Source: Bacillus nitratireducens
GTDB taxonomy: Bacteria > Bacillota > Bacilli > Bacillales > Bacillaceae_G
Direction: 5' to 3'
Length of the DNA stretch: 64,000 nt
Assembly: GCF_001884135.1 (NCBI RefSeq)
Contig: NZ_MAOC01000091.1
Coordinates: forward strand, 415,360-479,359
A program made the position numbers and the translations under genes. Within the stretch, counting starts at the first letter, position 1. Every line of letters begins with the position of its first letter. Below, piece after piece: positions 1-64,000 of this stretch. The notes under the pieces are model-generated. The model ran no database searches and was not told the origin of the DNA. It saw only the letters and a list, made by a program, of their open reading frames with translations.

Positions 1-1
1 G

Positions 2-772
2 CTCTTCCACCCTGATGGCTCACGCAAAGGTCTTATAGTGATGGGAAGAGACGTTACCGAACTAAAAGAAACTGAAAAGTTATTACGAAAATCCGAAAAG
101 CTTGCAGTAGTAGGACAACTGACAGCTGGAATTGCCCATGAAATTAGAAACCCACTCACTTCATTAAAAGGATTTTTAACATTATTACATCCAGAAATAA
201 ATGAGGAAAATAAATGGTATGTGGACGTTATGTTGAGTGAAATTTCACAAATGGAATCTATAACAAGCCAATTTATGGCGATGTCTAAACCACAAGTGTT
301 ATCTATTCATACATGCAACGTACAAGCATTAATTGAAGAAGTTGTAACTTTTATTTTACCAACAGCAGTTATGCATAGCGTTCATATCATCATGGATCAT
401 TTCGATTATATTTCTGACATTCAATGTGACAGTAATCAATTAAAACAAGTTTTGATTAACATATTAAAAAATGCAATTGAGGCGATGCCTGATGGTGGTA
501 ACATATTCATTCAAACAGCTTCGTTAGAAAATGATTTTGTTTCAATACGCATTATGGATGAAGGTTGTGGGATTCCTGAAGAGCGCATGGCTCGTCTTGG
601 CGAACCTTTTTATAGCTTGAAAGAAAAAGGAACTGGCCTTGGCTTAATGATGTGCTATAAAATCATTCAAGAGCATCACGGAAAATTATTCATTTCCAGT
701 GAATTAAACATAGGAACAACTGTCGATATCCAATTACCGATTGCTACAGCTCAGCCTGTAACAAACTCTTAA
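2..772 (+). CDS. Sensor histidine kinase, C-terminal part (truncated by window edge)
   Basis: Autophosphorylating sensor kinase of a two-component system or phosphorelay. The open frame runs in from before base 1, so the N-terminus is missing. The visible part starts with the end of a PAS-type domain (GRDVTELKE), then a HisKA dimerisation helix with the phosphorylated His in AHEIRNPL, and a HATPase_c domain with N box (NILKNAIEA), G1 (DEGCGIPEE) and G2 (GTGLGL) motifs. No membrane segment lies in the visible part. The layout resembles Bacillus sporulation kinases that feed Spo0F, but I cannot name the paralog. A bidirectional hairpin follows. Confidence 0.9.
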   Translation, partial: LFHPDGSRKGLIVMGRDVTELKETEKLLRKSEKLAVVGQLTAGIAHEIRNPLTSLKGFLTLLHPEINEENKWYVDVMLSEISQMESITSQFMAMSKPQVLSIHTCNVQALIEEVVTFILPTAVMHSVHIIMDHFDYISDIQCDSNQLKQVLINILKNAIEAMPDGGNIFIQTASLENDFVSIRIMDEGCGIPEERMARLGEPFYSLKEKGTGLGLMMCYKIIQEHHGKLFISSELNIGTTVDIQLPIATAQPVTNS

Positions 773-850
773 CTATGCTACATTAATATAGTAAAAGACA
801 TCTGTTATAAGTAGTCGGGTTATTGTGGAAAACATCTACACTAATACGTT

Positions 851-890
851 AAAAAGCTCACAGTCTCTATATGACTCTGAGCTTTATTTT
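851..890. terminator. Bidirectional terminator between the kinase and the APH gene
   Basis: An inverted repeat with arms AAAGCTCA and TGAGCTTT plus an inner GTC/GAC pair, flanked by A-rich and T-rich runs. It lies between two convergent genes. Confidence 0.7.
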
Positions 891-908
891 TGTATACGAT
901 TTATTTTA

Positions 909-1703
909 TTAAATCCACTCTTTTCCATGTTTACGAATAAACTGAATATCATTTTCATAATGTTCAAGATGCCCTTCATCTATCATCTTTTGGAAGTTCA
1001 TATCGCCTTCTAGTGCTTTTCTTTTCATGTATTTACATAATCCTTCTAATCGTAGAAGTACCATCTCCAAATAATCCTCGGCCATGTCATCACTTTTATA
1101 GGACTCAAAAAACAATTTAACTCTTTGCTTTATGCGGTCTGCATGCTGTAATGAATTATAATAAACCGCCTCACCTGTTTCCTTATAATAAACTCTACTT
1201 AATGGGACACAAGTGTAAAGAGTATAGGCTATGTCCCAAAGTCTTGGTCCAGGACCAGCAACGTCAAAATCAATAATACCTACTGGTTTTTCGTTATTAA
1301 AAATAATGTTGTATATTGCAAAATCATTGTGGCAAACAACCTCTATATTATTTGGCGTATTATCCATCGGTTTCCAATCATCTGATAAAGGAAAATCACT
1401 CACAGCATCATGATAAAGCCGAAGCATCTTCGCTATTTCTTTTAAAACATCATTAGACCACATGTACTCTTTTAAAGGATAATTACCGGCTTTCCCTTCA
1501 ATAAATGATAATATCTCTCTATCTTTATCATCAATTCCTAAAAACTTTGGTGCATAACTAAAATCTTTGTTTTCCAAATGATTTAATAGCTTATGAATTT
1601 TTGTACTACCTTTCTTTAATTCTCGTCGAACAGTATCTTTCGAACGATATACGTTTGAAACATTCCCTCCCGTTAGCATTTCTTCATTTTCGTAGTTTTC
1701 CAT
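909..1703 (-). CDS. APH-family phosphotransferase
   Basis: Aminoglycoside-phosphotransferase/choline-kinase-like enzyme of 264 residues. The kinase-like fold is shown by the catalytic loop HNDFAIYNIIF (the HxDxxxxN motif) and the metal-binding IIDFDVAGPGPRLWD segment. A GAGGGGGA ribosome binding site precedes the ATG. Bacillus genomes carry many such proteins with unknown small-molecule substrates. Nothing here proves antibiotic resistance, so I leave the substrate open. It is monocistronic, convergent with the upstream kinase. Confidence 0.85.
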   Translation of the reverse strand: MENYENEEMLTGGNVSNVYRSKDTVRRELKKGSTKIHKLLNHLENKDFSYAPKFLGIDDKDREILSFIEGKAGNYPLKEYMWSNDVLKEIAKMLRLYHDAVSDFPLSDDWKPMDNTPNNIEVVCHNDFAIYNIIFNNEKPVGIIDFDVAGPGPRLWDIAYTLYTCVPLSRVYYKETGEAVYYNSLQHADRIKQRVKLFFESYKSDDMAEDYLEMVLLRLEGLCKYMKRKALEGDMNFQKMIDEGHLEHYENDIQFIRKHGKEWI

Positions 1704-1830
1704 CTAATAGTTTCCCCCTCATTATTAGAAAAATCCACGCTCCTGCTCATTAACAAACAGGAACCCCTTTACTTTTCTTTATATTTTAACATAGTTTTCC
1801 TATTCTCTTTTAACCCCTTAAATTACAACA

Positions 1831-1870
1831 AAAAACGGGTATAAAATCTTTATGATTTTATACCCGTTTT
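1831..1870 (-). terminator. Terminator of the mhqO-mhqD operon
   Basis: A long, nearly perfect hairpin (arms AAAACGGGTATAAAATC and its complement) just downstream of mhqD. It is A/T-tailed on both sides. Confidence 0.85.
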
Positions 1871-1880
1871 AGTCTATCAT

Positions 1881-2498
1881 TTATGCCTGTGAAACCATTT
1901 CTTCATACCATTCCGTTGCCTTCTCTACTTCACCAATCGTTAATTGATGTCCTCTATTTTCCCAATGCATTGTTACATTAGCATTTGCATTTTCTAATAG
2001 CATCTTCAATTCCTCTGACTCAGAAGGTGAACAAATTGGATCATTTGTTCCAGCAGCAATAAACACTGCTTTTTCTACTAAATTAGGAAGTTCTATCCCC
2101 CTTCTTGGGACCATTGGATGATGAAGAATAGCACCTTTTAATGCATTTTCATAATGGAATAATAAACTCGCTGCAATATTTGCTCCATTTGAATACCCAA
2201 CAGCTACGATATTATCTCTATCAAATTCATATGTTTTTGCTGCTTCATTTAAAAATTCATTTAATTCCTTCGTACGGAAAACAAGATCCTCTTCATCAAA
2301 AATACCTTCTTCTAATCGGCGGAAGAAACGGGGCATCCCATTTTCTAATACATTTCCACGAACACTTAATACAGAAGCTTTTGGATCAATTCTTTCTGCA
2401 AGCGGTAATAAATCTAATTCATTTCCTCCTGTACCATGAAGCAATAACAATACTGGTTTTGATGTATCTTTTCCTTTTTGAAAAACATGTTTCATCAT
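1881..2498 (-). CDS. mhqD: Alpha/beta hydrolase, MhqD-type carboxylesterase
   Basis: Predicted serine hydrolase of 205 residues in the phospholipase/carboxylesterase family. It has the LLLHGTGGNE oxyanion strand, the nucleophile elbow GYSNGAN, a downstream acid (GTNDPICS) and a C-terminal His (NRGHQL). It follows the ring-cleaving dioxygenase gene by 24 bases, as in the mhq loci of Bacillus that answer quinone and diamide stress. A second ATG one codon downstream (2495) fits the AAGG ribosome binding site slightly better. The natural substrate is unknown. Confidence 0.88.
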   Translation of the reverse strand: MMKHVFQKGKDTSKPVLLLLHGTGGNELDLLPLAERIDPKASVLSVRGNVLENGMPRFFRRLEEGIFDEEDLVFRTKELNEFLNEAAKTYEFDRDNIVAVGYSNGANIAASLLFHYENALKGAILHHPMVPRRGIELPNLVEKAVFIAAGTNDPICSPSESEELKMLLENANANVTMHWENRGHQLTIGEVEKATEWYEEMVSQA

Positions 2499-2522
2499 AT
2501 TCCTTTTCCCCTTTCAATCACT

Positions 2523-3461
2523 TTAATCTAGATTTCTCACTTCAAATGGTAAGAGTGTCTGTTCAATTTGTTTTCTATGTTGTTCATATCGGTCCGGTAA
2601 TTTTAACTCCTCACCCATCGTCTCTAAAGATTCGTCATGGGCAAAACCAGGAGGGTCTGTTGCAATTTCAAATAAGATTTCGCCGTGTTCTCTAAAGTAA
2701 ATCGCGTTAAAATAATTTCGATCTTGTACAGGGGTTACACCATATCCAAAACGAGACACATGCTCTTTCCAGTCTAGTTGATCAGCATCGTCACTCGCTC
2801 TCCAAGCAATATGATGGACTGTACCAACACCCATCTGACCACGCCCGATTGTTGATGACCTCAAGTCGATAATATTTCCAATATCAGCAGAAGAACGGAA
2901 TCGAATAAATTCACCTTCTTCTCCAATTTTCTCAAGACCCATAACATGCTCTAACAATTCAGCAGTTTTTTGAGGTTGTGCCGATAAAAGAACAGCACCG
3001 CCAAATCCTTTAATTGCGACTTCTGGCGTAATTTCCCCAAAAGTCCAATTATTTAATTCGCCCTCTTCTCTTTCAACTAATTCTATATGCAAACCATGTG
3101 GATCATCAAATTCTATATACTGTTCTCCAAACCGAGTCATTTTTGTATACGGCACTTCGAATTTTTCTAATCTATTTTCCCAAAACTCCATTGCACCTTT
3201 TGGTACGACATAAGACGTAATGCCTACTTGACCGTCCCCAATAATACCTTGACGAGCACCTGCCCATGGGAAAAACGTAATAATTGTTCCAGGCTTTCCT
3301 CCTGCATTACCAAAATAAAGATGATACGTTCCTGGATCATCAAAATTCACTGTTTGTTTTACTAAACGCAATCCTAATACACCTGCATAAAAATCTACAT
3401 TTTCTTGTGGGTGACCTACGATTGCTGTAATGTGATGAATTCCCATCGTTTTCTTTTCCAC
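2523..3461 (-). CDS. mhqO: Ring-cleaving (hydroquinone) dioxygenase, MhqO-type
   Basis: Vicinal-oxygen-chelate (glyoxalase-fold) dioxygenase of about 312 residues with two halves. The likely Fe ligands are the His in MGIHHITAI near the N-terminus, the His in GTVHHIAW, and the Glu in ILFEIATDPPGF. The family detoxifies quinones by extradiol cleavage. Starts are ambiguous: GTG at 3461 has GGGGTG six bases upstream and is preferred; GTG at 3470 and ATG at 3446 are alternatives. It is first in an operon with mhqD, behind a strong promoter with MhqR-like operators. Confidence 0.88.
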   Translation of the reverse strand: MEKKTMGIHHITAIVGHPQENVDFYAGVLGLRLVKQTVNFDDPGTYHLYFGNAGGKPGTIITFFPWAGARQGIIGDGQVGITSYVVPKGAMEFWENRLEKFEVPYTKMTRFGEQYIEFDDPHGLHIELVEREEGELNNWTFGEITPEVAIKGFGGAVLLSAQPQKTAELLEHVMGLEKIGEEGEFIRFRSSADIGNIIDLRSSTIGRGQMGVGTVHHIAWRASDDADQLDWKEHVSRFGYGVTPVQDRNYFNAIYFREHGEILFEIATDPPGFAHDESLETMGEELKLPDRYEQHRKQIEQTLLPFEVRNLD

Positions 3462-3562
3462 TTTCTCCACCCCTTTTTTTATTTCATTACAAAAAACATT
3501 TATTCACTAAGATTCATTATTCATTTTGTCCATACTGCAAAGTAAAATCCATCGTTATAATT

Positions 3563-3582
3563 TTATCTTGAATTCGAGATAA
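3563..3582. promoter_or_regulatory. MhqR-like operator 1
   Basis: A 20-bp near-perfect palindrome (TTATCTTGAATTCGAGATAA) in the mhqO leader. It closely matches the MhqR operator pattern ATCT-cgaAtTCg-AGAT known from B. subtilis. The repressor gene itself is not in the window. Confidence 0.7.
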
Positions 3583-3632
3583 TTTCCAAAAAAATATTTA
3601 CTCCATCTGAAATCTTTATTCGGAACACAAAT

Positions 3633-3650
3633 TATCTTGAACTCAATATT
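3633..3650. promoter_or_regulatory. Second, degenerate MhqR-like operator at the transcription start
   Basis: TATCTTGAACTCAATATT keeps one good half-site of operator 1 (ATCTTGAA) and a decayed second half. On the minus strand it begins just downstream of the -10 box at 3652-3657, where a repressor would block initiation. Confidence 0.5.
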
Positions 3651-3651
3651 T

Positions 3652-3680
3652 ATTATAAGTTACTTACTTTTAGTTGTCAA
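3652..3680 (-). promoter_or_regulatory. SigmaA promoter of mhqO-mhqD
   Basis: On the minus strand TTGACA (3675-3680) and TATAAT (3652-3657) are both perfect consensus boxes with exactly 17 bp between them. This suggests strong expression held down by the adjacent operators. Confidence 0.8.
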
Positions 3681-3710
3681 CAAGTTCCTTATTTTCATCT
3701 TAAATCAAAA

Positions 3711-3740
3711 GAGAGTAAATGCTAGTTATCATTTACTCTC
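3711..3740 (-). terminator. Terminator of the proline symporter gene
   Basis: Perfect 11-bp stem (GAGAGTAAATG / CATTTACTCTC) followed on the minus strand by a T-rich run. Confidence 0.85.
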
Positions 3741-3748
3741 TTCGCTAA

Positions 3749-5227
3749 TTATTTCGTTTCCTCTTCCAGCACTGCTTCCATCTCATTAAATTCACGATGA
3801 ATTGCTTTAACTGGTTCTTTCGTTAATAAACTCACCACAATAACAGCTAATAAGCTACAGAAGAATCCAGGTACCATTTCATACATAGTCGCTTTTAAAC
3901 TTGGAATTTGTACCCAAGTAATAACAACTACCGCACCTACAATCATCCCTGTAAGAACGCCCCATTTGTTCGTTCTCTTCCAATATAAACTTAATAAAAT
4001 GGCGGGTCCGAATGCTGAACCAAATCCTGCCCAAGCATATCCAACAAGTGTTAAAATTGTATCACTTGGATGATACGCTAAAACAACTGCAATCATAGCT
4101 ACTATTAATACTGACAAGCGACCAATAAATACAAGTTCTTTGTCACTTGCGTTACGACGGAAGAATGTTTTATAGAAATCTTCCGTTACTGCACTTGAAA
4201 TAACAAGTAATTGCGAGGAAATACTACTCATAATCGAAGCCAAAATAGCTGATAATAAAAATCCAGTAATGTACGGATGGAATAAAATATTTGAGAATGT
4301 TACAAAGACCATTTCTGGGTCTTGTAATGTCGTATTATTTTTAGCGTAATAAGCAATACCAACTAGACCAGTAAGCATTGCACCTATAATTGAAATCGTC
4401 ATCCAACCGATACCGATTCTACGAGAAGTTTTTAAATCTTTAATAGAGGTAATTGCCATAAAGCGAACAATAATATGCGGTTGACCAAAATACCCGAGAC
4501 CCCATGCTAAAAATGAAATAATCCCAAGAATTGTAGTCCCTTTAAACATATCTAAATGCGATGCATCAACTTGCTTAATTGTATTGAATGTTTCTGTTAC
4601 ACCGCCCACATCTGTAAAAGCTACAATTGGAACTAATACAAGTGCAATAAACATAATACAGCCTTGCACAAAGTCGGTCCAACTTACTGCTAAAAAGCCA
4701 CCGAATAGTGTATAAGCAACAACGACACCCACAGTTACAAATAAACCAATTTTATAATCAAGGTTGAAAGAATTTTCAAACAAACGTCCACCTGAAACTA
4801 AACCAGCCGACGCATAAAATGTGAAAAATACTAAAATGACGATAGCGGAAACAAAACGAAGTATTTTCGTACGATCTTTAAACCGATTTTCTAAAAAATC
4901 CGGAATCGTAATTGAATCATTTGCCACTTCTGTATACGTTCGCAAACGCGGGGCAAGAATTAAATAGTTTGCATACGCACCTATTAATAAACCTATCGCA
5001 ATCCATACACTTGATAATCCTGTTGCATACATCGCACCAGGTAATCCCATTAGCATCCAACCACTCATGTCAGAAGCACCCGCTGATAAAGCTGTAACTG
5101 CTGGACCGAGTCCCCTTCCGCCTAACATATAATCTGATAAATCGGATGTCTTCTTATAAGACCAATAACCGATATACAACATACCTGCCATATAAATAGC
5201 AAGCGAAACCATAATCTCTATCTTCAC
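3749..5227 (-). CDS. putP: Sodium/proline symporter
   Basis: Solute:sodium symporter (SSS family) of about 492 residues with roughly 13 membrane segments. Conserved features include GGRGLGPAVTALSAGASDMSGWMLMGLPG near the start and the SSISSQLLVISSA stretch in the middle. It imports proline with Na+ for nutrition or osmoprotection (PutP/OpuE type). The frame can open at TTG 5230 or GTG 5227; GTG has the better spacing from GGGAG. No putA/putB catabolic genes adjoin it, so the physiological role is open. Confidence 0.9.
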   Translation of the reverse strand: MKIEIMVSLAIYMAGMLYIGYWSYKKTSDLSDYMLGGRGLGPAVTALSAGASDMSGWMLMGLPGAMYATGLSSVWIAIGLLIGAYANYLILAPRLRTYTEVANDSITIPDFLENRFKDRTKILRFVSAIVILVFFTFYASAGLVSGGRLFENSFNLDYKIGLFVTVGVVVAYTLFGGFLAVSWTDFVQGCIMFIALVLVPIVAFTDVGGVTETFNTIKQVDASHLDMFKGTTILGIISFLAWGLGYFGQPHIIVRFMAITSIKDLKTSRRIGIGWMTISIIGAMLTGLVGIAYYAKNNTTLQDPEMVFVTFSNILFHPYITGFLLSAILASIMSSISSQLLVISSAVTEDFYKTFFRRNASDKELVFIGRLSVLIVAMIAVVLAYHPSDTILTLVGYAWAGFGSAFGPAILLSLYWKRTNKWGVLTGMIVGAVVVITWVQIPSLKATMYEMVPGFFCSLLAVIVVSLLTKEPVKAIHREFNEMEAVLEEETK

Positions 5228-5501
5228 CAAATCTCTCCCTTAGTTACATAAGCCATTCAAAATTTCGAAAAATGACTTTTTCTATTTTCTTGTTTTCGCT
5301 TATGGTTCCCTACCTTAACAAACATTTTTTGTTCTTTCAAGTGAACAAGCCCTTTTCACTATATGTAAAAACCTTTATAAACGCCTTTATCCCAGTGGAT
5401 TACCCGGGTTTTCAAAGAAATTAAAGTAAAAATATTCAGATAATAAAACACCGTTTTTTCACACCTTATTTCCATTCATTTATCCGACAAATTTTAAAAG
5501 A

Positions 5502-5529
5502 AAAAAGCCATACAAATGTATGACTTTTT
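5502..5529 (-). terminator. Terminator of the yerD-like gene
   Basis: Hairpin AAAAAG-C-CATAC / GTATG-A-CTTTTT with a T tract on the minus strand, 18 bases past the stop codon. Confidence 0.75.
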
Positions 5530-5546
5530 CATCTATTAAACATAGC

Positions 5547-7121
5547 TTATCTTCGATTTACTATAGGAAACAATTCCGAAAGAGGTACTACTCTCCCCAC
5601 CTCATCTTTAAATACAATATGCTCCCTCGTTAAGTGGCGTGGGCTCTTTACCCCTGCTGCTGCCGCTAATGAAAACAAACTATATCTCATACTAATAACA
5701 TAGTTCATTACTCGCCATTTTTTCTCATATGGATCTAATGCTTTTTGGTAGTGTGGATTCGTGGTTGCAACCCCTGATGGGCATTGCCCTGAATTACATT
5801 GAAGCGCCATAATACAACCGCTTGCCATCATAAATCCACGTGCTGAATTTACGGCATCTGCACCGATAGCTAAAGCAATCGCCACTTTATCTGGTGTGAT
5901 TAATTTCCCAGAGGCAAACACCTTTAATTTATCCCGGACACCAAAATGATTTGCTGTATCAATAAATGTAAGTAATGCCGGTATAAGCGGAAGCCCCATA
6001 CTATCTGCCATCGATTTATACGTAGCACCCGATCCACCTTCTGAACCATCAATTGTAATAAAATCTGGATAAATATTTAATTCACTCATTGTTTTTAATA
6101 AATCTTCCAGAGGCTTCTGCTGTCCAATTACGATTTTCATCCCGACTGGCTTACCACCGTTTTCTTGCAACTTTTGAATAAAATACAGTGTATCCGCTGC
6201 ATTTTTTAAAAATGAAAATCGATTCGGTGAATTAATCGTCTCCCCTTCTCGTACGTTCCGAACAGAAGCAATTTTCTCATTTACTTTTTGTCCCTCTAGA
6301 TGGCCACCACGTATTTTAGCACCTTGCCCAAATTTTAACTCGAACGCCTTAATATTACTTTCTTTCGCTTTATCCATAAATTTCTCCATTGAAAAATTCC
6401 CGTCTTCATCACGGTATCCGAATAACCCTGGACCAATTTGTGCAACGATATTCGCACCTGTATGTAAATGTTCTGGAATTACACCCCCTTCTCCAGTATT
6501 AATCCACGATCCACCTGCCATTTTCGCACCAAAACCGCTCGCTAAAATATAATTCTCTCCAATCGCACCGTATGATGTCGCTGATGCTCCAAACATTCCA
6601 TGTAGCTTCCATGGGTATTTACGATTTTCACCAACTATAATTGCATCGTTATCTTCATATAACCAAAGATTTGTTGTATCCGCTGTCAATTTCTCTCTTC
6701 TTGAAAATAATCCTTCTTTATGAATTACATACTTTTTCCCCTCACTTTCTTTCGTGAGATTTACGCTTAATTCATCTGTTAAAATCGGAAACAATGTATT
6801 AGCAATATAATAGCCAGATGCATCAAAATCTCGTTTCGATCCAAAACCAAGTATTTCAGAACGATATTTCGCTAAGAACATAACACTTTGAAAATCGTAA
6901 CGTGAAAAAGGTTTTCCATCCGTGTCATGATCAAACCAGTATTGCCGGAATTCCGGTCCTATCTTTTCAAGTAAATAGCGCATTCTTCCTAAGTATGGAT
7001 GCAGTTTTAATATAGAATGGTGCGTCCGTTTTTTTATAAAAAATGTAATAATAAAAAAAACAATTAAAAGTAACATCAAAAAGAGCAATATACTAATAAT
7101 AACGAGTAGAGTTTCACTCAT
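5547..7121 (-). CDS. FMN-binding glutamate synthase-like protein (YerD family)
   Basis: Stand-alone Glu_synthase (GltB central/FMN) domain protein of 524 residues with one N-terminal membrane helix (about residues 5-28, followed by KKR). The FMN barrel is shown by the DFITIDGSEGGSGATYKS segment, and a Cys cluster CIMALQCNSGQCPSGVATT resembles the Fe-S loop of GltB. It lacks the glutaminase domain, so it is not a complete glutamate synthase; its reaction is unproven. GGGGAAG precedes the ATG. It resembles B. subtilis YerD in length and layout. Confidence 0.85.
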   Translation of the reverse strand: MSETLLVIISILLFLMLLLIVFFIITFFIKKRTHHSILKLHPYLGRMRYLLEKIGPEFRQYWFDHDTDGKPFSRYDFQSVMFLAKYRSEILGFGSKRDFDASGYYIANTLFPILTDELSVNLTKESEGKKYVIHKEGLFSRREKLTADTTNLWLYEDNDAIIVGENRKYPWKLHGMFGASATSYGAIGENYILASGFGAKMAGGSWINTGEGGVIPEHLHTGANIVAQIGPGLFGYRDEDGNFSMEKFMDKAKESNIKAFELKFGQGAKIRGGHLEGQKVNEKIASVRNVREGETINSPNRFSFLKNAADTLYFIQKLQENGGKPVGMKIVIGQQKPLEDLLKTMSELNIYPDFITIDGSEGGSGATYKSMADSMGLPLIPALLTFIDTANHFGVRDKLKVFASGKLITPDKVAIALAIGADAVNSARGFMMASGCIMALQCNSGQCPSGVATTNPHYQKALDPYEKKWRVMNYVISMRYSLFSLAAAAGVKSPRHLTREHIVFKDEVGRVVPLSELFPIVNRR

Positions 7122-7150
7122 CCCGCTTCCCCCTATGAAATTCCATAATA

Positions 7151-7180
7151 AAAGGAGAACACCTCAAGTGTTCTCCTTTT
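7151..7180 (-). terminator. Terminator of the OYE gene
   Basis: Perfect 12-bp stem (AAAGGAGAACAC / GTGTTCTCCTTT) with a 5-base loop directly downstream of the reductase stop. Confidence 0.85.
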
Positions 7181-7188
7181 ATCCTTAT

Positions 7189-8316
7189 TCAGATTAACGT
7201 AGCAAGATGCTCTTTCGCATCATATTCAACTAAACTTTCAGCATTTTTAATTCGATGAACAAAATCCGGATTAGCGATTAATGGTCTTCCAAATGCCGCT
7301 ACATCAATTGTTCCTTCTTGCAGTGCTTCTTCTGCCTCTTTCGGATTCAAATTACCTACTCCTACGATAGTACTATCCCAATACTTTCTTACTAATTGAT
7401 GAAAATTCTTACCGTCAGCAATAACTTGCGTATAATTCATCGTTGAAGGGTGAATCATCGTTAATCCAACTTCTTTAAACATATTTACAAACGTTTCAAT
7501 TGCAAGTTCAGGATGTTCCCACATATAAGTAGGATTATCACCTTTAAAGGCAGAGAAGCGAAGAAGCGTTTTATCAGCTCCAACTGCTTCAATTACAGCC
7601 TGAACAACTTCTTTCATAAACGTTAACCTTTGTTTTAAGTCACCGCCGTATTTATCAGTACGCTTATTCGCAAATTCATAAGTAAATTGATCTATTAAAT
7701 AGCCGTGTGCACCATGAATTTCTACTCCATCAAACCCAGCTTCGATTGCGTTTTTTGCAGCTTGTGCATATTGACCGACAACTTCTTTTATTTCTTCTAT
7801 TGTCATTGTTTCTGGTGTATCAAATGGTTTACGAAAACGCGGAACATTCCCCTCCGCAGCAATAGCAGAAGGTGCTTGCGGCATTTGACCACCAATTATT
7901 TCGTGATGACTCATACGTCCAACATGCCATATTTGAGCAATAATCGTTCCGCCTTCTTTATGTACTGCCTCTGTAACAGGTTTCCAAGAATCGACTTGCG
8001 CTTGTGTATAAATACCTGGTACTCCTGGATTCCCTTTTGCTCTCTGACTAATGACAATTCCTTCTGTAATAATTAGTCCAATCCCATCAGCAGCACGTTT
8101 TCGGTAATATTCGACTACGTCAGCACCAACGACTCCAGTCTCATTATTTGCAAAACATCTCGTCATCGGTGCCATCGCTATGCGATTACGAAGAGACCAA
8201 GATCCAATTTGAATCGGATGAAATAACTTCGTTTCTTCAATATTTTCAAAAGACCCCCAAGCGTTTATATTTGTTCCTTCATAAATACTTGCCGCTTTAT
8301 TATTTGAACTTGTCAT
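7189..8316 (-). CDS. Old-yellow-enzyme family NADH:flavin oxidoreductase / alkene reductase
   Basis: FMN-dependent ene-reductase of 375 residues, TIM-barrel fold. Visible landmarks are NRIAMAPMTRC (FMN site), AQIWHVGRMSH, the substrate-binding GVEIHGAHGYLIDQF motif, and the C-terminal AFGRPLIANPDF. About 30 residues precede the canonical start of the domain. GGGGGAAG lies just before the ATG. It reduces activated double bonds such as quinones, enones or nitro compounds in vitro; the in vivo substrate is unknown. The nearby mhq operon is also electrophile-related, but the two are separated by other genes. Confidence 0.88.
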   Translation of the reverse strand: MTSSNNKAASIYEGTNINAWGSFENIEETKLFHPIQIGSWSLRNRIAMAPMTRCFANNETGVVGADVVEYYRKRAADGIGLIITEGIVISQRAKGNPGVPGIYTQAQVDSWKPVTEAVHKEGGTIIAQIWHVGRMSHHEIIGGQMPQAPSAIAAEGNVPRFRKPFDTPETMTIEEIKEVVGQYAQAAKNAIEAGFDGVEIHGAHGYLIDQFTYEFANKRTDKYGGDLKQRLTFMKEVVQAVIEAVGADKTLLRFSAFKGDNPTYMWEHPELAIETFVNMFKEVGLTMIHPSTMNYTQVIADGKNFHQLVRKYWDSTIVGVGNLNPKEAEEALQEGTIDVAAFGRPLIANPDFVHRIKNAESLVEYDAKEHLATLI

Positions 8317-8443
8317 TTTTCTTCCCCCTAAAAAATCTAACTATAATCGCATCATACTTACTTTTAGATAGTAACGTCAATTTATACGTCTTTACCATTT
8401 AACATTCGAATATTAAACAAATAGAATGGTAAAAACAAAAATT

Positions 8444-8474
8444 AAAAAGGTTTCCTAATTAGGAAACCTTTTTT
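8444..8474. terminator. Orphan bidirectional terminator palindrome
   Basis: Perfect inverted repeat of AAAAAGGTTTCCTAA with essentially no loop. It sits 128 bases upstream of the OYE start and about 445 bases past the carD stop, so it does not closely follow any protein gene on either strand. It may end the transcript of the candidate RNA at 8629-8690 if that is on the minus strand. Confidence 0.6.
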
Positions 8475-8628
8475 AGTTGACCATATAAGGCTAACAATTC
8501 GTTTATCTCTTTTACATAAAGAAAATAAATAATTATTATCTCCTCACATATGGAAAATTTCTTAACAATAGAAATGAAAGTGGACCAGTATTCTTCTAAA
8601 AATAATAACTTATATATACCTAAAACAA

Positions 8629-8690
8629 TGAAAGCCCTACCTCTCTTTCATCCTTACGGCTCCTCGTCCGTGCCAGTGTGAATCAGGATT
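8629..8690. ncRNA. Candidate structured RNA in the 8317-8918 intergenic region
   Basis: This is a GC-richer island in a very AT-rich 600-bp gap. It forms two small hairpins: TGAAAG/CTTTCA (8629-8650) with a C-rich loop, and ACGG/CCGT with loop CTCCTCGT. A short AATC/GATT pair follows. Read on the plus strand the loops are CU-rich and could pair with Shine-Dalgarno sequences; on the minus strand they are GA-rich. A third AT-rich hairpin (TCGAAGT/ACTTCGA) lies at 8715-8738. The strand and the reality of a transcript are inferred. The rest of the gap shows no gene. Confidence 0.3.
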
Positions 8691-8918
8691 GCAAAAATCA
8701 AGTAACTATTTTATCGAAGTATTTAATTAAACTTCGAATATTCGTAAAAGAAATTAAAAAATAAAAATGGATTTGATTGTAGTAATAACAAAAGAGGTTA
8801 ATGCTCTAAAAGTGGTTTGAAAGAGTTGAATGTCTTTGAAATGATTGATTCTCTATAATTATGCTCCCAAAAAATTCAAGTTCTTTTTTGGGATGTAATA
8901 CATTATTTGTAATGAATC

Positions 8919-9380
8919 TTAACAAAAGCTTTTTATTTGATTTTCTGTGATACCTTCAATTAATCCCAGTTCACTAATCAAAAATTCATGTGCGTTATCT
9001 AACATTTTCTTTTCGCTTGCATTAAGTGCTTTTTCTTTTTGCATACGTAATAAATCACGTACAACTTCAGCACCTTCTTGTATTTTACCCGTTTTTATTT
9101 TATCAGTGTTCAATTTATACCTTTGTTTCCACGTAAGTAATCTATCTGATTCTCCATGTTGAAAAACATCTATTATGTGTGTTAATGCCTTTAGAGTTGT
9201 AACTGGTCGTATATTTGAATTCAATATTTTCCCCATAGGAATCATTACTTCCATATTACTAGCCGACATTTTTATAACATAATACTGTTGTTTTTCTCCT
9301 GAAATTTCCTTCTCTTCTATGGCTTTAATTATACCTGCTCCGTGCATTGGATAAACAATGTTATCGCCAATTTGAAACAA
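8919..9380 (-). CDS. CarD/CdnL-family transcriptional regulator (YdeB type)
   Basis: RNA-polymerase-binding regulator of 153 residues. The N-terminal CarD_TRCF (Tudor-like) domain is visible as FQIGDNIVYPMHGAGIIKAIEEKE, followed by an alpha-helical C-terminal domain. The frame is open to 9422 and has ATG at 9395, but a perfect GGAGGTGG lies 8 bases before TTG at 9380. A start there gives M-FQIGDNIVYP, the usual family start and the usual 153-residue length. The family stabilises open promoter complexes. A 9-bp U-rich stem at 8866-8892 may be its terminator. Confidence 0.85.
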   Translation of the reverse strand: MFQIGDNIVYPMHGAGIIKAIEEKEISGEKQQYYVIKMSASNMEVMIPMGKILNSNIRPVTTLKALTHIIDVFQHGESDRLLTWKQRYKLNTDKIKTGKIQEGAEVVRDLLRMQKEKALNASEKKMLDNAHEFLISELGLIEGITENQIKSFC

Positions 9381-9583
9381 ATAATCCACCTCCATATATG
9401 GTAACCTTCTCAAGCATAACACACATTTATTTTTTTAGCAAAATTTTTATAATATCACAAAATTATTTTCCATGTCAATTTATTTACACATAAAAATTCA
9501 ATCTGTACAAAAACACTAAAAAACCCGCATTTTTGTTACCTTTTCACGCCCATTTCCTCCAATTTTATATACCTTGTAAAACA

Positions 9584-9622
9584 AAAAATACATCACTACA
9601 TATAAGTAGCGATGTATTTTTA
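9584..9622 (-). terminator. Terminator downstream of the hut operon
   Basis: Hairpin AAAATACATC-CTAC / GTAG-GATGTATTTT about 65 bases past hutG. Confidence 0.7.
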
Positions 9623-9685
9623 TATAATGTGCAACATGAAAGACAAAAACGGTTACTTCAAAACTTCACACACACGATTCTTCGC

Positions 9686-15119
<5,434 letters not shown>

Positions 15120-15141
15120 TCTTTTTCCTCCTTATAAAGGC

Positions 15142-15199
15142 AAAAGGGGACCTTATCTTTTTAAGACAGACTTCTGTCCTAAAAAAGTAAGGCCCCCTT
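15142..15199 (-). promoter_or_regulatory. hut transcription attenuator (HutP target hairpin)
   Basis: Between hutP and hutH the minus strand folds into a long hairpin (GGGG-CCTTA-TTTTT-GACAGA paired with its complement) ending in a short T run. Several UAG triplets lie just upstream (15201-15217 on the minus strand) and one inside the stem. In B. subtilis, HutP with histidine and Mg binds UAG-rich RNA here to prevent termination. The hairpin is seen; its control by HutP is from the known system. Confidence 0.75.
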
Positions 15200-15222
15200 C
15201 TAACTAATAGACTATGGGCAAA

Positions 15223-15663
15223 TCATATGTGATTAATTCCTAAACCAATCGCCTCATGCTCAGATCCTTTTACAGGTGCACCAATCGTTCCATATAATGC
15301 AACAGCAACCCATTCGCCTTCTTTCTTTCCGTCGTATGGTGTACCGCGCACAATCGCAAAGCGAAGTCCTACTGTACGAAGAACGTCTGCTAACTGAATT
15401 TGTCCTCTCGTCACTCCGTACAAAGCTTCCATAATTGCATGATAAAGTGCATGTGTTTCTCTGTAAACGTCTGTTTCAATAACTCGGTTGCTCTTAGCCG
15501 CTGTTTCCATTGCTGCTACAACTTTTTGCGAATTCATCGAACCAACTTTCCCCGTACAATATTTCCAACCTTTTGGAATAGATAATACAGGGCTTTCATT
15601 CTCATCCGCAAGTGCCAACAACATGGCCATACGACCAATTCGATGTGTTCCTTGAAGAAGCAT
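15223..15663 (-). CDS. hutP: Hut operon antiterminator HutP
   Basis: RNA-binding regulator of 146 residues that, with L-histidine and Mg2+, lets RNA polymerase pass the attenuator upstream of hutH. It starts [21 protein letters not shown] as in other HutP proteins and ends with the [22 protein letters not shown] segment containing the metal and histidine-binding His residues. It is the first gene of the operon. The ribosome binding site is weak (GAGAGA). Confidence 0.95.
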
Positions 15664-15717
15664 GTGACTCTCTCATTTCTTTTGAATTATTTGAATATTA
15701 CTTAATTTAAGAATATA

Positions 15718-15731
15718 TGAAAACGTTTAAA
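15718..15731 (-). promoter_or_regulatory. Possible cre (CcpA) site upstream of hutP
   Basis: The minus strand reads TTTAAACGTTTTCA, which resembles the catabolite-responsive element TGWAANCGNTNWCA with one strong half-site. It lies in the hutP upstream region. Carbon catabolite repression of hut is known in B. subtilis; this particular site is inferred. Confidence 0.45.
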
Positions 15732-15860
15732 TCGTCAATAGTTTAAAATATTATTCAAGTAATTTTTTTATTCCTCTCATACTTGTGTACACAATTTATT
15801 TACAGATTTTTTTCAGACGTGCTATAGTCTCACTAACAGATGCAAAGGAGCGAGATTTCA

Positions 15861-16808
15861 GTGGCAAAGCGTAAAGATATTCATTTTCGAATTGAAGAAA
15901 AATTACTTGAAAGATTTGAATCGGCACTCCATTACGAAGGTTTAAATAAAACAGACGTATTAACACATGCGGTCCAGCAATTTTGCACGAAGGTGGAATG
16001 TGAAAGGATGAATGATGTAAAACGCCAATACAGCGTAAGCAACCATTTACAAACACGTATCGATACACATAAACATTTTGAAGAGAAACGGGTGAATGTA
16101 GATGAAGTCGTCATGGAACATTTACAACTTCAAGGAGAAGAAAAAATATTAGAGGTCGGATGCGCTAATGGAAAATTCCTTTCCCTTTTACAAACGAACG
16201 GTCATAAAGGACATCTAACCGGATTTGATCAATCGGAAACTATGCTTTCTGAAGCTGCAATAAAGAATAACAGAATTGAATGGAAACTGGGAGATGCTAG
16301 TAAACTTCCTTTCGACGCTAATTGCTATGACTGGATTGTCGCAAGACATATGTTATATCACATGAAAGATGTCGAAAAAACAATTCAAGGATTCCATAAG
16401 GTAATTCGTCCCGGCGGCTCACTTTTAGCTACAACAAATTCTAAAGTTTCATTACCTCGTATAGATGAAATGTGTAACAGAATGTTAATTGCATTTGATT
16501 TACCAAAAACATCGCCGTCAGTAGCTCCATTTTGTTTAGAAAATGGTAAAGAGATACTACAATCTGTTTTTTCAACTGTTGAAGAAACAATTATTCATAA
16601 TGCACTCGTTTTCCATCATGCCTCTCCAATTATAAACTATATTTCTAGCATGTTTCCGTCGCTAAATATACCTGATAATATATATCTTCACACTGAAATG
16701 AAGGAATGGCTAAAAGAAGAAATAGAAAATGAATTATCACTTCACAACGGTATATGGCGCGATCCGAAAACGATAGCGATTTATCAATGTAAAAAAGAAA
16801 AAAGCTAG
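15861..16808 (+). CDS. Class I SAM-dependent methyltransferase with an N-terminal ribbon-helix-helix domain
   Basis: Protein of 315 residues, read from GTG 15861 with AAAGGAG 11 bases upstream; an ATG at 15840 lies before that site and is less likely. Residues 1-45 (KDIHFRIEEKLLERFESAL, then GLNKTDVLTHAVQQF) match the strand-helix-helix pattern of RHH/CopG DNA-binding domains. From about residue 90 a methyltransferase follows with motif I EEKILEVGCANGKF, an acidic FDQSE end to strand 2, and GDASKLPFD. The target is unknown. It is divergent from hutP but shares no evident pathway. Confidence 0.82.
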   Translation: MAKRKDIHFRIEEKLLERFESALHYEGLNKTDVLTHAVQQFCTKVECERMNDVKRQYSVSNHLQTRIDTHKHFEEKRVNVDEVVMEHLQLQGEEKILEVGCANGKFLSLLQTNGHKGHLTGFDQSETMLSEAAIKNNRIEWKLGDASKLPFDANCYDWIVARHMLYHMKDVEKTIQGFHKVIRPGGSLLATTNSKVSLPRIDEMCNRMLIAFDLPKTSPSVAPFCLENGKEILQSVFSTVEETIIHNALVFHHASPIINYISSMFPSLNIPDNIYLHTEMKEWLKEEIENELSLHNGIWRDPKTIAIYQCKKEKS

Positions 16809-16823
16809 CAAATGCTAGCTTTT
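16801..16823. terminator. Bidirectional terminator between the methyltransferase and the PfpI gene
   Basis: Perfect stem AAAGCTAGC / GCTAGCTTT with a 4-base loop. It overlaps the stop codon of each convergent neighbour. Confidence 0.8.
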
Positions 16824-17394
16824 ACACGTTTTCCGGTAAAAGCTTCTCCATCATCATATTGCCCTTACCACCATAAAAATTTGTATTATGTTCGTTCGCT
16901 ACTCCAAAATAAGAAGCAACTGCTATTCCGAATGGTACAAAAGCATGTCCTTGTGCCGTAATAATATTTGAGTGTTGTACAACTTCTTTATATACAAAAT
17001 TTTCTACTGGAAAACAATCTAACTTTTGATAATCTATAGTCACTGTATAAGAAATCTCTTTAAATAAACCTGCTTTTGCTAATGCATACGGTCCAGCACA
17101 AATCGCAGCTACTAATTTTTCTTTTTCAGAAAATTGGCGAATGACTGAAAAGAGAATATCTGCGTCTTTCATATGTACTTCGTCTCCCCCTGGAATGATA
17201 ATCCCCTCATATTCTTCTACACGCACTTCACTTAATTCTATATGCGGTTGTACTTGCAAGCCTGTTTCACTTATAATCAACTCTTTTGTTAAGCCCGCAG
17301 TAATGATCTCATATTTCTTTTTCAGCAATGCTGTCGCTACTGTAATTTCAAACTCCGCAAATGTTGGGTATACGAATAATAATATTTTTTTCAT
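16822..17394 (-). CDS. DJ-1/PfpI family protein
   Basis: Class I glutamine-amidotransferase-like fold, 190 residues. The nucleophilic-elbow Cys is in AAICAGPYALAKAG, and a Glu early in the chain (PTFAEFE) occupies the acid position typical of the DJ-1 group. Members act as glyoxalase-like, chaperone-like or regulatory proteins, so the function is not assignable. The start overlaps the stop of the upstream kinase by 4 bases (ATGA), so both are co-transcribed. Confidence 0.82.
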   Translation of the reverse strand: MKKILLFVYPTFAEFEITVATALLKKKYEIITAGLTKELIISETGLQVQPHIELSEVRVEEYEGIIIPGGDEVHMKDADILFSVIRQFSEKEKLVAAICAGPYALAKAGLFKEISYTVTIDYQKLDCFPVENFVYKEVVQHSNIITAQGHAFVPFGIAVASYFGVANEHNTNFYGGKGNMMMEKLLPENV

Positions 17395-17969
17395 AGTCCT
17401 TTCTCCTTTAACCAGCCCATAAAATATGCTTCTAACTCATCCACTGTTAATGTATTCGTGTCCACATAAGTTACAGGAAATTGTTTATACCATTCTTTTT
17501 CAGTTTCTACTAATTTAAATTGTTCCTCAAATGTACTTCGATTTCTTGCCCTGTCATTATTTTTTCTATCATATAAATTTTCTTTCGAAACATCTAAATA
17601 AAAAATTGCATCCGAACGGTATTCTCTTAATTTATACAATTCATCTTTTAATTTTGTTTCTATATCCCACTCTTTCCCTATCACTTTCGGATAAAAGAGT
17701 GTATAAAATTCAATATCTTCTGGCCCACGATCAAAAATCACGACTGAACTTTTCACATTTTGAAACTCTTTTATTTTTGCTTCAATAAACATTTTTTGAT
17801 TCGTAATAAACCCCTCTTTTGTACACATATCCAAATTTAATTTTTTTCGCTTTTCTACAATTGGATAAGGATTTTCATATATAACTGAAAGCCCACATCG
17901 CTCTAAGCTTTTAGCCAATGTTGTTTTCCCACTTGCCATCGGTCCTTGAAGTGAAATTACGTATGCCAT
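17391..17969 (-). CDS. P-loop kinase-like AAA protein
   Basis: Small P-loop NTPase of about 192 residues with Walker A GPMASGKTT at the N-terminus, a VVIFDRGPEDIEF segment and a lid-like RKNNDRARNRSTFEEQ stretch. The layout resembles deoxynucleoside or metabolite kinases, substrate unknown. ATG 17969 lies 9 bases from AAGGGA; the ATG at 17978 touches the same site and is less likely. Translationally coupled to the PfpI gene. Confidence 0.75.
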   Translation of the reverse strand: MAYVISLQGPMASGKTTLAKSLERCGLSVIYENPYPIVEKRKKLNLDMCTKEGFITNQKMFIEAKIKEFQNVKSSVVIFDRGPEDIEFYTLFYPKVIGKEWDIETKLKDELYKLREYRSDAIFYLDVSKENLYDRKNNDRARNRSTFEEQFKLVETEKEWYKQFPVTYVDTNTLTVDELEAYFMGWLKEKGL

Positions 17970-18100
17970 CCCTCTCATTCCCTTTTCTTATAATACATTG
18001 ATAATATACAGAATTTTGAAAACTATCAACATAATATATAGCATCTTGTTTCTTATTCTTATGTAACTTATAATAAAAAATAGAGATTATGACGGACGCA

Positions 18101-18141
18101 AAATAATGTAAGCTTGGAAATCCAAGCTTACATTATTTTTT
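18101..18141. terminator. Strong bidirectional hairpin
   Basis: Perfect 16-bp stem (AATAATGTAAGCTTGG-A and complement) with a poly-T tail on the plus strand. It lies between two divergent genes, upstream of both, so it probably blocks readthrough or ends a short unseen RNA. Confidence 0.6.
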
Positions 18142-18222
18142 GCTTTCCCTTTTCTTATAAAAAGAGTATACTAGACTAGAACGTATGTTCTTAATAATTA
18201 CATACAGTAAGGAGATAGAACA

Positions 18223-18519
18223 ATGGTATACGACACAAAAGCAATTTCTTGGAATGCATCTTTAAAACAACTTCAACGCCGCTATACAAACAAACAAGTT
18301 GACCGAAAAGAATTTGAAGATATTGAACTAATGGAATTCTTCCGCGATAACGACTACATTTCTTTACCTACACATATAAGCGGCCTATCAACAGCGCGTT
18401 TTACTTCTTACTCTATTTTCACAACTGAAGATAAAGATCGTAAAGTTGGCACACTTATTATTGAATACGTTGAAGACAATAATAATAATTTATGTGTTGA
18501 ACAACTATACTTCGTTTAA
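18223..18519 (+). CDS. Conserved small hypothetical protein (98 aa)
   Basis: A 98-residue soluble protein, not recognised. The ribosome binding site AAGGAGA lies 8 bases before the ATG. It is acidic with an Asn run (NNNN) near the C-terminus. No signal peptide or membrane segment is seen. A good terminator follows at once, so it is a single-gene transcript. Confidence 0.7.
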   Translation: MVYDTKAISWNASLKQLQRRYTNKQVDRKEFEDIELMEFFRDNDYISLPTHISGLSTARFTSYSIFTTEDKDRKVGTLIIEYVEDNNNNLCVEQLYFV

Positions 18520-18525
18520 ACTATA

Positions 18526-18552
18526 ACGCTTGGTCAAATTGACCAAGCGTTC
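18526..18552 (+). terminator. Terminator of the 98-aa gene
   Basis: Perfect 12-bp stem (AACGCTTGGTCA / TGACCAAGCGTT) starting 7 bases past the stop. Confidence 0.8.
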
Positions 18553-18622
18553 TTGCTTTCTATGAATCTCACTGTTTATAATATGAATAAAAGAAAACCG
18601 CAATCATTAAGGGGGGATATAC

Positions 18623-19054
18623 TTGCTCGAAGGATGGTTCAGTTGGTTTATTGTATTATGGACTGTTATTTTATTAGGACTTATGTCTATCGGTGGATAC
18701 TTTATGTTCAGAAAATTTTTAAAACGATTACCGAAAGAAGACGGTATGTCCATTTTAGATTGGGAAGAGCACTATATTAATAAAACGAGACATTTATGGG
18801 ATGATGAACAAAAACAATTATTAGAAGAACTAGTAAGTCCCGTTCCTGAACTATTTCGTGATGTTGCCACGTCAAAGATTGCCGGTAAAATTGGTGAACT
18901 TGCAATAAAGGAAAACGCTTCAAAAATTACACAAGATTTAATTATACAAGGATATATCGTTGCCACACCGAAGCGCGACCATAAATTTTTAATTAAGAAA
19001 CTTCAAGAAAAAAAGATTGATTATTCAAATTACAAATCTTTACTTGCAGAATAA
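18623..19054 (+). CDS. yneK: DUF2621 family membrane protein (YneK)
   Basis: Protein of 143 residues with one N-terminal membrane helix (about residues 5-30) and a cytoplasmic helical domain (KTRHLWDDEQKQLLEELV). It starts with TTG preceded by AAGGGGGGA. In B. subtilis yneK lies beside ccdA, yneI and ccdC; here it faces ccdC and ccdA across a shared terminator, which supports the name. No biochemical function is known to me. Confidence 0.8.
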   Translation: MLEGWFSWFIVLWTVILLGLMSIGGYFMFRKFLKRLPKEDGMSILDWEEHYINKTRHLWDDEQKQLLEELVSPVPELFRDVATSKIAGKIGELAIKENASKITQDLIIQGYIVATPKRDHKFLIKKLQEKKIDYSNYKSLLAE

Positions 19055-19135
19055 TCTTCATTTTTTATTTCCCTATTTTCGACAAGTTACGTTTTATACG
19101 TCGTGGTTGGAACAGAAGGTGCTAACAATACCAAT

Positions 19136-19169
19136 AAAAAATACAGCGTCTTTGACGCTGTATTTTTTA
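19136..19169. terminator. Bidirectional terminator between yneK and ccdC
   Basis: Perfect AAAAAATACAGCGTC stem with a TTT loop. Both convergent genes end here. Confidence 0.85.
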
Positions 19170-19188
19170 TTTTATACATGTACAATTT

Positions 19189-19695
19189 TCACGTTAATTT
19201 CATATCTTTTTCATTATAAAAACCATCTTCTTTTTCCATTTCCTTCTGTAATTTCGTAAAGGAACGATACATGGCAATTCTCCATGAAACAATCATCGCG
19301 AACGCCAGTAAGAAGAACATGCCACTAAGTTGTCCTAAATCAAGAGATTGGCTTAAGTATGTTTTAAATACAATCCGCACGACAAGTAATCCAATTAATA
19401 TAAAAACAAAGGCTTTTGAACGCTTCAAATAAATCTCTTGTCCTCTAATTTCAAATTTAGATGTTTTAATAAGAAAAATAGAGAAAAACAAACCGACGCC
19501 AATTGCTTCTAACATTTCTGCTGGAGTTAATCGAAATTCAGGAAAAACAAACATCAACGCTCCCGTGCTCATAAAAAATGGTGGAAGTATAATTTTTTTC
19601 AATGTTGCAGGTTTCTTAGCTGCTTTTAAACGAATAAACATCGCACCAACAGCCATACAAACAGCAACGATACTTGATAAAACAACTATGTTCAT
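19189..19695 (-). CDS. ccdC: Cytochrome c biogenesis-linked protein CcdC
   Basis: CcdC/DUF1453 membrane protein of 168 residues with about five membrane helices. It lies downstream of ccdA on the same strand. The yneI (ccdB, response-regulator-like) gene found between them in B. subtilis is absent here; only 90 bases separate the two. Its precise role in cytochrome c assembly is undefined. Confidence 0.8.
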   Translation of the reverse strand: MNIVVLSSIVAVCMAVGAMFIRLKAAKKPATLKKIILPPFFMSTGALMFVFPEFRLTPAEMLEAIGVGLFFSIFLIKTSKFEIRGQEIYLKRSKAFVFILIGLLVVRIVFKTYLSQSLDLGQLSGMFFLLAFAMIVSWRIAMYRSFTKLQKEMEKEDGFYNEKDMKLT

Positions 19696-19785
19696 ATTTT
19701 CTCATCCTTTTTTGTGGCTATATGCAAAATATACTTTCATTATATGCTTTTCCGTTAGTATTTCCAACATTTTCACAGAATAATA

Positions 19786-20493
19786 CTAAAAACCGGTAAA
19801 ACCACCAAATAAACTTGAGAAATATACGATAATTTTCGTCATCCAATTAAAGTATAGGAAGATACCCATGACAATCATAATGTATCCTCCGACTTTCATG
19901 AAGGCCATACTATTTCTTTTAATCCAAGACATTTTCGTAATAAAAAATGAAAGTACGAAAAACGGGATAGCAAATCCAAGTATGTAAGCAATCATATAAA
20001 TCATTGCTGATTCTGGGTTTGTTGCTGCTAATCCAATTACGGACACTAAAATAGGTCCAGTACATGGCGTCCATCCTGCAGCAAATGCCAATCCAATTAG
20101 AACTGAACCAAAATAACCACTCGGACGATTCTTAAAAGTAAATTTACGATCTTGCATTAAAAACTTCGGCTTAAACACACCGACAATTATAAGACCAAAC
20201 ACGATGATAAATATACCACCTAACTGTCTAATTAAGTCTTTATAATCCGTAAAAATGCCTCCGATAAAACTTGTACCAAATCCAATCGCAATAAAAATAA
20301 TTGAAAAACCAAGTAAGAAAAACGCTGTATGTATCATACTTCTTTTGCGAAGCATTGCATTTTCTTCTTTCAATTCAGAAACCGACATACCTGTTATGTA
20401 TGATAAAAATGCCGGATAAAGCGGTAAGCAACATGGGGAAATAAATGATAGAAACCCAGCACCAAACGCTAAAAAAATACTAATATCTTGCAT
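19786..20493 (-). CDS. ccdA: Thiol-disulfide carrier CcdA
   Basis: Polytopic DsbD-like protein of 235 residues that moves reducing equivalents across the membrane for cytochrome c maturation. The paired redox Cys positions are visible in [13 protein letters not shown] and [10 protein letters not shown]. The start is ATG 20493 with AGGAGAGGAG upstream; the open frame extends to 20550 but that part has no site and is not hydrophobic in the family pattern. About six membrane helices. Confidence 0.9.
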
Positions 20494-20893
20494 GATTCCA
20501 CTCCTCTCCTTACATATTGTAGCAAAAACACATAAAAATACTATGAACAATTCGTGAACTCACTTTAACAACGTGATAATAAGAAAAACTACCCATACAA
20601 ACAGTTTCTAATAAAACGTTTTCATTTCCTTCTATTATATAGAACAATCTCAATTGGATGATGAAGCTCTTTCTAATTGTTACTAACATAACAAAGGTTT
20701 CACAGTTTCTCAAATACTTAGCACACTACAATTAACTTCACACATATTGACCTAAAAAAATATTTTTTTCAAATGCTGTCTTTATACAATGCAACACTGA
20801 TTTTACAATACTTTAATTATTATTAATTTCAAGATTATGCATAAATATCATACTTTTATTATTATTCTATAAAATGTCGCACTTTTCTTTCAG
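20494..20893. other. Intergenic region without a gene
   Basis: About 400 AT-rich bases between ccdA and the EamA promoter. No credible ORF, hairpin of note or RNA was found; it presumably carries the ccdA promoter. Confidence 0.5.
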
Positions 20894-20953
20894 TTGACCC
20901 TTTATTTTTAATTTTGTATACTTCCCTCTAGTTATATATGTCCGTTACGGAAC
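20894..20953 (+). promoter_or_regulatory. SigmaA promoter and possible operator of the EamA gene
   Basis: TTGACC (20894-20899), a 17-bp spacer, then TATACT (20917-20922). An inverted repeat TCCG-TTA-CGGA follows at 20941-20951, just downstream of the predicted start, and may bind a repressor. The operator role is inferred. Confidence 0.55.
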
Positions 20954-20981
20954 AATTTCATATAGATGGGAGGAATTTTTC

Positions 20982-21890
20982 ATGCTTCGCTATTCTCTTT
21001 TAGTTCTATTAGGAGCGTGTAGTTATGGGATTTTAGCTATTTTTGTTAAACTTGCTTATGCAGAAGGGTTTTCACTCGGAGAGGTAATTGGTAGCCAATA
21101 TTTGTTCGGCTGGATTATTTTGCTTACTATTACACTTCTATTTTCTAGACACCGTGTTCCATTAAAACAAGCGTTAATTTTATTCATTGCAGGAACATCG
21201 GCGAGCTTTACTGGAATTTTTTATTATGCTTCATTAAAAACTGTACCAGCTTCTATTGCAATTATACTTTTATTCCAGTTCGTTTGGGTTGGGATTATCA
21301 TTGAAGCAGTCGCAACGAAAACATTACCTTCAAGAGAAAAAGTTATTTCGGTTATTTTCTTACTTGTAGGTACATTTTTATCAAGTGGTTTACTAGAAAA
21401 ATCAGCAGGTGATTTCGATACGACTGGAATCATACTAGGTTTATTATCTGCCGTTACATTCGCAACATACATTTTCGTGAGCGGAAAAGTTGCTGTTGAA
21501 GTGCCTTCATTACCGCGCGGTGTTCTTTTAATGGCTGGTGCTTTAACTTTAGTAATGCTCGTATTCCCGCCAACATTTATTATGAACGGTTCCATTTCTC
21601 AAGGGCTTTGGAAGTATGGCTTAGGATTAGGAATATTTAGTATCGTTATTCCATCTATCGCCTTTACAATTGGCATTCCAAAAATCGGTTCTGGATTAGC
21701 AACTATTCTTGGTGCAGCAGAACTACCAGTTACAACAATTATGTCTGTATTCGTTTTAAAAGAAGCTGTACTATCTTCACAATGGTTCGGTGTATCACTT
21801 ATTTTAATCGGTATCGCAATCCCGCAAATTGCCTATGCAATGCGTGGACGCTATCGTAAACATCATACACACAAAAAATTGGCAGCATAA
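20982..21890 (+). CDS. EamA/DMT superfamily transporter
   Basis: Ten-helix drug/metabolite transporter of 302 residues made of two EamA repeats. The first repeat starts LLVLLGACSYGILAIFVKLAY; the second includes ATILGAAELPVTTIMSVFVLKE. A GGGAGG site precedes the ATG. Substrate unknown. Confidence 0.88.
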   Translation: MLRYSLLVLLGACSYGILAIFVKLAYAEGFSLGEVIGSQYLFGWIILLTITLLFSRHRVPLKQALILFIAGTSASFTGIFYYASLKTVPASIAIILLFQFVWVGIIIEAVATKTLPSREKVISVIFLLVGTFLSSGLLEKSAGDFDTTGIILGLLSAVTFATYIFVSGKVAVEVPSLPRGVLLMAGALTLVMLVFPPTFIMNGSISQGLWKYGLGLGIFSIVIPSIAFTIGIPKIGSGLATILGAAELPVTTIMSVFVLKEAVLSSQWFGVSLILIGIAIPQIAYAMRGRYRKHHTHKKLAA

Positions 21891-21893
21891 AAC

Positions 21894-21927
21894 GAGAGAG
21901 GATTTTCATTTGAGAATCCTCTCTTTT
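21894..21927 (+). terminator. Terminator of the EamA gene
   Basis: Stem AGAGAGGATT / AATCCTCTCT plus a T tract immediately after the stop. Confidence 0.8.
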
Positions 21928-21978
21928 CTTATTGTATACTTAATGTAAATACTTTATTTAAGAAAGAAGGCATTATAC

Positions 21979-23139
21979 GTGGCAGCAAATCTAGAGCAAT
22001 TAACTGAGATGCTAATTTCTATTCGTCGAAATTTACATGAGCATCCAGAATTATCATACGAAGAATTTGAAACGACGAAGACTATAAAAAATTGGTTAGA
22101 CGAGAAAAACATTACGATTATAAATTCTAGTTTAGAAACAGGCGTTATTGCTGAAATTTCAGGGAATAGTAGCGGGCCAATTATAGCAATCCGTGCTGAT
22201 ATTGATGCCCTTCCTATTCAAGAAGAAACAAATTTACCGTACACTTCAAAAATTCCTGGTAAAATGCATGCTTGTGGGCATGATTTTCATACAGCTGCTA
22301 TTATAGGTGCCGCTTATTTATTAAAAGAAAAAGAATCTTCTCTTAGCGGAACTGTACGTTTTATATTCCAGCCAGCTGAAGAAAGTAGCAATGGTGCTTG
22401 CAAAGTAATTGAAGCCGGGCATTTACATGGTGTGCAAGCTATTTTCGGTATGCATAATAAACCGGATTTACCAGTAGGTACAATCGGTATTAAAGATGGT
22501 CCACTGATGGCCGGGGTCGATCGATTTGAAATTGAAATTCACGGAGTTGGTACACATGCAGCTGTACCAGATGCTGGGGTAGACCCTATTGTCGCGTCCT
22601 CTCAAATTGTTATGGCACTGCAGACAATTGTAAGTCGAAATATAAGTTCATCTCATAATGCAGTTGTTAGTGTTACAAATATCCATTCAGGAAATACGTG
22701 GAACGTTATTCCTGAAAAAGCTACGTTAGAAGGAACTGTACGTACATTCCAAGCTGAAACACGCGAAAAGATTCCAGCATTAATGGAGCGTATTATTAAA
22801 GGGGTTTCTGATGCACTAGGTGTAAAAACAGAATTCCGATTTTACCCAGGTCCTCCTACTGTTCATAACGATAAAACACTCACTAATCTTTCTATTCAAA
22901 TTGCAGAGCAAATGAATCTAAACGTTATCTCTCCTACACCATCAATGGCCGGAGAAGATTTTTCTTTTTATCAACAAGAAATACCTGGTTCATTCGTTTT
23001 TATGGGAACGAGTGGTACACATGAATGGCATCATCCAGCTTTTACAGTAGATGAGCAAGCATTACCTATTAGCGCGGAGTATTTCGCCTTATTAGCCGAA
23101 AAGGCTATTCATCAATTAGCACATACAAAAAGCCGTTAA
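21979..23139 (+). CDS. M20 family metallopeptidase / amidohydrolase
   Basis: Zinc-type M20D amidohydrolase of 386 residues (hippurate hydrolase / N-acyl amino acid hydrolase group). Metal-site motifs: RADIDALPIQEETN, MHACGHDFHTA, FQPAEES and the C-terminal GEDFSFY. A lid/dimerisation domain is in the middle (GVGTHAAVPDAGVDP). It starts with GTG after AAAGAAGG. It removes acyl groups from amino acids; the substrate is unproven. Confidence 0.9.
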   Translation: MAANLEQLTEMLISIRRNLHEHPELSYEEFETTKTIKNWLDEKNITIINSSLETGVIAEISGNSSGPIIAIRADIDALPIQEETNLPYTSKIPGKMHACGHDFHTAAIIGAAYLLKEKESSLSGTVRFIFQPAEESSNGACKVIEAGHLHGVQAIFGMHNKPDLPVGTIGIKDGPLMAGVDRFEIEIHGVGTHAAVPDAGVDPIVASSQIVMALQTIVSRNISSSHNAVVSVTNIHSGNTWNVIPEKATLEGTVRTFQAETREKIPALMERIIKGVSDALGVKTEFRFYPGPPTVHNDKTLTNLSIQIAEQMNLNVISPTPSMAGEDFSFYQQEIPGSFVFMGTSGTHEWHHPAFTVDEQALPISAEYFALLAEKAIHQLAHTKSR

Positions 23140-23159
23140 GTTAATCCTTAACGGCTTTT
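23127..23159. terminator. Bidirectional terminator after the M20 gene
   Basis: Stem AAAAGCCGTTAAG / CTTAACGGCTTTT overlapping the end of the M20 gene. It also serves the convergent ABC operon. Confidence 0.8.
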
Positions 23160-23161
23160 GC

Positions 23162-24109
23162 TTATGCGGTTAAATCTCGTTTTATAAATACTGTATAGGA
23201 AATCCCTAGAAATACAATTAAATACAGAAGAAGCATACAAGAAGCGAATGGGAATGTTACCCCATCAATAAAGCTCCCACCCTTTGAAAGCCCATATAAA
23301 TCTGTATTCGCTGGTAATAAATATTTCGCCCATTCATATCTTGCTGCCGGAATTAGCGCTATCCCCCCTGATAATGCGAGAAATAGAGAAATCCCGATTG
23401 CACCTCCGCTCGATCTAGTTAAAACGGAAATCATAAAGGCAAATGCAGCATACACAAGAGTTGGTAGCCACGATAAAACGTAATACTTACTTGCTTCCAT
23501 AAAAATATTTTGTTTTATAATATTTCCATCTTGGAAAATAAATTCACTCCATGCAGGCTGTTGGAATTTATAAATAACAAGTCCACATAAAGCGGAGAAA
23601 ATCATATTAAATATAAACAATAACGCTGCAAATATAACGATTGCTAAAAATTTAGCTGTTAATATTTTAAATCGATTTGCCGGACGGATCGTTAAAAACT
23701 TATATGTTCCCCAGCTATATTCATTCGCAAAAATTGTACTTGCATACACGAGAATAAACGGAAGCAAAATTGGAAATACGATAAAACCTGTATCTCTCAT
23801 GAAAGAAAGCGGAGAGCTGCTTGCCGGTGCTGTATCTGTATCTAAATGCTTCATCTTAAGCTGATATTCCTTTACCAGCTCGTCCCCAGACCGTTCTGCT
23901 AAAATAGCTTCTTTTTTCATGCCTAGTTTTTTCTCAATTTCTACAGTTCGTTCTGTATAATCGGCTTTCCACCCTTTTGTTTCTGGCTCTAAATACTTTA
24001 CCGTAACCCATCCTAATCCAATAATTAATACTGCAATAACTGCAAAAGGAATAATCGTTCGCTTTCGCTTAAATATTTTATACAACTCGTTATAAACTAA
24101 ATTAAACAA
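23162..24109 (-). CDS. ABC-2 type transporter permease
   Basis: Membrane subunit of an exporter, 315 residues with about six membrane helices. It has a first helix at residues 20-38, a large external loop (about residues 40-105) containing charged residues, and the ABC-2 style RPANRFKILTAKFLAI region. It overlaps the ATPase gene by 8 bases. BcrB/NatB-like pairs export peptides, drugs or ions; no specific substrate can be named. Confidence 0.85.
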   Translation of the reverse strand: MFNLVYNELYKIFKRKRTIIPFAVIAVLIIGLGWVTVKYLEPETKGWKADYTERTVEIEKKLGMKKEAILAERSGDELVKEYQLKMKHLDTDTAPASSSPLSFMRDTGFIVFPILLPFILVYASTIFANEYSWGTYKFLTIRPANRFKILTAKFLAIVIFAALLFIFNMIFSALCGLVIYKFQQPAWSEFIFQDGNIIKQNIFMEASKYYVLSWLPTLVYAAFAFMISVLTRSSGGAIGISLFLALSGGIALIPAARYEWAKYLLPANTDLYGLSKGGSFIDGVTFPFASCMLLLYLIVFLGISYTVFIKRDLTA

Positions 24110-25013
24110 TATCTTTTCCCCCTGTTAATTCTAAAAATTGCTCTTCTAACGTTTTTCTTTCTTCATATACACGATACACTTGAATATTTTTCTCAAGCAA
24201 TGTACGAATAACATTCGGGATTTCTTCATCTTTTACATTTATAAGTAGATCATTACCTTTTATTAAAACATCTTGGTCTAACATTTCTGCCGCTCTCTTC
24301 GCATCATCTACACGTATACGGATTGTCTCCATCTCTTCGCTTTGATTATGCTGAATATTTTGCGTCGCGACATATTCTCCGTGCTGAATAATGATAACTC
24401 TGTCACACATTAATTCAACTTCTGAAAGTAAGTGACTAGATACGAGTACCGCTTTTCCTTGTTCATGTGCAATTTTCTTTATGTACATTCTCATTTCATG
24501 TATTCCACTAGGATCTAATCCATTCGTTGGTTCATCTAATATCAATACATCTGGATCATGAATAAGCGCTTGAGCAATTCCTAAACGTTGTCTCATGCCG
24601 AGTGAATATGCTTTTACTTTACGATCAATTACTTGTCCCATCCCTAGCAATTGCACTACTTCATCGATACGTTCTTCGGTTACGTTGCCATTCATTCGTC
24701 CGAAATATGTTAAATTTTCATAGCCGCTTAAGAAAGGATAAAATTCCGGTGTCTCAATTACTGCTCCAATTTTCGCAGCAGTACTCTCAAATTGCTGTTT
24801 TACAGATTGACCGTCAATCCAAACTTCGCCCTCTGTCATACGAATCATGCCGACCATCATTCTCATTAAAGTCGTTTTTCCAGCACCATTTGGTCCTAAT
24901 AAGCCAACTACTTCACCTTTTTTCACTTCAAAACTAATATTTTCTACTAACGTCTTTGAACCAATTCGCTTTGTTAATCGATCAACCTTTACAATTGATT
25001 GTTCATTTGTCAT
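24102..25013 (-). CDS. ABC transporter ATP-binding protein
   Basis: ATPase partner of the downstream permease, about 303 residues. Walker A GPNGAGKTT, signature YSLGMRQRLGIAQAL and Walker B DVLILDEPTNGLDP are intact, with the switch His in LVSSHLLSEVE. The C-terminal 80 residues form the extra domain seen in BcrA/NatA-type exporters. Start ATG 25013 has AAAGG upstream; the open frame to 25097 lacks family homology. Confidence 0.9.
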   Translation of the reverse strand: MTNEQSIVKVDRLTKRIGSKTLVENISFEVKKGEVVGLLGPNGAGKTTLMRMMVGMIRMTEGEVWIDGQSVKQQFESTAAKIGAVIETPEFYPFLSGYENLTYFGRMNGNVTEERIDEVVQLLGMGQVIDRKVKAYSLGMRQRLGIAQALIHDPDVLILDEPTNGLDPSGIHEMRMYIKKIAHEQGKAVLVSSHLLSEVELMCDRVIIIQHGEYVATQNIQHNQSEEMETIRIRVDDAKRAAEMLDQDVLIKGNDLLINVKDEEIPNVIRTLLEKNIQVYRVYEERKTLEEQFLELTGGKDIV

Positions 25014-25085
25014 ACTATACAACCTTTCCTTCCCATTCTTTGTCAGGTGTTTACACTGTAACATGATTATTTTTATGTGTAAAAT

Positions 25086-25117
25086 AGGAAAAGGCATGAT
25101 TTCTCATGCCTTTTCCT
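25086..25117. terminator. Hairpin between the 188-aa membrane gene and the ABC operon
   Basis: Perfect stem AGGAAAAGGCATGA / TCATGCCTTTTCCT with a 4-base loop. It ends the upstream membrane-protein transcript. Confidence 0.8.
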
Positions 25118-25670
25118 TGAATGAAAACGAATTTTCATCTTGTAAACTTTGAACAAATCGAAAACATTGCATCATCGATAATAAGACGATAACGATCATA
25201 ATTATACTAACAACTACTATTGCATATATTGTAATCGGTGCACTATTTATCCCTTGTATTCCTGCTATTTTCATAAAGATAATCGTAAATAATTTCAAAA
25301 ATAACATCCCATTAACTAATCCAAAAACAAACGCTGCGCCATAAATGAATAATTGCTCCTGACATAATAAACATAGTGCGTTCCTATTCTCTGCTACATA
25401 AGATTTAATTTCCTCTTTCCTCACTTGCAGAAGAGCAAACGTTATTTTATATGTAGTGAAAGTACATATAAAAATGAATATAAGAAACAGCGTGTAAAAA
25501 CACATTTGAAATAAAAGTGTAATCCCTAATTCCTCAACAACTACTTCGTTAAATTGAAGCGATATCATAAAAAATAAAATCATAGTACTCATAGCAACCC
25601 ACATAAATTGCTTCATCCTTTTGGCAGCAAATGTTCTTATATTTTTTCTCACTAACTGACATAAAGACAT
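25104..25670 (-). CDS. Hypothetical membrane protein (188 aa)
   Basis: Not recognised. Four likely membrane helices (about residues 22-42, 50-76, 105-130 and 142-165) and a basic N-terminus (RKNIRTFAAKRMK). GGGGAAG precedes the ATG. It lies on the same strand as the ABC exporter but is separated from it by a terminator, so co-function is only possible. Confidence 0.65.
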   Translation of the reverse strand: MSLCQLVRKNIRTFAAKRMKQFMWVAMSTMILFFMISLQFNEVVVEELGITLLFQMCFYTLFLIFIFICTFTTYKITFALLQVRKEEIKSYVAENRNALCLLCQEQLFIYGAAFVFGLVNGMLFLKLFTIIFMKIAGIQGINSAPITIYAIVVVSIIMIVIVLLSMMQCFRFVQSLQDENSFSFKEKA

Positions 25671-25844
25671 ATGTTCTTCCCCTACCTTACTTCATACCAT
25701 ACTCATTCTATAGTACTAGTGTATAAAAATATGACATTTTAAACATCGCACTACAATCTGAATTTGTTCTAAGTCTTTAGTCCTAGAAAATAAAATGGTA
25801 AAAAAATCATATTAAGAATATAATTGTAAAAAGGAGGGGGTTGC

Positions 25845-26444
25845 ATGCGTATAAAATTACTATCAATCTTGTGTTTATTAGTTCTCACAAGTTGTAGCCC
25901 ACTTAAAAACAATGAGATCGCGATTGTTGAGCCATACAAATTAACAGAAGAGCAATCTTCTATTTTACAAATGACCCCTTTTCAAGAAGGAAACAGCATG
26001 TTTTATAGCGTTACACTTAAAAATGAAAAAGATGAAATACATGCCACAATTGATTATTATCAAAATGGTAAAAAAACAAACGAAATTGTGAATACAGCTA
26101 CCTCACATTTTCCAAAAAAGAAAGTAAAGCTTTCTTTTTTACCACCTCAATCCCAACTCGATAAAGATATACAAGCGCAAAAACATTGGTATGTTAATAT
26201 TGAAGGTAGTTCCATGCTCGTTCCTGAAGAAGCACCTCCAAGTATAAATAGCTCTGCATCTACTACTCTTCAATCTGCTATAAAATTAAAATATAATCAA
26301 AAAACGACTTTAACAGCTATAATAAAAACGAATAAAGAAACCGTAAGAATCCCAATGCTTGAGGAAAAAAACGCTATTGACCAACTATTAAAAGAAAACG
26401 AACATGTTTATCTCTTTAGTATAGAACTAAAAAAAGAACACTAA
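25845..26444 (+). CDS. Hypothetical lipoprotein (199 aa)
   Basis: Secreted lipoprotein with a type II signal peptide: basic MRIK, hydrophobic core, then lipobox LTSC with Cys at residue 17. The mature part is hydrophilic, with no known domain seen. GGAGGGGG precedes the ATG. It is bounded by its own terminator. Confidence 0.75.
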   Translation: MRIKLLSILCLLVLTSCSPLKNNEIAIVEPYKLTEEQSSILQMTPFQEGNSMFYSVTLKNEKDEIHATIDYYQNGKKTNEIVNTATSHFPKKKVKLSFLPPQSQLDKDIQAQKHWYVNIEGSSMLVPEEAPPSINSSASTTLQSAIKLKYNQKTTLTAIIKTNKETVRIPMLEEKNAIDQLLKENEHVYLFSIELKKEH

Positions 26445-26484
26445 AGCGGAAATGCAATACTATTGCATTTCCGCTTTAGTGTTT
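26438..26484. terminator. Bidirectional terminator between the lipoprotein and cidR
   Basis: About 21 bp of perfect stem (CACTAAAGCGGAAATGCAATA and complement) with almost no loop and T runs on both sides. Confidence 0.85.
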
Positions 26485-26507
26485 AACGAGGTGTACTTTT
26501 TAATAAC

Positions 26508-27413
26508 TTAATTAATCTCATCCTCAACTTCTATTCTTTTCTTCTCTCTTGCAATTTTCAAGAACTCTAACAGTTCTGGATTAGTATTCATTTTTTTGTA
26601 AGCCACCGACATTTCTGCTACAAAATTAGAGTCACATAGCTCCTTATACACAACTTCTGTTTTATACAATTTATTTGCTGATACAGGTATCACCGTAATT
26701 CCAATACCTGCTGCTACAAGACCCATGACAGTTTGATACTCCGTTGCTTCTTGTACAATGTGCGGACTAAAACCTACATCACGACAAAGTGATAAAATTG
26801 TATCATATAACGCTGGCCATACTGGTCTCGTAATAAATACGAACGGTTCATCCCTTAAATCTTCGATATGTATTTCGTCCTTTTCAGCAAGCGGATGTGC
26901 CTTTGGTAAGCATAACGTACACGAAAGTTTTTGAATTGGTTCTAACTCAAGTAATTGCGTTGGAATTGGCGGACGTAAAAATCCAATATCAATTCGATTA
27001 TCATGAAGTGCATGCACCTGATCCGGTGTTGACAATTCATGTAATGCTACAGACACTCTCGGAAATTTCTTTCTATACTCTCTGACGATTGACGGTAAAA
27101 TATCATATATCGCCGCACCTACAAAACCAATTGAAAGTGATCCAACTTCTCCCCTTTGCGCACTTTGTGCGACTTCTACTGCTTTTTCAATTTGTTCAAA
27201 CGCTTTTTTTACTTCTTTTAAAAACATTTCTCCTGCTTCTGTTAATTCAACCTTTCTCTTCGTTCTTGAAAATAACATAACTCCCATTTCTTTTTCTAAT
27301 TGCTGAATTTGTTGACTAAGCGGTGGTTGTGTCATTTGTAAACGAGCAGCTGCTCGTCCAAAGTGTAATTCCTCTGCCACTACAACAAAATATTGCAAAT
27401 GCCGTAATTCCAT
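26508..27413 (-). CDS. cidR: LysR-type regulator of the cidAB-like operon
   Basis: LysR-family activator of 301 residues. The N-terminal wHTH is clear (MELRHLQYFVVVAEELHFGRAA, QPPLSQQIQQLEKEMG) and an effector domain follows. ATG 27413 has AAGGG seven bases upstream; the in-frame ATG at 27431 has none. It is divergent from cidA/cidB-like genes, the same arrangement as ywbI-ywbHG in B. subtilis, where the regulator answers acetate or overflow metabolism. Confidence 0.85.
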   Translation of the reverse strand: MELRHLQYFVVVAEELHFGRAAARLQMTQPPLSQQIQQLEKEMGVMLFSRTKRKVELTEAGEMFLKEVKKAFEQIEKAVEVAQSAQRGEVGSLSIGFVGAAIYDILPSIVREYRKKFPRVSVALHELSTPDQVHALHDNRIDIGFLRPPIPTQLLELEPIQKLSCTLCLPKAHPLAEKDEIHIEDLRDEPFVFITRPVWPALYDTILSLCRDVGFSPHIVQEATEYQTVMGLVAAGIGITVIPVSANKLYKTEVVYKELCDSNFVAEMSVAYKKMNTNPELLEFLKIAREKKRIEVEDEIN

Positions 27414-27565
27414 TTTGGACACCCTTTTCATTTTCGATTAATACATCTAATATATTAATAACATATAATTTATATATTAGACAAATATTTCGAATGAACG
27501 TATAGTAGAAACTGTTAATTCTTTTTTACAATTTTTATGTAAAAAAAGAAAGAGGTGGTTACTGT

Positions 27566-27931
27566 ATGAAATGGTGGAAGTTAAGCGGACAAATATTATT
27601 ATTATTTTGTTTCGCTTGGACAGGTGAATGGATTGCAAAACAGGCACACCTCCCGGTTCCAGGAAGTATAATCGGTATTTTTCTATTATTAATCTCATTA
27701 AAATTTAACATAGTGAAAAAAGAATGGATACAAGACGGTGCAGACTTTTTATTAAAAGAACTTATTTTATTTTTCATCCCTTCTGCAGTCGCTGTCATTC
27801 GTTACAAAGATACATTATCACAGTATGGAATCGATCTCATTTTAATTATCGTGATTAGTACACTTTGTGTCACTCTCGTAACAGGACTATTAACGGAATT
27901 GCTATTAAAGCGGAAAGGATCAACACAATGA
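27566..27931 (+). CDS. cidA: CidA/LrgA family holin-like protein
   Basis: Small membrane protein of 121 residues with about four helices, CidA/LrgA family. It contains [14 protein letters not shown] near residue 30 and the [24 protein letters not shown] segment typical of the family. AGAGGTGG lies upstream. Overlaps the next gene by 4 bases. Linked to programmed lysis and to pyruvate/acetate handling. Confidence 0.88.
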
Positions 27932-28605
27932 TCGGCTTTCTTTGTTTGCTATTAACACTATTCACATATTGGGTATCTAAAAAAATGTATCAACGTTGGA
28001 ATTGGAGCTTACTTTCTCCCCTGCTTGTATGCCCAATCATTTTAATTGCTTTATTGCTCGGATTAGATACACCATACGAAACCTACGAATCTGGTAGTCA
28101 TTGGCTAACAGAATTATTAAAGCCTGCAACGGTTGCTTTCGCGTGGCCAATCTATAAGTATTTTGATCTATTAAAAAAACATGGCACTGCTATTTTAATT
28201 AATGTCATTGTCGGTTCTTTTCTTTCAGTTATTACTTCAGCACTACTAGCTAATTTTTTTCAAATTGACTCTACAATAGAACAAAGTTTAGCACCGCACA
28301 TTGTAACAACACCTATTGCAATGGCTATTTCAGAAATGATTGGCGGCATGTCACAATTAACAGCAGTTTTCGTCGTATTAACTGCCTTAACTGGAGCGTT
28401 ACTCGGTCCTACGCTCATACGCATATGTCGTATTAAAACAGCGCTCGCAAAAGGTATAATGCTAGGTACTAGCGCGAATGGCACCGGAACATCAAAAGCA
28501 TTTGAAATCGGTCCTGTAGAAGGTACAATTGCAAGTTTATCAATGCTTTTAACAGCTGGAGCTAGTTTAGTTATCGTTCCGCTTTTTTTATCTTGGTTAC
28601 ACTAA
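27928..28605 (+). CDS. cidB: LrgB/CidB family membrane protein
   Basis: Partner of the CidA-like protein, 225 residues with about six helices. It has the conserved [14 protein letters not shown]-like stretch ([15 protein letters not shown] here), [14 protein letters not shown] and [19 protein letters not shown] 27928 overlaps the cidA stop (ATGA) and has AAAGGA upstream; the open frame to 27865 lies inside cidA. The two genes form one operon ended by the 28605 hairpin. Confidence 0.88.
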
Positions 28606-28638
28606 AAAAAAAGCAAGTGGTTAAACACTTGCTTTTTT
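28605..28638. terminator. Bidirectional terminator between cidB and the NUDIX gene
   Basis: Stem AAAAAAGCAAGTG / CACTTGCTTTTTT, shared by two convergent genes. Confidence 0.85.
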
Positions 28639-29034
28639 ATTTATATATTTATTTACAAGCTCCTGGTCTTCTGGAAAAGATAAAGATAATTCTTTTACTT
28701 CATCAATTCCTTTCCAAGCTATTTCATGTATTAGCTCATCAGGGTCTTGTATTTTCATGTTACCGCCTATTAACTTTACAATATAGTAATGCACATGAAC
28801 TGGCCCCCCATATGTTATCCCTTTCTTTTCACATAGTTTTTCTATAATTTTCACTTCATAACCCGTTTCTTCCCACACTTCACGAGCACAGCAGTCCTCA
28901 AGTGTTTCTCCCTCTTCTTGTCCCCCGCTTGGCACAGTCCATCGTTTTTCTTCATCTACTTTTCCTTGTAGTACCATTAAAAATTCATTCTTTTCATTCA
29001 TACATATAGCTGCCGTACCAATCCATCTTTTCAT
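28621..29034 (-). CDS. NUDIX hydrolase
   Basis: NUDIX pyrophosphohydrolase of 137 residues. The NUDIX box is intact: GGQEEGETLEDCCAREVWEETG, which fits Gx5Ex7REUxEExGU. ATG 29034 has GGGGGGAG upstream; the ATG at 29049 lies before that site. Substrate (a nucleotide derivative) not predictable. Confidence 0.85.
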   Translation of the reverse strand: MKRWIGTAAICMNEKNEFLMVLQGKVDEEKRWTVPSGGQEEGETLEDCCAREVWEETGYEVKIIEKLCEKKGITYGGPVHVHYYIVKLIGGNMKIQDPDELIHEIAWKGIDEVKELSLSFPEDQELVNKYINKKASV

Positions 29035-29105
29035 CCCATCTCCCCCCATACTAAATTTCGATCTTTCTATATATATCCTTGAAAAAAGAGGAATAAAGTA
29101 AAACG

Positions 29106-29177
29106 ATGACGAAAGATTACATCAACTTCATGAGCAGTCCCTTCTTAGAAATTCAAACCGGAAGGATGAAATTATGA
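29106..29177 (+). CDS. Possible 23-residue leader peptide
   Basis: A short frame (MTKDYINFMSSPF...) whose stop overlaps the ATG of the next gene (ATGA). The site GAGG is far from the ATG, so translation is doubtful. It could couple translation of the downstream gene. Confidence 0.2.
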   Translation: MTKDYINFMSSPFLEIQTGRMKL

Positions 29178-29374
29178 TTTCTAAATATGTTGTGGAATGT
29201 GTTTTTTGTGAAGAAAATCGAGAACCTCGGCAGGCTATCGTCACAGTGCCCGCCACTTCTCAGCTACTAGCAATCCAAAAAGTACGGGCTGAATGCACAC
29301 GGCGCTTCGGAAAAACTTTATTATTGCAAACAGAAATTAAAGAAGAATTACTCATTGAACAAAAAGAAAGCTGA
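29174..29374 (+). CDS. Small hypothetical protein (66 aa)
   Basis: Not recognised. Soluble, with a CVFCEENRE start that carries two Cys three residues apart and a third Cys in RAECTRR. GGAAGG lies 8 bases before the ATG. A terminator follows at once. Confidence 0.6.
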   Translation: MISKYVVECVFCEENREPRQAIVTVPATSQLLAIQKVRAECTRRFGKTLLLQTEIKEELLIEQKES

Positions 29375-29396
29375 CCATAAATTGGCCAGCTTTCTT
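29364..29396 (+). terminator. Terminator of the 66-aa gene
   Basis: Imperfect stem AAGAAAGCTG-CC / GG-CAGCTTTCTT with T run. Confidence 0.75.
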
Positions 29397-29684
29397 ATCC
29401 GATCATATTTTCACATGAAGATTAGGGGCATCCTCTTTAAGGATCGGGATTTACCCATTATGTGCGTTCCATAATGGTCATCGAACAATATATTTCTATA
29501 CAATAAACTATTGAATAGAATAGGGCAAAACTTGTTCGCATTTTTTAGAAAAGGGATAGGGATATAATTCAAGTAATACTTCGAATACTCGAACTTTACA
29601 CTCATTATATTAAAGCAAATCCTTTTATATGGGAAATATGAATTACTTACATAATTCATTCGTAAAATATATTAATAGTTTTCT
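29397..29684. other. Intergenic region with a hairpin at 29455-29477
   Basis: No gene was seen. A perfect 8-bp stem CCATTATG / CATAATGG (loop TGCGTTC) is preceded by a weaker ATCC/GGAT stem. The remainder is AT-rich. Confidence 0.4.
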
Positions 29685-30440
29685 TTACTCTACTAACAAC
29701 ATACATCCAGCTAGTATCGGTGTCATAATCATTGAAAACCTTAAAAGCATCCGAGGTGCATAATTTGTAAACTTAGCTCCTATATATGCCCCTAACATTG
29801 TTCCAATTAAAACTTGTACTAATAATACATAATCTAAATACCCTTCCGAACTATATCCAAGCCCACCTCCAATTGCGATTGGTAATATAACAAGCATTGT
29901 CGTCCCTATAGATTGCTGAATTGTTAATCCTAATAGAACTATTAATCCAAGTTGGATAAAGGGTGCTGAACCAATCCCAAATGAACCAGCCAACATTCCA
30001 GTAACCAGTCCGAGACATATACATTTAATCAAGTTATCTTTCGAAAGTTCGTTATGCCCTTTTAAAGACGACCGTTCCTTTTTTTGAAATATAATTAATC
30101 GAATAAACATAAAAATTGCAGATAAAAATAACATTCCCGCTGTAAACCAATGTAGAAGATTCGCTGGTATTAGCGAACCAAACTTTGAACCAATAAAGGA
30201 ACCAATCGCTCCAAATCCCCCAACAATTCCGCCTATTACAAATACAACATTCCCTTCTCTATAATGACTTACTACCCCAGATAATGTCGTAAATGCCATA
30301 GCAGTTAGAGATGTTGCAAGAGCAACGTGAATAGGGATATGGAATACTAAAGTGAGTATCGCGATGATAAATCCAGCTCCTCCTGCTCCGACAAACCCTA
30401 ATAAAACTCCCATTAATAACATTGTTATAATAATTGCCAC
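29685..30440 (-). CDS. TSUP (TauE/SafE) family membrane transporter
   Basis: Sulfite-exporter-type TSUP protein of 251 residues with eight or so membrane helices and two related halves: GFVGAGGAGFIIAIL in the first and GMLAGSFGIGSAPFIQ in the second. The frame opens at TTG 30455, but GGAGGGGG lies 5 bases before GTG 30440, so I use that start. Anion (sulfite, sulfonate) export is the family role; the substrate is unproven. Confidence 0.85.
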   Translation of the reverse strand: MAIIITMLLMGVLLGFVGAGGAGFIIAILTLVFHIPIHVALATSLTAMAFTTLSGVVSHYREGNVVFVIGGIVGGFGAIGSFIGSKFGSLIPANLLHWFTAGMLFLSAIFMFIRLIIFQKKERSSLKGHNELSKDNLIKCICLGLVTGMLAGSFGIGSAPFIQLGLIVLLGLTIQQSIGTTMLVILPIAIGGGLGYSSEGYLDYVLLVQVLIGTMLGAYIGAKFTNYAPRMLLRFSMIMTPILAGCMLLVE

Positions 30441-30496
30441 ATATTCCCCCTCCAATATTCCAATTATCTATCACATGCGCACCTCTATACAAACAA

Positions 30497-30523
30497 AAAG
30501 CATCCTAAATGGATGCTCTTTCT
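30497..30523 (-). terminator. Terminator of the BC1881-like gene
   Basis: Stem AAAGCATCC / GGATGCT-TTT about 30 bases downstream of the small gene on the minus strand. Confidence 0.65.
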
Positions 30524-30549
30524 ACTTTTTCTATATTAATAATATGTAC

Positions 30550-30696
30550 TTACTCTTGATTAATCAAAATAACAGCGGGACCAGAAACAACTACCCCGGC
30601 CACTTCTATCTTTTCAAATTCCATCACTGTAATAGATATAACCCCTTCTCTTTCCATCAATTCCTTACTCAGGACTTCAGTCGGTATTGATTTCAC
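30550..30696 (-). CDS. BC1881-like small protein (48 aa)
   Basis: A 48-residue frame starting at GTG 30696 with a perfect AAGGAGG. It begins KSIPTEVLSKELMEREGV and ends in the hydrophobic VSGPAVILINQE. The pattern (IPT..L..EL..REGV ... GPA.VL) resembles the BC1881 family of B. cereus small proteins, which is common in the group and in its phages; function unknown. Independent terminator. Confidence 0.7.
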   Translation of the reverse strand: MKSIPTEVLSKELMEREGVISITVMEFEKIEVAGVVVSGPAVILINQE

Positions 30697-30820
30697 CGTC
30701 CTACCTCCTTTTCATTTTATACAAAAACTACCCAATGCCTCTAAATATATGCATCACCTCCACTTTCATTCCTTATTCCAGTCAAAATTCATATCCCCTT
30801 TCTATAACATATTGAAAAAT

Positions 30821-30850
30821 AAAAAAGCACTCGCCAAAGCGAATGCCTTT
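30821..30850 (-). terminator. Terminator of the SLH amidase gene
   Basis: Stem AAAGGCATTCGC / GCGAGTGCTTT (one mismatch) and a long T run on the minus strand. Confidence 0.75.
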
Positions 30851-30853
30851 CCA

Positions 30854-32581
30854 TTATTTACTCTCTATTACTTTTAACATTCTATTAATAAATGCTGCGG
30901 ATTCCCCACGTGTTGCAGAACCTTTTGGCATAAACTCATTATTCTCATTCCCTTTTACGATACCTAACCCATAAACACGTTGAACCGCCTGTTTATCATA
31001 AGCTAAATTTTGATCCTTAAATGGTAATGGAACTAAATTACCTTTTATATTTTTGTATTGCAATGCACGATCAATCATAATGACAGCTTCATCACGTTTA
31101 ATCGTATCATTCGGGGCAAATATATCATTTCCTCGTCCACTTATAATCCCAGCACTAGCTGCACGATTAATACCATCTACTAGCGATGGATGAGCTGTGC
31201 TTAAATCTTTGAAATTCGATTTTCCCTCTGGTAATTGCAATGATCTTGAAACTAAATTCGCAAATTCACCACGTGTTACAAGACGTTCTGGCCAGTAAGA
31301 ACCCTTTCCGTCTCCAACCATAATGCCTCTTTTATCTAATTCACGAATATCTGCTTCATACCAACCACCAGTTATATCATCTTTATGATTCGCATCATAA
31401 TAAGCTTTCGTTCCCTGTAAAAATGGCTCCCATGCATTATTCTTTATCATAATGGCCGGACAATTCTTTCCACTCCAAAATTGATGTTTTTTCACATTTT
31501 CTAAAGGAATATTTAATTCCCCCATTAAATATGCTGCTAGTTTGCGAGCATTTTCCACAGCTTTATTATAATCACCATCTTGGTTGACAGCAATTTCAAT
31601 TGCAATTGATTCTCTATTACCAGTTCCTTCCGCTCCATCTCCAGCATGCCAACCATTTTCATTTAATGGTAGATGTTGATAAATTTCTTTATCATCTACT
31701 GTAAAATGCCAAGATGCTGAACGATCAGTCGTTCCTGTTGCTTGACTGTATAAATATTGTGCATGGTTGCTAGCATTTGCCCCAACACTATAATTATCTG
31801 TCTCATGAATTGTAATGTATTTTGGTTTCATCGCATAACCTGGACGAATATTTTCATTACCTGTTGGTACAATCATTTCCTTTAATGGTACACCGTAAAT
31901 ATCCGTTGTTTTCTCTGCTGATGGCGCTGCATACATAACCGCTGCACGTTTCGTACGAGTTGGAGTTGTACTTTGAATAAGAGATGCTTTTGTACCCTCA
32001 AATTTTGCTGAAGGTGAATAAATCCATTTCACCTCATTATCTATTTGGACTTGGAACCACTCTCCAACTTGTCCAATTGCAATAATTGTTTGCGGCTGTA
32101 ACACTTTCTCATCTTTATATGAATTAAATGGTGCAGAATATGTAGCTGTCTCTTCATTAATTACTAACTTTTCGTTTGCCAAGCGATAAACTTCCTTAAC
32201 CTCTACATTTCCTTCACTACTTTGTATCCACCCAGCTCCAGATTCTGTTTGTACATAGTAAGCGTTTCCTTTTCGTTTTTCGGCTTTCACTACTTGATTA
32301 GAAAGCTGAACACCTGTCACTTTTTGTAAATCAGCAGAATCAAATAAAGATGCTGAACTTATTATATGTACAAGAAAATCTCCTTGCGCTTCATTTGTTA
32401 TTCCTTTGTCCTCTCCACGCCCATCTTCATCTTTCATATGGGTTTCAATACTTTTTAAAGCTTGCTCGTCAGTTGAAATTGTTACAGTCTTTTCTACTGT
32501 GTCAGCATAGGAAGAACTTGGAATAGTTGCCAAACTAAATACAATTGATGCAGCTAAAACATTATAAAATCCTTTTTTCAT
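30854..32581 (-). CDS. N-acetylmuramoyl-L-alanine amidase with SH3-like and SLH domains
   Basis: Surface autolysin of 575 residues. Residues 1-27 are a signal peptide (ends SSYADT). SH3-like modules span about 70-205. An amidase_2 zinc domain spans about 245-385, with His in ITIHETDNYSVGANASNHAQY, SWHFTVDD and the KHQFWSGKNCP loop. Three SLH repeats follow (about 400-575: DIRELDKRGIMVGDGKGSYWPERLVTRGEFA and two more). SLH domains anchor it to pyruvylated wall polymer, as in S-layer-associated hydrolases of this group. It cleaves the stem peptide from muramic acid. Confidence 0.9.
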   Translation of the reverse strand: MKKGFYNVLAASIVFSLATIPSSSYADTVEKTVTISTDEQALKSIETHMKDEDGRGEDKGITNEAQGDFLVHIISSASLFDSADLQKVTGVQLSNQVVKAEKRKGNAYYVQTESGAGWIQSSEGNVEVKEVYRLANEKLVINEETATYSAPFNSYKDEKVLQPQTIIAIGQVGEWFQVQIDNEVKWIYSPSAKFEGTKASLIQSTTPTRTKRAAVMYAAPSAEKTTDIYGVPLKEMIVPTGNENIRPGYAMKPKYITIHETDNYSVGANASNHAQYLYSQATGTTDRSASWHFTVDDKEIYQHLPLNENGWHAGDGAEGTGNRESIAIEIAVNQDGDYNKAVENARKLAAYLMGELNIPLENVKKHQFWSGKNCPAIMIKNNAWEPFLQGTKAYYDANHKDDITGGWYEADIRELDKRGIMVGDGKGSYWPERLVTRGEFANLVSRSLQLPEGKSNFKDLSTAHPSLVDGINRAASAGIISGRGNDIFAPNDTIKRDEAVIMIDRALQYKNIKGNLVPLPFKDQNLAYDKQAVQRVYGLGIVKGNENNEFMPKGSATRGESAAFINRMLKVIESK

Positions 32582-32765
32582 ACTAATTATTTAACACGTT
32601 TATATCTTAATTCGTGTTAACTTCCCTCCCTAATCTAAAATATTTAAGGCTATCTAGCAAACTTCTAAACTAAATAACCCTTTACAATATAACAAACTCT
32701 ATCTCATTCGTATAGATAGGAATGACTACTATTTGCCTGTTTTTTCTATATTGGAATATAGAAAA

Positions 32766-32788
32766 GAAGCTATAAAAGATATAGCTTC
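32766..32788 (-). terminator. Terminator of the 189-aa membrane gene
   Basis: Stem GAAGCTATA / TATAGCTTC with a 5-base loop. Confidence 0.7.
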
Positions 32789-32801
32789 TCCTCTCACTAT
32801 T

Positions 32802-33371
32802 TCAATCTCGTTGTACCTTATACTCTATAACTCTACCATCTTTATCAAATTGCAAAACAAGACATTCACTATCTATAGGAATGAAACTACGTTCATTCCC
32901 AAGATAGTATAGTGTAGTAATTCCCGTTTTCAAACTGCTTGTTTTCGTAGGGGCCCCTAACAATTTTATGATTTCCTCATTTGATTTCCCTATCAATTTA
33001 TGCCGCTTTAATAAGTCATCTATCATATATACCCGTTTTTCTTCATCATTTAACCACCGATCCTGATTAAAATTTGAAGTGTATTTATTTAAACTTAATT
33101 GTAAAGTGCATACTATCAATGGAATGAGAGCAACCATCATTACAGTGAACAGCTGTTTCTTATCTTTATCACGTCTTGCTGATACATGTAAGACAGCCTT
33201 TTGAATAATAACTAGTAGAATAAAAGGCATTGCTACTACAAAAATACTCATTACACTCAATGACACATGAACCATATCAATAACAAAAATAAACACAAGA
33301 TACATTACTATATACAAACAAAAATAAATGTACAATATTCCCCAAAATATAGAGCTTTTACCTTTCTCCAC
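32802..33371 (-). CDS. Hypothetical membrane protein with a BamE/SmpA-like C-terminus
   Basis: Protein of 189 residues with three membrane helices (about 9-32, 38-60, 77-96) and an external or cytoplasmic tail. The tail (LLKRHKLIGKSNEEIIKLLGAPTKT ... LVLQFDKDGRVIEYKV) follows the helix-helix-two-strand pattern of BamE/SmpA-like domains. No named family is recognised. Confidence 0.6.
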   Translation of the reverse strand: MEKGKSSIFWGILYIYFCLYIVMYLVFIFVIDMVHVSLSVMSIFVVAMPFILLVIIQKAVLHVSARRDKDKKQLFTVMMVALIPLIVCTLQLSLNKYTSNFNQDRWLNDEEKRVYMIDDLLKRHKLIGKSNEEIIKLLGAPTKTSSLKTGITTLYYLGNERSFIPIDSECLVLQFDKDGRVIEYKVQRD

Positions 33372-33384
33372 CTAACGCACCTAC

Positions 33385-33540
33385 TTTATCACGCTATTTA
33401 CGATCAGTATGACTCGCACCTCAAAATTCGGCCGTACAGCAAAGAAATTAAGTGGAAATCAGTTTGCCTGTAAATGCCCAATTGATATAACCAATTGTCG
33501 GCGTGGGGTTGATCCCCCATTGACTAAAGTCTCACTTTAC
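33385..33540. repeat. Degenerate bcr1-like intergenic repeat, copy B
   Basis: 156 bp from TTTAT to TTTAC. It aligns end to end with the full copy at 62091-62245: shared landmarks are ACTCGCACCTCAAAATTC, TGTAAATGCCC, TTGGT/TTGT-rich middle and the end ACTAAAGTCTCACTTTA. Many substitutions. It ends 4 bases past the stop of the NERD gene. bcr1 is a roughly 155-bp mobile repeat known in the B. cereus group. Confidence 0.75.
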
Positions 33541-33543
33541 TTT

Positions 33544-34578
33544 TCACTTCGTAACATAATTCATCTGGCCAATTATATCTCTAATCTTTTGTAGTTCTTG
33601 TACTGTATATATTACTTTACCTGTTAACATTTCATTTCTGAAAAACGTTACAATTTGCTCTCTATCTTTTAATCTCGGCAATTTTTCATTAGAAAGATCA
33701 ATAACTTCTTTGCCACTCTCATTTTCAAAATATACAACCGGTTTCACTTTTTCCTTTACAATATCTACTTGTATTTCTTCCAAATAATCATATACAGTTT
33801 GAGCTAATTTTTCCGCTTTATATACTGGATTCCCTTCATTTCTTACTTGCAAAGTTAATGAAGTTTGATCCGTAATAAATTCAAATGTCTCTTCTTTTTC
33901 AATTTCATGTTGATACTTGCCGATTTCATCAATCATAAATGAATATATACCCGCATTTTCTCTCGTTAAGCCATGGATTAATTTTCCCGTCCATTCTTTC
34001 GTCTCAAGTAAATACATGCCAGCTTTACATAAGATGAGGTGATGGATTCGATTATCGTTTATTTCACGTTTGTTTCTATATTTATTACTTCTCATAAAAA
34101 TGTTCGGCATAATATGAAGTTCTTCTTCTAGTATGATTCCTTGCTCGACAAAACCTCGCTTCATATAATGTAACGTTTCGTGCGTACTCATTTCAGCACC
34201 AGTTTTTGTATACTCTCGTAAATCTGCAATTAAATTTTGAAACATATGTATTTCGTTAATATGTTTATCTTGCATTTCACTACGTTCTTTACTATGTTGA
34301 ACAGCTAGTTGATTTTTCATCATACGCATATTTTCAAGTTCTTTAGCTGTACTCACTTGTAAATCATTATATTTTTTCTGTTCCATATTCTTCAAAGTAC
34401 TTTGTTGTTCTTTATGCTCTGTAATCGTAGCTGCAATTTCACTTTCATACGTTTCAATCGCTTGTTTCTTTTCAAATTCCACTTGCTGACTTTCTGATTC
34501 TAACTGTTTATTTTTATAAAACAGTACAAACACTGCAGCTAATAATATTAAAATCCCACCTATTAGCACATACTCCAT
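33544..34578 (-). CDS. NERD domain protein
   Basis: Protein of 344 residues: one N-terminal membrane helix (1-20), a coiled coil (about 22-110, rich in E/K/Q), then a nuclease-related (NERD) domain with HHLILCKAGMYLLETKEWTGKLI. NERD domains resemble PD-(D/E)xK nucleases; here the ETKEW segment fits that core. The role is unknown; the membrane anchor is unusual for a DNA enzyme. Confidence 0.78.
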   Translation of the reverse strand: MEYVLIGGILILLAAVFVLFYKNKQLESESQQVEFEKKQAIETYESEIAATITEHKEQQSTLKNMEQKKYNDLQVSTAKELENMRMMKNQLAVQHSKERSEMQDKHINEIHMFQNLIADLREYTKTGAEMSTHETLHYMKRGFVEQGIILEEELHIMPNIFMRSNKYRNKREINDNRIHHLILCKAGMYLLETKEWTGKLIHGLTRENAGIYSFMIDEIGKYQHEIEKEETFEFITDQTSLTLQVRNEGNPVYKAEKLAQTVYDYLEEIQVDIVKEKVKPVVYFENESGKEVIDLSNEKLPRLKDREQIVTFFRNEMLTGKVIYTVQELQKIRDIIGQMNYVTK

Positions 34579-34707
34579 ATTTTTTCTCCTTTATTTCACG
34601 TCCGATTATTTTTATAAATATATCGATTATATTATACTATGCTTTTAATATACAATTTGTAAAAATAATATATTTTTTATAAAAAGGCTTCTCAAATAAG
34701 ATGCCTT

Positions 34708-34801
34708 TTTATAGTAAAACTGCTGGTGAAAAACAATTGGTATTGGTCAATTGTCTAATAATCAGTGTGGACAATCCTCATCAATTAAAGTTTCACTTTA
34801 T
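34708..34801. repeat. Shortened bcr1-like repeat, copy C
   Basis: 94 bp bounded by TTTAT at both ends. The right half (TCTAATAATCAGTG ... ATTAAAGTTTCACTTTAT) matches the right half of the full copy at 62091-62245; most of the left half is missing. The right-hand TTTAT contains the stop codon of the GH25 lysozyme gene. Confidence 0.6.
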
Positions 34802-35844
34802 TGCACACCATATTGAATATAACTTGAATCATAGTATACCCATTGATTTGTACCTAAGCAAAGCCATCCATCTTGCTTACTCCACACTCGATATGATTCA
34901 CCATGATGTAACTGTCTTATTACATTCCCGTTTAATGATGGAGCGTCTCGCAGATTCACATTATCGCCAGTAATAGTTGCCACATAATGTTTATACTGAA
35001 TATAACTTGAATCATTATATACCCACTGATTTGTCCCTAAACAGAGCCATCCATCTTGTTCTCCCCAAACTTCATATGATTCGCCACGATGCAATTGGCG
35101 AATTACACTAGACTGTAAAGATGGTCCACTTCGTAAATTCACATTATCTCCATTAATTACAGCAACTCCGTATACCGGAGTCGCATTATTAGGCGTGGGA
35201 ACATTACCTCCACCACTTGCTCCATTTCCTTGTAAAGCTTCTAATGAAACAGCTGCTGATACATCACAATTTCCTACACCTGAAATTTGACCAGAATCTG
35301 TGTACTGCCATGCTGTCCACTCTGTCCATCCACCAGCATCAGCAGGCGGTATACTAGAATATCTGGAAATCCATAGTGGAATGTCACTTAACCCGCTAAT
35401 TCCAAATTCATTAATATACCAAACTCCTGTATATAACATTACATTTTTCCCAGTAGCTTGTTTCACATAATTTACGAAACTTCTTGCCCAATTCGATATC
35501 ATCGCACCCGTTAAACTACTATTGCTAGTATCCGTTGGCGATTCTAAATCTAAAACAGGAATTAAGTCCGTCTGATTACTCTGTAATATATTCACAAAAT
35601 ATTTCGCTTCTGAAATGGCATCATTTTGTTCTGGCTGCGCAAAATGATATGCACCAATTAATACATTCGCATTTCTCGCGGCTTGTACATTTTGAACGAA
35701 AGTAGGGTCAATATAGTTCACACCTTCCGTCGCTTTTGCATACGCCGCTGGAATACCAGATGACTTCACAGCATTCCAATCGATGTTTCCTTCCCAATGA
35801 GACACATCGATAAACGTAATATTTGAACTGGATCTATTTTGCAT
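34798..35844 (-). CDS. GH25 lysozyme with two SH3b domains
   Basis: Muramidase of 348 residues, endolysin-like, with no signal peptide. The GH25 barrel covers about 9-205 (FIDVSHWEGNIDW, KATEGVNYIDP, the acidic VLDLESP pair). Two bacterial SH3 domains follow (each with NVNLR-GPSL and W-Y-DSSYIQY). The SH3 modules closely resemble that of the prophage amidase at 49620, so a phage origin is likely. The stop codon overlaps a bcr1-like element. Confidence 0.88.
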   Translation of the reverse strand: MQNRSSSNITFIDVSHWEGNIDWNAVKSSGIPAAYAKATEGVNYIDPTFVQNVQAARNANVLIGAYHFAQPEQNDAISEAKYFVNILQSNQTDLIPVLDLESPTDTSNSSLTGAMISNWARSFVNYVKQATGKNVMLYTGVWYINEFGISGLSDIPLWISRYSSIPPADAGGWTEWTAWQYTDSGQISGVGNCDVSAAVSLEALQGNGASGGGNVPTPNNATPVYGVAVINGDNVNLRSGPSLQSSVIRQLHRGESYEVWGEQDGWLCLGTNQWVYNDSSYIQYKHYVATITGDNVNLRDAPSLNGNVIRQLHHGESYRVWSKQDGWLCLGTNQWVYYDSSYIQYGVQ

Positions 35845-36030
35845 ATAAAAGCTCCTATCAAATTTTTTTATTCCGTATACAATATGTATAACTTCAGTTA
35901 GTGGACACGACTTTTATGCTATAGTAAGAAAGTTCTAATATATTTATTTTGTCGAGATATTTAAGAAAAAAGTGAAATTGAAACTACACTGTACACCAGA
36001 AACTCCATTAATACACTTTTAACACCGCAA

Positions 36031-36058
36031 AAAAGACCTTGTAATTACAAGGCCTTTT
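36031..36058 (-). terminator. Terminator of the ABC exporter operon
   Basis: Stem AAAAG-CCTTGTAA / TTACAAGG-CTTTT overlapping the last codons of the downstream half-transporter gene. Confidence 0.75.
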
Positions 36059-37811
36059 GCAAACTACCTTTATTTTGCAGTAAGTACATATTGTAATAAA
36101 GTCCTTGTTTACTAAGTAACTCTTGATGTGTTCCGCTTTCTACAATTCTCCCTTCATGCATAACAAATATTTGATCCGCGTCTTGGATTGTAGACAATCT
36201 GTGCGCAATCGCTATCGTTGTTCTGCCTTTTCGCATTTGCTGCAATGCCGTTTGGATAGCCTCCTCTGTTTCTGTATCAATATTTGCCGTCGCTTCATCT
36301 AACACTAATACTTTCGGATTGGTTGCTATCGTTCTAGCAAAAGCAATTAATTGCCTTTGACCACTAGAAAATGCAGCTCCTCTTTCGACAACTTCAGTAT
36401 CATACTGCTCTGGTAATTTTTCAATAAACGTATTCGCTTGCACAAACTTTGCTGCTTCCTCTATCTCTTCATCCGTAATCTCTTCATTATACATACGAAT
36501 GTTTTGCTTTACATTTCCAGCAAATAAAAATGCATCTTGCAGCACAAGACCAATTTTCTTTCGAATTTCTTGTTCTTCAAACTTCTCTAAATCTACTCCG
36601 TCTATTACAATATTTCCTGATTTAATATTGTAAAATCTCATTAATAAATTCATAATCGTACTCTTTCCGCTACCAGTATGCCCTACGAAAGCAACCGTTT
36701 GCCCTGGCTTTACGTGAAAAGATACATTTTTTAAAACGTCACGCTTTCCATCATATGAAAAAGTAACATCTTTAAACTGAATTTCTCCGTTAACTACTCT
36801 TGGCTGTTCACTCCCCATTTGAACAGGAGCTAAATCTTTATCATCCATTAAATGAAATACACGCGATGATGAAACAAGCGCTTGCTGGAAGAAAGATAGT
36901 TTCATCATCATCTCATTTACCGGCTGGAAGAAACGATGAATATAATTAACGAAAGCATATAAAACCCCTACTTCAACAGGACTCTTTAAAGCATCGATTC
37001 CGAATAAACCAAGTACTAACGCAATTGCTACAATATGAACAAGATCTGTTGCTGGACGTAAAAGTAATGCATCTAATTTCAATGTACGACGTCCAGCACT
37101 AAAATGTTTATTGTTCACTTCTTCAAATTCTTTTCTCATCCGCTTTTCTTGCCGGAACACCTGAACAATATTCATACCTTGAATGGACTCATTTAACTTT
37201 GCATTTAATATACTCAGCTGATTGCGTACCTCTAAATAAAAAGCTGCACTTTTCCGTTGATACAACACCATAATTGCAAACATTATCGGAATTAATATGA
37301 GCGAAAATAGCGCTAATTTTACATCTAATAAAAACATCGCTACTAAAATCCCTACTAAAAAGACTACATTTTTCACGAATGTTGATAGTACACTAACATA
37401 AAAATCCTTAATCGCTTCTGTATCATTCGTTATGCGGGATACGAGCGTACCAATCGGCGTACGATCAAAGAAGCTTAATGACAATTTTTGAACATGTTCA
37501 TACACTTCAACTCGCATATCTTGGACAATCTTAAAAGCGATATTTTGAAAGTACAATAAGTCTAAATAAGTAAATAATACTTTTAATAAATGAGCAATAA
37601 TATACACTACAAATAGGGTTACAAGTGCTGATTGTTCAAAGTTACCTGGCACTAAGTGTTCATCAAGAAATTGTTTAATTAAAAAAGGACCCATCATTTC
37701 AGTTACAGTTGCACCAACTAGAAATAAAAATGCTAACGCTAATAACCCTTTATACGGCCTCATATAAGAAAGCAACCTTCTTAAATCACTCCGTTTTTTC
37801 TCAACCATCAT
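36045..37811 (-). CDS. Heterodimeric ABC exporter half, catalytically competent Walker B
   Basis: Fused permease-ATPase of 588 residues with six N-terminal membrane helices and a C-terminal ATPase. Walker A GHTGSGKST and Walker B VLVLDEATANID keep the catalytic Glu, but the signature reads FSSGQ instead of LSGGQ. It overlaps the upstream half-transporter gene by 4 bases, so the two make a heterodimer with one degenerate ATP site, the pattern of BmrC/BmrD-type exporters. Multidrug or lipid export is likely; the substrate is unknown. Confidence 0.88.
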   Translation of the reverse strand: MMVEKKRSDLRRLLSYMRPYKGLLALAFLFLVGATVTEMMGPFLIKQFLDEHLVPGNFEQSALVTLFVVYIIAHLLKVLFTYLDLLYFQNIAFKIVQDMRVEVYEHVQKLSLSFFDRTPIGTLVSRITNDTEAIKDFYVSVLSTFVKNVVFLVGILVAMFLLDVKLALFSLILIPIMFAIMVLYQRKSAAFYLEVRNQLSILNAKLNESIQGMNIVQVFRQEKRMRKEFEEVNNKHFSAGRRTLKLDALLLRPATDLVHIVAIALVLGLFGIDALKSPVEVGVLYAFVNYIHRFFQPVNEMMMKLSFFQQALVSSSRVFHLMDDKDLAPVQMGSEQPRVVNGEIQFKDVTFSYDGKRDVLKNVSFHVKPGQTVAFVGHTGSGKSTIMNLLMRFYNIKSGNIVIDGVDLEKFEEQEIRKKIGLVLQDAFLFAGNVKQNIRMYNEEITDEEIEEAAKFVQANTFIEKLPEQYDTEVVERGAAFSSGQRQLIAFARTIATNPKVLVLDEATANIDTETEEAIQTALQQMRKGRTTIAIAHRLSTIQDADQIFVMHEGRIVESGTHQELLSKQGLYYNMYLLQNKGSLQKAL

Positions 37812-39559
37812 ACGCCCCCTTTCTCTACTAATGCCTCTAACTGCTGGCTTTCGTACATTTCTTTATACCAACCATTTTCTTTCATTAATTGCTCATGTGT
37901 CCCTCGCTGCATAACTCTACCTTCATCAATAACAAGAATAAGATTTGCATGCTGAATAGCACTTAAACGATGGGCAGTAATAATCGTCGTTTTCTCTGCC
38001 CTTTCTCGTTTCAATGCAGTTAAAATAGTTTCTTCTGTTTTTGCATCTACGGCTGATAAACAATCATCTAATATTAAAATTTCAGCATTTGTTAATAATG
38101 CGCGCGCAATAGAGATTCGCTGTTTTTGACCTCCTGATAGTGAAACGCCTCTTTCACCTACTACAGTGTCATACCCTTCTGGAAATTGAAATATATCATT
38201 ATGAATACAAGCAATATCAGCAGCGCGGCTAATTTCTTTATATGTAGCATCGGCCTTTCCAAAAGCAATGTTCTCCCCAATACTCGCTGAAAATAAAAAG
38301 TGATCTTGCGGTACATATGAAATTGCAGAACGCACACCGTGAAGTGTTAAATCTCGAATATCCCGCTCCCCAACTTTTAATTCACCATTAAAATGATCAT
38401 ACTCTCGAATTAAACATTTTAACAACGTCGTCTTCCCTGCACCGGTACGTCCTACAATTCCTAACGTTTCACCTTTTCTTAAGTTAAAGTAAATATCTTT
38501 TAAGTTTAATAGTTCATTCTTTTTATAAGAAAACGAATCAACAGCGAACGAAACATCACCACTTGCTATAGTATTTATAGCATTTTCCCTATTCACTACA
38601 TCTGAAGTTTGTGAAAGTATTTTCTCCACACGATCATACGAAGCACGTCCACGCTCCATAATATTAAATAGCCATCCAAACGCTAACATTGGCCATACAA
38701 GTGTCCCTAAGTACGTTGTAAATGTTACCAATTCCCCTACAGTTAATTCACCCCGTACGACTAATAATGATCCGTAACAAATTGCGATTAAAAATGAAAA
38801 TCCGACAATTAAGGAAATCGTTGGATCGAATAACGAGTCAATACGTGCAACTAGCATATTTTTATGTACGACATCTTCAGATTTTTTCCGAAACGCTTGT
38901 AAATCCTCTTTCTCTTGTCCAAGTGAGCGAATTACCTTCATCCCACTCATACTTTCTTGTACTTTATCATTGATTTCAGAAAACGATTGCTGTGCCTTAT
39001 GAAATCTTCTATGCAATAAAGTTCCATAATAATTTGTAGAAATAGCTACAATTGGCATCGGAATTAAACTTAATAACGTTAACTTCCAACTAATTGTAAA
39101 TCCCATCGCTACGAGTACACATCCTCCAACAGCTAATGAATCAACGAGTGTTAAAACACCTGACCCCGCAGTTTGCTGAATCGCCTGAATATCATTGGTC
39201 GCATGTGCCATCAAATCGCCTGTGCGACGTGATTGATAAAAGGATGGGCTCATCTTAGTAAAATGTTCATATAGATTCTTTCGCAGTTGACGAGCTAGTT
39301 TTAAAGAAGATCCAAAAATCATAATACGCCATAAGTAACGTAATATATACATCGCAATTCCTACAACTACTAATAGAATAACCCAGTTCAACAATTTTTC
39401 AGACGTTAATGTTCCATTATTAATTTCATCTACTACAATCCCTAGTACTCTTGGCGCTACAAGTTCAAGAAGCGCGACACCAAATAACATAATAATTCCG
39501 ATTATGTACGCTCGTTTTTCTTGCTTAAAAAACCAAGCTAAATTAAAAAACACTTTCAT
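37808..39559 (-). CDS. Heterodimeric ABC exporter half, degenerate Walker B
   Basis: Partner half-transporter of 583 residues, same domain order. Walker A is GRTGAGKTT and the signature is a canonical LSGGQ, but Walker B is ILILDDCLSAVD with Asp in place of the catalytic Glu. Together with the FSSGQ of the other half this makes one inactive composite site. Ribosome binding site GGGAGG. First gene of the two-gene operon. Confidence 0.88.
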   Translation of the reverse strand: MKVFFNLAWFFKQEKRAYIIGIIMLFGVALLELVAPRVLGIVVDEINNGTLTSEKLLNWVILLVVVGIAMYILRYLWRIMIFGSSLKLARQLRKNLYEHFTKMSPSFYQSRRTGDLMAHATNDIQAIQQTAGSGVLTLVDSLAVGGCVLVAMGFTISWKLTLLSLIPMPIVAISTNYYGTLLHRRFHKAQQSFSEINDKVQESMSGMKVIRSLGQEKEDLQAFRKKSEDVVHKNMLVARIDSLFDPTISLIVGFSFLIAICYGSLLVVRGELTVGELVTFTTYLGTLVWPMLAFGWLFNIMERGRASYDRVEKILSQTSDVVNRENAINTIASGDVSFAVDSFSYKKNELLNLKDIYFNLRKGETLGIVGRTGAGKTTLLKCLIREYDHFNGELKVGERDIRDLTLHGVRSAISYVPQDHFLFSASIGENIAFGKADATYKEISRAADIACIHNDIFQFPEGYDTVVGERGVSLSGGQKQRISIARALLTNAEILILDDCLSAVDAKTEETILTALKRERAEKTTIITAHRLSAIQHANLILVIDEGRVMQRGTHEQLMKENGWYKEMYESQQLEALVEKGGV

Positions 39560-39651
39560 ATTTATCCTCCTCCCTTAAAATGAGCGATGTTTTCAGTTTA
39601 CCAAAAACACAGAATTTTTAAAAGTTTTAAACACTTATTATACCCAAAAGA

Positions 39652-39678
39652 AAAGGACACTCGGTAAGAGTGCCCTTT
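39652..39678 (-). terminator. Terminator of yneF
   Basis: Stem AAAGG-CACTC / GAGTG-CCTTT just past the yneF stop. Confidence 0.75.
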
Positions 39679-39683
39679 AGCGC

Positions 39684-39905
39684 TTATTTCGTTTGTTGCT
39701 TGTTCATCGCGCTCATCATTTGATTGATTTTCTTTTGGGAAGGTTTTTGCCCCATTTGCATCATCATCATTTTTAGCATTTGTTCGTTAATTGGTGGATT
39801 TTTTTGTAAGTAATTCATCATATATTTGCGGGCAATGAAAAATCCTAACGCCACGCCTGCTACTAGTGCTACTACGCCCACTAGAATACCTAACCACATT
39901 GGCAT
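39684..39905 (-). CDS. yneF: UPF0154 membrane protein YneF
   Basis: Protein of 73 residues with one N-terminal membrane helix and a Met-rich tail ([20 protein letters not shown]), typical of UPF0154. AAGGAGG precedes the ATG. Next to sirA and tkt as in B. subtilis. Function unknown. Confidence 0.9.
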
Positions 39906-39983
39906 ATCTTTTCCTCCTTCATGTTGTCTACCTTACAGTGTACTAAAACCTTTTCAATAAGACAAGATACTATTCGACATTTT

Positions 39984-40424
39984 TTACACATATGTTCGTA
40001 CTTGTTTGAGAGGATTTAACCAGCCGTACTTTTTATTTTCATAATCCATCGCTAAAAATGTTAACTCACACTTTCTAAGCACCTCAAAGAAAGTTGTTTC
40101 CATGGATACATTTCCAGAAGTATTCATTCGAATATATTGTGATTTCACGACTATTTCGCCGTATTCAGCTCCTGTATAAAGCGTATGAGTATAATTCGTT
40201 CTTTCATATTTGCCAAGAACACGCAAAGCTTGTTCTAATTTATGATGAATTTTCATTACTTGTAACGGCATCGTAATATACGTCATTTGTTTATATAATA
40301 CTTTCTTCTCCGAAAGGGACCCAGATTCTGAAAATCGAGCAAATAAATCAAAAAACAAATATTCACGACCAAAGTAAGCTTTCGCAATATCCTCTTGAAT
40401 TAAATACAATTCATACGTTTTCAT
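39984..40424 (-). CDS. sirA: Sporulation inhibitor of replication SirA
   Basis: Protein of 146 residues with the start YELYLIQEDIAKAYFGREY that marks the SirA (YneE) family. In B. subtilis, SirA binds DnaA domain I at sporulation onset and blocks new rounds of replication. Position between yneF and tkt agrees with B. subtilis. A Spo0A box was not identified with confidence. Confidence 0.85.
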   Translation of the reverse strand: MKTYELYLIQEDIAKAYFGREYLFFDLFARFSESGSLSEKKVLYKQMTYITMPLQVMKIHHKLEQALRVLGKYERTNYTHTLYTGAEYGEIVVKSQYIRMNTSGNVSMETTFFEVLRKCELTFLAMDYENKKYGWLNPLKQVRTYV

Positions 40425-40540
40425 TTTTCCCCTCCCAATCTGGACAACCTTTTCCCTACATTATATAAGAGAAAATTTGCAATGATTGTCTGACTACGGA
40501 GAGAGAAAAAACTTTTTCTGTCGAAAAAACTCAACTACAT

Positions 40541-40573
40541 AGAAAAATCTCCCCATGCTGGAGAGATTTTTCT
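40541..40573 (-). terminator. Terminator of tkt
   Basis: Stem AGAAAAATCTC / GAGATTTTTCT immediately after the tkt stop. Confidence 0.85.
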
Positions 40574-40580
40574 AAAATCA

Positions 40581-42581
40581 TTAAAGCATTTCTTTTACTT
40601 TACGAACAACGTTCTCTACAGTAAATCCATACTCTTCCATAATCTTCTCACCAGGAGCAGAAGCACCGAATGTATCGATACCTAGTACATCTCCATCAAG
40701 ACCTACGTAACGGTGCCATCCGATTGTAGCACCCATTTCAATTGCGAAACGTTTCGTTACCGCTTTTGGTAGTACAGATTCTTTGTACTCAGCAGTTTGA
40801 GCTTCAAAGCGATCCATAGATGGCATGCTAACAACAGCTGCATCAACGCCGTCTGCTGCTAGAGCTTTTTGCGCTTCAATTGCTAAGCTTACTTCAGATC
40901 CAGTTGCAATTAAGATTACATCAGCAGTTTCTTTTTTGCTTGCAGAAACTACATATGCACCTTTTGCTACTTTTTCATAAGTGTCGTCTTTTGCACCTTC
41001 TAATGTTGGAAGATCTTGACGAGTTAACACTAATGCAGTTGGTGTTTTTGTTGATTCTAGAGCTAATCTCCAAGCTGCAACTGATTCGTTACCGTCTGCT
41101 GGACGAATAACAGAAACGTTTGGCATTGCACGAAGTGCTGCTAATTGTTCAACCGGCTCATGTGTTGGACCATCTTCACCAACAGCGATACTATCATGTG
41201 TGAATACATACGTTACAGGCAATTGCATTAATGCTGCAAGACGAATTGCTGGACGTAAGTAGTCAGAGAATACGAAGAACGTACCACCGTAAGTTTTTAA
41301 ACCGCCATGAAGTGCGATACCGTTCATTGCTGCACCCATTGCGAATTCACGTACACCGTACCAAATGTTTTTTCCGCTGTAATCAGCTCTTGTAAAGTCT
41401 TTTTCGTTATTCATGTATGTTTTGTTAGAACCAGCAAGGTCAGCAGATCCACCGAAGAATGATGGTACAGACTCTGCAATTGCATTAATTACAGCACCTG
41501 AAGAATTACGTGTTGCTGCTTTTGATCCTAATTCATAAGTTGGTAAGCTTTGTTCCCAACCTTCTGGAAGAAGACCGTTCATTGCTGCTTGCAGTTCGTT
41601 TGCTAATTCTGGATATGCTTGTGCATATTCACCGAGCATCGTGTTCCACGCAGCTTGCGTCGTTTCACCAACATCTTGTACTGTTTTACGGAAGTTGTCA
41701 TATACTTCTTCTGCTACATGGAAGTCTTGTTCAGCAGTCCAAGCGTATGCTTCTTTCGTTAATTTTGTTTCGTCTACACCAAGTGGAGAACCATGTGAAG
41801 CTGATTTTCCTGATTTGTTTGGAGAACCGAAACCAATTGTCGTTCTTACTTCAATTAGCGTTGGGCGTTTTTCGTCAGCTTTCGCTTCTTCAATTGCTTT
41901 TGCGATCGCTTCAATATCGTTTCCATCCTCAACACGGATTACTTGCCAGCCGTATGCTTTGTAACGATCTTCTACACTTTCAGAGAATGAACGATTTAAA
42001 TCGCCATCTAATGAAATATCGTTTGAATCGTAAAGTACAACAAGACGACCTAATTGTAAATGAGCAGCTAATGAAGATGCTTCAGCAGAAACGCCTTCCA
42101 TTAAATCTCCATCACCACAAATAGCGTATGTATGATGATCTACTACATTATACGCATCACGGTTGTATTTAGCCGCTAAATGTCTTTCAGCCATTGCCAT
42201 ACCTACAGCAGTTGCAATACCTTGTCCAAGTGGACCAGTAGTTGCGTCTACACCTGCTGTATGACCGTACTCAGGATGTCCTGGAGTTTTGCTTCCCCAT
42301 TGACGGAAGTTCTTTAAGTCATCCATTGTTACATCATAACCAGATAGGTGAAGTAGGCTGTATAATAACATTGAACCATGACCTGCAGATAATACGAAAC
42401 GATCGCGGTTAAACCACGTTGGGTTATTTGGATTGTGTTTCATAAATTGAGTCCATAATGTATAAGCCATTGGTGCTGCACCCATTGGCATTCCTGGGTG
42501 ACCAGAGTTTGCTTTTTCAATCGCATCAATGGATAATGTGCGAATCGTGTTGATAGAAAGTTGTTCGATTGAATGTGACAT
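40581..42581 (-). CDS. tkt: Transketolase
   Basis: Thiamine-diphosphate enzyme of the pentose phosphate pathway, 666 residues, the usual length. Signature motifs: [21 protein letters not shown] near the N-terminus, the ThDP motif [13 protein letters not shown], and [16 protein letters not shown] with catalytic His. Start ATG 42581 (MSHSIEQL) has GAAGGGA; the frame opens further to 42623 but that lacks family residues. Confidence 0.97.
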
Positions 42582-42649
42582 GCTATTCTTCCCTTCGCGT
42601 ATGTTAGTAAACGTTTTATACATTTATATGATAGCTTCCCACGCAAGAT

Positions 42650-43298
42650 TATACAACATGTATCGACAAATATGTTGATGTTTTTTTGATATTTTATAAA
42701 AAAATCAATGTTTCCGGGAATGTATGGGCATTCAATATGACATACTTTTTCATTGTTTTTATTTTAAAAAGAAAGGGAATTATCTGTATTTTTATGCAAT
42801 ATCATTAAATCCAAAAATAAAAAATGTATATTTAACCTTTCATTACTGCGCGTGGCAAATGAATAGAAGGCTCTAACTAAAAATAAAGAAGAGTGTTCTC
42901 CCTTTGAATCGAAATAAAATCAATAATAATTACCATCAAAGTAACACATGCACAAGACCATATTTTAAGCTTAGCGCAAATATGAAGAGCACATTAATTT
43001 CAACCACGCACTCCTACTAATCATAAAACAAATTGCACAAGCATATTCTCCTCGCATCTATTTTATCCTGCCTAAAGAATTACTGTATATACAATCTACT
43101 TGAATCTACTTGCAATCATTGCTTCTAATAACGCTATGTCAACCAATTCGATTTATTCACATATTACCTTCGCAACAAGTACATAATAAAAGACATATCA
43201 ATTGATATGTCTAAATTCACCACTCACTATGTATTGAAACGATTGAAGTAGCATTACAACCGGAAAGCTATTACTCACGTATCTTTCTATTAATATCA
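42650..43298. other. Long intergenic region upstream of tkt
   Basis: About 650 AT-rich bases without a credible gene on either strand. The notable item is a perfect 22-bp palindrome at 43191-43212 followed by TTTTATTA on the minus strand, terminator-like but with no matching gene. The tkt promoter should lie near 42650. Confidence 0.5.
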
Positions 43299-43322
43299 AA
43301 AAAGACGGGCTATGCCCATCTT

Positions 43323-43324
<2 letters not shown>
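43299..43324 (-). terminator. Terminator of ynzC
   Basis: Stem AAAAGA-GGGC / GCCC-TCTTTT overlapping the ynzC stop codon. Confidence 0.7.
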
Positions 43325-43580
<256 letters not shown>

Positions 43581-43607
43581 TCAAAACTGATTATTATCAT
43601 ACAATAG

Positions 43608-44285
<678 letters not shown>

Positions 44286-44324
44286 TTATTTTCCCTCTAG
44301 TGTATCATAAATCTTCCTTTTGTT

Positions 44325-44338
44325 CGAACTTATGTTTG
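44325..44338. promoter_or_regulatory. LexA (SOS) box between yneB and lexA
   Basis: CGAAC-TTAT-GTTTG matches the Bacillus LexA operator CGAACN4GTTYG. It lies in the divergent promoter region, so it probably controls both lexA and yneB-ynzC. Confidence 0.85.
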
Positions 44339-44405
44339 TAGAATGTTTTTTCGCATGTTATACTTATTAATAAGAAAAATGAAAGAAAACGAGGTGTTAG
44401 AAAAC

Positions 44406-45026
44406 ATGGAAAAGTTAACGAAACGCCAGCAAGACATTCTCGACTTTATTAAGCTAAAAGTACAAGAAAAAGGATATCCACCTTCCGTACGTGAAATCGG
44501 TCAAGCAGTCGGCCTCGCTTCTAGTTCTACAGTGCACGGACATTTATCACGACTAGAAGAAAAAGGATATATTCGACGCGATCCAACAAAACCACGCGCA
44601 ATTGAAATTTTAGGTGACAACCGAATGGAAACAGAAACACAATCTGTTATTCAAGTTCCAATCGTCGGAAAAGTTACTGCCGGTTTACCGATTACAGCAG
44701 TCGAAAGTGTAGAAGATCACTTCCCACTTCCAGCTAGTATCGTTGCTGGAGCAGATCAAGTGTTTATGTTACGCATTTCTGGAGATAGCATGATTGACGC
44801 TGGTATTTTTGATGGAGATTTAGTTGTAGTTCGCCAACAACAGTCTGCATACAACGGTGAAATTGTAGTTGCTTTAACAGAAGATAACGAAGCAACTGTT
44901 AAACGTTTCTATAAAGAAAAAGATCATTTCCGTCTACAACCGGAAAACTCTTCACTAGAACCTATCATTTTAAAACAAGTGTCAGTTATCGGAAAAGTAA
45001 TCGGCGTATATCGTGATTTACATTAA
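44406..45026 (+). CDS. lexA: LexA repressor
   Basis: SOS repressor of 206 residues. N-terminal wHTH ([33 protein letters not shown]); cleavage site Ala92-Gly93; catalytic Ser128 (GDSMID) and Lys166 (TVKRF). RecA filaments trigger self-cleavage. Start ATG 44406 gives the standard N-terminus; the frame opens further upstream but without homology. A LexA box lies in its promoter. Confidence 0.97.
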
Positions 45027-45033
45027 AAATAAT

Positions 45034-45080
45034 AAAAAGAAGATAATCCCCTTATTTATATAGGGGATTATCTTCTTTTT
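45034..45080 (+). terminator. Terminator of lexA
   Basis: Perfect stem AAAAAGAAGATAATCCCC and complement, 11-base loop. Confidence 0.9.
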
Positions 45081-45129
45081 ATATTTTGATAGATTTCCGT
45101 TTACTCAAAAGAATGCATTACCTTAATTA

Positions 45130-45933
45130 TTAACGCGTTTCAATAGTAACATCTCCAGCAGCTGTTTTACCGCTAATTTTTTTACTCCCATTACCAATTG
45201 TTATATTTTGATTTTCTTCATTAAAAATTGTCACGTCTCCAGCAGCACTTTGCCCCGTTATAACTGCATCTTGTGGTTTTTCCAACAAAGTAATATCTAC
45301 ATCTCCAGCAGTTGAACTTGCCTCTACATCATATTTTGGATCATGATCCATAATATATACATCTCCGCTAGCCGTTTTTGCTGTTACTTTCCCTATTACT
45401 TTTTTAAAGCTCACCTCACCAGCTTTTGTAGATCCCTCCACACTCTTAGCTGTTACATGTTTCAAATCCACTTCTCCTGCGAGTGTTTCAACACTTACGC
45501 GGTCACTTTTCACATTACTTATTTCTATTTGTCCAGCGGATGAATTTACTTTTATCTCTTGATAAGAACGTTCAGGTACTAATATAGTCAATGTAGGCGT
45601 TCGAAATCCAAAATTGTAAAATGAAAAATCAAATGAAACACCTTTTTCTATTTCCCCTATGACTTTTAATGTATCACCATCTTCAGCAATACGAATTTCC
45701 TGTTTACTTACGTCCCCTGTTTGCTTTACATAAAAAGAGGAATCAGGAGATTTTTGGACAACAATATCTCCTGCATCTAACTTAACTTCTACATTTTTTA
45801 GCGTTTCGTTCTTAATTACGTCCTCTTTATCTCCTTTTTCTGCAGTTTTTACTGCTTTTTCATATGTTTGTGAAATCCCTATTACTCCAATAATGATACA
45901 AGCGATAGCTACTAATAATATCTTTTTCATCAT
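45130..45933 (-). CDS. DUF4097 beta-repeat envelope protein
   Basis: Protein of 267 residues with an N-terminal membrane helix (residues 5-22) and a long beta-helix-like region of repeated short strands (AGDVTI, AGEVDL, AGDVDI, AGQIEI). This is the DUF4097/adhesin-like fold also seen in YvlB. It is the last gene of a PadR-HAAS-DUF4097 operon, a common Firmicute arrangement linked to envelope stress. Function unproven. Confidence 0.85.
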   Translation of the reverse strand: MMKKILLVAIACIIIGVIGISQTYEKAVKTAEKGDKEDVIKNETLKNVEVKLDAGDIVVQKSPDSSFYVKQTGDVSKQEIRIAEDGDTLKVIGEIEKGVSFDFSFYNFGFRTPTLTILVPERSYQEIKVNSSAGQIEISNVKSDRVSVETLAGEVDLKHVTAKSVEGSTKAGEVSFKKVIGKVTAKTASGDVYIMDHDPKYDVEASSTAGDVDITLLEKPQDAVITGQSAAGDVTIFNEENQNITIGNGSKKISGKTAAGDVTIETR

Positions 45934-46476
45934 CTACTCCCCTTTTATCATTTTGAAGTTCCATACTACATAGCGTACACATAATCTTTTAAACCACTTC
46001 GTACTATAATAAGCTACAATACATAACAACAAACCTACTCCAACAAACGTTATACTAACGAAAAGATCCAACCATATAAACGTACCCATAAATATTTTTA
46101 TAATAACGAAAAATGGTGTCACTACACTAGCAATACCACCGACCCAAAATGAAAATATAAAACCGATAATTGCAACTAACGGGCCTAATACAATAATAAA
46201 ATTAAACAAACTAAGTCCAATCGCTGCCATGACAGCTCTTGTTACATTCGAAGTCGATGGATCCTTTTTCATCTCATCAAAGCGATACAACGCAAGCAAG
46301 TCTTTCGCAATTACCTTTGGAGAGCCAAGTCCCTTTATTATTTCTGATTCAGTTTTCCCCTCTTCCATCCCAAACTGAAAGTGCTCTTCATAATCAAATA
46401 AAATATCTTGTCGCTCTTCTTCTGGTAACTTTCTAAGATGACTTGATAATTCTTTAAGAAACTGCTCTTTACTCAT
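45934..46476 (-). CDS. HAAS/DUF1700 domain membrane protein
   Basis: Protein of 180 residues. The N-terminal HAAS domain ([33 protein letters not shown]) is followed by three or four membrane helices. ATG 46476 has GGGGTGG upstream; the frame opens further to 46524 inside padR. It overlaps padR by 8 bases and abuts the DUF4097 gene, so all three are co-translated. Confidence 0.85.
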
Positions 46477-46798
46477 CCCATTCCACCCCTTCAATAATTT
46501 CTTGAACACCTTTAGCAAAATCACGCCACTCTGTTACTAATAACGTAAGTTGCATCTCTCCTTGCTCTGTTAGTTGATAATATTTACGGGGCGGTCCTTC
46601 CGTGGATTCTTTTAAATATGTTTGAAAATATTCCTCTTTCGTTAAACGACGTAATAGCGGATATACAGAACCTTCCGATATTAAAAATTTATTTGAAATT
46701 TGCTGAACAAGTTCATAACCATAACAATCCTTACGTTTTACAAGCGCCAATACACACAGTTCTAACACACCTTTTTTAAATTGAACGTTCAAGGACAA
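46469..46798 (-). CDS. PadR family transcriptional regulator
   Basis: Winged-helix repressor of 109 residues: [28 protein letters not shown] then [18 protein letters not shown], the PadR core. It is first in the operon and probably represses it; two matching inverted repeats flank the predicted promoter. The inducer is unknown. Confidence 0.9.
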
Positions 46799-46814
46799 TC
46801 CCCCTTTCTTATTT

Positions 46815-46886
46815 CAGTACTGTTCAATACACGGTACCTGTTTTATCCATAATATACCACTTAGTACTGTTTATTGCAAGGTACTA
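46815..46886 (-). promoter_or_regulatory. Promoter and paired operators of the PadR operon
   Basis: Two inverted repeats share the same geometry: AGTAC ... GGTAC at 46816-46838 and AGTAC ... GGTAC at 46863-46885, both beginning AGTACTGTT. On the minus strand TTGCAA, a 17-bp spacer and TATATT lie between, so one repeat overlaps the -35 region and the other follows the -10. The repressor assignment is inferred. Confidence 0.55.
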
Positions 46887-47056
46887 TATTTTCAAACTTT
46901 AATTTATCACTAAACACATCCACAACATCAAACACTGAGCAAAACATACAATATTGAAGAAATACAATAGTATTTTAAATAATCTCCGTGATTTTTCCGA
47001 GCATCTCGCGGACAGCTATTCAATTTATTCCGCCAGCACCTATGTTGTCCGCAAAT

Positions 47057-47092
47057 AAAAAAGCCCTGATACCGTAGTATCAAGGCTTTTTT
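47057..47092 (-). terminator. Original glnA terminator, stranded by the prophage
   Basis: Perfect stem AAAAAAGCC-TGATAC / GTATCA-GGCTTTTTT directly beyond the left att copy. It now lies 8.5 kb from glnA. Confidence 0.75.
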
Positions 47093-47095
47093 ACT

Positions 47096-47145
47096 TCTTA
47101 GTATAGAGACATATATTGGTCGCGTTCCCATTGGTGAACTTGCGT
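47096..47145. repeat. attL: duplicated 3' end of glnA
   Basis: 50 bp identical, with one mismatch (47119/55669), to 55646-55695 at the true end of glnA. It still encodes the glnA C-terminus ([14 protein letters not shown] and stop) but has no gene in front. This is the left prophage boundary. Confidence 0.88.
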
Positions 47146-47252
47146 GCGGAATATATCCTCTGAATTCATCCAATTTTAAATTGCGCCAAAAACGTTGATC
47201 TATCAAGGTTTCATAAAAGTGATGTTTCATAGTGATTCATCACTTTTTTTTA

Positions 47253-47278
47253 TTTTGTGGGTGAATTGTGGGTGGGTG
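47253..47278 (+). repeat. GTGGGTG direct repeats, left arm
   Basis: TTTTGTGGGTG (47253-47263), TTGTGGGTG (47266-47274) and an overlapping GGGTG. The same unit occurs three times at the right end. Probably arm-type integrase binding sites. Confidence 0.5.
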
Positions 47279-47446
47279 AACTTCCAATAAATACATCTCT
47301 TAAATAAGCTTAGAGGGTACACTACTTTTCTTTATTTCAATATTCACCTTTAAAATACACCTCATGGCAATTATAATTAAAAAAATAATTTCTTCAATTT
47401 TTTTTAATACGTCTACATTATTTCAATTTGCATTAAAAGAATTTGG

Positions 47447-47452
47447 TATAAT
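47447..47452 (+). promoter_or_regulatory. Extended -10 promoter of the cationic peptide gene
   Basis: TGGTATAAT is a good extended -10 box 28 bases before the TTG start; no clear -35 at the normal distance. Only the sequence match supports it. Confidence 0.4.
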
Positions 47453-47479
47453 TAGCTTAATTTAAGGGAGGGGGATAGC

Positions 47480-47572
47480 TTGAAGGTTGTTCAATCTATA
47501 TTTAGAGGGTTTCGTTTATTAAGTAAAATCATAAATCCTATACTAAAGGCATTATCTAAAAGTAAATTTTAA
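47480..47572 (+). CDS. Candidate 30-residue cationic amphipathic peptide
   Basis: Starts at TTG with an exceptionally strong AAGGGAGGGGG site five bases upstream. The peptide MKVVQSIFRGFRLLSKII... is 30 residues, has seven Lys/Arg and no acidic residue, and its hydrophobic residues (4, 7, 8, 11, 14, 18, 21, 22, 25) fall on one helical face. No leader or Cys is present. It could be a leaderless bacteriocin-like or toxin-like membrane peptide, or an unrelated small protein. It lies between attL and the WXG toxin on the same strand. Not recognised. Confidence 0.5.
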   Translation: MKVVQSIFRGFRLLSKIINPILKALSKSKF

Positions 47573-47582
47573 ATATCGTAGC

Positions 47583-47612
47583 AAAAAAGCCGACTCAAGA
47601 GGGTGGGCTTTA
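47583..47612 (+). terminator. Weak terminator after the small peptide
   Basis: AAAGCC / GGCTTT stem with a 13-base loop and a short T run. Confidence 0.4.
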
Positions 47613-47733
47613 AATTTATTCATATGATTAAAATTATCCTCTTAAATGCCCCTTAATACAGTAATACGAATTTTCTATATTTACATTTTTTTCTTCTTGC
47701 CTCATAATTTTAATCGGGAGCGTGAGGAAGAAA

Positions 47734-48933
47734 ATGGTTCAAATAAAAATTACACCTGAAGAATTAGAACAAGTTGCAAAACGGGCTAATGATACTAAGC
47801 ATGCATTAGAATCCATACATAATAATTTATGCAATCAAATTGATTACATGTGTTTTCAATGGACAGGTGCATCGAATCAAAACTTCGTTCAAATGTTTAA
47901 CAATGCCAGACCATCCGTATTCACAGCTATCAATGCACTTGTGCATGTCGAAGAAGAATTAAAGAGAATTGCTGAAAAATTCCGCGTTGCAGATAGCGAA
48001 GATGTAACGACTCCAAAAGAAACTACACCTAGTAAATCACCTGAAAAATCTTTCTTAGGAAAAGTTTGGGATGGTATAGTAGACGGTACGGGAGCTGCTG
48101 TTGGAGATACAATCGACGGTATAAAAGCATTAGGTGACTGGGAAACTTGGAAAGGCATGGGCTACACTGTCACCCATTTAGATGAAGCTTTACCTGCTAT
48201 GTGGGATGCGTTATCCGACTCTTATAATAAAGATGTGATAAATGGGGATGCAGAAACACGCGCAAGATGGGGATCGTATGCTTTAACACAAATTGGATTA
48301 GGTCTTCTTGGAGATAAAGGGGTCAGTAAGGCTGCAAAGCTAGCACAAGGTGCTAAATTCTCTCAAGGCATCTCAAAAGCTGGACAATTATTTAATAAAG
48401 GCGATAATTTGGCTTTCGCAGGCGGTAATGGTGTTACATCTGCATTTGATAGTGCTACTTTTAGACAAGCCGAAGAAAAACTTTCAACCTACCAGTTTGC
48501 TCAGGGTGAAAATACTACTACTGTGAAACCTGGTGATAGTAGTTCACTTGCCCCTGGAGGGGGCCTAGCTGCACACGAGGCTAGAGGTGGACATTTAATA
48601 GAAAGACATGTAGGAAAAACAGATGAAGAACTATTGCAAAGATTAGAAAGTAATTCTACAATAACAGGTGCGTCCACCTTTGCCGATAGAGCTACGGCTG
48701 AAAAAATAGCAAATGAAGTTTTAAGCAACCCGCAAAATACGGAAAAAATAAACAGATGGTTAAATAACCCTGACAGCAAGCCAACCTTACCCTTAAGATA
48801 CCAAGGTACAGATATTACTGGTAGGCATGTTCCTAGAGGATCAGAAATTATCTCAGAAGTAAAAAATGCAAGAATTGTTTTAAAAAAAGACAGAGATGGT
48901 AGTTTTATTATTACAGGATATCCAGAAAGATAG
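47734..48933 (+). CDS. WXG100-type polymorphic toxin with C-terminal RNase A-like domain
   Basis: Protein of 399 residues from ATG 47734 (GAGGAAG upstream). Residues 1-90 form an ESAT-6/WXG100-like helical hairpin with the W-T-G turn (FQWTGASNQNF), the export module for type VII secretion. A middle linker (about 100-240) is Gly/Ala rich. Residues 280-399 match the bacterial RNase A-like toxin domain of CDI systems (GGHLIERHVGKTDEELLQRL, ASTFADRATAEKI, SFIITGYPE). His292, Arg303, Thr394 and Tyr396 sit at spacings close to those of the Yersinia CdiA RNase active site as I recall it. The next gene is its likely immunity. Confidence 0.85.
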   Translation: MVQIKITPEELEQVAKRANDTKHALESIHNNLCNQIDYMCFQWTGASNQNFVQMFNNARPSVFTAINALVHVEEELKRIAEKFRVADSEDVTTPKETTPSKSPEKSFLGKVWDGIVDGTGAAVGDTIDGIKALGDWETWKGMGYTVTHLDEALPAMWDALSDSYNKDVINGDAETRARWGSYALTQIGLGLLGDKGVSKAAKLAQGAKFSQGISKAGQLFNKGDNLAFAGGNGVTSAFDSATFRQAEEKLSTYQFAQGENTTTVKPGDSSSLAPGGGLAAHEARGGHLIERHVGKTDEELLQRLESNSTITGASTFADRATAEKIANEVLSNPQNTEKINRWLNNPDSKPTLPLRYQGTDITGRHVPRGSEIISEVKNARIVLKKDRDGSFIITGYPER

Positions 48934-48945
48934 AGGAGAGTTTAT

Positions 48946-49245
48946 ATGAAAGATAAATACATACAATATGAAGAATTAGGTGATTTTTTAGCAGGAACTT
49001 TCCATCAAGATATTGAATCAATCGAATTCGCCATAAACGAATTTATCACTGAAGTTACTAATATATGTTTAGAGAATACTATTGAAGACATTACATCATT
49101 CCTACAAAGTGGTTTAACTGTTCATGAAAAAGAAGAATTCATTAAATATAATGCCGAAATTTATTTTCCTGCTTTAAACCTTACCCCTATAGAATGGCTA
49201 GAGCAAATAGTCGAACTCTTAAAAAGAGCATTAAAAAGTAAATAG
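48946..49245 (+). CDS. CdiI-type immunity protein for the RNase A-like toxin
   Basis: Acidic helical protein of 99 residues, 12 bases after the toxin and with its own GAGGAGA site. It resembles the contact-dependent-inhibition immunity family that accompanies RNase A-like toxins (YEELGDFLAGTFHQDIES, ENTIEDI, NLTPIEWLEQIVELL). It should bind and block the toxin nuclease in the producing cell. A terminator follows. Confidence 0.75.
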   Translation: MKDKYIQYEELGDFLAGTFHQDIESIEFAINEFITEVTNICLENTIEDITSFLQSGLTVHEKEEFIKYNAEIYFPALNLTPIEWLEQIVELLKRALKSK

Positions 49246-49259
49246 TAAGAACGGTTTTC

Positions 49260-49285
49260 GACCACCCTTTACAGGTGGTCTTTTA
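49260..49285 (+). terminator. Terminator of the toxin-immunity operon
   Basis: Stem GACCACC / GGTGGTC with T run. Confidence 0.8.
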
Positions 49286-49292
49286 CTTTTTT

Positions 49293-49365
49293 CTACTTTA
49301 CATACACAAAAGCTTCATTTGTCGTAACATAGTATATTTCCCCCTTTTCTATTGTTTACTTTATA
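49293..49365 (-). pseudogene. Fragment of a second phage amidase gene (3' end)
   Basis: Minus-strand codons give YKVNNRKG and, after a +1 shift at a run of five G, YYVTTNEAFVYVK plus stop. This matches the last 22 residues of the amidase at 49620 (YKVHNSKG, YYVTTNPAYVYAR). It is a decayed partial duplicate. Confidence 0.6.
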
Positions 49366-49372
49366 AGGTCGA

Positions 49373-49552
49373 AAATTTGGTATTACTGCTGGAGATGGGA
49401 GCACCGACTCAGTCATTATTGGAACGACCTACAAATCAGAATCAGATGAATTAGGTATGAAAAATGTTAACAAATCAGAATACGAAACGTCTGTAAACTT
49501 AAAATATGTTGAGGTAATTGAAGAAAAAAACCTATATAGGGGTTTACACTAA
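49373..49552 (+). pseudogene. C-terminal fragment of an unknown gene
   Basis: A 59-codon open stretch (KFGITAGDGSTDSVIIGTTYKSE... ending NLYRGLH) with no start codon; an in-frame TAA lies just upstream. It reads like the end of a real protein but I do not recognise it. It may be the remains of another cargo gene. Confidence 0.35.
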
Positions 49553-49581
49553 CTAGCTAAAGGAAATTAAGTACAACAAAT

Positions 49582-49612
49582 AAAAGCAGAACCTTATGAG
49601 GGTTCTGCTTTT
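49582..49612 (-). terminator. Terminator of the prophage lysis cassette
   Basis: Perfect stem AAAAGCAGAACC / GGTTCTGCTTTT with T run, just past the amidase stop. Confidence 0.8.
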
Positions 49613-49619
49613 ATAATTT

Positions 49620-50675
49620 TCATCTCGCATACACATAGGCAGGATTAGTAGTTACATAGTATGTTTTGCCTTTACTGTTGTGTACTTTGTATTGATATGA
49701 ACCATTCACAATTACTTTTGTCTCAATAACAAACCCTAAACCTATATCTACTACTTCAGCCACATCTTTATCCTGCCAAGATGGAGATTCATAGAAACGT
49801 AAATTGTCCACTTTAGAAATAACCCTTTTACCAGTTATAGTAGAAGCATCCGTCCCATTGTAACGGATGTATGAGGAGTCATAATAAATCCATTGGTTAC
49901 CACCAAGATTTAACCAGTTCCCTAATTTACCCCATACTTTATAAGCCTCTCCTTTTTGTAATTTACGAATAACACTATTATCTGTTGATGGTCCAGAACG
50001 GAGATTTACATTGTACCCCTCAATATACGCAACACCATTCACCTCTACTGTACCAGGTACTTCATTTGGTTTTTGTGGTTTAGCATCCACTGTAACAGAG
50101 TTCCCGTTATAAGCCTTTAACACGTCTGCTCGGAATTTACCCTCTGATATACCATGACTACGAAGATAATCAAGTGGGTCTTCATGGTTTGTACCACCTA
50201 ATTTATAAGTAATATCCTTATGTGTCCATAATCCTTTAGAAGGATGAATATTTCGTTCCCGTAAGATTTCCCCTATCAACTCTACATATCGTTCGTAAGA
50301 ACGTTTGAACTTCATCGGATCACTTGTTTCACACAGTTCGACATGAACAAATCTAGCATTCGCTGCTGAGCCTGCACCCCATGCACGATATTTAGTAGAT
50401 GCAATTTGAATTTTTTCATCCCAATCAACTGCGTAGTGAACAAATGCTGAACGCCATGTGCGAGACTCATATTTTTGAATATTAATAGCTGGAGCTTCTG
50501 GGGTAGCTGTAGAATGTGCTACAACACCTTCATAAGCGCCAACACCATTACGGTATGGTTGTTTTGGTAAATCAGGAATAATCAAAACCCTATCAGCAAA
50601 TACGTTTGTTCCAATTGATAATACTAAAATCATAGCAACAACTATAGCTGAAATATGTTTCCACTTCTTTTTCAT
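49620..50675 (-). CDS. Prophage N-acetylmuramoyl-L-alanine amidase (endolysin) with SH3 domain
   Basis: Protein of 351 residues. Residues 1-27 form a signal peptide or signal anchor (MKKKWKHISAIVVAMILVLS). The amidase_2 domain spans about 35-190 with zinc-binding His in EGVVAHSTATPEA, the FVHVELCE strand and WTHKDITYKLGGTNHEDP. One bacterial SH3 domain follows (about 215-275), then a C-terminal wall-binding-like domain (about 285-351). It is the last gene of the XhlA-holin-amidase lysis cassette and appears intact. Confidence 0.88.
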   Translation of the reverse strand: MKKKWKHISAIVVAMILVLSIGTNVFADRVLIIPDLPKQPYRNGVGAYEGVVAHSTATPEAPAINIQKYESRTWRSAFVHYAVDWDEKIQIASTKYRAWGAGSAANARFVHVELCETSDPMKFKRSYERYVELIGEILRERNIHPSKGLWTHKDITYKLGGTNHEDPLDYLRSHGISEGKFRADVLKAYNGNSVTVDAKPQKPNEVPGTVEVNGVAYIEGYNVNLRSGPSTDNSVIRKLQKGEAYKVWGKLGNWLNLGGNQWIYYDSSYIRYNGTDASTITGKRVISKVDNLRFYESPSWQDKDVAEVVDIGLGFVIETKVIVNGSYQYKVHNSKGKTYYVTTNPAYVYAR

Positions 50676-50911
50676 TTTACATCGGCATCCTTTTTTATAA
50701 TTTTTGTGTGGTCAAATAATCCACTTGCTGACAGTCCAATAATGATTCCTTGAAATATATTTGTTTTGATATCTTGAGACAAAAATAAAACGCCTAGCAT
50801 TATGCCTAGCGTTAAATTTAGTAACGGAACATATTTTGTTTGCATCCCAACTGTTTTTGCAATTTGTGATAGTCCTACGACAACACCAATCATTACCGTA
50901 ACTTCAATCAT
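50672..50911 (-). CDS. Phage holin
   Basis: Membrane protein of 79 residues with three hydrophobic stretches and a charged C-terminus (DHTKIIKKDADVK). ATG 50911 has AAAGGGGGTGG upstream and overlaps the XhlA stop (TAATG). The frame extends to 50986 but only by reading into xhlA. It overlaps the amidase by 4 bases. It would form the lesion that releases the endolysin. Confidence 0.82.
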   Translation of the reverse strand: MIEVTVMIGVVVGLSQIAKTVGMQTKYVPLLNLTLGIMLGVLFLSQDIKTNIFQGIIIGLSASGLFDHTKIIKKDADVK

Positions 50912-51156
50912 TACATACCACCCCCTTTCAAGAAGAAGGTAAGAGCCGCTCCAATAAGTCCACCAACAATAAGGCGTAAAATCCAAGTTGTATTAGCGCT
51001 AATCTTATCTAATTGCTTATTGATATTGATAATGTCTTTCTCGTTACCTGTTGTCCGCATTTCTAAACTTTTAATCTCTAAGCGAATGTCCTTAATATCT
51101 TGCTTTATTTCTTGAACATCACTTCTCACCTCTTGCAAACCATCCATACCGTCCAC
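50911..51156 (-). CDS. Hemolysin XhlA family protein
   Basis: Protein of 81 residues: an N-terminal coiled coil (DGLQEVRSDVQEIKQDIKDI) and a C-terminal membrane helix (TWILRLIVGGLIGAALTFF), the XhlA layout. XhlA works with holin and endolysin during PBSX-type lysis. First gene of the lysis cassette. Confidence 0.85.
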   Translation of the reverse strand: MDGMDGLQEVRSDVQEIKQDIKDIRLEIKSLEMRTTGNEKDIININKQLDKISANTTWILRLIVGGLIGAALTFFLKGGGM

Positions 51157-51225
51157 CTCTTTCCAACCTCATAAATTATTTAAAATAAAAAAGCCTACTT
51201 TTCGTACGCTTTGCTTTAAATCTAG

Positions 51226-51597
51226 TTATTTAGTTACTCCGTGATTATCTGATGCTTCTATATGTTCCTTAATAGAATCTCCAGCACCTACTTCTGTAGA
51301 AATCTCTGCTGCCGGATCCCCCGCTTTTATAACAGAGACTGTAATCGGACTACCTCTGAATAACTCAACATTAACGTTAAAATTGCTCGCGGTAATAATT
51401 CCGGCATTTACTAAGTTATCTACAACATCATCGATTTCCATAAATTTATTATCGTTCCCTGGCATCACATCTTCATTCGGAGCCGGGTTTTGAACTAATT
51501 GCATAACTAATTTCTCTAGTATTGGCATGATTTGATTGATAATTTGGCTTTGTAATTGATTTTCCTCTGGACTTGTACTTTGGATTTGATTTGTCAT
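51226..51597 (-). CDS. Phage protein of unknown function (123 aa)
   Basis: Read from ATG 51597 with AGGGGAG upstream; the ATG at 51621 lies before that site. Gln/Glu-rich N-terminal half, then a soluble domain (FNVNVELFRGSPITVSVIKAG). It lies between the tail fibre and the lysis genes, where phages of this group carry small unknown proteins. Not recognised. Confidence 0.65.
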   Translation of the reverse strand: MTNQIQSTSPEENQLQSQIINQIMPILEKLVMQLVQNPAPNEDVMPGNDNKFMEIDDVVDNLVNAGIITASNFNVNVELFRGSPITVSVIKAGDPAAEISTEVGAGDSIKEHIEASDNHGVTK

Positions 51598-51636
51598 TTT
51601 GTTATCTCCCCTTTTAGACAATAAAAAAAGACCAGC

Positions 51637-52010
51637 TTATGGCTGCTCTGGTTTCCTATTTATTAGTTGTTGTAGTAACAATTCTTCTAACTTCGCAATT
51701 CTTTCTTCTTGACTAATTAACACACCTTTTAACTCATTAAGTTCAGTCTGAATGGAAACTTCCTCAAGTTTTTCTGCCTCAATTTCAGCTTTTAGGCTAG
51801 CAATTTTCTCTTGGTCAGCTAGTTGCTCTCTGCGAATTTGCTGTACTGCTCCTACAGTTATTGTAGCTAGCTTGTAAGATGGTACAGATTTTCTGTCTCT
51901 AGATGCTAATGCTTCTGGTACATCTTCTGCGATGAATCCGTACTGCTTATCGATAGCTTTAAGAGTGATAGGGTCTGTCTCTTCACCGCTGTCTGTATAG
52001 CTCAGCTACG
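51637..52010 (-). pseudogene. Tail fibre C-terminal chaperone domain, frameshifted fragment
   Basis: In a frame one base off from the fragment upstream, the minus strand reads YTDSGEETDPITLKAIDKQYGFIAEDVPEALASRD, then a Gln/Glu-rich coiled coil ending RKPEQP and stop. GFIAEDVPE is typical of the intramolecular chaperone (peptidase S74-like) domain at the end of phage tail spikes. A 1-base indel near 51998-52008 separates it from the rest. Confidence 0.7.
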
Positions 52011-53803
52011 TCTGCTTTAAGGTAATACTCTTTAGGCGTTAGCTCCATGATAGTATCTAGAGCGTTAACTTCGATGTCTTTGATATACGCCTTGATAGTT
52101 CTACTTGATGTGTTCTCGAAGTTACTAGCACGGATTTTTCCAGCCCAAAGGTTAGCCCACTCGTTACCGTTTTGCTTCTTAATCTGTAAACCGTAGTCGT
52201 AGTAAGCTGAGTCATTAGCTGAACGAATCATAAACGAGCTACCAAGAAACACATCGGTGTCAGCATTATCACGGTTCTCAGATACACGTTTGTCGACTAT
52301 TTTAAGCGTTCGGTTAGTTATTGGGAAGTACCCTCTACCGTTTTCAAACGTCCAAACTCCACCGCCTGATGCAAATGTAGTAGGACCACCAGTACCGATA
52401 ATCATTTCGTCTTTACCGTTAAGGTTCATTCTGCCCTCACGAGCGATAATTTCAATATTACCTGTTTTGCCAAACTCTATCTCAGACTTAGATACGACAC
52501 CTTTATTACTGTCGTCTCTGTTTTTAGCAATACCGATACGCGCTGATGCATCAGCCCATATGTTGTTCGTAGGTGCCTGATGCTCTATGAACATAGCGCC
52601 TTCTAGTGCTGCTGCGTTAGAACCGTCATAACTGTTACCTAGCACAAGAGAAGTACGGATGTATTGCTGAGTATTACCAATGTTAGGCATGAATCCAAAG
52701 TAACCACGTTGTACAGGTACTGTGTTAAGCCCTAGTCTGTGCTTAAGTGCAAAGTGTTGGGCGTTCATCTCGATAAATCCGCCTATCTGGTTCTGCTCGA
52801 GCGTACTAATCGTAGCGCCTACGAGTCGCTGTGACTGAATACTCTTAGCTGTAACAGCCCCATCAAGATTAATCTTACCTGCTTGGATCAATACACTTTG
52901 AGCTGTTTGGTTAATCGCAGAAGCTATCCCGCCTGCTTCTACTTTCGAGATAATTTGATTCTTTAGAAGAGTAATAGAGCCCTCATACGTATCTACTATG
53001 GCTTTACTTCCATATCGTCCATCTGATTCAGTTTTCTTGTACACATCAGTTGCTAAGACTCTTAGGTCAATCTTGTTGTTAGCCTGTGTAATGCTTGACT
53101 CAATAGTTGAAATCTTAGCGTTATAGTCCGTTGTAGCAACTTTCTTAGCAACTTCACTTATTAGAGCGTCATAGTTAACATAGTCCTGTGGGTGCTCCAT
53201 GAAGGCGGAAGCATTAGAGCCGTACTGTAGCATTGGTTGAGCTACCCACAGAGTCCCGTTACGTCTTACCCATATATCTGCTCTTAGTACAGTAATAGCT
53301 GTAGCAGGTGCAGTAATTTTAACCTCTGCATACACCCATTTGTTATTGACTAATTTAGGTGCTAGCTCTGTTTGCATTGTAGTTGATCCCGTTGAACCAT
53401 TGAAGAATTGAAGCTTTATGACAGCTCCTTGGTCTAGCAAGGCTTTATCTTGTACATAGAACCATGCACCAAACACATAATCTCCACTGCTAATACTTGC
53501 GGGTATACTTTGAGAGATACCACAATATCTATCTGTAGTGCCTGCACCTGTAACAACGATTTTAGCGGAATTGTAGCCCTCTCGGTTTCGTGTAGCTTCT
53601 GCTGTAATAGAACCCCCTACTCCTGCAGGGATATTGCTACCCCATTTGTCAAGACTTGGCGTTCTGCTTGTTATGATCCCTGTAGTAGCGTTAATCACTT
53701 TAGTTTCAAAGGCTGTATTTCTCAATTCGTTCTCTGCACCGAGTTTACCGATATAGTCCGTCATTTCAGTAGACTTAACTCTCAGATCAATTTCGTTATT
53801 CAT
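51983..53803 (-). pseudogene. Tail fibre / minor structural protein, middle fragment
   Basis: 606 open codons, same reading frame as the 53825-54937 fragment but cut off from it by a TAG at 53825-53827. Carbohydrate-binding-like beta domains (ITAEATRNREGYNSAKIVVTG), coiled-coil linkers (NNEIDLRV repeats) and a shaft region are visible. It ends ELYRQR after a frameshift that removes the chaperone domain. Host recognition part of a Siphovirus tail; not functional as it stands. Confidence 0.75.
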
Positions 53804-53824
53804 TTGTTTTATCGTTGAGCCCTG

Positions 53825-54937
53825 CTATGTAATCTGTTGTGTATGTGTCCCTACAGTAGAACTAAGAGAGGAAACTGTAGAGACAGTCCCATCAAGTGTC
53901 TGTTTTATCTCGTTAGTACGACTATTTAAGTCGTTAAATTGGTAATTACCTGAGAAGTCTACTGTAGAGCGATTCCACCCAGTAGCTACCGTTCCTAGCT
54001 CTACTTGTGGCATCCTGTAATAGATGTCCCCATTATGAAATAGTGCTAAGCGGAATCCTACTTGTATAATACCTGCTGTAGTAGGTCTGAACGTTCTAAC
54101 TATACGTGTCCAGTTCCCTGCTTGTAGGCTAGTTTGCTCTGCTGTAGTCAATGAAACATCTTGGTATTGCACCCGTGTACCTGCATTGTCAAAATACTCC
54201 ATGATATAAGCATTTTTAACCTTAAATGCTGACCAATTCGCTGAAGGTACATACATCCATACACTCCATGTGTAGTCCTTATTGCGTGCTACTGGTAACT
54301 TATTAGAGTAAAGACTGACAATACTATTCGGGTCAGTATCAGCTAAGTTTGTACGGTTAAAGCGTGCTACTGCTCCTCTCGGCTCATCTGCCCACGGATT
54401 TTGGAAGATTAAAGTAGTAGTATTGAAGCCTGACCACCCATCAGGAAATCCATTTGTAGGACGTTGTAACATATCTGAGTTGTAAACCAAGTTAGCTCCT
54501 GCAATACCTGAAGCGTCAATACTTGTCAGTTTCATAGAGTTTTCATCTGTGGTTTGCTTGACAGTATTATTCTTCTTCAGGATTTTTACTGAAGACATTC
54601 CCCAAGGCGTTGCAAGTAATCCACGCTCTAGCTTAAGCTGTCTAATCCATAGTGACTTAGTATTTGCTTCAGCCACTCTAGGAAATCTACTACGTACCAT
54701 GATTCCTTTCATATTTGCTTTTACTTTGAAAGTATGCTCTACACGTTTCCAACCTGTATTAGTGTGCGTTTTAACCTCTGCTTCAGACCAACTAGTCCCG
54801 TCATGTTGGAATATAAGCGTTTGTCCTCCTGCTACATTCTGCATTAACTCTAATGAAAGCGTAAGTGTCTCATTCGGTAAAATACCGTGTGTAGCAGTTA
54901 TCAGAGAGCCCCCGACTTGGTAAAGACATCTTATCAA
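53825..54937 (-). pseudogene. Tail fibre / minor structural protein, N-terminal remnant
   Basis: 370 open codons encoding beta-sandwich, carbohydrate-binding-like domains (for example GILPNETLTLSLELMQNVAGGQ and WSVWMYVPSANWSAF). The true N-terminus is gone: the 5' end is fused to integrase sequence on the other strand near 54910-54935. An in-frame TAG after THTQQIT ends it, while the next codons (QGSTIKQMNNEID) continue the protein. Confidence 0.75.
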
Positions 54938-55522
54938 TACAACTATATTTATTACATCTTTTTCAAGGCGCTTCTGAATACTGGTATGCGTAAAGGTGAA
55001 GCTGCTGCTTTACAATGGAAAGACATAAATTTAAAAGAACATACTATTACTATTTCTAAAACATTGGATTTTACGGCTAAAACAAAAGAAGAATTATTCG
55101 GAGATACAAAAACATTTACTTCTAAACGTACTATCATGATTCCTAAATCATTAGTTGATGAGCTACTCGAACATAAAAAGTGGCAAAATGCTAATAAGCT
55201 TGTTTTACAAGATGCATATGAACATGAATTAGATTTGGTCTTTTCAAGAGTAGATGGAAATTTCTTGCCGAAGTCAACATTGTTCAATGCATTCTCACGC
55301 ATACTTAAGAAAGCAAATTTACCTAGACTAGAAATACACTCATTACGACACACCCACGCGGTTCTTTTATTAGAGTCTGGTGCAAGTATGAAATACATTC
55401 AAGATCGACTAGGACATAAGAGTATAGAAATCACTGCTAACGTTTACTCTCATATTAGCGATAAAATTAATAAAGATTCCATTTCGGGGTTTGAAGCTTA
55501 TATGAATAACGTATTGGGGTAA
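54911..55522 (+). pseudogene. Phage tyrosine integrase, C-terminal half
   Basis: Catalytic domain of a phage integrase with all boxes: Arg in LLNTGMRKGEAAAL, HSLRHTH, LGHKS and the nucleophile Tyr in ANVYSHIS. The N-terminal arm- and core-binding domains are missing because a deletion fused this end to the tail gene. No proper start codon or ribosome binding site precedes the homologous part, although a frame opens at ATG 54887. Its end points to attR, as expected for the integrase of this element. Confidence 0.82.
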
Positions 55523-55531
55523 GTTTGATTT

Positions 55532-55604
55532 TTTTGTGGGTGTTTTGTGGGTGTTTTGTGGGTGGATTACTCTTCTTTAAAATAAAAATGTTTTACCCAC
55601 AAAA
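55532..55604. repeat. Three tandem TTTTGTGGGTG repeats plus an inverted copy, right arm
   Basis: Perfect 11-bp units at 55532-55542, 55543-55553 and 55554-55564, and an inverted ACCCACAAAA at 55595-55604. The same unit occurs near attL at 47253. The 11-bp period places all copies on one helix face. Likely arm-type integrase binding sites. Confidence 0.6.
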
Positions 55605-55606
55605 TA

Positions 55607-55640
55607 AAAAAACCCTCAACACGTTGTGTGTCAAGGGTTT
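55607..55640 (-). terminator. Phage-supplied terminator of glnA
   Basis: Stem AAACCCTtgacac / gtgttgAGGGTTT with a T run on the minus strand, starting 8 bases past the glnA stop. It is unrelated in sequence to the original terminator at 47057-47092. Confidence 0.75.
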
Positions 55641-55645
55641 GAGCC

Positions 55646-55695
55646 TCTTAGTATAGAGACATATATTGATCGCGTTCCCATTGGTGAACTTGCGT
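55646..55695. repeat. attR: 3' end of glnA
   Basis: Matches 47096-47145 at 49 of 50 positions. It encodes the last glnA codons and stop, so integration left glnA intact. Confidence 0.88.
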
Positions 55696-56982
55696 TCTAA
55701 AGATATCCCACTCAATCTCTTTCGCTTCGATAAAGTGCTCAAGTAAATGATCACCTAATGCACCGCATACGATTTCATTAGATTGTAAAGTAACTAACGC
55801 TTGCGCTAATGTTGCTGGTAAGTCAACGATACCTGCTTCTTCGCGCTCTTCTTTTGTCATTACGTAGATGTTACGGTCTACTGCAGCTGGTGGAGTTAAT
55901 TTGTTTTTAATTCCATCAAGACCTGCTGCTAATAATGTAGCCATTACTAAATATGGGTTTGCAGCTGGGTCAACACTACGTACTTCTACGCGTGTACTAA
56001 TACCACGAGATGCAGGGATACGTACTAATGGGCTACGGTTTTGTGCAGACCATGCTACGTAACAAGGAGCTTCGTATCCAGGTACTAAACGCTTGTAAGA
56101 GTTTACAGTTGGGTTTGCTACCGCTGTAAATGCTGGTGCGTGTTTTAAAATACCTGCGATGAAGTGACGAGCATCATCACTTAATTGTAAATCACCGTTT
56201 TGATCGAAGAATACGTTCTCACCATTTTTGAATAGCGATAAGTTACAGTGCATACCTGAACCGTTCACACCGTATAATGGTTTTGGCATAAATGTTGCGT
56301 GTAAACCGTGTTTACGAGCAATTGTTTTTACAACAAGTTTGAATGTTTGAATATCATCACATGAGCGAATTGCACTTGCATATTTAAAGTCAATTTCGTG
56401 TTGCCCTGGAGCAACCTCATGGTGAGACGCTTCAATTTCAAAGCCCATCTCTTCTAGTTCAAGTACGATATCACGACGACAGTTTTCCCCTAGATCCATC
56501 GGCGCAAGGTCGAAGTATCCACCGTTATCGTTTAATTCTAATGTTGGATTTCCTTTTTCATCTACTTTAAATAGGAAGAATTCTGGCTCTGGTCCAAGAT
56601 TGAAATCTGAGAATCCTAAAGCTTCCATTTCTTTTAACACACGTTTTAAGTTGTTACGTGGGTCTCCATCAAATGGAGTGCCATCCGCATTGTAAATGTC
56701 ACAAATTAGACGAGCAACTTTACCTTTTTCAGCTGTCCAAGGGAAAATTACCCAAGTATCTAAGTCAGGATATAAATACATATCAGATTCTTCAATACGT
56801 ACGAAACCTTCAATCGAAGATCCATCAAACATCATTTTGTTATCAAGAGCTTTCGTTAATTGTCTCACTGGAATCTCTACGTTTTTAATTACTCCTAAAA
56901 GGTCTGTAAATTGTAAACGGACATACTTTACATTCTCTTCTTCCGCCAAACGGAAAATATCTTCTTTTGTGTACCTAGCCAT
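55648..56982 (-). CDS. glnA: Glutamine synthetase type I
   Basis: Makes glutamine from glutamate, ammonia and ATP; 444 residues, the usual size of the Bacillus enzyme. Motifs: [27 protein letters not shown], the [13 protein letters not shown]-terminus, and [16 protein letters not shown] 56982 with AAGGAGG is the start; the frame opens to 57012. The prophage att site covers its last 16 codons. Cotranscribed with glnR. Confidence 0.97.
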
Positions 56983-57030
56983 TATAAATTCCTCCTTAGT
57001 CCCTCTAAACACCTTCAGAATCAGTTATCT

Positions 57031-57420
57031 TTAGTGAAAAAACCTTGAAATGTCACCTTGTCGCAATGAAGTTCGATTAAATCTACCTGTATGTTGTAGT
57101 TCATCTCGAAGTATTTTGCGAAGCTCAGTTTTTGAAATTTCTTTCGTTTCTTCTTTTACTTTCACTGTTTCTGTTTGATTTTCTTTCATTAGTAACACTT
57201 GTTTAATACCAGCCATATTCAAGCCTTGATCTAATAAATCTTTAATCTCTAACAACTTATCTACATCGTTAAATGAAAATAACCTACGATTCCCCTTTGT
57301 ACGGGTTGGAGAAACAAGATTATGCTCTTCATAGTAGCGAATTTGACGTGCAGATAATTGTGTTAAATCCATAACAATACCAATAGGAAACAGCGGGGCA
57401 GAACGTCTATCTTCTTTCAT
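57031..57420 (-). CDS. glnR: Glutamine synthetase repressor GlnR
   Basis: MerR-family repressor of 129 residues with the wHTH ([26 protein letters not shown]) and the C-terminal regulatory tail that senses feedback-inhibited GlnA. It is 48 bases upstream of glnA in the same operon. GlnR/TnrA-type operators lie in its promoter. Confidence 0.95.
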
Positions 57421-57465
57421 TGTTTCAGTTCCTCCTTCGCCTTAACTGCTTCTCATTTTATACCA

Positions 57466-57504
57466 TGTTATGTTTAGTGTCAATAGATGTTAGATTTTCT
57501 TACA
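57466..57504 (-). promoter_or_regulatory. Paired GlnR/TnrA operators
   Basis: TGTTA-N7-TTACA at 57488-57504 matches the GlnR site TGTNAN7TNACA. A second, degenerate copy (TGTTA-N7-TGTCA) lies at 57466-57482, 22 bp away centre to centre. The same two-site arrangement controls glnRA in B. subtilis. Confidence 0.75.
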
Positions 57505-57565
57505 TGATTTTTTTGTAAATTTTTTCATTCTTTTTTCTAATGAAATAAATCATTACTTTCACAAG

Positions 57566-57592
57566 AAAAAAGCTGTCGAAATCGACAGCTTC
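57566..57592 (-). terminator. Terminator of the ynbB-like gene
   Basis: Perfect stem AAGCTGTCGA / TCGACAGCTT just past the stop. Confidence 0.8.
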
Positions 57593-57596
57593 CCCC

Positions 57597-58868
57597 TTAA
57601 GAAATTGTTAATAATTCTTTTTCAATTAATGCATCAATTGCAGAACAAATCGCAATCTTCACATGTGAATAAGTTAACCCACCTTGCACGTAAGCAACAT
57701 AAGGCGGACGAATTGGACCATCAGCTGACAATTCAATACTTGCACCTTGAATAAACGTTCCCGCAGCCATAATTACATCATCTTCATAACCCGGCATATA
57801 GTTGGCATATGGAGTGAAGTGAGAATTAATCGGAGATGCATATTGAATTGCTTGGCAGAATGCAATCATACGATCTTTATCATCAAATTGAACAGACTGA
57901 ATTAAATCTGTTCTTGGTGCATTCCATGCTGGTGATGTATTCATCCCTAACTTTTCTAAAAATGCAGCTGTAAAAATCGCACCTTTTAGCGCTTGTCCCG
58001 CTACATGCGGCGCTAAGAAGAAACCTTGATACATTTCTTGCAAACTGTATAAAGATGCCCCTGCTTCCGCACCGATTCCTGGAGATGTTAAACGATATGC
58101 ACACGCTTCAACATACTGCTCTTTACCAACAATGTAACCACCAGTTTTAACAATTCCACCGCCAGGGTTCTTAATAAGCGAACCTGCCATTAAATCTGCA
58201 CCAACATGACATGGCTCTTGCTCTTCAATAAACTCGCCATAACAGTTATCTACAAATACAACAACATCAGGTTTAATCTCTTTCACAAACGCAATCATCT
58301 CTTTAATTTGTGAAACAGTAAATGACGGACGAGTAGCATAACCTTTCGAGCGCTGAATACCAATCATCTTCGTATTACTATGAATTGTGGCTGCAACAGC
58401 TTCAAAATCAACAAGCCCCTCTTCAGTAAGCGGAACTGCATTATAGCCAATATTATATTCTTTAAATGAACCTACACCTTTTCCGCGCACACCAACGATT
58501 TCTTCTAACGTATCATACGGTTTCCCCGTTATGTATAGTAACTCATCTCCCGGACGTAAAATACCAAATAAAGCTGTTGAAATCGCGTGAGTTCCTGAAA
58601 TGATTTGCGGGCGAACAAGACCAGCTTCCGCTCCAAATACATCAGCATACACTTTCTCTAACGTGTCACGACCAATATCATCGTAACCATAACCTGTCGT
58701 CGGAATAAAATGCGAATCGCTAATTTTATGTTTACGAAAACTTTCTAATACACGAAACTGATTACTTTCAATTACTTCATCCGCACGTTTATGTACTTCT
58801 GTAATTTGACTCTCTACTTCTTTTACGATTGGAGCAATTTTTTCTCCATTTTTCAAACGATCAAACAT
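57597..58868 (-). CDS. YnbB-type PLP lyase (methionine gamma-lyase/aluminium resistance family)
   Basis: PLP-dependent fold-type I enzyme of 423 residues. Features: [56 protein letters not shown] with the PLP Lys in SLIKNPGGG. It overlaps hflX by 8 bases, the same gene pair order as in other Bacillus near glnRA. Often annotated as aluminium resistance or methionine gamma-lyase family, without firm biochemistry. Confidence 0.85.
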
Positions 58869-60135
58869 TTTTATTTTCTCCTTCTTCCACTAAAAATCTC
58901 TTTAATTGCCCATTAAGCGATGAATGAGCAAATATATACCCTGTACAATCATATACAAATTTATTTTCCAAAAACTCCATCTTTGTTAACAGTGTTTCTG
59001 TCTTTAATAGCGTTAACAACTTACCTTCACTCGGAGGAATTTCCACTTGATAACGATCCATTTCTTCCTTCATCTGTTTTTCTATCGCTTCTTTTATATG
59101 TAATAAGTCACTTTCTTCAAAAGCACTAGTCATTAAGAAGTCACTTTTCGGAAATGGAATGAAATTTTGATGCAACTTATCTTTTTTATTATAAAGCGTA
59201 ATAATAGGAATATGATTAATCTCAAGGTCTGACAATAATTCCTTTACCGTTTGTTCATGCCCTACGTAATTAGGGTCTGCCGAATCAACAACATGTAAAA
59301 TAACATCCGCTTCACCAGCTTCTTCTAACGTAGATCGAAAAGCAGCGATTAGTGACGTAGGTAGATCTTGTATAAAACCAACCGTATCCGTCAAAAGCAC
59401 GGTATAACCAGAAGGTAACGGCATTTTCCTTGTTGTTGGATCTAGCGTTGCAAACAATAAGTTTTCTTCAAACGTATCAGCTTCCGTTAATCTATTAAAC
59501 AACGTAGATTTCCCTGCATTTGTATACCCAATTAACGCAACTTGAAACACTTTATTATCTTTTCTTCTCTCACGATATCTTTTTCGATGCTCCACAACAA
59601 CCGCAAGTTGTCTCTTTATTTCATCAATACGAGATCGAATATGACGACGATCTGTCTCAAGCTTCGTCTCTCCTGGTCCCCTTGTACCAATTCCACCACC
59701 AAGACGTGATAAAGCAAGACCTTGTCCCATAAGGCGCGGCATTGTATATTGCAACTGAGCTAACTCTACTTGAAGCTTACCCTCTCTCGATTTCGCACGT
59801 TGCGCAAAAATATCTAATATTAGTTGCGTTCGGTCAATTACTCTTGCATCTAACACTGAAGATAGATTCCGAATTTGACTCGGTGTTAACTCGTTATTAA
59901 ATATAATAACAGCTGGTTCTAATTCTTCAGTTAAAGCTGCAAGCTCTTCTAATTTACCTTTCCCAATATAAGTCGCCGGATGGAACTTCGGACGTTTTTG
60001 CGTCGTTGATACTAACACTTCCGCTCGAGCAGTCTTCGCTAGCGATGCAAGTTCTTTCATGGAATGCATAAATTTTTCATCATCATCTTGCGACAATTGA
60101 CAGCCAACTAATATGACTTTTTCTTTTTCTTCCAT
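58861..60135 (-). CDS. hflX: GTPase HflX
   Basis: Ribosome-associated GTPase of 424 residues. The N-terminal HflX domain ([28 protein letters not shown]) is followed by a glycine-rich [21 protein letters not shown] linker and a GTPase domain with G1 [10 protein letters not shown]3 DTVGF, G4 NKKD. HflX splits stalled or hibernating ribosomes. ATG 60135 or a TTG one codon upstream could be the start; the site AAAGGATGAG is distant from both. Confidence 0.95.
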
Positions 60136-60227
60136 CAAATATGTTCACTCATCCTTTTCGAAATTTAAACCTTCTAATATAATAGCAGAGGAAGCATATT
60201 TCATCTAGTTAGCGGGGGAGAAAATTC

Positions 60228-60851
60228 ATGGCATGGGAGATTTTTAGCATCATAGGCACAATCGCATTCGCACTAAGCGGAGCCATTGTCGCAATGGAAG
60301 AAGATTATGATATTTTCGGGGTATATATTTTAGGAATGGCAACCGCATTTGGGGGAGGTGCCCTTCGTAATTTATTGATTGGTTATCCAATCGTCGCATT
60401 TTGGCAACAAGACATGCTATTCCAAATCGCACTTTTATCAATGACGATTATTTTTCTTTTTCCAAATAGATTAATTAGACATTGGAAAAAGTGGGAAAAC
60501 ATCACAGACGCCATTGGCTTATCAGCATTCGCCGTACAAGGAGCACTATATGCTCAAAAACTAGATTTGCCAATTAGCGCTACAATCGTAGCTGCAGTTT
60601 TAACCGGCATCGGCGGTGGTATTATTCGTGATCTTTTAGCTCGCAGAAAACCTCTTGTCCTTCGAGCTGAAGTATATGCGTTTTGGACAATTTTAGCAGG
60701 TTTCTTAATTGGCGCTAAAATTATCGTTAGCGATTGGGCTCTATACACCTTATTCATTTTAATTGTTTGCTTCCGCATGATTTCTATTCATTACAAATGG
60801 CATTTACCGCATAGACGTATCGATACAAATGAACGTTCAATGCACAAATAG
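60228..60851 (+). CDS. TRIC-type cation channel / UPF0126 membrane protein
   Basis: Membrane protein of 207 residues with seven helices in two similar halves: TIAFALSGAIVAMEEDYDIFGVYILGMATAFGGGALRNLLIG and SAFAVQGALYAQ ... GGGIIRDLL. This is the UPF0126 / prokaryotic TRIC channel pattern. A GCGGGGGAG site precedes the ATG. Its physiological ion is not known. Confidence 0.88.
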   Translation: MAWEIFSIIGTIAFALSGAIVAMEEDYDIFGVYILGMATAFGGGALRNLLIGYPIVAFWQQDMLFQIALLSMTIIFLFPNRLIRHWKKWENITDAIGLSAFAVQGALYAQKLDLPISATIVAAVLTGIGGGIIRDLLARRKPLVLRAEVYAFWTILAGFLIGAKIIVSDWALYTLFILIVCFRMISIHYKWHLPHRRIDTNERSMHK

Positions 60852-60857
60852 CACTCT

Positions 60858-60887
60858 AACCTCTTTACATATCGTAAAGAGGTTTTT
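60858..60887 (+). terminator. Terminator of the TRIC gene
   Basis: Stem AACCTCTTTAC / GTAAAGAGGTT and T tract. Confidence 0.85.
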
Positions 60888-60950
60888 CTTTTCTAACGAG
60901 TTTTTCTTCACATAATGTTTATACTAATTTTTAAAGTGAGGTGAATACAA

Positions 60951-61088
60951 ATGACAAACCACGTTAATAAAGGTGCTCAAAAAAGCTCAGTAGACCAAAT
61001 TGAACACGATCCTAATTCAGCACACGAAAAAAGTGCTAAAATGGAGCGCTTCCATAAATCTTACCAAGAAAAAGCAAAAAAAGATTAA
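60951..61088 (+). CDS. Small hydrophilic protein (45 aa)
   Basis: A 45-residue charged peptide (MTNHVNKGAQKSSVDQIEHDP... ending EKAKKD) with a GTGAGGTG site 9 bases before the ATG. No hydrophobic stretch. Its composition resembles small spore or stress proteins but I do not recognise a family. The hairpin at 61110 can end its transcript. Confidence 0.65.
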   Translation: MTNHVNKGAQKSSVDQIEHDPNSAHEKSAKMERFHKSYQEKAKKD

Positions 61089-61109
61089 ACACACTTATAC
61101 ACCAAAAAC

Positions 61110-61137
61110 AGACGCACAGTTTACGTACTGTGCGTCT
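61110..61137. terminator. Bidirectional terminator between the 45-aa gene and spoVK
   Basis: Stem AGACGCACAGT / ACTGTGCGTCT with a 6-base loop. It covers the last codons of spoVK. Confidence 0.75.
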
Positions 61138-62077
61138 CCTCTTCAAGCATCAAATCCATACTTGTTATCCCAATCAAATCATATTTATCATACGTATCCT
61201 CTTGTAACAATCGCATAGCTTGTGTGCGAATTGATTTTTCAACAATATTCCGTACGTATCGCCCATTACTAAACGATGTAATTTGTGACGAATACTTTAC
61301 CGCGTGTAAATGATCTCTAAATTTCCACTCTGCTTCTTTCGACAACTGATATTCACGCTCTTCATACATTCTCTTCCCAATTTCCAACAACTGATTTACC
61401 GAGTAATCCGCAAATTCAATAATAAATGGAAAACGAGATTGTAATCCTGGATTTAATGAAAGAAAATGATTCATCTCTCTTGAATATCCAGCTAAAATTA
61501 ATACAAAACCGTGTTGCTTATCTTCCATATGCTTCACAAGCGTATCGATAGCTTCCTTCCCAAAATCCTTCTCTCCACCCCTCGCTAATGAATACGCCTC
61601 ATCAATAAATAAAATCCCTCCCATAGCCTTCTTTATTAAATCCCTTGTCTTTTGTGCCGTATGACCGATGTACTCACCTACAAGATCAGCACGTTCAGCT
61701 TCAACTAAATGCCCTTTCGATAAAATATTCATCTCAAACAACAATTTCCCTATCATTCTAGCAACGGTTGTCTTCCCAGTACCGGGATTACCCCTAAATA
61801 ACATGTGAAGCACTTGCTTCTCAGACTTCAACCCCACCTCTTGCCTTTTTTTATTCACAAAAATCCAGGCATAAATTTCTTTTATTATCTTTTTTATATC
61901 ATCCATCCCAACAAGTTTTCCCATCTCTTCTTCAATTCTCTGCAACATCTCATGTTTAGTAGTGGTTTCACTTGAAATTACGGCTTTATTTTCTGATGCC
62001 GGTAACGAAATTTTTTTTCGATGGTTTAATACAATATTAATTTGATTGTTATTTTTCTTACGCATCGATTGTTCCAT
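61121..62077 (-). CDS. spoVK: Stage V sporulation protein K
   Basis: CbxX/CfqX-type AAA ATPase of 318 residues needed for spore maturation. Walker A GNPGTGKTTVA, Walker B GILFIDEAY, sensor and Arg-finger region SRFPFIIEF are present. The N-terminal 35 residues are basic and low in complexity. GAGGTG precedes the ATG. The bcr1 repeat begins 14 bases upstream of its start. Confidence 0.92.
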   Translation of the reverse strand: MEQSMRKKNNNQINIVLNHRKKISLPASENKAVISSETTTKHEMLQRIEEEMGKLVGMDDIKKIIKEIYAWIFVNKKRQEVGLKSEKQVLHMLFRGNPGTGKTTVARMIGKLLFEMNILSKGHLVEAERADLVGEYIGHTAQKTRDLIKKAMGGILFIDEAYSLARGGEKDFGKEAIDTLVKHMEDKQHGFVLILAGYSREMNHFLSLNPGLQSRFPFIIEFADYSVNQLLEIGKRMYEEREYQLSKEAEWKFRDHLHAVKYSSQITSFSNGRYVRNIVEKSIRTQAMRLLQEDTYDKYDLIGITSMDLMLEEETHST

Positions 62078-62090
62078 ACAATCACCTCAT

Positions 62091-62245
62091 TTTATCCCGC
62101 ATGAACGGGCAGTAAGACTCCCACCTCAAAATTCAGCAAATGCGAGGAAGTTAGACGGGAGATAACTGCCCGTAAATGCCCGATTGGTTCAACTAATAAT
62201 CAGGGGGGATGAACAAAAACCCCACTGATTAAAGTTTCACTTTAT
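62091..62245. repeat. bcr1-like intergenic repeat, full-length copy A
   Basis: Exactly 155 bp from TTTAT to TTTAT. It contains a strong fold (CGGGCAGT ... ACTGCCCG enclosing CTCCC ... GGGAG) and a second hairpin (ATCAGGGGGG ... CCCCACTGAT). Length, TTTAT flanks and B. cereus group context agree with bcr1, a non-autonomous mobile repeat. Assigned from memory of the family, not by a search. Confidence 0.75.
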
Positions 62246-62340
62246 CCACTCACCAAATATTATTATTCCTGTCTCCTTTACAAATGACTATTTTCAGAAA
62301 AGTTTGCTATAATATAAGAAATAATGAAGGTGGTGGGACT

Positions 62341-63306
62341 ATGGAGACAACGGAATTCCATGATACAATACAAGCCTTTTCTATTTTTTTATTGAATAAA
62401 GGCCGAAAGCCTTCAACCATTAAACGTTATGTTTATGACATTGAAGATTTCGGACATTGGTTAGAAAAAAACCAAAAGCTCCCTTCCAGTAATATATGGG
62501 CAACACTTTGTACAAAAGACTATGAAGATTACTTTTCCGACTTAAAAAAGAATCGACACTACTCAGAAAAAACGATGCATCGTGTATTTATTGTTCTAAA
62601 TAGAATGCATCATTTTCTAAATATCCCCAACCCATTAAAGAATATGGAAATCACTATTCAACCAGACCGTGCATTGCGCGATGAAGATTTCATTTCATCC
62701 GATGAAGAAAAAAGATTAAAGCATATAGTCACTTCATTAGAAGGACTTTCAGAAAAACAACGTCCTGTTCGTCCGTTATTAATGGATCGTAATATCTCTA
62801 TTTTAAGTCTATTAATCGACTACGGACTATCCTTACAGGAACTCACAGCACTAACTATGCATCACGTTCATTTCGAAACTAATACACTTTCTATTCCAGC
62901 AACCGCAGGAGTAGAAAGATCAATCACATTAACAACCGAAGATAAAAAGCAACTGTACACATATTATAAAAGTATTCCAGAACCAGTTCGCCCTAAATAC
63001 CATAGTAACGATCCATTGTTTGTTGCATTCGATTTTAACCGAGGAACATACAGATGGGTATATGAAATCGACGCACCAAAAACATTAACGGAAATCGCTA
63101 TCCAAAAAATGATTCGACTTGAAGTAGCAAGAGCGAATTTACGTAAAGGCATTTCTGGACAACATTTCCGGAACACGTTTATTTTACGTCTAATAAAAAA
63201 ACAAACCCCAGAGCCAGAGATCATAAAATTAGTTGGCTTCAAATCAAAGATTTCACTAAAACGATTTTATCAATACGCTGAAAATAAAAAAAACGTCCTA
63301 TTATAA
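62341..63306 (+). CDS. Tyrosine recombinase-like protein with degenerate active site
   Basis: Protein of 321 residues, read from ATG 62341 with AAGGTGGTG. An N-terminal SAM-like core-binding domain (FSIFLLNKGRKPSTIKRYVYDIEDF) and a C-terminal recombinase-fold domain are clear. The usual box I Arg (TGLR) reads YGLSLQEL; the HxLRH box reads GQHFRNTF, and the LGH box reads LVGFKSK. A C-terminal Tyr (RFYQY) remains. Probably not a standard XerC/D enzyme. Not part of the prophage at 47-55 kb. A terminator follows. Confidence 0.8.
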   Translation: METTEFHDTIQAFSIFLLNKGRKPSTIKRYVYDIEDFGHWLEKNQKLPSSNIWATLCTKDYEDYFSDLKKNRHYSEKTMHRVFIVLNRMHHFLNIPNPLKNMEITIQPDRALRDEDFISSDEEKRLKHIVTSLEGLSEKQRPVRPLLMDRNISILSLLIDYGLSLQELTALTMHHVHFETNTLSIPATAGVERSITLTTEDKKQLYTYYKSIPEPVRPKYHSNDPLFVAFDFNRGTYRWVYEIDAPKTLTEIAIQKMIRLEVARANLRKGISGQHFRNTFILRLIKKQTPEPEIIKLVGFKSKISLKRFYQYAENKKNVLL

Positions 63307-63318
63307 GGCGTTTTTTTT
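63292..63318 (+). terminator. Terminator of the recombinase-like gene
   Basis: Stem AACG-CCT / AGG-CGTT and eight T; overlaps the stop. Confidence 0.75.
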
Positions 63319-63419
63319 TATTTTTTTCGAAACAATCAATTTCACTATGACCATTTAACTATTCTCTGCATCTACTATGATGAGTTGCGTTCACATTCTC
63401 ATTAGAAAGGAGAGATTTA

Positions 63420-64000
63420 ATGTCTCGCTTTAACGACAATCAAAATAAATACTCCAATCCATGCTTTCCAACTAGTGCCGGACGAATTCCAACTACCCCA
63501 ACGATTCCAATTACTAAAGCACAAATTAGAAAATTCCGCGCAATCATTAACGATTTAATAAAAATAATCCCTAAACTTTTCGCCAATCCATCCCCAAAAA
63601 ACATAGAAGATCTAATAGATACATTGCACCTACTAAGCAAATTCATTTGTTCACTAGACGCTACTTCTGCTCTGAAAGCACAAGGATTCGCCATTATCAA
63701 AAACTTAATAACTATATTAACAAATCCGACCTTCGTAGCAAGTGCCGTATTTGTTGAACTTCAAATTTTAATTAATTATTTACTTTACATTACAAAGTTA
63801 TTCCGAATTGATTCTTGTACACTCCAAGAACTCCTTAAATTAATTGCAGAGTTACAAACTACTCTAGTTAATTCAGCTTCGTTCGGCAGAGGACCTACTG
63901 GACCTACTGGACCTCAAGGTAATACGGGCATGACTGGTGCTACCGGACCTAGAGGTAACACCGGCGCTACTGGTGCTACCGGACCTAGAGGTAACACTGG
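63420..64000 (+). CDS. Collagen-like exosporium-type protein (runs off the window)
   Basis: Starts at ATG 63420 with AAAGGAGAG. The first 155 or so residues are a helical N-terminal domain ([25 protein letters not shown], several amphipathic helices). Collagen-like GXT triplets follow ([22 protein letters not shown]) and continue past base 64000. Such proteins form spore hair-like filaments or exosporium glycoproteins in this group (BclA type), but this N-terminus is unlike BclA, so I give no symbol. Confidence 0.85.

What the first reader, a model, noticed from the sequence alone, without database searches (positions are those of the whole stretch)
47734..49245. Type VII (WXG100) toxin with RNase A-like warhead and CdiI-like immunity as prophage cargo
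The first gene joins an ESAT-6/WXG100 export hairpin (WTG turn) to a C-terminal domain that matches bacterial RNase A-like CDI toxins. His292, Arg303, Thr394 and Tyr396 have the spacing of the active-site set I recall for the Yersinia CdiA RNase. The next gene fits the matching immunity family. Both are intact while the phage genes around them are broken, which suggests selection to keep them. A phage-borne T7-secreted RNase in the B. cereus group would be an interbacterial weapon moved by phage.
Basis: partly seen in the sequence, partly recalled or inferred. Interest (0 to 1): 0.75.

Follow-up and report, generated by a model that had tools for sequence, protein, structure and literature searches.

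The report
Phage-carried RNase toxin with its antidote
A decayed virus in a Bacillus cereus-like chromosome still carries an intact pair of genes, a probable RNA-cutting weapon against rival bacteria and its antidote, in a slot where related viruses carry the same weapon on a different export tag, or other genes instead.

The parts
47096..47158 (-). attL: copy of the 3' end of glnA
   Evidence: 63-nt direct repeat, 92% to 55646-55708; 25-nt core, up to 3 mismatches, only at these two places, 0 in 100 shuffles; reverse complement reads as the glnA end
47480..47572 (+). 30-aa ORF (TTG start) conserved in glnA prophages; one anchor of the cargo slot
   Evidence: same peptide in L074 and, with one substitution, in L075-L078; block 47400-47596 94% to L074 and 47399-47591 90% to L101
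47653..47733 (+). upstream region shared with L025, L026 and L039
   Evidence: 78-79% nt, continuous into the head
47734..48933 (+). toxin gene, 399 aa
47734..48006 (+). WXG100 export head, residues 1-91; FRVAD at 83-87 resembles a YxxxD export signal with F for Y (motif recalled)
48046..48543 (+). linker, residues 105-270, related to linkers of LXG toxins
   Evidence: 46-50% aa to L025, L026, L074, L088; model confidence low here
48586..48930 (+). RNase A-like domain, residues 285-399
   Evidence: PF18431, 5e3e_B
48946..49245 (+). antidote (CdiI_2), 99 aa
   Evidence: PF18593; model pLDDT 92.7; fold of 5e3e_A/C
49260..49280 (+). terminator-like hairpin after the antidote
   Evidence: consensus match; 6 in the stretch against 1.3 in shuffles
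49294..49365 (-). scar: remnant of a second lysin 3' end
   Evidence: 82% to the lysin 3' end of L101; 49301-49365 is 75% to the window's own
49620..50675 (-). lysin (Amidase_2 + SH3), intact; convergent with the toxin; other anchor of the slot
50672..50986 (-). holin
   Evidence: phrog_1299; Pfam matches below cut-off
50911..51156 (-). XhlA
   Evidence: PF10779
51983..53803 (-). tail protein piece
   Evidence: 40% to residues 828-1432 of a 1540-aa protein in L025; phrog_1775 positions 922-1496
53825..54937 (-). second tail protein piece
   Evidence: phrog_1775 positions 774-874 and other tail/minor-head PHROGs; no match to the L025 or L074 tail proteins at E 1e-5
54887..55522 (+). integrase remnant, C-terminal part only
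   Evidence: 95.7% to residues 172-381 of a 381-aa integrase in L090; PF00589
55646..55708 (-). attR within the 3' end of the host glnA

Best explanation
This is a prophage-carried toxin-antidote cassette. Shown by sequence and modelling: the toxin has a WXG100 head and an RNase A-like warhead with a complete active site, and the next gene is the matching CdiI-type antidote. Shown by comparison: the cassette sits in a cargo slot between a conserved 30-aa ORF and the lysin 3' end of phages that integrate at the end of glnA, and its modules recombine. Inferred: the WXG100 head pairs with the host's EsxB-like protein and leaves by the host's type VII route, the toxin enters neighbouring Bacillus cells, the warhead cuts RNA there, and the antidote blocks the active site in siblings as in the Y. 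kristensenii complex. The lysogen gains a weapon against non-lysogens, which favours the phage.
For: Domains; catalytic residues, with H292 and R303 invariant and T394 and Y396 kept in at least 90% of 25 toxins chosen for alignment; fold of warhead and antidote. A CdiI-like ORF directly follows in 18 of 19 Bacillota loci found by toxin patterns alone. Toxin and antidote distances correlate (Mantel r 0.81, 0 of 2000 permutations, 22 chosen pairs). Att sites. A 2-kb cassette 96% identical in two phage contigs with no other blastn match in the stretches compared. The head's closest solved relatives are EsxB chains of B. anthracis (E 4e-10; ends LKRIAEKFR / LKRIADKFR). In B. anthracis EsxW, a WXG100 protein with a large C-terminal domain, is secreted in an EsxB-dependent way; B. 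cereus and B. thuringiensis have an Ess-like cluster (review PMC3297441, passages).
Against: No experiment. No whole genome is held for the window, so a host T7SS is not shown. The full toxin model is poor (pLDDT 53; linker unresolved, hairpin blocks 43-59). The head has F where a YxxxD signal has Y. L008 shows no antidote (1 of 19), and none of the 5 alphaproteobacterial loci L020-L024 has one detectable at blastp E 1e-4. The Mantel correlation partly reflects shared ancestry. In 50,697 phage records no full-length relative was found: 13 records match the linker only and 2 match the head weakly (26-31% identity, E 3e-4 and 6e-4).
Confidence: 0.75

Rival explanations
1. It is a prophage addiction or phage-exclusion module acting inside the cell: the antidote is lost or degraded on phage infection or prophage loss and the RNase stops the cell.
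For: Prophage cargo. In a sister prophage (L101) the same slot holds a gene with a match to a candidate defence model (PDC-S61, E 1.9e-8). The PEST authors list viral defence as one open possibility (PMC10654092, passages).
Against: An export head would be needless. No PADLOC match for toxin or antidote. The antidote resembles the CdiI of an exported toxin. Where a head was assigned in relatives it was LXG or WXG100, though in L041 and L046 no head was assigned.
Confidence: 0.12
2. The exported RNase acts on eukaryotic cells (host tissue or protozoa) rather than on bacteria.
For: Some type VII systems contribute to virulence (listing abstracts).
Against: An antidote gene follows in 18 of 19 Bacillota loci, which makes sense if bacterial cells are hit. 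Relatives lie in Peribacillus, Geobacillus, Shouchella and others, mostly environmental bacteria (recalled).
Confidence: 0.05
3. The copy in this window is a decaying relic with no present function.
For: Only 8.6 kb is left; contigs of related prophages are about 43-64 kb. Integrase and tail genes are broken. No expression data; promoter-like sites are no more frequent than in shuffles (12 against 9.2, sd 3.3).
Against: Both reading frames complete and catalytic quartet intact; a terminator-like hairpin follows. The lysis genes are intact too, so decay is recent or partial.
Confidence: 0.15

Closest known systems
CdiA-CT/CdiI of Yersinia kristensenii (PDB 5e3e; PF18431)
   Same: Warhead sequence, fold and all four catalytic residues; antidote fold
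   Different: Exported there by a CdiB/CdiA two-partner system; here behind a WXG100 head in a Gram-positive prophage. The antidotes share only about 20% identity.
Mycobacterial prophage PEST cassettes (PMC10654092, passages)
   Same: Prophage-borne polymorphic toxin with a WXG100-like head, variable toxin domain and immunity gene; recombination between parts
   Different: PEST cassettes carry one or two separate WXG100 partner genes and are reported from mycobacteria; this cassette has no partner gene beside it. The word 'RNase' does not occur in that paper's main text.
LXG toxins of Bacillus, including SPbeta YokI (PMC8321402, passages)
   Same: T7SS toxin-antidote pairs, some on prophages; the linker is related
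   Different: LXG head of about 200 residues; here an 88-residue WXG100 head and no Lap genes
[quoted passage not shown] PMC3297441, passages)
   Same: Architecture; head related to EsxB, on which EsxW depends
   Different: EsxW itself was not compared; this one has an identified warhead and antidote and lies in a prophage
PHROG families 25038 (toxin), 34091 (same head, other C-terminus) and 16822 (antidote)
   Same: The window proteins match them (E 1.7e-146, 1.3e-45, 4.4e-41); L026 matches 25038 over its whole length
   Different: All three are listed there as unknown function

Membership tests
Bacterial RNase A-like toxins (PF18431) | Domain above curated cut-off | tested here: met
   90 bits against 27
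[quoted passage not shown]
   H292, R303, T394, Y396 aligned with residues named in PMC9086364
Bacterial RNase A-like toxins (PF18431) | RNase A-like fold | tested here: met
Bacterial RNase A-like toxins (PF18431) | Metal-independent RNase activity | not testable with these tools
   Needs an enzyme assay
CdiI immunity for RNase A-like toxins (PF18593 CdiI_2) | Family match and position directly after the toxin | tested here: met
   60.8 bits against 26.7; 12-bp gap; adjacency in 18 of 19 Bacillota loci
CdiI immunity for RNase A-like toxins (PF18593 CdiI_2) | Fold of CdiI Ykris | tested here: met
CdiI immunity for RNase A-like toxins (PF18593 CdiI_2) | Neutralises the toxin | not testable with these tools
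   Needs co-expression
WXG100 T7SS substrates | Helical hairpin with W-x-G turn | tested here: met
   PF06013, TIGR03930; helices 8-43 and 48-88 (modest confidence)
WXG100 T7SS substrates | C-terminal YxxxD/E export signal (motif recalled) | tested here: inconclusive
   FRVAD at 83-87; F83 and D87 kept in 4 of 4 heads aligned
WXG100 T7SS substrates | T7SS in the host and secretion through it | not testable with these tools
   No whole genome held
LXG toxins (PF04740) | LXG domain and Lap partner genes | tested here: not met
   No PF04740 match; no ORF of 50 aa or more on the + strand between 46780 and 47721
PEST cassettes | Prophage location, WXG100-headed toxin, immunity gene | tested here: met
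PEST cassettes | Separate WXG100 partner gene in the cassette | tested here: not met
   No ORF of 50 aa or more lies just upstream of the toxin on its strand, and the gene downstream is the antidote
Gram-negative CDI (CdiB/CdiA) | CdiB transporter and large CdiA stalk | tested here: not met
   The toxin is 399 aa with a WXG100 head; the longest ORF in the window list is 680 aa, a transketolase-like gene (name recalled)

The most novel reading that the evidence does not exclude
Prophages at the glutamine-synthetase (glnA) site of the B. cereus group keep a cargo slot in which one RNase A-like warhead with its antidote is re-addressed by exchange of its export head: an LXG head that brings its own Lap-like helpers, or a WXG100 head that borrows the host's EsxB. 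Phages would thus shuffle not only the poison but the shipping route, and the WXG100 proteins with long tails in this group (EsxW type, function unknown) would be antibacterial toxins.
Probability: 0.4. Interest if true: 0.72.

Novelty: new variant of a known kind. Interest (0 to 1): 0.58.

Why it matters
A 2012 review says that EsxW of B. anthracis, a WXG100 protein with a large C-terminal domain, is secreted, and that no function could be deduced for the WXG100 proteins there (PMC3297441, passages). A 2024 paper places that organism's secretion genes in a divergent class, T7SSc (PMC11217815, passages). A protein of the same architecture with a recognisable warhead, antidote and phage vehicle suggests a testable role: antibacterial competition moved by phage. 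Natural pairs with the same warhead on different heads allow the export route of each head to be asked by gene removal. It also suggests a function for three PHROG families that have none.

Tried and rejected
A two-partner CDI origin in this host: rejected, since the toxin has a WXG100 head and no CdiA-sized gene is in the window's ORF list. An LXG toxin: rejected. A defence system known to PADLOC: no match for toxin or antidote. Sequence search of the PDB for the antidote, single and profile: no relative; only the fold showed it.

Finding B. cereus-group genomes: the genome-contig scan gave none among 24 loci. T7SS in this host therefore rests on papers. Phage records: 13 of 50,697 matched, all over residues 112-231, in SPbeta-like phages; 2 matched the head weakly; the window's lysis region had no near match. 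Plasmid records: 22 of 72,556 matched some part, 4 matched the head. A viral scan with the head alone gave one locus, on the contig of L025. The original Yersinia paper is not held; its residues are taken from a review.

Not in print, as far as searched: searches listed no paper whose title or abstract start describes a WXG100-headed RNase A toxin on a B. cereus-group prophage. Three of these lists were capped (20 of 37, 20 of 34, 20 of 44), and most of the papers were not opened.

Papers seen as passages only: PMC9086364, PMC8321402, PMC3482391, PMC10654092, PMC11217815, PMC3297441. All others were seen as search listings.

Full report
What is there. Window 47734-48933 (+) encodes 399 residues from an ATG; 12 bp after its stop begins a 99-aa gene, 48946-49245. 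The first protein is WXG100 (PF06013, residues 3-88; TIGR03930), then a linker, then RNAse_A_bac (PF18431, residues 286-397); the second is CdiI_2 (PF18593). These matches exceed the curated cut-offs.

Head. The model gives helices 8-43 and 48-88 around the WTG turn, at pLDDT blocks of 43-59. The nearest solved relatives are EsxB chains of B. anthracis Sterne (E 4e-10 over 88 residues), closest in the last stretch, LKRIAEKFR against LKRIADKFR. B. anthracis has a functional T7SS that secretes EsxB and is now classed T7SSc (PMC11217815, passages). EsxW, a WXG100 protein with a large C-terminal domain encoded outside the Ess cluster, needs EsxB for secretion (PMC3297441, passages). The same review says that EsxB does not need the ATPase of the Ess cluster, which speaks against a simple ATPase-dependent picture. 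The inference is that this toxin uses the EsxB/EsxW route, whatever drives it.

Phage context. A 63-nt repeat, 92% identical, lies at 47096-47158 and 55646-55708; its 25-nt core occurs nowhere else in the window with up to 3 mismatches and in none of 100 shuffles. The right copy is the 3' end of glnA (55648-57012, -), so a prophage entered at the end of glnA. Two viral contigs with host flanks (L086, L092) show the same glnA neighbourhood at 89-90% nt identity. Inside the 8.6 kb lie lysin, holin, XhlA, tail pieces and an integrase remnant. The integrase keeps the part that matches residues 172-381 of 381, 95.7% identical to L090. That the host belongs to the B. cereus group is inferred from gene content (recalled) and from relatives; it was not given.

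Relatives on phages. (a) L025 and L026 are viral contigs with full-length relatives (49-50% identity) next to lysin, holin and tail genes. They share one match, 1,988 columns at 96% (L025 161-2146), from upstream of the toxin to just behind the antidote at the lysin 3' end. L025 is an 11.5-kb contig and only 21.4 kb of the 58-kb L026 contig was compared. (b) pN24509_1 of B. paramobilis, in the B. cereus group, is a plasmid with terminase, portal, capsid and tail genes. At the same place (Y-family polymerase, YolD, toxin, lysin, holin) it has the same head (73% aa to the window; 92% nt to L026 through the head), then PT-TG and an unassigned C-terminus; its two following small genes match no Pfam or PHROG family. 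(c) An antidote scan found six more contigs. In five (L074-L078) the same warhead and antidote follow an LXG head (over the cut-off in all five) with two small genes upstream; in L074, the one scanned, these match DUF5344 below its cut-off (among other weak matches) and DUF3958. The sixth, L079, begins at the antidote.

Off phages.

The slot. Twenty-three contigs hold the glnA att motif; some may hold only a host glnA end, and L091 shows no other similarity to the window region. I searched these 23 plus 7 others, 30 records in all. RNase A domain: 14 of 30, of which 8 are among the 23. LXG over the cut-off: 11 of 30. WXG100 over the cut-off: 2 of 30 (L025 and L026, neither among the 23). This is not a random sample. 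Several glnA prophages share two anchors with the window: the block at 47399-47591 with a 30-aa ORF, and the lysin end near 49625. Between them L074 has Laps, LXG-RNase and CdiI (with other genes between att and the block); L101, whose lysis region is 94% identical to the window's, has one 332-aa gene with a match to a candidate defence model (E 1.9e-8); L090 has four small ORFs, one with weak PADLOC matches. Behind the antidote the window keeps a 72-nt remnant of a second lysin end (49294-49365), probably a recombination scar.

Head exchange. The window's head is 71% identical to L026's and 20% to L074's; its antidote is 74% to L074's and 44% to L026's; the warhead is 68% to both. In trees the window groups with L074 for warhead (support 85/93) and for antidote (96/93), while L025 and L026 fall in the other antidote clade (split 100/100). 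The L074 warhead branch is long, so the warhead grouping alone is weak; the antidote carries the claim. The simplest reading is that a WXG100 head with its upstream region replaced an LXG head and its helpers, or the reverse.

Known and new. Prophage toxins with WXG100-like heads are known in mycobacteria as PEST cassettes, with a separate WXG100 partner that is absent here (PMC10654092, passages). LXG toxins on B. subtilis prophages are known (PMC8321402, passages). WXG- and LXG-linked polymorphic toxins were catalogued in 2012 (PMC3482391, passages). The warhead family is known from CDI. New here, as far as searched, are the combination, its phage vehicle in the B. cereus group, and the exchange of head and of warhead in prophage cargo. 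PHROGs holds the families without function.

Limits. No activity, export or expression was tested. The host genome and B. cereus-group genomes could not be reached. Purifying selection (dN/dS 0.12-0.27, with dS above 1 in four of six comparisons) concerns the family, not this copy.

Noticed in passing
window 47480-47572: A 30-aa basic ORF (by eye with a good ribosome site) conserved in L074-L078 beside the cargo slot; function unknown.
   Followed up: partly
L101 7071-8069: In a sister glnA prophage the same slot holds a 332-aa gene with matches to a candidate defence model (PDC-S61, E 1.9e-8) and a PD-(D/E)XK-type model (E 1e-4).
   Followed up: partly
L085 5875-6288 and L088 3421-3834: Lysin C-terminal fragments lie next to the glnA att site, as if left by an earlier prophage at the same site.
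   Followed up: no
L039 5001-5921: Phage-plasmid toxin with the same WXG100 head, PT-TG and an unassigned C-terminal warhead; its two following small genes match no Pfam or PHROG family.
   Followed up: partly
CP045534.1 99378-100424: A plasmid of a Bacillaceae bacterium from sea water encodes a relative covering residues 2-334 of the toxin at 33% identity, so WXG100-headed relatives also occur on other plasmids.
   Followed up: no
MW302330.1 54914-55790: A Stenotrophomonas phage record has a holin-amidase region 75% identical to the Bacillus phage lysis module of L026; odd host, perhaps contamination.
   Followed up: no
L088 5465-7102 and following: An LXG-headed RNase A toxin in a glnA prophage is followed by what reads by eye as an antidote of the L025/L026 type (printout), so another combination of head and antidote may exist.
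   Followed up: no
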